A DNA stretch of 33,085 bases, taken from NCBI GenBank assembly GCA_903865885.1, contig CAIPLJ010000071.1:1-33085 (forward strand), in the 5' to 3' direction. A model generated the notes under the pieces. It was not told where the DNA came from and did no database searches. It was given only the letters and a program-made list of their open reading frames with translations. Shown in pieces: positions 1 through 33,085 of the stretch. Position numbers and translations under genes: made by a program. Numbering within the stretch: the stretch's first letter is position 1; every line of letters begins with the position of its first letter. The stretch comes from an uncultured Actinomycetes bacterium (GTDB lineage: Bacteria > Actinomycetota > Actinomycetes > Nanopelagicales > Nanopelagicaceae).

Positions 1-109
1 CATTGGCCTGAGTGGTTACCGGACCGATAACGCCCATCAATGTGGACACAAAAAGTCCCAGTACGCTGATTTTCAGTGATGACTGCCAAATTAACTTACG
101 TCTCTTCAT
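1..109 (-). CDS. N-terminus of a secreted/exported protein (partial, runs off the window start)
   Basis: Reverse complement reads GGAGAGAAAATG then MKRRKLIWQSSLKISVLGLFVSTLMGVIGPVTTQAN: basic N-terminus and hydrophobic core (signal-peptide-like), with a plausible RBS. Confidence 0.6.
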   Translation of the reverse strand, partial: MKRRKLIWQSSLKISVLGLFVSTLMGVIGPVTTQAN

Positions 110-145
110 TTTCTCTCCACAGGCGTGATTTAGGGGTGATATATG

Positions 146-189
146 GATAAAAGAATACCTTTCTTTTATAGGTACACCACTCTTTTATC
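146..189. promoter_or_regulatory. Candidate operator/promoter region between a divergent secreted-protein gene and a TetR gene
   Basis: GATAAAAGA (146-154) and its exact reverse complement TCTTTTATC (181-189), a further TCTTTTAT (162-169), and TACCT (156-160)/AGGTA (170-174) inverted repeat in a divergent intergenic region. Confidence 0.4.
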
Positions 190-253
190 GGGTCGCGCCT
201 TTTTTATCGCAGGCTTCCTCCTATGGGGGCCTTCTCGGACCTAGAATCTGGGT

Positions 254-901
254 ATGCCCGCAGGAGCCAAGAAGGCCGTTGCCCCAGATAAGGGGCGTAA
301 AGCTGCCTATGTCATGCGTAATCGCGAGGCTCTCCTGCGTTCAACCCAAGAAGTTTTAGCGGACAAGGGGCAGGCGGTCACTATTGAAGATATTGCTGAC
401 CATGCCCAAGTGGCAGTCAGCACCATCTATAAGCACTTCTCAGATAAGGAAGCCTTGATTTCGGCCACGATGTTGTGGGGATTTGCCGAGTGGATGACAC
501 AAGTTCAATCTTTGGCAGATCACTTGGATGAGCCTTTAGAGAAGCTTGTCTTGCCCATGCGTCTTTTTGTGCGAGTTAAATCAACGCACCCCTCTCATGC
601 TCGCAATATTGTCAATTTCCTTGACATCACAACCCAGTTTCTTCCAGTCCTTGAATCTGAGTTGAGCCAACATATCCAAGAGCTTACAAAGGCAAAGTTG
701 TTAACTTGTGATGACCCCGATGTCGCTGCGAGAAATCTCCAAGCAGTTCTTCTCTCAACGGTTATCAACCAAGTGACCAATCACAAAGCAAAGGTTGAAG
801 ACGCTGATGCTTCAATCAGAGTTGCACTCAAAATGGTGGGAATATCAGAGGTTAAGGCCCACAAACTTACTGAATCTAAGATTCCAGAGTTTACAGACTA
901 G
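254..901 (+). CDS. TetR/AcrR family transcriptional regulator
   Basis: N-terminal HTH signature RNREALLRSTQEVLADKGQAVTIEDIADHAQVAVSTIYKHFSDKEALISA. Confidence 0.9.
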   Translation: MPAGAKKAVAPDKGRKAAYVMRNREALLRSTQEVLADKGQAVTIEDIADHAQVAVSTIYKHFSDKEALISATMLWGFAEWMTQVQSLADHLDEPLEKLVLPMRLFVRVKSTHPSHARNIVNFLDITTQFLPVLESELSQHIQELTKAKLLTCDDPDVAARNLQAVLLSTVINQVTNHKAKVEDADASIRVALKMVGISEVKAHKLTESKIPEFTD

Positions 902-1296
902 GCAAGAAGTTCAGCAAGTAACTTCTCAACGCGGGCTTTAATATCATCGCGAATCACGCGTACTGATTCAATCCCCTGTCCTGCAGGATCATCAAGCACC
1001 CAATCTTCATAACGCTTTCCTGGGTAGAACGGGCATGCATCGCCGCATCCCATGGTCACGACTGCATCTGATGCTTGTACTGCCTCTGGTGTCAGAATCT
1101 TGGGGGTGTTATTTGCAATATCAATTCCGACTTCAGCCATCGCTTCAACTGCGACTGGATTGATGGAATCTTTAGGAGCAGAACCTGCGGAGAGGACTTC
1201 AACTCGACCTTGTCCTAGTTCGCGCATAAATCCTGCTGCCATCTGTGAACGGCCTGCATTGTGGACACAGACGAAGAGAACGCTTGGCTTACTCAT
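898..1296 (-). CDS. arsC: Arsenate reductase, low-molecular-weight protein tyrosine phosphatase type
   Basis: MSKPSVLFVCVHNAGRSQMAAGF contains the CxxNxxRS P-loop; also GCGDACPFYPGKRYEDWVLDDPAGQ. Confidence 0.9.
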   Translation of the reverse strand: MSKPSVLFVCVHNAGRSQMAAGFMRELGQGRVEVLSAGSAPKDSINPVAVEAMAEVGIDIANNTPKILTPEAVQASDAVVTMGCGDACPFYPGKRYEDWVLDDPAGQGIESVRVIRDDIKARVEKLLAELLA

Positions 1297-1962
1297 TTAT
1301 TTTCCTGACTTTGATTTAGTTGTGATGAATGAGAATCCGAGATATCCAAGAATTGCACCCACAATTTGAGCTGCAATAAATGCTGGAACAGATGAGAGCT
1401 TGATTCCTGAGAATGAATCGGTAAGGCTTCGAGCGATTGTCACAGCAGGGTTAGCAAATGAAGTAGAGGATGTGAAGAAGTAAGCAGCGCCAATCCATGC
1501 AGCAACAAGGCGTGGAATCTTCTTATCGATTCCTTGTTTAACGGCAAGGAAGATAATGAAAATAAGGCCAGCGGAGGCAATTACTTCTCCCAGTAGAAGG
1601 TGTCCGCCACTTCGAAGATGTTGAGAAGGTTCGATCGCCGGATGTTGAAACATGAGGTTTGCTAATACTGCGCCTAATGATCCGCCAAGAATTTGTGCGA
1701 TGACAAATGAGATTGCATGTGACAGAGATAAATCTTTGCGGAAGAAAGCGATCCCGCTGACAAGAGGATTAAAGTGCGCTCCGCTAATGGGGGCAAAGAG
1801 AGTAATGAGAGTGTAGAGAACAAAAACTGTAGCAATGGTGTTGATCAGAAGTTCAACGCCAATATCGGTGCTGAGGTTGGCTGCCATGATGCCTGAACCA
1901 ACGACTGTAGCGACAAGGGTTGCCGTGCCGACAAACTCTGCAAAGAGGCGCTTACGAATCAT
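1297..1962 (-). CDS. MIP/aquaporin family channel (likely aquaglyceroporin linked to arsC)
   Basis: AEFVGTATLVATVVGSG, SGAHFNPLVS and FANPAVTIARSLTDSFSGI; the two NPA-type motifs are NPL and NPA. Start chosen at MIRKRLFAEF (RBS-like GGAGC); the stop directly abuts the arsC start. Confidence 0.88.
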   Translation of the reverse strand: MIRKRLFAEFVGTATLVATVVGSGIMAANLSTDIGVELLINTIATVFVLYTLITLFAPISGAHFNPLVSGIAFFRKDLSLSHAISFVIAQILGGSLGAVLANLMFQHPAIEPSQHLRSGGHLLLGEVIASAGLIFIIFLAVKQGIDKKIPRLVAAWIGAAYFFTSSTSFANPAVTIARSLTDSFSGIKLSSVPAFIAAQIVGAILGYLGFSFITTKSKSGK

Positions 1963-1993
1963 CACTTGCTCCAAATCATGAGAAACTGTGCTT

Positions 1994-2680
1994 ATGCAAC
2001 GCACGGTCGCCTACTTCTTCAGTATACCTCGCAAGAGTATTCCATTTGCCTTCGCCAGCATGGCAATTGACCGCCTTCGCACTCGCTTGTTTACTGGAAT
2101 TTCATTTTCAAAGTTGCTTGGAACTGGAACTGGCAAGACTTTTACGCCCAGTGATGCAGACCTGACTCGATGGGGCATGGTTGTGGTGGTTGATGAGAAT
2201 CAAATTGCTGCGTTCGACCAATCGCCGATTGTGAAAAACTGGCGCAAGAGATCGACTTCAGAGTTTTGTGCAGTGTTGGCTCCACTCTCATCGCATGGTT
2301 TATGGGCAAAGAAGAATCCATTTGATTTCACTTCTCCACTTTCACATCCAGATGCACAGATTGCTGCAATTACTCGTGCGCGCATCAAGTGGAATAAGAA
2401 CTTCACTTTTTGGGGCGCAGTCCCACCTGTTGTCACCGATCTTCACAATTCACCAGGTCTGATTGCGGCAATAGGAATTGGTGAAGCGCCTATCGGTTTG
2501 CAAGGAACTTTCTCTCTGTGGCAATCAGCATCTGCGTTGCGAGACTTTGCTTATAAAGGAAAGGCCCACCAAGTAGCGATTGCACAGACTGAATCCATTG
2601 GTTGGTATAGCGAAGAACTCTTTGCACGCTTTGAAGTCCTTGAACTTCGCGGGCAAATTACTGCCACAGCAGGCAAGTAA
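1994..2680 (+). CDS. CrtA-like (spheroidene monooxygenase-like) carotenoid oxygenase
   Basis: FSKLLGTGTGKTFTP, GLIAAIGIGEAPIGLQGTFSLWQS and GWYSEELFARFEVLELRG resemble conserved CrtA segments as remembered; located directly upstream of carotenoid genes. ATG at 1994 preferred over GTG at 1988. Confidence 0.7.
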   Translation: MQRTVAYFFSIPRKSIPFAFASMAIDRLRTRLFTGISFSKLLGTGTGKTFTPSDADLTRWGMVVVVDENQIAAFDQSPIVKNWRKRSTSEFCAVLAPLSSHGLWAKKNPFDFTSPLSHPDAQIAAITRARIKWNKNFTFWGAVPPVVTDLHNSPGLIAAIGIGEAPIGLQGTFSLWQSASALRDFAYKGKAHQVAIAQTESIGWYSEELFARFEVLELRGQITATAGK

Positions 2681-2694
2681 GGCAGACTTAGGCC

Positions 2695-3504
2695 ATGTCG
2701 ATTCGCCACTACAACCCGCGTCGTGGGCGCCGTGGCGGAATATCTCCGAAAGCTCGCAACTTCTTATTTCTCCTGGTGGGGCTAACAATTCTGTTGCAGA
2801 TTTCTTATCCACTTATTCACGGCACTGCACTTCGCATCGTGACTATCGCAACCGTGTACATCGCTGCACTTGCAATGGTGATGCATGGACATCTCGCGTA
2901 TGGTGCAAAATATTCAACCCGCTATCTCCCGATTACTGCGCTCTTTGGTCTTGGAGTAGAGGTACTTGGCGTACATACCGGTTGGCCATTTGGTATCTAT
3001 CAATATGACTCATCGCTAGGCCAAGCAATATTTGGTGTACCACTTGTCGTTCCATTTGCATGGGTGATGATGGTGCATCCAGCACTCATCGCAGCTCGTC
3101 GTATCGCAGGAAATTGGGTCTTTCTCTATGGCGGCGCAGTGCTTGCGGCATGGGATTTATTCCTAGATCCACAAATGGTTGCAGCAGGTAGATGGAAATG
3201 GGAGGTAACTGGTTCTCACGTTCCATTTACTCCAGATATTCCACTCTCTAATGCATTTGGTTGGATGCTCGCAGGATTAGTCATAGTCGGCCTGTTGCAC
3301 CTTGTTCTTCCACGTGAGCGACGCAAGGCAGGAGCATCACTTGCTGCAGTCGATGCGCTCTTGCTCTGGACTCTCTTTGCAGGATTTGTTGGCAATTTAT
3401 TTTTCTTTGACCGACCAGGGCTTGCACTCTTAGGAACTGCGATTTTGGGAGCTCTCTTGATTCCTTACTTCTTCTCCAGCTGGCTCAGCGGCAAGAATCA
3501 ATAA
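2695..3504 (+). CDS. cruF: Carotenoid biosynthesis protein, CruF-like (DUF422) carotenoid 1,2-hydratase
   Basis: Multi-pass membrane protein with GWPFGIYQYDSSLGQAIFGVPLVVPFAWVMMVHPALIAAR and AAWDLFLDPQMVAAGRWKW, characteristic of the CruF family. Confidence 0.8.
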   Translation: MSIRHYNPRRGRRGGISPKARNFLFLLVGLTILLQISYPLIHGTALRIVTIATVYIAALAMVMHGHLAYGAKYSTRYLPITALFGLGVEVLGVHTGWPFGIYQYDSSLGQAIFGVPLVVPFAWVMMVHPALIAARRIAGNWVFLYGGAVLAAWDLFLDPQMVAAGRWKWEVTGSHVPFTPDIPLSNAFGWMLAGLVIVGLLHLVLPRERRKAGASLAAVDALLLWTLFAGFVGNLFFFDRPGLALLGTAILGALLIPYFFSSWLSGKNQ

Positions 3505-3507
3505 TCA

Positions 3508-4581
3508 ATGTTCCAAATTCTCCTGGTACTAAACTTTCTCATCTTTGCAATCTCAGTCATTAATTTTGCAACAATTCGCATGCCTAAGAACGATGAAATT
3601 GTGAGTGGATCTGTCACAGTCATAGTCCCGATGCGCAATGAAGCAGATAATGTCCACGAATGCGTCTCAGCACTTGCAGCTCAGCGCGGAGTCGATAACC
3701 TCAAGGTCATATTGGTCAATGATGCATCGACAGATAAGACGTTAGAGTTTATGCGCGCTGCAACAACTGGCGACAACCGTTTTTCCATTATCGACTCCCC
3801 CGCCCTTCGCCAAGGTTGGCTCGGGAAGGTATCGGCGTTGCAGCATGGATATGACGCGGCTGATTCGGAGTACATCATCACTCTCGATGCCGATGTGCGT
3901 TTAGCTCCAAGCGCACTAGTGCGCGCAGTCAACCAACTAAAGGATCTTCACCTCGATTTCATCTCGCCATATCCACGGCAGGTTGCGCTGACCTTCAGCG
4001 AAAAACTCATTCAGCCACTGTTGCATTGGTCATGGATGAGCACTGTGGTTCTGCGATTAGCAGAGAAATTTCCACGTCGATCAACGGCAGTTGCAAATGG
4101 TCAATTCTTTGTAGTTCGTAAATCCTCACTAGATGCTGCTGTGGGTTTTACTTCAGTGAAGAACCAAATATTGGACGATATCGAACTTGCGCGTTCGCTT
4201 ATTGCTGCGGGATGTAAGGGAGTCGTTACTGAAGGATCAGAGATTGCAAGTACTCGTATGTATGCATCTTTCGATGAAATCCGACAGGGTTATGGAAAAT
4301 CTTTGTGGAAAGCATTTGGAAATCCCATTGGAGCTCTGATTGCAACTCTCTTTATTTTCGCCACAGGAATTCTTCCCGTCCTACTCTTTTTCAGCGGATA
4401 TTCCTTTGGACTTATCCTCTATTTCTATATCGTTCTCACCCGAGCAATGAGCGCTATCCGTTCACACGGTAATCCCCTGCATGCATTTCTCCATCCACTC
4501 TCTAGCGCGCTCCTGATTTATCTCATCATCTATTCATGGGCAAAGCGCGGAAGTATTCAGTGGAAGGGTCGCACGGTATGA
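3508..4581 (+). CDS. Glycosyltransferase family 2, probable carotenoid glycosyltransferase (CruG/CrtQ-like)
   Basis: GT-A motifs VTVIVPMRNEADNVHECVSAL, VNDASTDKTLEF, ITLDADVRL, plus C-terminal TM segments; next to cruF and a crtD-like gene. Confidence 0.8.
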   Translation: MFQILLVLNFLIFAISVINFATIRMPKNDEIVSGSVTVIVPMRNEADNVHECVSALAAQRGVDNLKVILVNDASTDKTLEFMRAATTGDNRFSIIDSPALRQGWLGKVSALQHGYDAADSEYIITLDADVRLAPSALVRAVNQLKDLHLDFISPYPRQVALTFSEKLIQPLLHWSWMSTVVLRLAEKFPRRSTAVANGQFFVVRKSSLDAAVGFTSVKNQILDDIELARSLIAAGCKGVVTEGSEIASTRMYASFDEIRQGYGKSLWKAFGNPIGALIATLFIFATGILPVLLFFSGYSFGLILYFYIVLTRAMSAIRSHGNPLHAFLHPLSSALLIYLIIYSWAKRGSIQWKGRTV

Positions 4582-6086
4582 CCGGCCACGTAGGTAAAGT
4601 AAAAAATCCAGAACGCATTGCAATTGTCGGTGCAGGAATCGGTGGATTGTGTACTGCAGCGCGCTTGGCCAAAGCTGGCCACAACGTCACAATCTTTGAA
4701 GCATCGCATCGCACCGGTGGAAAATGTCGCACCGAATGGATTGGTCGCTACGCATTTGATACTGGTCCGTCGCTACTCACTCTTCCCGCTGTCTATCGTG
4801 ATTTCTTTCAGCGCACGGGCGATGTCATGGGTCGCGTACTTGAATTACAGGAAGTAAACCCATCATTTGATTATCGATTCCACGATGGAAAATCCGTCAA
4901 GTTTGCAAACTTATCTCGCAAGAAGACGCTTGCATCTATCGAGGAATCACTGGGTGCAGAGGCTGCAGCCGAATGGGATCAAGCCCTATTGCAGGCAGAG
5001 GCTATGTGGGATGTATCCCGCGAACCATTTATTGAATCTGAATTGAAATCACCGGCATCCCTACTCAAACGTCCGCGTTTGCTCAAAGATCTCAAGACCA
5101 TTTCACCGTGGAAATCTCTTCGTGGGTTAAATATCAAGAATCCGTACCTTGCAAAAATCATGGATCGTTATGCAACCTATAGCGGTTCGGACCCGCGCTT
5201 TGCTCCAGCGGTTCTTTCCACTATCGCCTTTGTTGAAGAGGCATTCGGTGCTTGGCATATCCAGGGTGGAATCGGCACTCTCTCAGAGAAAATTACAGAG
5301 CGATGCGAGAAGTTGGGCGTGGATATTCGCCTTAACTCTTATGTCCAAGAGATCACACTCACTGGTGGCAAGGTCTCAGGCATTATGGTCAACGGACACC
5401 GAGAAAGTTTTGATCGGGTCGTTGCCAATGCTGATGCGCAATTTGTCTATGAGAAGTTACTGGCTCCTACAAACAAGGTAGTCAAGATCCGCAAGCAACT
5501 CTCAAAGCAAGAGCCATCACTTGCTGGTTTCTCACTCCTTCTTGGCCTCAAACCATCGCATGCCGAAGCGCTTGAACATCACACTATTTTATTCCCCGAA
5601 AATTATGACCTCGAATTTGAATCTATATTTACAACCAAGACACCTGTCGAAAAACCCACCATCTATATATGCGCACCGCGCGATCCGCTGATGGTCAAAG
5701 ATAAGGGCCACGAAGCCTGGTTCGTCTTGGTCAATGCGCCTCGCCACAGTTCAACCGGTGATAGTTTCGATTGGAGCGATGAGAACTTCAATCGACAGTA
5801 CGCAAATTCCATCATTGATCAGATTGAAGCTGCTGGAATTCCAATTCGCGAAAGACTTGAAGTACTTGAAATTCGCACTCCTCTAGATTTACAAACAAGC
5901 GTCAACGCACCTGGTGGTTCGATTTATGGAACATCGAGTAATGGAGCGCGCTCTGCCTTCGCTCGCGCCAAGAATCGCTCGCCAATTAAAGGTCTGTACT
6001 TAGTGGGTGGATCTGCTCATCCTGGTGGAGGGTTGCCTCTTGTGGGATTAAGCGCCGAAATGGTTGCGCTAGCTATCCTCGACTAG
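4578..6086 (+). CDS. Phytoene desaturase-family FAD oxidoreductase, CrtD-like (hydroxycarotenoid 3,4-desaturase?)
   Basis: Rossmann motif IAIVGAGIGGLCTAARLAKAGHNVTIFEA; C-terminal LYLVGGSAHPGGGLPLVGLSAEMVALA. ATGA overlap with the upstream GT stop; distinct from the second desaturase at 8688. Confidence 0.8.
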   Translation: MTGHVGKVKNPERIAIVGAGIGGLCTAARLAKAGHNVTIFEASHRTGGKCRTEWIGRYAFDTGPSLLTLPAVYRDFFQRTGDVMGRVLELQEVNPSFDYRFHDGKSVKFANLSRKKTLASIEESLGAEAAAEWDQALLQAEAMWDVSREPFIESELKSPASLLKRPRLLKDLKTISPWKSLRGLNIKNPYLAKIMDRYATYSGSDPRFAPAVLSTIAFVEEAFGAWHIQGGIGTLSEKITERCEKLGVDIRLNSYVQEITLTGGKVSGIMVNGHRESFDRVVANADAQFVYEKLLAPTNKVVKIRKQLSKQEPSLAGFSLLLGLKPSHAEALEHHTILFPENYDLEFESIFTTKTPVEKPTIYICAPRDPLMVKDKGHEAWFVLVNAPRHSSTGDSFDWSDENFNRQYANSIIDQIEAAGIPIRERLEVLEIRTPLDLQTSVNAPGGSIYGTSSNGARSAFARAKNRSPIKGLYLVGGSAHPGGGLPLVGLSAEMVALAILD

Positions 6087-6714
6087 TCAATACTTTCTTA
6101 GCCGCTCGCATTACCTGCACAAAACTAAATAAAAGAAGTCCAAGGAATGCATATGACATCTGCAAAGTGCCTGGAATATCGAAGATATAAAAGAGAAGTG
6201 CAAAGGCCATAAAAATTGCACGTACGGGTCTTTCAGTTGGAGTTACAACACCAACTTCTGAATGCCCAAGAGATGCAAGGCGTGCGCGTGCATACTCTTG
6301 CGTTGATGCAACGGTCCACATTGTGATGACCAACCACGCAGGAATTCCTAGTCGCCAACCCATATAAAGCCAGAAAGCTTCAGAAATACGATCGGCAACA
6401 GAATCAAGAACAGATCCCCATTTGCTTTCGCTTCCACGCACAATCGCAACGCTTCCATCGATGCCATCGAAGAAGAGAGATATCGCTAGCAAGAGAAGTG
6501 AAATGGCTGCATAGGTAGAAAGTCCCATTGCGATTGCAGTACCAAGGCCCAAGAAAGTCAGAAAGTTTGGGGAAATGCGAAGAGCTGCGCATACGCGTCC
6601 CGCTTGATAGGAGAAACGTAACCAGGCACCGACGACGCCTTCGACATCTGCGCCGCCGTGCAACTGACTCCAGCGCTCTTTAAATTGCCGTTCAGACATT
6701 GGAATGGCTGTCAT
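6073..6714 (-). CDS. CDP-alcohol phosphatidyltransferase family protein
   Basis: FFDGIDGSVAIVRGSESKWGSVLDSVADR matches a variant CDP-alcohol phosphotransferase motif; several TM segments. ATGA overlap with the metF stop. Confidence 0.8.
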   Translation of the reverse strand: MTAIPMSERQFKERWSQLHGGADVEGVVGAWLRFSYQAGRVCAALRISPNFLTFLGLGTAIAMGLSTYAAISLLLLAISLFFDGIDGSVAIVRGSESKWGSVLDSVADRISEAFWLYMGWRLGIPAWLVITMWTVASTQEYARARLASLGHSEVGVVTPTERPVRAIFMAFALLFYIFDIPGTLQMSYAFLGLLLFSFVQVMRAAKKVLTSRG

Positions 6715-7619
6715 CGCTCATCCTTGAGCTGAGAATAGATTTCGCGAGTAGCAGTTGATGTATTCATTGTGTAGAAATGAAGGCCAGGAGCCCCTTCTTC
6801 AAGTAAGTCTTGGCAGAGCTTGGTTGCAATTTCAACACCGAGCTTACGAACATCCTCAGGCTTATCTTCAATCTTTGCAAAGGCGCTAGAGATATCAGAG
6901 GGAATAGCCACGCCACTTAACTCAGCCATTCGATTGAGTTGCTTCACATTTGTAATGGGAAGAATGCCCGGAATGATCGGAAGTGTGGATCCTTTAGCAG
7001 CTAACTTATCGACTAGTGATTTCCACTTATCTGCTTCAAAGAAGAATTGAGTTGTTGCAAAAGTTGCACCACGCTTTTCCTTTTCCAGCAATACATCTAC
7101 ATCTTTATTGAAATCTCCTTGTGATGCGGGATGTCCATCTGGAAATGCTGCAACGCCAATAGTGAATCCCCCAAATTCAGCAGCGAGTGTTACTAATTCA
7201 TCTGCGTGATTGAGGCCACCGTCAGTTGTGCTCCATGGCGCCTGTGGTCCGCCAGTAGGGTCTCCGCGAAGTGCCAAAATACTTTTGATGCCTGCATCGC
7301 GATATTTTCCGAGAATGTCGAGTAACTCTGCACGAGTAGAACCAACGCAGGTTAAATGGGCAACGGTAGGAATATGTGTGCGAGCAGTAATTTCTGAGGT
7401 AATACGAATAGTGCGATCGCGCGTTGATCCACCTGCGCCATAGGTCACAGAGATGAAATCAGGGGCGATAGATTCAAGCTGTGACATTGCAGCCCAGAGT
7501 CGTTCTTCACCTTCAATATCTTTAGGTGGGAAGAATTCAAAGGAGTAGGTCAAGCCACTCTTCACGCTGCGCATCTCCACGGCGTCAGGATATCGTTGCG
7601 CCGTGGATAAAGAGGTCAT
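6711..7619 (-). CDS. metF: Methylenetetrahydrofolate reductase
   Basis: LTYSFEFFPPKDIEGEERLWAAMSQLESIAPDFISVTYGAGGSTRDRT, HLTCVGSTRAELLDILG, GDFNKDVDVLLEKEKRGATFATTQFFFE. Start may instead be ATG at 7574 (MRSVKSGLTYSFEFFPPKD). Confidence 0.93.
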   Translation of the reverse strand: MTSLSTAQRYPDAVEMRSVKSGLTYSFEFFPPKDIEGEERLWAAMSQLESIAPDFISVTYGAGGSTRDRTIRITSEITARTHIPTVAHLTCVGSTRAELLDILGKYRDAGIKSILALRGDPTGGPQAPWSTTDGGLNHADELVTLAAEFGGFTIGVAAFPDGHPASQGDFNKDVDVLLEKEKRGATFATTQFFFEADKWKSLVDKLAAKGSTLPIIPGILPITNVKQLNRMAELSGVAIPSDISSAFAKIEDKPEDVRKLGVEIATKLCQDLLEEGAPGLHFYTMNTSTATREIYSQLKDER

Positions 7620-8688
7620 GATGAGCGCATCCGAGGTGCGCGATGCCGTCAAAGCCGAACTCACACAATATTTAGCTGAACAACGCGACTATCTCACTAG
7701 CATCGCATCTGAATTAGTACCTGTCTGCGATGCCCTCGAAGATTATCTTCTCGAAGGTGGAAAGCGACTGCGTCCTCTCTTTGCCTATGCCGGATTTATG
7801 GCAGCGGGATCAACTCCTAGCCGCACCGATATTCGTGCGATGGCAAGCCTTGAATTACTTCAAGCATGTGCACTCATTCATGATGATTTGATGGATGGCT
7901 CCGATACACGTCGCGGAAAGCCAGCAATCCATCGCCACTTTGAAAATCTTCATCGTCAAGGTTCGATGGCAGGAGTTGCAGATCAATTTGGAGAAGCTGC
8001 AGCAGTATTGCTCGGAGATCTCGCACTCGTCTGGTCTGATCACATGTTGCACAACAGTGGACTTTCCCACGAATCACTGACTTCAGCCCTTCGTGTTCAC
8101 GATGAAATGCGTATCGAACTTATGGCAGGTCAATATCTTGATGTCCGTGAAGCCGGTGAACGCGAACATAGCGTTGAGCGATCACTGCGCATCGCGCGTT
8201 ACAAATCAGGTAAGTACACAATCGAGCGTCCTCTGCACTTAGGTGCAGTAATTGCGCGCCCATCTGCTTCTGAGCATTCACAGCTGCTCAATGTGTTATC
8301 CGCCTACGGACTTCCACTCGGTGAAGCGTTCCAATTGCGCGATGACATGCTTGGAATCTTTGGAGATCCGAAAGAGACAGGAAAACCTGCAGGAGATGAC
8401 TTGCGCGAAGGCAAGCGCACAGTATTAATGGCAATGACGATGGAGAAGGCAACAGATGCTGCTCGCGATGAGTTAACGGCGAATTTGGGCAATCCAAACC
8501 TATCTGCAGAAAAGATTGAAACTCTCCGCACCCTGATTACTGATACCGGTGCTGTTGCCGATGTCGAAAAATTGATTGACCGCCTCGGTGAAGAATCAGT
8601 GGCTGCCGCAAACGCAGCAGCAATACATGAAGATGCGCGCCCATTTCTCTTATCTCTCGCTGAGACCGCAATCCGTAGGAGCTATTAA
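7618..8688 (+). CDS. crtE: Polyprenyl (geranylgeranyl) diphosphate synthase
   Basis: GGKRLRPLFAY, LIHDDLMDGSDTRRGKPAIH (first Asp-rich motif), FQLRDDMLGIFGDPKETGKPAGDDLREGKRT (second Asp-rich motif). Start at ATG 7618 or 7621. Confidence 0.92.
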   Translation: MMSASEVRDAVKAELTQYLAEQRDYLTSIASELVPVCDALEDYLLEGGKRLRPLFAYAGFMAAGSTPSRTDIRAMASLELLQACALIHDDLMDGSDTRRGKPAIHRHFENLHRQGSMAGVADQFGEAAAVLLGDLALVWSDHMLHNSGLSHESLTSALRVHDEMRIELMAGQYLDVREAGEREHSVERSLRIARYKSGKYTIERPLHLGAVIARPSASEHSQLLNVLSAYGLPLGEAFQLRDDMLGIFGDPKETGKPAGDDLREGKRTVLMAMTMEKATDAARDELTANLGNPNLSAEKIETLRTLITDTGAVADVEKLIDRLGEESVAAANAAAIHEDARPFLLSLAETAIRRSY

Positions 8689-10172
8689 TGACAAAGACAG
8701 TTAAGGGACCCACGGATCACGTCGTCGTAGTTGGCGCAGGTCTAGGTGGACTCAGCGCAGCTCTTCGCCTAGCGGGTGCTGGTCGCAAAGTCACTGTGAT
8801 TGAACGTGAATCTGTACCAGGTGGTCGTAACGGTCTTCTCAATAAGAATGGCTATTCATTCGATACAGGCCCAACAGTTTTAACAATGCCATCACTGATT
8901 CAAGATGCATTCTCATGTGTTGGAGAAGATATGAAGGATTGGCTTGAACTCATGCCGCTTTCACCTTTGTATCGCGCCTTCTATGCAGATGGCTCACAGA
9001 TTGATGTCCATGCAAATACAGCGCAGATGGAAGAAGAGATTCGCGAAAAGGTTTCTCCTGAAGAAGCCATGGGCTATCGCAAGTATGTAGAGTTTGTTAC
9101 CAAGCTCTATAAGTACGAGATGCATGACTTCATCGATAAGAACATCGATTCACCTCTGAATCTTTTGACTCCTAACTTGGCTCGCTTGATTGCTCTCGGC
9201 GGCTTTAGACACTTGCAGCCAAAGGTCAATCAATACCTCAAAGATCCACGTCTTCAAAAGGTGTATTCATTCCAAGCAATGTATGCCGGTGTCAGCCCAC
9301 AGCAAGCTCTAGCAATTTACGCAGTCATTGCCTATATGGATTCAGTCAACGGAGTCTTCTTCCCTAAGGGCGGAATGCATGCAGTACCTCGCGCACTTGC
9401 AGCAGCAGCAACCAAGCACGGCGTTGAATTTAAATACAACACGACAGTCACTGCTCTTGATAAGCAGAATGGCCGCGTCAAAGCAGTGCTGACAAATACT
9501 GGCGAACGTATTGAATGCGATGTTGTAGTCATGAACCCAGATCTACCTGTCGTGTGGCGTGACTTGCTGGGTAAGACACCACTGAATATCAAGCGCCTGA
9601 ATTACTCTCCATCATGTGCAACTCTCTTGGTCGGATCTTCCAAAAAGTATGACCACGTCGCGCATCACAATATTCACTTCGGCGAGTCTTGGGATGGCGT
9701 ATTTGATGAACTTATCAATAAGAAGATTCTGATGACTGACCCATCTGTTTTGGTTACAGTTCCAACTCATGACGATCCAACACTTGCACCTGCTGGAAAG
9801 CAGTCTTATTACATCTTGTACCCAACCCCGAACTTGGATGCAGATATCGATTGGACCAAGCAGGCAAAGCCATATCGCGATCACATGATTAAGACACTTG
9901 AAGATCGCGGTTATGAAGGCTTTGGTGACTCGATTGAAACTGAAGTTATGACTACTCCCCTTGATTGGCAAGCACAAGGTATGGAGCGCGGTGCACCATT
10001 TGCTAGCGCACATACCTTCTTCCAGACAGGACCCTTTAGACCGCGCAATATGGCGGCAGGATTTGAGAACGTTGTCTTTGCCGGCAGCGGCACTCAACCT
10101 GGCGTTGGTGTACCGATGGTTCTTATCTCAGGTCGCTTAGCGGCAGAGCGCATTGTGGGTCCGGTTAAATAG
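8688..10172 (+). CDS. crtI: Phytoene desaturase
   Basis: VVVVGAGLGGLSAALRLAGAGRKVTVIERESVPGGRNG, SFDTGPTVLTMPSLI, FPKGGMHAVPRAL, AGSGTQPGVGVPMVLISGRLAAERI. TAATG overlap with the crtE stop. Confidence 0.95.
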   Translation: MTKTVKGPTDHVVVVGAGLGGLSAALRLAGAGRKVTVIERESVPGGRNGLLNKNGYSFDTGPTVLTMPSLIQDAFSCVGEDMKDWLELMPLSPLYRAFYADGSQIDVHANTAQMEEEIREKVSPEEAMGYRKYVEFVTKLYKYEMHDFIDKNIDSPLNLLTPNLARLIALGGFRHLQPKVNQYLKDPRLQKVYSFQAMYAGVSPQQALAIYAVIAYMDSVNGVFFPKGGMHAVPRALAAAATKHGVEFKYNTTVTALDKQNGRVKAVLTNTGERIECDVVVMNPDLPVVWRDLLGKTPLNIKRLNYSPSCATLLVGSSKKYDHVAHHNIHFGESWDGVFDELINKKILMTDPSVLVTVPTHDDPTLAPAGKQSYYILYPTPNLDADIDWTKQAKPYRDHMIKTLEDRGYEGFGDSIETEVMTTPLDWQAQGMERGAPFASAHTFFQTGPFRPRNMAAGFENVVFAGSGTQPGVGVPMVLISGRLAAERIVGPVK

Positions 10173-11051
10173 ATGGATGCAGCACTTGCAGCATCGTATG
10201 CAGAGTGCAAACGATTAAATTCGTTGCATGGAAAGACATATTACTTAGCAACACTGCTGCTGCCGAAGAATAAGCGTCCTTACGTACATGCTCTCTACGG
10301 TTTTGCGCGATACGCCGATGAAATTGTGGATGACTTGGCTTCAACGCTTTCTCCCAGCGAGAAAGCAGACGCACTTCGCACATGGAGCACAGGTGTACTT
10401 GCAGATTTAAAGGCTGGGACAAGCACCGACCATATTGGTCGCGCGCTTGTCGATACAGCGCACACCTTTGATATTCCACATCAACATTTCGTCGATTTTC
10501 TCCATTCGATGGAGATGGATCTGACCGTTACCGAATATCAGACCTATGAAGATTTACTTGAGTACGTCTATGGATCAGCTGCAGTCATCGGCCTTGAGAT
10601 GGTTCCTGTTCTGGGATATTCCGATCAACGCGCATTTGAGGCTGCAAAGAAGTTGGGTATCGCATTCCAGCTAGCCAACTTCATTCGCGATGTCGGCGAA
10701 GACCTTGATCGAGGTCGTGTCTATTTGCCGCTACAAGAATTGGCTCAATTTGGCGTTGATCGTGCGATGCTTGAACGCCGCGTATTAACTCCTGAAATTG
10801 TTGCAGCTCTTAAGTTCCAAATAGCTCGCGTTCGACGATTACAATGCGAATCAGATGTCGGTATTGATTTTCTCGATAAACAATCACGTCCATGCATCCG
10901 GGCAGCCAGCGAGCTCTATTGCGGAATCGTCGATGAAGTCGAAGCAATCGGTTATGACATCTTCAATAAACGAGCAAAGACTTCAACTGCTCGCCGCGCA
11001 CGCGTTGCGGGCCGTGCCTATATTCAAGCAATAGCAGCCCGTATTCGCTAA
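10173..11051 (+). CDS. crtB: Phytoene synthase
   Basis: KTYYLATLLLPKNKRPYVHALYGFARYADEIVDD and LGIAFQLANFIRDVGEDLDRGRVYLP (squalene/phytoene synthase signatures). Confidence 0.95.
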   Translation: MDAALAASYAECKRLNSLHGKTYYLATLLLPKNKRPYVHALYGFARYADEIVDDLASTLSPSEKADALRTWSTGVLADLKAGTSTDHIGRALVDTAHTFDIPHQHFVDFLHSMEMDLTVTEYQTYEDLLEYVYGSAAVIGLEMVPVLGYSDQRAFEAAKKLGIAFQLANFIRDVGEDLDRGRVYLPLQELAQFGVDRAMLERRVLTPEIVAALKFQIARVRRLQCESDVGIDFLDKQSRPCIRAASELYCGIVDEVEAIGYDIFNKRAKTSTARRARVAGRAYIQAIAARIR

Positions 11052-11139
11052 AGTTCTATCCAACGGGAGCCATAGTGGCTGAGAGGACTTCACATTGAAG
11101 TCGACCGTCTGACTGGTCCGGTAATGCGGATCTAGAATT
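11052..11139 (+). ncRNA. TPP riboswitch (THI element) upstream of a PnuC-family gene
   Basis: AACGGGAGCC-ATAGT-GGCTGAGAGG ... GACCGTCTGAC ... TCCGGTAATGCGGA. Stems fold by eye: P1 AGTTCTA/TAGAATT (11052-58/11133-39, one G-U), P2 ACGG/CCGT, P3 AGCC/GGCT with CTGAGA, hairpin ACTTCA/TGAAGT, P5 TCCG/CGGA. Confidence 0.87.
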
Positions 11140-11149
11140 GAGGTTCAGT

Positions 11150-11740
11150 ATGTTTTCCATATTTTTTACAGCATGGGGTTACGACGTTTCCTATCTTGAA
11201 TTCGTTGCATCGGTGGTTTCATTTGTTGGTGTTGCTCTGGGTATTACCGCAAAGCGCATCACATGGCCATGGTGGGGAATTAGCAGCCTGCTTTACGGGA
11301 TTTTCTTCTTGCAGTACAAGCTCTATGCAAGTGCTGCACTACAAATTGTTTTTATTCTTGCAGCAATAGCAGGTTGGTATGGGTGGGAACCAACGGGTGC
11401 AAAACCTGGCCCCTTTAAGAATAAATATCGTATGTACACAATCACAGCCATTCTGATATCAACTCTTGCCCTTGGACCAGTACTGAAATGGTTAGGAGCT
11501 GCATCAACATATGTCGATGCAATACTCTTCTTTGGTTCGGTTGCTGCACAAATATTGATGGTCTACGAGAAGTATGACAATTGGCCAATGTGGCTTGTAG
11601 TGGACGGCGGATACACAGCACTCTATGCATCACAGGGGCTACTCTTTACAACGCTGCTCTATGTGGCATTTACCGCTATGGCAGCGCTGGGATGGAGTAC
11701 TTGGTATGGATCTCATCGCCGCGCTATCCGATCTCTGTAA
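11150..11740 (+). CDS. PnuC-family vitamin transporter, probably thiamine-specific (PnuT)
   Basis: ITWPWWGISSLLYGIFFLQYKLYASAALQIVFILAAIAGWYGW and NWPMWLVVDGGYTALYASQGLLFTTLLYVAF are PnuC-like; TPP riboswitch directly upstream. ATG at 11150 with GAGG at 11140-11143. Confidence 0.85.
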   Translation: MFSIFFTAWGYDVSYLEFVASVVSFVGVALGITAKRITWPWWGISSLLYGIFFLQYKLYASAALQIVFILAAIAGWYGWEPTGAKPGPFKNKYRMYTITAILISTLALGPVLKWLGAASTYVDAILFFGSVAAQILMVYEKYDNWPMWLVVDGGYTALYASQGLLFTTLLYVAFTAMAALGWSTWYGSHRRAIRSL

Positions 11741-12242
11741 ATCAACGAGACAACCCGTCATCGCAATTGATGGACCGGCGGGTGCTGGAAAGACAACTCT
11801 TGCTCACGACATCAAACTCGCCCTGGCTCAGAGTTACTCCATTACTGAAATTCATATGGATGATCTGTATGACGGTTGGGATAACGCATTGACATCACAG
11901 CTCTCTGATGTGCTCACACATCTGGTTGCTGCACATAAAAAATCCTTGCCCATCTCACTATCGAGCTATGACTGGCTTGCGCAAGCATTCAGGTCAGCAA
12001 TAGAGTTAGAAAAATCAGAACTCTTGATCATCGAAGGTGTCGGTAGTGGGCAAAAGGCAATTCGAGATTCTTTGACTGCGCTCATCTGGATAGATATTAA
12101 AGATACAGAGGGATTGGCTAGGGTTTTACAACGTGATGGAATTGAAATTGAGAACCAAATGAGAAAGTGGCTCACTACCCAAGAGCAACACTTTGCCGTC
12201 GAAGGTACTCAGAACGCGGCTGATTTCGTACTCACTAACTAG
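11706..12242 (+). CDS. P-loop NTP-binding kinase (uridine kinase-like)
   Basis: Walker A IAIDGPAGAGKTTLAHDI; EIHMDDLYDGWDNAL; LLIIEGVGSGQKA. Overlaps the 3' end of the PnuC-like gene by 35 nt. Confidence 0.75.
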   Translation: MDLIAALSDLCKSTRQPVIAIDGPAGAGKTTLAHDIKLALAQSYSITEIHMDDLYDGWDNALTSQLSDVLTHLVAAHKKSLPISLSSYDWLAQAFRSAIELEKSELLIIEGVGSGQKAIRDSLTALIWIDIKDTEGLARVLQRDGIEIENQMRKWLTTQEQHFAVEGTQNAADFVLTN

Positions 12243-12252
12243 AATTCGGGAT

Positions 12253-14163
12253 ATGTCTGACCTTACTGGCGAGCTCATTGATGGGCGCTATCAGCTCATT
12301 CGCCAGATGGCTACCGGTGGAATGGCGAGTATCTACGAGGCACTCGACACTCGACTCGATCGAAAAGTCGCAGTCAAAATCATGCACTCACACCTTGCGC
12401 AAGATGAGCAATTTGTAGAACGGTTTATTCGCGAAGCAAAGGCTGCCGCTGCCTTATCTCATCCCAATATCGTTGCAGTGCAAGATCAAGGTTGGAATCA
12501 AAATGGAACTCCAGCAATCTTTCTCGTAATGGAAATGATTGATGGCCATACTCTTCGCGAATACCTCAACGAACAAGGCAAGCTATCGACTAAAGATGGA
12601 ATTAAGTTTCTGCTACCTGTACTGAGTGCGCTCTCTGCGGCTCATAAGATTGGCATCGTCCATCGAGATATTAAGCCTGAGAATATTTTGATCTCTAAAG
12701 AGGGCCGCATCAAAATCGCAGATTTCGGTCTTGCTAAGGGTCCCTTGATAGGTGGAACCCTGACAGCTGAATCAAGCGTCATTCTTGGAAGCGTTTCATA
12801 CCTCTCCCCTGAACAAGTTCAACGAGGTGTCGCAGATTCTCGAAGCGATATCTACTCAATTGGAATTACTGCATTTGAAATTTTCACTGGGAAGAAGCCA
12901 TTTGAAGGCGATGCTCCGATTCAAATTGCCTATATGCACGTTAACAATCGAGTCCCTCGTGTAAGTACATTGGTTTCAGAAATCCCTGAAAACCTTGACG
13001 AGTTAATTTTCCAAGCAACGAGCGTAAATCCGGATGAAAGACCTCGTGATGCAACTGCGTTCTACGACAAACTTTCTGCAATAAACCTCTCTCTCAACCC
13101 AAAAGAGAACCAACTCAGCCTTGAACTTGATATCCCTATCGAACCGATGCGCCCAAAGAGTGCGCGCAAATCTCTTCGCAAGAAAGTTCAAGAGCTCACT
13201 GCAGCGATACCAGTCCCTTCTATTACGCCTAAAGCTAAAGAGACAACTCAAGAGATTGCAAAGCGAAAGAAAGCAAGTAAGCGCGTACGTCGCAACCGCA
13301 AGGTGGCACTCGTTCTTGCAGTTGGAGTAGGAATTCTTGGGTGGTATTTACTTATTGGTCCTGGCTCTCGAGTCGTTGTTCCATCCACAATCGGTGCTAC
13401 CCAGAGTGAAGTTACTGCAGCTCTCTCTCCGCTCGGACTGACTTCGGTGGTGAGCGAGCAGCAATTTAGTGAAGATATTGCGCAAGGTCTTGTCATCCAG
13501 TCGCTTCCACAAGGTGGAGGTCGCGTTGATCAAGGAGGCGTAGTTAAACTCATCATTTCTAAAGGTCCAGAGCGATATCTGCTTCCATCGATTTCCGGCC
13601 TTACTCCTGATGCAGCGGTCAAAGTTCTTTCAAAATTTCCAATTTCTTTGCAGCCAAACTCTGAAGAGTTCACCGCTAAAGTTCCAAAGGGCTATGTCAT
13701 CGATTCCAATCCACCTGCTGGTGAGAAGGTGAAGCGCGATGCACTTGTCGTAATTCGCGTCTCTAAAGGCATCGAGCAGATTGCACTTACTTCCTATATC
13801 GGCAAAAGCTCTGATCAAGCACTCAATGAATTGCAATCCGCCGGATTTAACGTAGTTTCAACATATGGGTTTAGCGAAACACAACTTGCTGGTGAAGTAA
13901 TTTCTCAGAAACCTGCGGGAGGTGGCACTGCCGATAAAGGCGCAAAGATCACGTTGGTGATTTCAAAGGGAACGCAATTCGCCTACATCCCTAATCTCTT
14001 CTCGATTGAAGAAGGTAAAGCAGTCCAATCTCTCAAGGATCTCGATCTCAAAGTTGTCGTGAAAAAGATTGGTAAAAAGAGCGTTAAAAAGGTGACAAGT
14101 ATTTCACCGAAGGTTGGAAGCAAGGTTAAACGTGGCAGTACTGTGACCATCACAGTAGGGTAG
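12253..14163 (+). CDS. PknB-type serine/threonine protein kinase with four extracellular PASTA repeats
   Basis: RYQLIRQMATGGMASIYEALDTRLDRKVAVKIM, VHRDIKPENIL, KIADFGLAKG; TM VALVLAVGVGILGWYLLI; four PASTA-like repeats ending KLIISKG, VVIRVSKG, ITLVISKG and VTITVG. Confidence 0.95.
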   Translation: MSDLTGELIDGRYQLIRQMATGGMASIYEALDTRLDRKVAVKIMHSHLAQDEQFVERFIREAKAAAALSHPNIVAVQDQGWNQNGTPAIFLVMEMIDGHTLREYLNEQGKLSTKDGIKFLLPVLSALSAAHKIGIVHRDIKPENILISKEGRIKIADFGLAKGPLIGGTLTAESSVILGSVSYLSPEQVQRGVADSRSDIYSIGITAFEIFTGKKPFEGDAPIQIAYMHVNNRVPRVSTLVSEIPENLDELIFQATSVNPDERPRDATAFYDKLSAINLSLNPKENQLSLELDIPIEPMRPKSARKSLRKKVQELTAAIPVPSITPKAKETTQEIAKRKKASKRVRRNRKVALVLAVGVGILGWYLLIGPGSRVVVPSTIGATQSEVTAALSPLGLTSVVSEQQFSEDIAQGLVIQSLPQGGGRVDQGGVVKLIISKGPERYLLPSISGLTPDAAVKVLSKFPISLQPNSEEFTAKVPKGYVIDSNPPAGEKVKRDALVVIRVSKGIEQIALTSYIGKSSDQALNELQSAGFNVVSTYGFSETQLAGEVISQKPAGGGTADKGAKITLVISKGTQFAYIPNLFSIEEGKAVQSLKDLDLKVVVKKIGKKSVKKVTSISPKVGSKVKRGSTVTITVG

Positions 14164-14167
14164 GCAA

Positions 14168-15031
14168 ATGTCTCAAACCACAAAGAAACCTCGCATCGGT
14201 GCTCACACTCCCACATCTGGCGGTATGGCAAAGCGTTCGATTGCCTATGCAGAGTTAACGCAAGCAGAAGCAATTCAAGTTTTCACATCTAATCCACGTG
14301 GTTGGGCGATGCCTGAAACTAATCATGAAGCCGATGCCATTTTCCGTGAAAAAGCTGAAGCACTTGATATTGAGACCTATGTACACGCTCCTTTTCTCAT
14401 CAACTTAGGTTCACCTACGGAAGAGACATACAAGAATTCACTTGCCTCAACTGCCTACTCACTCAAGCGCGGACAAGAAATAGGTGCACTTGGTGTTGTC
14501 GTTCACACTGGCTCTGCCGTAAAGGAAGATAACGTCGACAATGCATGGAAACAGATTAAGAAAGGCGTCATGCCTATTCTTGAAGCCCTCGATGATGATG
14601 CGCCATATCTTCTGCTTGAACCAACAGCAGGCCAAGGTCAATCACTGGTCAAGCGCCTTGAGGATTTAGAGAATTACCTCAAAGCTCTCGAATACCACCC
14701 AAAAGTCGGCATCTGTCTTGATACCTGCCACGTCTTTGCAGCAGGTCATGACATTGCGAAAAAGGGCGGGATGAAAGAGACGCTCGATCTCTTAGTTCAA
14801 GTCGCTGGCATTGAACGTATTCAACTTATCCACGCCAATGACTCGATGGATGTATGTGGTGCGCTGAAAGATCGCCACCAAAATATTGGTAAGGGTTTTA
14901 TCGGCGTCGATCCATTTGCAGAACTTCTCAAGCACCCTGCTGTCGCAAATGCGCCTCTCATTCTTGAAACTCCTGGAATGGAACCAGAACATGGTGAGGA
15001 AATTGCTCTCTTAAAGAAGTTGCGTGGATGA
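14168..15031 (+). CDS. nfo: Deoxyribonuclease IV (endonuclease IV, AP endonuclease)
   Basis: IGAHTPTSGG, YVHAPFLINLGSPTEETYKNS, GVVVHTGS, LLLEPTAGQG, GICLDTCHVFAAGHDI, IHANDSMDVCGALKDRHQNIGKGFIG. Confidence 0.93.
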   Translation: MSQTTKKPRIGAHTPTSGGMAKRSIAYAELTQAEAIQVFTSNPRGWAMPETNHEADAIFREKAEALDIETYVHAPFLINLGSPTEETYKNSLASTAYSLKRGQEIGALGVVVHTGSAVKEDNVDNAWKQIKKGVMPILEALDDDAPYLLLEPTAGQGQSLVKRLEDLENYLKALEYHPKVGICLDTCHVFAAGHDIAKKGGMKETLDLLVQVAGIERIQLIHANDSMDVCGALKDRHQNIGKGFIGVDPFAELLKHPAVANAPLILETPGMEPEHGEEIALLKKLRG

Positions 15032-15888
15032 GTTCTTCGCACGCAGTCAAAATGCGGATTGCTCCTTGGGCTCTTCTCTCAGTGTCAGCAGCTTGGGGAA
15101 TGGCCTTTGTTGTGATGAAGGATGCAATCGAGCGACAGAGCGTCAATAACTTTCTCTTTACTCGCTTCTCTCTGGCAGTAATTGTCATGGTGGCTCTCAA
15201 ACCTCAGGTACTAAAACAATTAAACCGAGGGCTCATTCTGCGCGCTGGCTCTGCTGGAATTTTTCTAGGACTCGGTTATATCTTCCAAACATTTGGATTG
15301 GCGCGAACAGGTGCCGCCATTGCTGGTTTTGTTACCGGTCTCTACGTTGTCTTTACGCCGCTGCTTGCATACTTCTTTCTCAAAGAGCGCCTCACCAAAT
15401 TGATTTGGGCCTGCGTATTGCTTGCAACGATCGGCCTTGGCTTGCTTTCCATTCATGGCTTCTCCGTTGGAATTGGAGAGATGCTTGTACTTGCAAGTGC
15501 TTTCTTCTTCGGCGCACACATCATCGCCTTAGGAAAATGGTCTTCAGGCCGCGATGCATATGCGATGACAGTGGTGCAGCTTGCAATGTGCGCGCTCTTA
15601 TCAGGAATTGCATCAATACCTGGTGGCTATTCAGCTCCCCCTGATTCTGGCGTCTGGGCAGTTGTCATCTTCACTGCGGTAATCTGCACAGCGATTGCAT
15701 TCGTTGTACAAACGTGGTCTCAGGCTCATATGACTACGTCGAAGGTAGCTGTCATCCTTACAATGGAAGTCGTCTTTGCTGCGATCTTCGCAATCATCTT
15801 TGGTGGTGAACACTTGACCCTGCAGGCTACTCTTGGAGGACTTATGGTGCTCACAGCTATGTTCATCATTGTTCTCAAGGAGAATTAA
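15028..15888 (+). CDS. EamA/DMT superfamily transporter
   Basis: About ten hydrophobic segments; AAWGMAFVVMKDAIE, TGLYVVFTPLLAYFFLKERL; ATGA overlap with nfo. Confidence 0.85.
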   Translation: MSSSHAVKMRIAPWALLSVSAAWGMAFVVMKDAIERQSVNNFLFTRFSLAVIVMVALKPQVLKQLNRGLILRAGSAGIFLGLGYIFQTFGLARTGAAIAGFVTGLYVVFTPLLAYFFLKERLTKLIWACVLLATIGLGLLSIHGFSVGIGEMLVLASAFFFGAHIIALGKWSSGRDAYAMTVVQLAMCALLSGIASIPGGYSAPPDSGVWAVVIFTAVICTAIAFVVQTWSQAHMTTSKVAVILTMEVVFAAIFAIIFGGEHLTLQATLGGLMVLTAMFIIVLKEN

Positions 15889-15891
15889 GCA

Positions 15892-16929
15892 ATGGCAATA
15901 GACCTTCGCTCAGATACCGTCACTAAACCCAGCGCTGCAATGCGACATGCGATGGCCTCTGCTGAAGTCGGCGATGATGTCTATGGGGACGATCCCACTG
16001 TTAACTCACTTGAAGAACGCGTTGCTGCAATGTTTGGCCACGAGGCCGGACTCTTTGCACCTACTGGTTCACTGGCTAATCAATTAGCTATCCGCACTTT
16101 AGTTAAACCAGGTGAAGAACTTCTCGTTGAAACCCGCGGACATATCGTTCGCGCAGAACTGGGAGCCGCTGCTGCATTTAGCGGAATCACCACTCGTACA
16201 TGGCCATCTGTTGATGGGCTCTTAAAAGCAGAAGATCCACTAGCGATCGCCCATGAAAATGCCGGTCCTTACTTGGTGTCAACAAAAGCAATTGCTGTCG
16301 AAAATACTCACAACTTTGGTGGCGGAACAGTGCAGCCAATTGAGGAAATTGCAAAACTTTCATCTGCAGCTCGCGCCCGAGGAATCGCAATGCATCTCGA
16401 TGGTGCTCGAATCTGGAATGCACACGTGGCATCTGGTGTCTCATTTACTGAATATGGAAAGCACTTCGACACCATCAGCGTCTGTCTTTCAAAGGGCCTT
16501 GGTGCGCCAATCGGATCTGTGATGATATCTAGCAAAGAGCGCGTGGCCGATGCTCGCATTTGGCGCAAACGATATGGCGCAGGTATGCGACAGGTCGGAA
16601 TCATCGCAGCTGCTGCGCATTACGCACTGGATCACAATATTGCCCGCCTTGCTGAAGATCACGCGCGTGCCAAAAAAATTGCTGTGGCACTTGCTGCCTT
16701 GGACTCATCACTGATTGATCCAGCGAAGGTGCATACAAATATTGTTGGGCTCGAGCTGTCAAAGATTGGTATCACCGCATCCGAACTGACATCTCGCTGC
16801 AAAGAAACCGGTCTATGGATTAGTGCGTTAGGTCCACATTACGCACGCCTTGTAACGCATTTAGATTTCGATGATGCTCAATGCGATGAAGCAATAAATA
16901 TTTTAAAGCGCACCCTCGTGGTGAAGTAA
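15892..16929 (+). CDS. Low-specificity L-threonine aldolase (PLP, beta-eliminating lyase fold)
   Basis: IDLRSDTVTKPSAAMRHAMASAEVGDDVYGDDPTVNSLEERVAAMFGHEAGLFAPTGSLANQLAI; AVENTHNFGGGTV; MHLDGARIWNA; SVCLSKGLGAPIGSV. Confidence 0.93.
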   Translation: MAIDLRSDTVTKPSAAMRHAMASAEVGDDVYGDDPTVNSLEERVAAMFGHEAGLFAPTGSLANQLAIRTLVKPGEELLVETRGHIVRAELGAAAAFSGITTRTWPSVDGLLKAEDPLAIAHENAGPYLVSTKAIAVENTHNFGGGTVQPIEEIAKLSSAARARGIAMHLDGARIWNAHVASGVSFTEYGKHFDTISVCLSKGLGAPIGSVMISSKERVADARIWRKRYGAGMRQVGIIAAAAHYALDHNIARLAEDHARAKKIAVALAALDSSLIDPAKVHTNIVGLELSKIGITASELTSRCKETGLWISALGPHYARLVTHLDFDDAQCDEAINILKRTLVVK

Positions 16930-17397
16930 CCACTCTTTTCTATTTAGCCCATACGCATAATTTCCAAGAGCGCCGCCAGTCTTAACGATGCGGTGGCATG
17001 GCACTACAAGAACTATTGCATTCTTTGCGCACGCACTTCCAGCAGCGCGAACTGCGGCAGGACTTCCTGCGCGATCTGCTAATTCACCATATGAAATCAC
17101 GGAGCCAGGTTTTATCTTTTTCATCGCCTTCCAGGCTGCTTGAGAAAAGTGTGCTCCAGGTTGTCGGACTTGAATGGCATTGATTGCCGAGATATCGCCA
17201 TCAAAGTAGTCGATGATGAGATCTGAAATGACAGGAATCTTTGATACAGATTTAATTTCGCGCTCTGAATCCTCGGCGCTCAAACTCTCTTTCAGCGCTT
17301 TGAGAGTTGAGAGATTTGCTCCGAGGAGGATGTGTTCATCAGCAATCAGATTGAGATTACCGATTGGTGTTGAAATGCTGGTTAAAAGCAAGGTCAC
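16903..17397 (-). CDS. ogt: Methylated-DNA--[protein]-cysteine S-methyltransferase
   Basis: YGELADRAGSPAAVRAAGSACAKNAIVLVVPCHRIVKTGGALGNYAYGLNRKEWLLHHE with PCHR active site. GTG start at 17397 (VTLLLTSISTPIG) proposed. Confidence 0.92.
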   Translation of the reverse strand: MTLLLTSISTPIGNLNLIADEHILLGANLSTLKALKESLSAEDSEREIKSVSKIPVISDLIIDYFDGDISAINAIQVRQPGAHFSQAAWKAMKKIKPGSVISYGELADRAGSPAAVRAAGSACAKNAIVLVVPCHRIVKTGGALGNYAYGLNRKEWLLHHEGAL

Positions 17398-17407
17398 GCT
17401 AACTAAG

Positions 17408-18769
17408 TTAGCGGTCGCGCAACATTTCAGCAACCAAAAATGAGAGCTCAAGTGACTGAGAATGATTCAAGCGTGGGTCACAGGCTGTCTCATAGCGTGA
17501 TTCAAGATCTTTTTCAGATACCTGATTGCCTCCACCAAGACACTCAGTGACATCATCGCCAGTGAGCTCAATATGGATTCCACCAGGATGAGTTCCAAGT
17601 TTCTTATGGACTTCGAAGAACCCGCGAACTTCATCAAGCACATCTTCGAAGTTACGTGTCTTATAGCCATTCTTGGATTCGAAGGTATTGCCATGCATCG
17701 GATCGCAGACCCAAAGGACCTGTGCTCCGCTCTTAGTAACGCCTTCAACTAGAGCAGGAAGTGCTTGGCGAACAGTGCCTGCACCCATGCGAGTAATAAA
17801 TGTAATGCGACCTGGTTCGTTGTCGGGGTTGAGCTTTGCAATCAGTGCAAGCGCATCTGCAACAGTCGACTTAGGTCCAAGTTTGATACCAATGGGATTG
17901 CGCACCTTGGATGCGAAGTCAACGTGTGCACCATCGAGCTGACGTGTGCGTTCGCCGATCCAGATGAAGTGGCCAGATACATCGTATGGAAGTTGTGTAC
18001 GTGAATCGATACGAGTCAGGGCCTTCTCGTATTCAATGATCAACGCTTCATGGCTTGCATAGAAATCAACTGCCTTAAATTGTTCTGGGTCAACACCTGC
18101 AGACTTCATAAATGCCAGCGCACGGCCAACTTCATTTGCCATCTGTTCGTACTTCTCGCCAAATGTTGAATCGCGGATAAATCCCTTATTCCATTCGTGC
18201 ACCTGGCGAAGATCTGCAAAACCACCACGAGTAAATGCGCGAACTAAGTTCAGGGTTGCAGCTGATGTGTTGTAGACGCGAACAAGTCGGTTGGGATCTG
18301 GAGTACGCGCTGCCTCCGTGAATTCAATATCGTTGACAGCATCTCCACGGTAGGCAGGAAGTGTTACATCACCGCGAGTTTCAAGATCATTTGAACGTGG
18401 CTTGGCGAATTGACCAGCCATGCGGCCAACTTTGATGACAGGCAAGCTCGAGTAGTACTGCAAAACAGCTGCCATCTGCAAGATTGTCTTGATGCGGTTT
18501 CGAATTGAATCAGCAGTTGCTGCTGTGAATGTTTCAGCGCAATCCCCACCTTGTAACCAGAATGCTCGACCCGCTGCAGCTTCTGCAATCTTTGCTTTGA
18601 GATCATCGCACTCGCCAGCAAAGACAAGTGGAGGAAGTGCACGAAGATCTGCAACAGCTTTCTTCATCTGCTCACCGTTTGGACCACCAGGCCAATTAGG
18701 TTGCTGGGCAGCAACGAGTGATTCGTCGAAGAGCGAATCCAGCTGCGAGTTAGAAGTATTCATGGTCAT
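17408..18769 (-). CDS. Class II 3-deoxy-7-phosphoheptulonate synthase
   Basis: RALPPLVFAGECDDLKAKIAEAAAGRAFWLQGGDCAETF; GRMAGQFAKPRS; PHG-type C-terminus with GGIHIELTGDDVTECLGGG and CDPRLNHSQSLELSF. Confidence 0.96.
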   Translation of the reverse strand: MTMNTSNSQLDSLFDESLVAAQQPNWPGGPNGEQMKKAVADLRALPPLVFAGECDDLKAKIAEAAAGRAFWLQGGDCAETFTAATADSIRNRIKTILQMAAVLQYYSSLPVIKVGRMAGQFAKPRSNDLETRGDVTLPAYRGDAVNDIEFTEAARTPDPNRLVRVYNTSAATLNLVRAFTRGGFADLRQVHEWNKGFIRDSTFGEKYEQMANEVGRALAFMKSAGVDPEQFKAVDFYASHEALIIEYEKALTRIDSRTQLPYDVSGHFIWIGERTRQLDGAHVDFASKVRNPIGIKLGPKSTVADALALIAKLNPDNEPGRITFITRMGAGTVRQALPALVEGVTKSGAQVLWVCDPMHGNTFESKNGYKTRNFEDVLDEVRGFFEVHKKLGTHPGGIHIELTGDDVTECLGGGNQVSEKDLESRYETACDPRLNHSQSLELSFLVAEMLRDR

Positions 18770-18805
18770 AAGAGTAGAGAGTTCAGTAGCAATCTCGGAG
18801 GGAGA

Positions 18806-19831
18806 TTATCCAAAGAACGAAGTGATCTCCTCGTATCGCTCGATGGGAACAGTTTTGAGAACATCAGTCGCTGATGCCAATGGCACGCGCGCAATCTTTG
18901 TGCCGTGAAGGGCCATCATCTTGCCGAAGTCACCATCGTGTACGGCTGTGATTGCCTCTAGTCCGAAACGTGAGCTAAGAACTCGGTCAAATGCTGAAGG
19001 TGTTCCACCGCGTTGGATATGTCCGAGGACAGTGCAACGTGTCTGGTAACCAGTACGTGTCTCGATCTCTGCAGCGAGCCAATCGCCAATACCTGAAAGT
19101 TGAACGTGGCCAAATGCATCAAGTGGCTGATCTTTAACAATCATGTCGCCATCTTGAGGAATGGCACCTTCGGCAATAACGATGATCGGAGCAGTTCCTG
19201 TTTCAAAGCGAGACTTTACGTAGTCGCATACCTTTTCGACTGAAAACTTAACTTCTGGAATCAAGATGCATGCTGCATCGCCTGCGATACCTGAGTGCAG
19301 CGCAATCCAGCCTGCGTGACGACCCATAACCTCAACGATGAGTGGACGGTGGTGTGATTCAGCTGTTGTATGAAGGCGATCGATTGCCTCCATAGCAATG
19401 TTGACTGAAGTATCAAAGCCAAATGTGAAATCTGTGTTGTTGAGGTCGTTATCGATTGTCTTTGGAACTCCGATGACCTTGACGCCCAAAGCATCGAGCT
19501 TTGTTGCAACGCCGAGTGTGTCTTCACCACCGATGGCAATGAGAACATCGATTCCTTGATCTGCAAGATTCTGCTTGATGCGCTCGACGCCGTTTTCAAT
19601 TTTAAATGGGTTGGTACGTGATGAACCGAGAATGGTTCCGCCCTTTGCAAGGATTGGCTTTACCGTTGCAAGATCTAAAGGCATGGTCAGAGCTTCGAGT
19701 GGGCCTTTCCAGCCATCACGGAAGCCGACAAATTCGTAGCCGTAATCTTTGATTCCCTTTGTAACTACTCCGCGAATAACACCGTTGAGTCCAGGGCAGT
19801 CTCCGCCACCTGTAAGAATTCCAATACGCAT
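18806..19831 (-). CDS. pfkA: 6-phosphofructokinase (actinobacterial group, GGEDT/PKTIDND type)
   Basis: MRIGILTGGGDCPGLNGVIRG, IAIGGEDTLGVA, GVPKTIDNDLNNTDFTFGFDT, VEVMGRHAGWIALHSG, LGHIQRGGTPSAFDRVLSSRFG. Confidence 0.95.
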   Translation of the reverse strand: MRIGILTGGGDCPGLNGVIRGVVTKGIKDYGYEFVGFRDGWKGPLEALTMPLDLATVKPILAKGGTILGSSRTNPFKIENGVERIKQNLADQGIDVLIAIGGEDTLGVATKLDALGVKVIGVPKTIDNDLNNTDFTFGFDTSVNIAMEAIDRLHTTAESHHRPLIVEVMGRHAGWIALHSGIAGDAACILIPEVKFSVEKVCDYVKSRFETGTAPIIVIAEGAIPQDGDMIVKDQPLDAFGHVQLSGIGDWLAAEIETRTGYQTRCTVLGHIQRGGTPSAFDRVLSSRFGLEAITAVHDGDFGKMMALHGTKIARVPLASATDVLKTVPIERYEEITSFFG

Positions 19832-19918
19832 TGCAACGCTCCAAAATAAAGTGAGATTTGGCTAACTAATTAAGCCGCATTGTGGTCAACACTGACTGGC
19901 ACAGTCTAGCCTTTCGTC

Positions 19919-21343
19919 ATGGCAAAGACCGACCACTCAGCTGGCCCATTGGTTGCAGGCGTAGATTCTTCGACGCAATCTGTAAAAGTAGTGATTCGAA
20001 ATGCCGATACTGGTGAGTTAATCCGACAAGGACGCGCATCTCACCCCGAAGGAACTGAAGTCGATCCAGCCCACTGGGAGAGCGCACTTGAAAAAGCTTT
20101 TGCTGATGCAGGCGGCCTCGATGGCGTCGCAGCTCTTTCGATCGGTGGCCAGCAACATGGAATGGTTGTACTTGATAAAGATGGCGAAGTAATTCGCCCA
20201 GCACTCTTATGGAATGACACTCGTTCTGCACAATCTGCACGCGATCTCAATTCAGAAATGGGCGGCGATAAAGAAGCTGCAAAGAAAGTTGGCTCTGTCC
20301 TTGTTGCATCTTTTACTGCCACTAAACTTCGATGGCTTGCAGATAATGAGAAAGCAAATGCCGAAAAAGTAGCTGCAGTTGCGCTCCCCCATGATTGGTT
20401 GTCATGGCGCCTTCAAGGTGGAAAAGATTTTGCAAAGCTATTTACCGATCGTTCAGATGCATCAGGTACTGGTTACTTTGATTCTGTTACTTCGACATAT
20501 CGCGACGATTTATTGAAATCAGCTTTGCGCACAGATCGCACAATCATTACTCCTCGCATCGTTTCTCCAGCTGCTTTCGGTGGCGAAACGCTTTCAGGGA
20601 TTCCCATCGCAGCAGGTGCTGGCGATAACGCGGGCGCAGCGCTCGGGGTGCAAGCTCAAGCAGGCGATGTCGTGGTCTCGCTCGGTACAAGTGGAACAGC
20701 TTTCGCGGTATCAGATACTCCAACACATGATCCCAGTGGAGCTGTTGCAGGTTTTGCCGATGCAACAGGAAGGTTTCTTCCACTTGTCTGCACACTCAAC
20801 GCCGCACGCATCCTTGATGCAGCAACTCGCATCTTAGGTAAGACCCATGATGAAGTGGGAGCGCTTGCACTCACCGCGAAAGCTGGAGCCAATGGACTTT
20901 CAATGCTTCCTTACTTCGAAGGCGAACGCACACCAAATCGCCCGGATGCAACGGGAGTATTTGCAGGCATGAATCTTGCAAACTCAAATCCTGCCGATAT
21001 TGCACGTGCGATGATCGAAGGAATGCTCTGCGGACTTGTAGATGCAGTTGATGCTCTTGAAAAATTGGGTGTCTCTATCAATCGCGTGTTACTCATCGGT
21101 GGCGCTGCAAAGAATCCTGCTATTGCAACGATTGCATCATCACTATTTGGTCGAGAAGTTCTTCTGCCACAACCTGGTGAATACGTTGCAGATGGCGCTG
21201 CACGACAAGCTGCGTGGGCGTTAAGTGGCGGAGAAAATCCCCCACTCTGGAATCTCGGCGCAGTCACTTCCGCACAAGCTACACATACCCCCGATGTCGT
21301 TGCGCGTTATCGCGAACTCCGCGACAAGACAGAGACATGGTAA
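19919..21343 (+). CDS. xylB: Xylulokinase / FGGY-family carbohydrate kinase
   Basis: [98 protein letters not shown]. Confidence 0.92.
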
Positions 21344-21350
21344 GGAATTA

Positions 21351-22238
21351 ATGTCACGTCGCGGATGGTTTCTCTTTATTCTCGTTGGCTTCTTATGGGG
21401 TGTTCCGTACCTCTTTATCAAAGTCGCAGTTAACCAAGATCACGGCTTTACCCCAGCCGTAGTTGTCTGCCTACGTACTGCAATCGGAGCGGCAATTCTT
21501 ATTCCACTAGCGATTAAACAGGGCCAACTAGGTGCTGCGCTTCGCGGTGCCAAATATGTCTTCTTCTATGCACTTCTTGAAATGATCGGACCATGGATTC
21601 TTATCGGCACCGCAGAACAGAAGATTCCATCAGGACTTGCAGGCCTTCTCGTTGCGTCGGTTCCTATTTGGGCAACAATCTTTGCATCAATGCGTGGAGA
21701 TAAAACAGTCTGGCAAAAGAAGAGGCTGATGGGAATCATTGTTGGTTTTATCGGTTTAGTAGCTGTGGTCGGAATCGAAAGTATTACGGGATCTGCCGAT
21801 CCTCTTTCAATCTTTATGGTCTTACTTGCCTCAATTGGTTATTCATATGCCGTCATGATGGTGCAAGGCGCTCTCCCAGGTGTCAGTGGAATTGCAATTA
21901 ATGCAGTTGCCATGGCAATGGCTGCGATCTTCTATCTTCCTTGGGCAATAGTGCAGTGGCCGACACATGCAATCTCAGCTGGCGCAATCAGAGCAGTCGT
22001 AGGACTTGGAGTACTTTCTACCGGCGCAGCTTTCGTTGCCTTCTTTACTTTGGCGACCATCATTGGTGTAGCGCGCGGCTCACTTGTGACTTATCTGAAC
22101 ACTGCCTGTGCCGTTCTGTTAGGTGTAATTATTCTTAAGGAACCACTCACTGTGGGAATCATTCTCGGTCTTCCCCTTGTATTGATTGGTTCTTACTTCG
22201 CGAGCCGCAAGCCTGAAAACGCATCAGTACAGTCATAA
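21351..22238 (+). CDS. EamA/DMT superfamily transporter
   Basis: MSRRGWFLFILVGFLWGVPYLFIKVAV and about ten hydrophobic segments. Start at ATG 21351 rather than the ORF-track 21225. Confidence 0.85.
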   Translation: MSRRGWFLFILVGFLWGVPYLFIKVAVNQDHGFTPAVVVCLRTAIGAAILIPLAIKQGQLGAALRGAKYVFFYALLEMIGPWILIGTAEQKIPSGLAGLLVASVPIWATIFASMRGDKTVWQKKRLMGIIVGFIGLVAVVGIESITGSADPLSIFMVLLASIGYSYAVMMVQGALPGVSGIAINAVAMAMAAIFYLPWAIVQWPTHAISAGAIRAVVGLGVLSTGAAFVAFFTLATIIGVARGSLVTYLNTACAVLLGVIILKEPLTVGIILGLPLVLIGSYFASRKPENASVQS

Positions 22239-22245
22239 TTGCCTA

Positions 22246-23055
22246 ATGATTGAAGCTCTCTTCTTAGGTATTGTCCAAGGCCTCACTGAATTCTTACCGA
22301 TTTCATCAAGTGCCCATATTCGTATTGTCGGAGCATTTTTGCCCCATGCAAATGATCCAGGAGCAGCTTTCACTGCAATCACTCAAATCGGTACTGAGCT
22401 AGCTGTTCTTATCTACTTCCGCAAAGATATTCTGCAGATTCTTCGCTCGTGGTTTAAGCGCGATGGTTCTCCTGAAGCGCGCCTTGGAACGCTCATTATT
22501 ATCGGAACGCTCCCAATCATTGTTCTTGGCTACCTAGGACAGGATTACATCACCAACAATTTCCGCTCGCTCTGGCTCATTGCATCCACACTGATTATCT
22601 TCGGTCTGATCCTTGGTTTTGCAGATCGCATCGGTAAGAAAGAGAAAGATCTCTCAACGCTTAATGCGCGCGATGGAATTCTTTACGGTTTCGCCCAATC
22701 ACTGGCACTTATTCCTGGCGTATCCCGATCTGGTGCAACAATCGCACTGGGTCGCTTCCTCGGTTACAAGCGAGAAGCAGCACTTCGTTACTCATTCCTC
22801 TTAGCCCTACCTGCAGTCTTTGGCAGTGGTTTATACGAACTTAAAAAGGCTATGGGCGATTCGACAGTATCTGTCTACACAATGCCAGAGATTCTTGTAG
22901 CAACAGTTACTGCATTCGTCATTGGTTACGCGGTCATTGCCTGGTTGATGAAGTACATCTCAACGAAGAGCTTTACGCCCTTTGTTATCTATCGCGTAGC
23001 AGTTGGTTCTGCACTCCTTGTTGCACTTGCAACAGGGTGGATTAGCGCTCAGTAA
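22246..23055 (+). CDS. uppP: Undecaprenyl-diphosphatase (BacA/UppP)
   Basis: MIEALFLGIVQGLTEFLPISSSAHIRI and SLALIPGVSRSGATIALGRFLGYKREAALRYSFLLALPAV. Confidence 0.96.
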   Translation: MIEALFLGIVQGLTEFLPISSSAHIRIVGAFLPHANDPGAAFTAITQIGTELAVLIYFRKDILQILRSWFKRDGSPEARLGTLIIIGTLPIIVLGYLGQDYITNNFRSLWLIASTLIIFGLILGFADRIGKKEKDLSTLNARDGILYGFAQSLALIPGVSRSGATIALGRFLGYKREAALRYSFLLALPAVFGSGLYELKKAMGDSTVSVYTMPEILVATVTAFVIGYAVIAWLMKYISTKSFTPFVIYRVAVGSALLVALATGWISAQ

Positions 23056-23959
23056 ATCCAAGTCTTTCTAGAAGCTTCGGATCGCGCTGCCACTCTTTTG
23101 AAACCTTGACGTGAAGTCCAAGGAAGATACGTGCTCCGAGTTCGCGCTCAATATCTTTACGTGCACGCATGCCGATATCTTTCAAACGCTCGCCTTGATG
23201 ACCAAGCAAAATACCAGTCTGTGAATCTCGCTCGACGTGAATAGTTGCGTGGATATCGAAGAATGGACGACTACCCTTTTCTTCTCGCTCTGCCATCTCA
23301 TCGATTGTGACCATGATGGAGTGAGGAAGTTCTTCACGTGCATCGCGTAGCGCCGCTTCACGGATGAGCTCGCAGATGAGCGTTTCAATCTTCTGATCAC
23401 TCTTTACATCAGTTGGATAAAAAGCGGGTCCTACAGGCAAGTTATCGCCGATCAGCTTTTCCAGTAAATCAATCTGATCGTGAATAGCTGCTGAGATAGG
23501 AACGATTTCATCCCATGTAAATCCCTTAGCAAGGGCAGAAATTCCAAGTAAGCGATTGGCAAGGTTCTTCTTCGCCACTAAATCAGTCTTTGTGACTAGA
23601 GCAAACTTCTTTGCACGTGGATACTTTGCAATTTCTGCTGCTAAAAATTCATCACCAGCACCTGAAGTCTCATCAGCTGGCACACACATCATGACGATAT
23701 CGACTGAATCAAGGCTCTCGTTGACGACTGCATTGAGGCGATATCCCAAGAGTGTCTTTGGTTTATGAATTCCGGGAGTATCTACAAGAACAGCCTGATA
23801 TTCAGGGTTATTGACGATGCCGCGAATTGCATGGCGCGTAGTGTTGGGATGCGGAGATGTAATCGCAATCTTGCTACCGACTAGTGCATTGATGAGAGTT
23901 GATTTACCAGTGTTGGGGCGGCCGACAATAGCCACAAAGCCCGAACGGAAATCACTCAT
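23042..23959 (-). CDS. era: GTPase Era
   Basis: FVAIVGRPNTGKSTLINALVGSKIAITSPHPNTTRHAIRGI, VDTPGIHKPKTLLG, C-terminal KH-type HVERDSQTGILLGHQGERLKDIGMRARKDIERELG. Confidence 0.96.
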   Translation of the reverse strand: MSDFRSGFVAIVGRPNTGKSTLINALVGSKIAITSPHPNTTRHAIRGIVNNPEYQAVLVDTPGIHKPKTLLGYRLNAVVNESLDSVDIVMMCVPADETSGAGDEFLAAEIAKYPRAKKFALVTKTDLVAKKNLANRLLGISALAKGFTWDEIVPISAAIHDQIDLLEKLIGDNLPVGPAFYPTDVKSDQKIETLICELIREAALRDAREELPHSIMVTIDEMAEREEKGSRPFFDIHATIHVERDSQTGILLGHQGERLKDIGMRARKDIERELGARIFLGLHVKVSKEWQRDPKLLERLGFTER

Positions 23960-23991
23960 AAACCCATTCTCTCATCACATTCGAGAAGTAC

Positions 23992-24849
23992 CTAAAGCGC
24001 TGAAATTAACTCGATTGCATCAGCGACCGATGTCACAAGTTCTGCAGCACGTTCGCCAATGAGGCGGTGACAGCCTTCAGATGATGGCGAATTAATTGGC
24101 CCAGGGATAGCCATCACAGGTCGCATCAGTTCTGCAGCATCTCGTGCTGTTCGCAGTGATCCGCTTCGGAATGCAGCTTCAACGACAAGTGTTGCTTGAG
24201 AAAGCGCTGCGATGAGTCGATTGCGAGTGAGGAAACGGTGAGGCATGGCTGGAACTCCTGGCATCACTTCAGAGACAATTGCTCCGTTCTCGCAGATTTC
24301 TTCAAATAACCTTGTATTACCTGCCGGATATTGCAGATCGATTCCTGATGCAATCACTGCAATAGTGCGGCCTTCTGCAACGAGTGCGCCGCGATGTGCG
24401 GCAGAATCAATTCCGTATGCTCCCCCACTTACTATGTCCCATTCGCGATCGACAAAACCTGCGGCAAAATCACCTGCGATACGAGTTCCATAGGGAGTTG
24501 GGTTACGTGTTCCGACAATCGCCAGAGATGGGTTTGAAAGCACGTCGGCATTTCCTTTAACGATGAGCCCGATTGGTGGCGATTCGAGTTCATCTACTCG
24601 AAGTGGCCAGTGCTGATCGCCCGGAATAATGAAGGTGCCGCCATTTTTCTCAATGGATTGAAATGAGGTCACACTTTCGAAGGCAGAGACTCTTTCGATA
24701 ACAGATGCGTGCTTGATTGAGTCATAACCATTGTTCTTTAATCGTTCATACACTGACTGGGCTCCACGTTCATTGATTTCGCGGGTCCAGAAAGGTGTAC
24801 CACCTTCAATGGCAGAGAAGAGAGCAAGGCGATATGCGCGTTCTTTCAT
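23992..24849 (-). CDS. dprA: DNA-processing protein DprA
   Basis: LAIVGTRNPTPYGTRIAGDFAAG, IVSGGAYGIDSAAHRGAL, VIASGIDLQYPAGN, FLTRNRLIAALSQATLVVEAAFRSGSLRTARDAAE, AIPGPINSPSSEGCHRLI. Confidence 0.95.
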   Translation of the reverse strand: MKERAYRLALFSAIEGGTPFWTREINERGAQSVYERLKNNGYDSIKHASVIERVSAFESVTSFQSIEKNGGTFIIPGDQHWPLRVDELESPPIGLIVKGNADVLSNPSLAIVGTRNPTPYGTRIAGDFAAGFVDREWDIVSGGAYGIDSAAHRGALVAEGRTIAVIASGIDLQYPAGNTRLFEEICENGAIVSEVMPGVPAMPHRFLTRNRLIAALSQATLVVEAAFRSGSLRTARDAAELMRPVMAIPGPINSPSSEGCHRLIGERAAELVTSVADAIELISAL

Positions 24850-26366
24850 AGTTCTGTCCCTTCGCGCAACGAGTGCGCACGTTGTACATCATCGAGATTT
24901 GGAACTGAGTGGCCTGCAAGATCTGCAAGAGTCCAGGACAGGCGAATAACTTTATGGAGTCCTCGTGCAGTAATGCGTTCGCGATCGAGTTCATCGTGAA
25001 GGAAGTTCATCGCTAGACGCTCTGGTCGATATTTTCCTCGTAGTTCGCGGCTCGGAATCTGTGCGTTGAGCTTCCACGAATCGTTACTAAAGCGAAGTGC
25101 AGCAGCTTGTCGCGCTTGTATAACTCGAGTTCGAATTTCACGGCTGCTCTCGCCGAGTTCAGTCTGAGCCATCTCAACCCGGCTTACGGGATCTACCTGT
25201 ACTCGCATATCGATGCGATCCATCAAAGGACCGGAAAGTTTTCCTAAATAGCGACGTACTTGAACTGAAGAACATGTGCAGTTGCGCCCCTTACCAGTGA
25301 ACTTTCCGCATGGACAAGGATTAGCAGCAAGTACCAAGAGAAAATGCGCCGGAAAAGTTATATTTCCAACGCTTCGCGTAATTGTTATCGTGCCTGATTC
25401 GAGAGGTTGTCGCAGTGAATCAAGAACTCCGATGGCACATTCGGGCGCTTCATCGATAAAGAGAACACCGTGATGTGCCAAACTGCATGCACCTGGTTTT
25501 ATGACATGTGACCCGCCGCCAACAATGGATGCACGCGATGCTGTGTGATGTGGAGAGACTATGGGTGCAACAAGTGACATTGGTGAACGAGTTCCGAACG
25601 CGCCGGATATCGAATGCACCGCAGTTACTTCAAGGGCTTGATCCACAGTCAGCGCAGGAAAGATAGTTGGAATTCGTGATGCAATCATTGTCTTGCCTGT
25701 TCCGGGTGGACCAATAAGCAAGAGATGGTGTCCCCCGCTTGCAGCAACTTCAGCAGCAAAGCGCGCTTTCAGTTGTCCTGCGACATCCGAAAAATCGAGA
25801 TACTCATCTATATCTGTTTGATCGAGATCAAGTTCCTGCGCGACAGGATGTTCGCCGGTTCGTCCCCACAGCAATACTTCTCGAAGATTTTCAAAGGTGG
25901 ATATGTGCATCTGCGTCATAAGCGCTGCCTCTGCGCGATTTGCAGCGGGAACGATGGCTCGAGTAATCCCAGATTTATATGCAGCAATCAGAGCAGGAAG
26001 TACGCCCCGAACAGAGCGAACTTTTCCATCGAGTGCGAGTTCGCCCAATACAACAGTTTGAGTAAATGGCTCTTGTGGGAGCGTGCCGTGTGCAATCAAA
26101 ATCGCGAGTGCAATTGATAGGTCAAAACTTGATCCACTCTTTGGCAACCAGGCTGGCGAGAGCGAAACCGTAACCTTTCGATTGGGCCAGGTTTCGCCGC
26201 AATTGGTAATAGCTGCTCGTACTCGATCACGCGACTCTTGAAGAGCGGCATCTGGTAAGCCAAGTAGTGAATACATAGGGATTCCATCAGAGATATCAAC
26301 TTCAATTTCAACCACACTGCCGGTAAGTCCAAGGAGTGCAACGCTCTGCGTCTGTCCAATTGTCAT
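24846..26366 (-). CDS. comM: YifB family Mg chelatase-like AAA ATPase (ComM)
   Basis: VEIEVDISDGIPMYSLLGLPDAALQESRDRVRAAI, LLLIGPPGTGKTMIASRIPTIFP, SMSLVAPIVSPHHTASRASIVGGG, NPCPCGKFTGKGRNCTCS. Confidence 0.95.
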   Translation of the reverse strand: MTIGQTQSVALLGLTGSVVEIEVDISDGIPMYSLLGLPDAALQESRDRVRAAITNCGETWPNRKVTVSLSPAWLPKSGSSFDLSIALAILIAHGTLPQEPFTQTVVLGELALDGKVRSVRGVLPALIAAYKSGITRAIVPAANRAEAALMTQMHISTFENLREVLLWGRTGEHPVAQELDLDQTDIDEYLDFSDVAGQLKARFAAEVAASGGHHLLLIGPPGTGKTMIASRIPTIFPALTVDQALEVTAVHSISGAFGTRSPMSLVAPIVSPHHTASRASIVGGGSHVIKPGACSLAHHGVLFIDEAPECAIGVLDSLRQPLESGTITITRSVGNITFPAHFLLVLAANPCPCGKFTGKGRNCTCSSVQVRRYLGKLSGPLMDRIDMRVQVDPVSRVEMAQTELGESSREIRTRVIQARQAAALRFSNDSWKLNAQIPSRELRGKYRPERLAMNFLHDELDRERITARGLHKVIRLSWTLADLAGHSVPNLDDVQRAHSLREGTEL

Positions 26367-26743
26367 AGGACACCGCCGCGATATTCAAGATTGTGTGTGC
26401 CGTCTGTTGCAATTACAACTGCCACGACATCAATACTGAATTCACATCCAAGACATCCGTGGGTTGCAAGCCAACCGAGTGCTAAACGCTGCATTCGATT
26501 GGCTTTATCGCGATTGATTGCTTCGAAGGGATGTCCAAATGCCAAGGAGCTTCGGGTCTTTACCTCAATAAAATGAAATATGCCATCAGCAGATAGGGAA
26601 ATTACATCTATCTCGCCCTCTCGAATTCGCCAATTACGATCGAGAATTTCATCGCCTCGTTCGGTTACATATCGAACCGTGACTTCTTCACCAAATGCTC
26701 CAGTGCGTTGTTTTGGGCCGGGTCTCTTTATCTTTGATGCCAT
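26363..26743 (-). CDS. YraN family protein (UPF0102, nuclease-like)
   Basis: GAFGEEVTVRYVTERGDEILDRNWRIREGEIDVISLSADGIFHFIEVKTRSS. Confidence 0.93.
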   Translation of the reverse strand: MASKIKRPGPKQRTGAFGEEVTVRYVTERGDEILDRNWRIREGEIDVISLSADGIFHFIEVKTRSSLAFGHPFEAINRDKANRMQRLALGWLATHGCLGCEFSIDVVAVVIATDGTHNLEYRGGVL

Positions 26744-26803
26744 GCGCGGCAGGGTAAGACTCCGATTGCAACTGCAAGTGAGAAATGTGAGCGGCTGTGG
26801 AAA

Positions 26804-27409
26804 CTATTTCAGAAGAGCCGCAATATTTGAGAAAGATTTGCGATGTTCTATACACGGGCCATGTTCTGCAAGCGCTGCTGTGTGCTTGGCGGTGATATAG
26901 CCCTTATGTTGGGCAAAGCCGTATTGAGGGTAGGTACCATCGAGTTCAATCATCATGCGATCTCGAGTTACCTTGGCGATAATCGATGCCGCGCTAATAG
27001 CAGTTACAACTTGATCGCCCTTCCACACTGCAACGTTTGGAATCGCAAGCCCTTCAATGGCATACCCATCAGTCAGGACATAGGCGGGTTCAATGGCAAG
27101 ACCTTTAACTGCGCGGCGCATTCCATCAAGGTTTGCGGCATGAACTCCGCGTTCATCAATTTCTGCAGGCGGCACAATAATCAAACTTACGCTTTCGGCG
27201 ATATTCATAATGACATCGAAGAGAATTTCTCGATTAGCTTCAGAGACTTCTTTGGAATCACGCACCTCTGATAATTCAGGTGCGGTTGGATCTTTCAAAA
27301 TAACAGCTGCAACAACGAGAGGGCCTGCACATGGTCCGCGACCTGCCTCATCGACTCCAGCAATAGGAGAAATGCCAGCGTTACGAAGAAGTTCTTCGAT
27401 CGCTTTCAT
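26804..27409 (-). CDS. rnhB: Ribonuclease HII
   Basis: IAGVDEAGRGPCAGPLVVAAVIL, DSKEVSEANRE, ISAASIIAKVTRDRMMIELDGTYPQYGFAQHKGYITAKHTAAL. Confidence 0.96.
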   Translation of the reverse strand: MKAIEELLRNAGISPIAGVDEAGRGPCAGPLVVAAVILKDPTAPELSEVRDSKEVSEANREILFDVIMNIAESVSLIIVPPAEIDERGVHAANLDGMRRAVKGLAIEPAYVLTDGYAIEGLAIPNVAVWKGDQVVTAISAASIIAKVTRDRMMIELDGTYPQYGFAQHKGYITAKHTAALAEHGPCIEHRKSFSNIAALLK

Positions 27410-27418
27410 AACTGCTAA

Positions 27419-28072
27419 TTACTTAATGGGGTTCTGATTAGGAACTAGGCCAATGTGTTTAAGCGGCCAAATAATTGAAAAGACGCGACCTGTAATTCGC
27501 GAGACCGGAACAAATCCATTATTGACATCATCCTGGTGATAGCGAGAGTCAGCAGATGCACCGCGATGATCGCCCATTACCCAGACCTTGCCTTCAGGAA
27601 CTGTAACGTTGAAGTCCATCTCGCTCGGTTTATTTCCGGCAAAGATATATGGCTCTACTGAAGATTTTCCATTGATTTCAAGAGCACCAGTCTTAGAACA
27701 ACAAACGATGTGATCGCCTGCAACGCCAATAACGCGCTTTACAAGATATTGCTTTGCCGGATTTGGAAGAACTCCAACAGCCACAAATCCTTCTTTAATC
27801 TTTGCTAATACTTTATTTTCAGTGCTTGGATACGGCTCTGGTAACCAATTAGCTGGATCGCGAAATACGACGACATCTCCGCGGTGAATTGCACTCGAAA
27901 TAAATGGAACTTTATTTACTGCAACGCGATCATTGATTTGAAGCGTGTTCTCCATAGAACCTGATGGAATAAAGAAGAACTGCACCAGGAAAGTCTTGAT
28001 GATCAGAGATACGGCGAGCGCAACGATTACAAGAACCGGGAACTCGCGAAGGAGTGAACCCTTGCGCGACAT
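27419..28072 (-). CDS. lepB: Signal peptidase I
   Basis: TFLVQFFFIPSGSMENTLQINDRVAVNK, GDVVVFRDP, YLVKRVIGVAGDHI, GKVWVMGDHRGASADSRYH. Confidence 0.96.
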   Translation of the reverse strand: MSRKGSLLREFPVLVIVALAVSLIIKTFLVQFFFIPSGSMENTLQINDRVAVNKVPFISSAIHRGDVVVFRDPANWLPEPYPSTENKVLAKIKEGFVAVGVLPNPAKQYLVKRVIGVAGDHIVCCSKTGALEINGKSSVEPYIFAGNKPSEMDFNVTVPEGKVWVMGDHRGASADSRYHQDDVNNGFVPVSRITGRVFSIIWPLKHIGLVPNQNPIK

Positions 28073-28086
28073 GAAGGAGAGGGAAG

Positions 28087-28623
28087 TTACTCTGGCTTGT
28101 CTTCGGTAACAGCTTCGGTTACTACGACATCTTCTGTAGTCACAACTTCAGCTGGAACCTCTGCCGCAACTTCAACCGCAGCTGGCTCGGACACAACCAC
28201 TGGTGCTTCTTCAATAACAGGTGCCGCAATAACTTCCGCAACAGGTGTTGAAAGAATTCCATCGCCGTAACCAACAACGCCATCACGCTTTTCGCGAATC
28301 TTTGCAGCCTTACCGCGAAGATCGCGGAGGTAGTAGAGCTTTGCACGACGAACATCGCCCTTAGTAACAAGTTCGATCTTCTCAATAACTGGAGTGTGTA
28401 CTGGGAATGTGCGCTCTACGCCAACGCCGTAAGAGACCTTACGGATTGTGAAAGTTTCGCGGACTCCATCGCCTTGGCGACCGATAACGATTCCCTGGAA
28501 TACCTGAAGACGTGACTTGCTACCTTCGATAACACGGACGTGAATCTTGAGCTCATCGCCTGCGCGGAACTGTGGGATGTCCTTACGAAGTGAGGCTGCA
28601 TCTACGACGTCGAGAATGTTCAT
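28087..28623 (-). CDS. rplS: 50S ribosomal protein L19 with an extended acidic C-terminal tail
   Basis: [71 protein letters not shown] and [22 protein letters not shown]; then about 60 residues rich in Ala/Val/Glu/Pro. Confidence 0.95.
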
Positions 28624-28664
28624 GGTTATTCCTGTTCATTACCAAATTAACTTGCGCTAATTGA

Positions 28665-28681
28665 GCACGGTATCGCCGTGC
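28665..28681 (-). promoter_or_regulatory. Short perfect hairpin in the rplS 5' leader
   Basis: On the mRNA strand: GCACGG-CGATA-CCGTGC, about 40 nt upstream of the rplS ATG; no U-tract follows. Confidence 0.4.
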
Positions 28682-28742
28682 AGACTGCGTATCTTGCCAC
28701 AGAAGGGGGGCCAGACGTAAATCGGCTAATCTAGGGTAGAAA

Positions 28743-29507
28743 TTACGCGTGGAGATTGAGGAAGGATTCAAGCTCTGCATAGAGGGTCGATCCCGCCGCA
28801 AGGGTGGTCATATAGGGCGCTTGGCCATAGAGACCAAAACGTGCACCTGCCTCGGTGGCAACCAAACTCGCTGCAGCCCAATCCCACTCTTTGAGTCCAT
28901 CTTCGTAATACGCATCCAACGCGCCCATTGCAACGTGACAGATATCAACTGCTGCTGCTCCATTGCGGCGAATATCTCGAATAATTGGAAGCATCCGTCC
29001 AACGTTCTCAATCTGGCGAATGCGATGTGAAACATCGTATTGAAAACCAGTTCCGATAAACGCTCGGTTTAACTCAATAGGTTCGTTTACCTTTATTTTT
29101 TTACCATTAAAAAATGCGCCGCCACCTCGAGTTGCCCACCAGGTTGAATTGATTGTGGGCGCAGTAACGACTCCGACAACTGAGCCCTCACTATCTTTGG
29201 CCGCGATAGAGACATTCCACCCAGGTAATCCATAGAAATAATTGACGGTTCCATCGAGTGGATCAATAACCCAAGTGATTCCGGACTTACTTTCGATTGC
29301 AGCACCTTCTTCGCCGATCATTCCATCATCGGGGCGGGCTGCAAGAAGTGATTGCACGATAAATTTTTCGGCCTTTTTATCCATCTGAGTGACGATATCG
29401 ATGGCGGTGGACTTCTCTTCGATTTCGAATGCGGGAGGGCGATCCATCAGCAGGGCGCCTGCATCTGCCCCTACCTTTCGCGCTAATTCGAGCAACTCCT
29501 CATACAT
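28743..29507 (-). CDS. Inositol monophosphatase family protein
   Basis: IGEEGAAIESKSGITWVIDPLDGTVNYFYGLPGWNVSIA and EWDWAAASLVATEAGARF. Confidence 0.93.
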   Translation of the reverse strand: MYEELLELARKVGADAGALLMDRPPAFEIEEKSTAIDIVTQMDKKAEKFIVQSLLAARPDDGMIGEEGAAIESKSGITWVIDPLDGTVNYFYGLPGWNVSIAAKDSEGSVVGVVTAPTINSTWWATRGGGAFFNGKKIKVNEPIELNRAFIGTGFQYDVSHRIRQIENVGRMLPIIRDIRRNGAAAVDICHVAMGALDAYYEDGLKEWDWAAASLVATEAGARFGLYGQAPYMTTLAAGSTLYAELESFLNLHA

Positions 29508-29569
29508 AAGTGAAGTCTAAAGGGTCTAACTCTCGAGAAAATACCACCCCATCGGATATTCTCACCCTC

Positions 29570-30406
29570 ATGAGTGAGCTTCGATTTACCGGCAAGTCTG
29601 AAGATGGAAACCATCTCGCACTTGTCGATGGCGAGGGGAATAATTTTTCAGTTCGTATCAGTGACACTCTTCGCGCCACAGTAAATCAGCCGCGACTCTC
29701 ATCTGTTCCTTCATCTGATGCAGTCGAGACAATCTCTGTCAAAGAGATACAACGACGTCTTCGCGCAGGTGAAAGCTTCGAACAGATTGCTCGTGAAGGT
29801 CAGACTACTGTCGATAAAATTGAGCGTTTCTCTGGCCCGATCATGCAAGAGCGCGAATACATTCTTGCGCGTGCACGCGAATTAGTAATGCGCAAAGATG
29901 CTCATCGCGCAGACCTTACTTTTGTTGAAGTTGTGCAATCAAAACTTGCACCACGTGGGGTCGATACAGATCAAATTTCCTGGAACACCTGGCGCCTGCT
30001 CGATGGCACATGGCATATCGAACTTCACTATCCCAATCGTGATGGAAATGGTCTTGCTACTTGGATCTTCGATCTTGCGCGTCGCGCACTCGATGCCGCA
30101 GATGACAATGGCGCTTGGCTTATCGACGAAGATGCCCCAGTTCGCGTTATGACTCCTGGCATCATTCACTCCGAGCAATCACACCCTTCACGTCTTGAAG
30201 AACCAAAGAGTGATGCGCAGATTCCTCGCATTGCAGATCTCTTTGAAGAGCCAGAAGTCAAAGCTGAGACCCCGCGCCTTGCCGTGATTCGTGAAGCGCC
30301 ATCAGTGACAGATTCTCAAGATGGAATCACAGCACGCGCCAAAGTGCCTTCGTGGGATGAAATTATGTTTGGCCGTAAATCAGAAGAGCTACCTGAAGAT
30401 AATTAA
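29570..30406 (+). CDS. sepH: SepH-like septation protein (DUF3071)
   Basis: MSELRFTGKSEDGNHLALVDGEGNNFSVRISDTLRATV, then HTH-like VKEIQRRLRAGESFEQIAREGQTTVDKIERFSGPIMQEREYI; adjacent to an inositol monophosphatase gene as in other actinobacteria. Confidence 0.9.
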   Translation: MSELRFTGKSEDGNHLALVDGEGNNFSVRISDTLRATVNQPRLSSVPSSDAVETISVKEIQRRLRAGESFEQIAREGQTTVDKIERFSGPIMQEREYILARARELVMRKDAHRADLTFVEVVQSKLAPRGVDTDQISWNTWRLLDGTWHIELHYPNRDGNGLATWIFDLARRALDAADDNGAWLIDEDAPVRVMTPGIIHSEQSHPSRLEEPKSDAQIPRIADLFEEPEVKAETPRLAVIREAPSVTDSQDGITARAKVPSWDEIMFGRKSEELPEDN

Positions 30407-30407
30407 A

Positions 30408-31487
30408 TTACTTCTGCGCCGTAAGCAATGGCACAGAACTTTCAATAGCTGAATCTCCGCCGTGATGGCCAATCATTGCGCCCTCTTTATCGCTGCGCTC
30501 TGGATCGAGTAGAACAATATTCTCTTGGGCAATCGCAATCACATCTCCTGCGCGCTCTGATGCATCCAGTGAAACCTTCGACCCAAAGAGACCTGCATCT
30601 ATTGCACTCTGTCGCGTATGCATCCTTACCTTTGATCCCAATGCAGATTCCCAACGTGAGACGACTTCAGATGCTGAATTAGGGTTTGCTGCACTTAGAT
30701 AGAGATGACGTGCTCGTGGTTCGCCGGCGATTACTGCAATATCTTTCAGCAAATCGTTTTCCTGTCCAAGAATGATCTTCTCCCCAACATTGATCATTCC
30801 GTGATCGGCTGTCAGCCAGATACGTGTGCCCGTAGGAACTTTTGCAATGAGATCTGCCGCAAGTTGATCTACCGCGCCAAGGGCTGCAAGCCATTTATCT
30901 GACCCAACGCCATCTGAATGACCAGCAGAATCTAAATCGTTTACATAGAGATAGACAAAAGATGGTGATTGCGACAGCGCAGAAATTGTCTCTGAGATTA
31001 AATCTGGTGCGATATTGGCGCCCTTGTAGTGAGCCCCGCGAAATACCGCACGAGTAAATCCTGTATTTTCATAGCGCTTGGCTGCAACATGTGTTGTTGT
31101 AATTCCAGCAGCTACCGCGCGTTCAAAGAGTGTAGGAACTGGTTGCCACATCACCGGATCTACGCGTTCATCCCACTTGAGCGTATTGAGAATGCGACCA
31201 CCACTACGCGGAACTTGCACCGTATAGCCGAGCATTCCATGTGCACCAGGCATTTCACCTGTTGTCAGCGTTGCAAGGCTTGTCGCAGTCGTGCTGGGGA
31301 AAGACGTTGTAACACTTCCTCGAGATTGCATACGTGCAAGTGTGGGAGCTGCATCTGCGAACTGAGTCAGAACATCGGCACCAAGTCCATCGACGAGAAA
31401 GAGAATTTCGCGACCTGTGGGACTTTCACCACAGTTGATTGAATCCTGCGCAGTCGTTAAACCCAAACTCGAGAAGATTGAAGGCAT
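30408..31487 (-). CDS. Alkaline phosphatase superfamily, type I phosphodiesterase/nucleotide pyrophosphatase
   Basis: EILFLVDGLGADVL, TTSFPSTTATSLATLTTGEMPGAHGMLGY, YLYVNDLDSAGHSDG, IWLTADHGMINV. Start could be 31487 (MPSIFSSLG) or 31505. Confidence 0.88.
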   Translation of the reverse strand: MPSIFSSLGLTTAQDSINCGESPTGREILFLVDGLGADVLTQFADAAPTLARMQSRGSVTTSFPSTTATSLATLTTGEMPGAHGMLGYTVQVPRSGGRILNTLKWDERVDPVMWQPVPTLFERAVAAGITTTHVAAKRYENTGFTRAVFRGAHYKGANIAPDLISETISALSQSPSFVYLYVNDLDSAGHSDGVGSDKWLAALGAVDQLAADLIAKVPTGTRIWLTADHGMINVGEKIILGQENDLLKDIAVIAGEPRARHLYLSAANPNSASEVVSRWESALGSKVRMHTRQSAIDAGLFGSKVSLDASERAGDVIAIAQENIVLLDPERSDKEGAMIGHHGGDSAIESSVPLLTAQK

Positions 31488-31537
31488 GATTTGCGACAAA
31501 TGCACAGCCCTATCTTCTCACGAGTATTGTTGCCACC

Positions 31538-32446
31538 ATGAACTCGTATGAATTCGTTCCATCGCCAGAGGTTGCTGCAGCCCTTGCCTCAGGAAAGCCA
31601 GTTGTTGCACTTGAATCAACGATTATTAGCCACGGCCTTCCTCGCCCTTCAAATCTTGAGGTAGCGCGCGAAGTCGAATCCATTGTTCGAGCACATGGTG
31701 CAACACCTGCCACTATTGCAATTCTCGATGGCAAGGTATGTATCGGACTTACAGATGAACAACTTATTGCTATTGCGAATCGAGATGACATCGCTAAAGC
31801 TTCAAGCCGAGATTTAGCAATCATCACTGCGACAGGAAAATCTGCTGCAACCACTGTTGCTGCTACTGCTCATCTTGCAGTCTTAGCTGGCATTCATATC
31901 TTTGCTACAGGTGGACTCGGTGGCGTACATCGTGGAGCCAATGAATCATTCGATGAATCCGCAGATCTGACTGCGCTCTCTGACCTCGATATCACCGTCG
32001 TCTGCGCGGGAGTTAAATCAATCCTTGATGTCGGAGCGACTTTAGAAAGACTTGAAACCCTTGCTATCGGCTTGGTCGGTTATAAGACCACTCACTTCCC
32101 CGGTTTCTATCTCACAGACTCCGGTTTTACTATCGAACATCAAGTGAATTCAGCAGATGAGATTGCTCAGATCATTAAAGCTCGTCACGCTCTGAAGACT
32201 GACCTACATGCGCTCATTGTTGCCAATCCAGTTCTCAAAGAGATGGATCGCACCCGTCACGATGTAATTCTCAAGAGTGGACTCGCAGGGGCGGCTAAGA
32301 ATGGAATTATCGGTAAAGCTGTTACGCCTTACTTACTTGAGCATTTCCATACAGCATCTGAAGGTGAATCACTCAAGGTCAATATTGAGATCATTAAATC
32401 CAACTCTGCGCTGGCAGCCGATATCGCTGTTGCGGTAGCTAAGTAG
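31538..32446 (+). CDS. psuG: Pseudouridine-5'-phosphate glycosidase
   Basis: VVALESTIISHGLPRPSNLEVAREVESIVRAHGATPATIAILDGKVCIGL, FATGGLGGVHRGA, SILDVGATLERLET, GLVGYKTTHFPGFYLTDSG. Confidence 0.95.
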   Translation: MNSYEFVPSPEVAAALASGKPVVALESTIISHGLPRPSNLEVAREVESIVRAHGATPATIAILDGKVCIGLTDEQLIAIANRDDIAKASSRDLAIITATGKSAATTVAATAHLAVLAGIHIFATGGLGGVHRGANESFDESADLTALSDLDITVVCAGVKSILDVGATLERLETLAIGLVGYKTTHFPGFYLTDSGFTIEHQVNSADEIAQIIKARHALKTDLHALIVANPVLKEMDRTRHDVILKSGLAGAAKNGIIGKAVTPYLLEHFHTASEGESLKVNIEIIKSNSALAADIAVAVAK

Positions 32447-32450
32447 ATCT

Positions 32451-33085
32451 ATGGGCGCCAAAGTCTTATGTATTGGCGATGTCATGCTCGATGTCGTAAC
32501 AAAGATTGATGTGATGCCTTCGCAGATCAATTATGGAAGTGACACCCCAGCAAAAATTTCAACTCATGGTGGAGGCGCCGCAGGAAATGTAGCGTCATGG
32601 CTTACTCGCACAGATGCTCAGGCCACAATCGTGGGCCATGTGGGCGATGATGCTGCAGGTTCTGCTCTTGTAACAGAGTTTGATCAACTGGGCGTTGCGC
32701 ATCACAACTTAGTCATTGATGAAGGTCACTCTGGCGTTGTTGTCGTGTTGGTAGATCCCACTGGAGAGCGCACCATGTTTCCCGATAATGGCGCTAACTC
32801 TGGTCTGCATATTGGCGATCTTCCAGATCTTGCCGAATATAACGCGGTATACATCTCGGGATATTCACCGCTTGATCCTCTCTCCTTGACGGGAATCAAA
32901 GCGATGATTTCCAAGATTCGTGAAGCATCTATTCCTATCTACTTCGATCCAGCATCAGTTGGTGGAATGAAAGAGGTTGCAATCGCTGAAGTGCAATCTT
33001 GGTTACCTCTCATGAACGTTTTACTTCTCAATGAAGAAGAGGCTATTTATCTCTCGGGGCAAAGTGATATTGAGAAAGCGCTCAA
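32451..33085 (+). CDS. psuK: PfkB-family carbohydrate kinase, probable pseudouridine kinase (partial, runs off the window end)
   Basis: Translation from ATG 32451: MGAKVLCIGDVMLDVVTKIDVMPSQINYGSDTPAKISTHGGGAAGNVASW, a PfkB N-terminal signature; follows psuG. Open at the window edge, so absent from the ORF track. Confidence 0.82.
   Translation, partial: MGAKVLCIGDVMLDVVTKIDVMPSQINYGSDTPAKISTHGGGAAGNVASWLTRTDAQATIVGHVGDDAAGSALVTEFDQLGVAHHNLVIDEGHSGVVVVLVDPTGERTMFPDNGANSGLHIGDLPDLAEYNAVYISGYSPLDPLSLTGIKAMISKIREASIPIYFDPASVGGMKEVAIAEVQSWLPLMNVLLLNEEEAIYLSGQSDIEKAL

Follow-up and report, generated by a model that had tools for sequence, protein, structure and literature searches.

A CrtA-family carotenoid oxygenase gene in a conserved carotenoid gene block of freshwater actinobacteria

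Few cells are as common in lakes as the rhodopsin-carrying freshwater actinobacteria of the acI group (Nanopelagicales, Planktophila). The window analyzed here, a stretch of 33,085 nucleotides from a member of the Nanopelagicaceae, contains an open reading frame at 1994-2680 (+) whose product was described preliminarily as resembling CrtA, the carotenoid monooxygenase best known from purple bacteria. This locus raises the question of whether the gene is a genuine crtA, how it came to be in an actinobacterial genome and which reaction its product would carry out. Within the open-licence literature covered by our search, nothing linked crtA to Planktophila or Nanopelagicales.

The crtA-family gene (1994..2680, + strand) encodes 228 amino acids from an ATG at 1994, an assignment based on a match to the NCBIfam profile NF045923, on the alignment with alphaproteobacterial CrtA and on conservation in the genus. 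Translation could also begin at an in-frame GTG at 1988, which would lengthen the product by two residues, and CrtA of the near relative L002 likewise begins with MQ where ATG 1994 falls. In the profile search, NF045923 (SpheroidMoxCrtARhod, spheroidene monooxygenase) was the sole NCBIfam family matching at E<=1, with an E-value of 8.9e-44 and 149.5 bits, and the match spans residues 17-223 of the form starting at 1988 (207 residues) and profile positions 16-222 of 226. The curated cut-off of this Rhodobacter-type equivalog is 300 bits, and as the product misses it, the protein is homologous to the equivalog but lies outside it. The three motifs quoted in the preliminary description (FSKLLGTGTGKTFTP, GIGEAPIGLQGTFSLWQS and GWYSEELFARFEVL) were all found in the translation, where they align within motif blocks common to this product and the alphaproteobacterial plasmid CrtA. 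The latter carry the annotation spheroidene monooxygenase and are encoded on photosynthesis plasmids of Tateyamaria, Sulfitobacter and Roseinatronobacter, where their genes are followed by bchI; they show 30-31% identity to the product. Invariant columns in this alignment (A2) include TRA 127-129, GxGE 161-164, Q170, H192, W204, EEL 207-209 and ARF 211-213. Judged from its sequence, the open reading frame encodes a genuine CrtA-family protein and the claimed resemblance is upheld; chance similarity or a wrong reading frame is ruled out by the profile match and the alignment.

An AlphaFold model of the protein (64 sequences) has a pLDDT of 90.7 and a pTM of 0.88 and consists of two ferredoxin-like repeats, so that structure prediction, one of the checks proposed for this gene, gave a confident ferredoxin-like duplicate with PDB neighbours that are partly heme enzymes. 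Among the Foldseek matches to the PDB, the best E-values belong to ABM-type monooxygenases, while the top TM-scores among the matches listed (0.54-0.57 by query length) belong to aldoxime dehydratase; HmoB and coproheme decarboxylase were also found. The neighbours are thus heme proteins together with non-heme monooxygenases sharing the fold. Searches of the PDB by sequence, both single-sequence and profile, gave no real match, no relative was found in viral contigs and the viral fold search returned distant ABM-like matches only. In favour of an alternative, in which the resemblance to CrtA is superficial and the protein belongs to an unrelated family of monooxygenases with this fold (ABM, DUF3291 or heme-degrading), are the fold matches to ABM-type monooxygenases and a sub-threshold DUF3291 hit that was the only Pfam match (E 0.012). 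This reading is highly improbable in view of the full-length CrtA match and the steady position of the gene in a carotenoid block.

Catalysis by purple-bacterial CrtA depends on O2 and reduced ferredoxin, and the enzyme contains a 5-coordinate heme (PMC10604819). In the actinobacterial protein the candidate proximal heme ligand is His192 (numbered from ATG 1994; codon 2567..2569, + strand), the only histidine invariant in alignments A1, A2 and A3. In the model this residue lies at the beginning of helix 190-202, the last helix of the C-terminal repeat, and because it is the sole invariant histidine and sits where this helix begins, we put it forward as the putative ligand.

The preliminary description placed crtA at the opening of a carotenoid operon, and it is indeed the first gene of a crtA-cruF-cruG-crtD block. 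Directly downstream lies a cruF-type carotenoid 1,2-hydratase gene (2695..3504, +; TIGR03460 E 5.8e-33, under the cut-off, and PF04240 E 1.7e-34, over the cut-off), followed by a cruG-like GT2 glycosyltransferase gene (3508..4581, +; Glycos_transf_2 and NF045692 CruG, E 7.1e-39) and a crtD-type 3,4-desaturase gene (4578..6086, +; NF045637 CrtD, E 2.7e-93, 313 bits against a cut-off of 580). The CruG assignment is weak, as this sequence scores 133.8 bits against a curated NF045692 cut-off of 600 and 126.2 bits with HpnB. The crtD product is also over the cut-off of TIGR02734, the crtI family profile; its frame is open from 4536, with an ATG at 4578 that shares nucleotides with the stop codon of cruG. 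Since the intergenic gaps are 14 nt (crtA-cruF) and 3 nt (cruF-cruG) and cruG and crtD overlap, the four genes probably form a single transcript. A scan for sigma-70 promoters and terminators near the block found sites to be rarer than in shuffled sequence. Further downstream are a crtE-type prenyl diphosphate synthase gene (7603..8688, +; polyprenyl_synt PF00348 E 7.2e-52), the phytoene desaturase gene crtI (8688..10172, +; TIGR02734 E 3.7e-159, over the cut-off) and the phytoene synthase gene crtB (10173..11051, +; PF00494 E 2.9e-69; PhytoSynCyanob E 6.2e-57, under the cut-off).

Two further gene pairs were observed around the block. Between crtD and crtE, a CDP-alcohol phosphatidyltransferase-like gene and a metF-like gene, identified by reading their translations, occupy 6073-7664 on the reverse strand, a place which this pair keeps in most freshwater relatives and in some other actinobacteria. 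Divergent from crtA, an arsenate-reductase-like gene and a MIP (aquaporin) channel gene adjoin each other at 898-2004 (-); they are possibly an arsenic export pair of the AqpS/ArsC type, and many relatives also have them beside crtA, in one orientation or the other.

The homologue had been regarded as unusual for an actinobacterium, a view that its distribution does not support. We found crtA in 20 of the 24 other genomes of the genus, the four lacking it being 57-87% complete. A phylum-wide sample of 397 genomes contained 27 with crtA, none of them (0/397) passing the NF045923 cut-off; the gene had also been listed before in Micromonospora genomes (PMC5765111). All 19 genus loci from other genomes have crtA, cruF and cruG together, and the order crtA-cruF-cruG-crtD was found in 67 of 80 named genome loci, recurring in other actinobacterial families. 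Eight of the remaining thirteen loci end inside or shortly past the block and five have no block nearby, namely L137 and four Geodermatophilaceae loci where crtA occurs without the rest of the block inside 8 kb. A CruF-family gene is present in 24 of the 27 genomes with crtA versus 85 of 397 overall (Fisher p 8e-15, kinship not corrected). The gene is thus standard equipment in this freshwater actinobacterial group and no oddity.

Several loci show individual peculiarities. Six from other actinobacteria (L141, L150, L151, L154, L155 and L161) carry an extra weak CrtI/CrtO-like gene, 22-25% identical to CrtD/CrtI, between crtA and cruF. The two-piece matches of cruF in L019 (2229-3019) and of crtA in L160 (8173-8976), which fall in different frames or are separated by a gap, suggest a frameshift or a broken gene. 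Six public MAGs titled Bifidobacterium breve, Fonsibacter lacus or Streptomycetaceae (L067, L081, L087, L104, L112 and L137) have CrtA of the freshwater-actinobacterial type, most of them with the gene block, and these record titles therefore look wrong.

A maximum-likelihood tree of 52 CrtA sequences was rooted on the three alphaproteobacterial sequences. One starred clade (100/97) unites the 21 freshwater-lineage proteins, without exception, with that of MAG L137; it is apart from alphaproteobacterial purple CrtA and nested within actinobacterial sequences plus one from Deinococcus. Correlations of the CrtA protein distances with those of the neighbouring gene products (r 0.84 for CruF, 0.78 for CruG, 0.84 for CrtD and 0.77 for CrtE) are far over permuted values, which argues that crtA travelled together with its neighbour genes. 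A recent horizontal transfer of crtA from purple bacteria, the group from which the family is best known (PMC10604819), is hardly credible given this tree, the prevalence of the gene in the genus and the co-varying distances; such an import is rejected on distribution and tree, and the phylogeny proposed as a test of transfer lends it no support. We tentatively suggest, as a possibility of limited weight, that actinobacterial CrtA is an old C-2 hydroxylase lineage fixed in a crtA-cruF-cruG-crtD block making 1,2-diol carotenoid glycosides in dominant freshwater bacteria, in which case the published Bacteroidetes-only origin of purple CrtA would have to be redrawn with the Actinobacteria.

As for function, we consider it probable (roughly 60%) that CrtA is an oxygenase that uses O2, probably contains heme and attacks C-2 of the psi end, within a block making a hydroxylated, glycosylated carotenoid, and that it performs a single 2-hydroxylation rather than a 2-ketolation. 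In the proposed pathway, CrtE, CrtB and CrtI would produce lycopene, CruF would hydrate the psi end to give a 1-hydroxyl and CrtD would introduce the 3,4 double bond. CrtA would hydroxylate C-2 once with O2, His192 being the probable heme ligand within a dimeric alpha/beta-barrel-type fold, and the CruG-like enzyme would add a sugar to the 2-hydroxyl (or the 1-hydroxyl), the end product being a 1,2-diol carotenoid glycoside. Family membership, predicted fold, gene order and conservation are observations; the heme ligand, step order and final product are inferred, as are the preference for hydroxylation over ketolation and the glycosylated position, both of which are drawn from gene context.

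A close precedent in terms of gene partners is the carotenoid 2-hydroxylase CrtA-OH of the myxol pathway in Flavobacterium P99-3 and Nonlabens, which has cruF and crtD as partners, with crtB and crtI, and is expected to attack C-2 of a 1-hydroxy-3,4-didehydro psi end (PMC11855829). E. coli equipped with flavobacterial CrtA-OH, CruF and CrtD forms the 2-hydroxyl of myxol (PMC11855829), and CrtA is likewise encoded with CruF and CrtD in the window and at 67 of the 80 loci. CruG converts myxol to myxol 2'-glycoside (PMC7029182), which makes a 2-hydroxyl coherent beside a CruG-like gene. Single C-2 hydroxylation followed by glycosylation would be the simplest reading of a crtA with CruF, CrtD and CruG-like neighbours. 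Unlike the CrtA-OH systems, the actinobacterial block has the additional CruG-like glycosyltransferase, and neither a cyclase nor crtZ was found in the window. No Bacteroidota CrtA-OH was found among the plasmids searched, and the genome-contig matches listed are actinobacterial only.

The cyanobacterial CruF/CruG myxol-glycoside pathway shares the CruF-type hydratase and the CruG-like glycosyltransferase but differs in that crtA adjoins cruF/cruG in the window. Sioxanthin is an actinobacterial carotenoid with a 1-O-glycosyl end group bearing a free 2-OH. In a variant of the preferred reading, which is possible though doubtful, C-2 would be hydroxylated but C-1 glycosylated, giving an end group of the phleixanthophyll or sioxanthin type. 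Such end groups occur in actinobacteria, one example being the phleixanthophyll of Nocardia (cited in PMC5822342), and the nearly equal CruG and HpnB scores leave the site unfixed, whereas the top glycosyltransferase profile is CruG, a 2'-O enzyme. Micromonospora and sioxanthin-type pathways are further parallels in that crtA occurs in actinobacterial genomes with proteorhodopsin-family genes, although its function there is an annotation only (PMC5765111).

An outright 2-ketolase like purple CrtA, which would hydroxylate C-2 twice so that dehydration leaves a 2-keto group, with the glycosyltransferase acting on the CruF-made 1-hydroxyl, appears unlikely. The ketolase family is the only named family matched, and the full-length homology, motif blocks, invariant histidine and expected fold and chemistry are shared with purple-bacterial spheroidene monooxygenase, an acyclic carotenoid 2-ketolase. 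On the other side stand a score just half of the family cut-off, the low identity to alphaproteobacterial CrtA and the separate clade; photosynthesis genes are absent around crtA, and a CruG-like gene is constantly adjacent. Unlike the purple-bacterial system, crtA in the window has neither bch nor crtC neighbours, with cruF nearby in place of crtC, and a methoxylated substrate is unexpected. Homology alone leaves the outcome unfixed, since Rubrivivax CrtA groups with the Bacteroidetes hydroxylases yet works as a ketolase (PMC2889829). The suggestion that the homologue may have a different substrate or regiochemistry holds in part: gene context and the CrtA-OH precedent (PMC11855829) point to a likely different outcome (2-hydroxyl, not 2-keto) on a non-methylated end group, while the carbon attacked would be the same.

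With single C-2 hydroxylation as the preferred reading, the final pigment would depend on the other end of the molecule: cyclization would give a glycoside of the myxol/plectaniaxanthin type, and a pathway with no cyclase an acyclic one of the oscillaxanthin type. Neither a lycopene cyclase, including the CrtYc/CrtYd type, nor Blh was found in the 1.13 Mb assembly (83% complete), which has a bacteriorhodopsin-family gene (G000:C130:48-722, L045). A CrtYc/CrtYd-type cyclase over the cut-off is present in 18 of 26 genus genomes, beside blh in some and at about 10 kb or less from crtA in others, so the product may be acyclic or monocyclic depending on the relative.

The actinobacterial crtA corrects a literature in which CrtA is purple-bacteria-specific (PMC10604819) or 'found only in purple bacteria' (PMC11855829). 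The conserved pathway also allows the pigment of acI actinobacteria to be predicted as a carotenoid bearing hydroxyl and sugar groups, which could be tested as a photoprotectant and, with more speculation, as the antenna of a rhodopsin.
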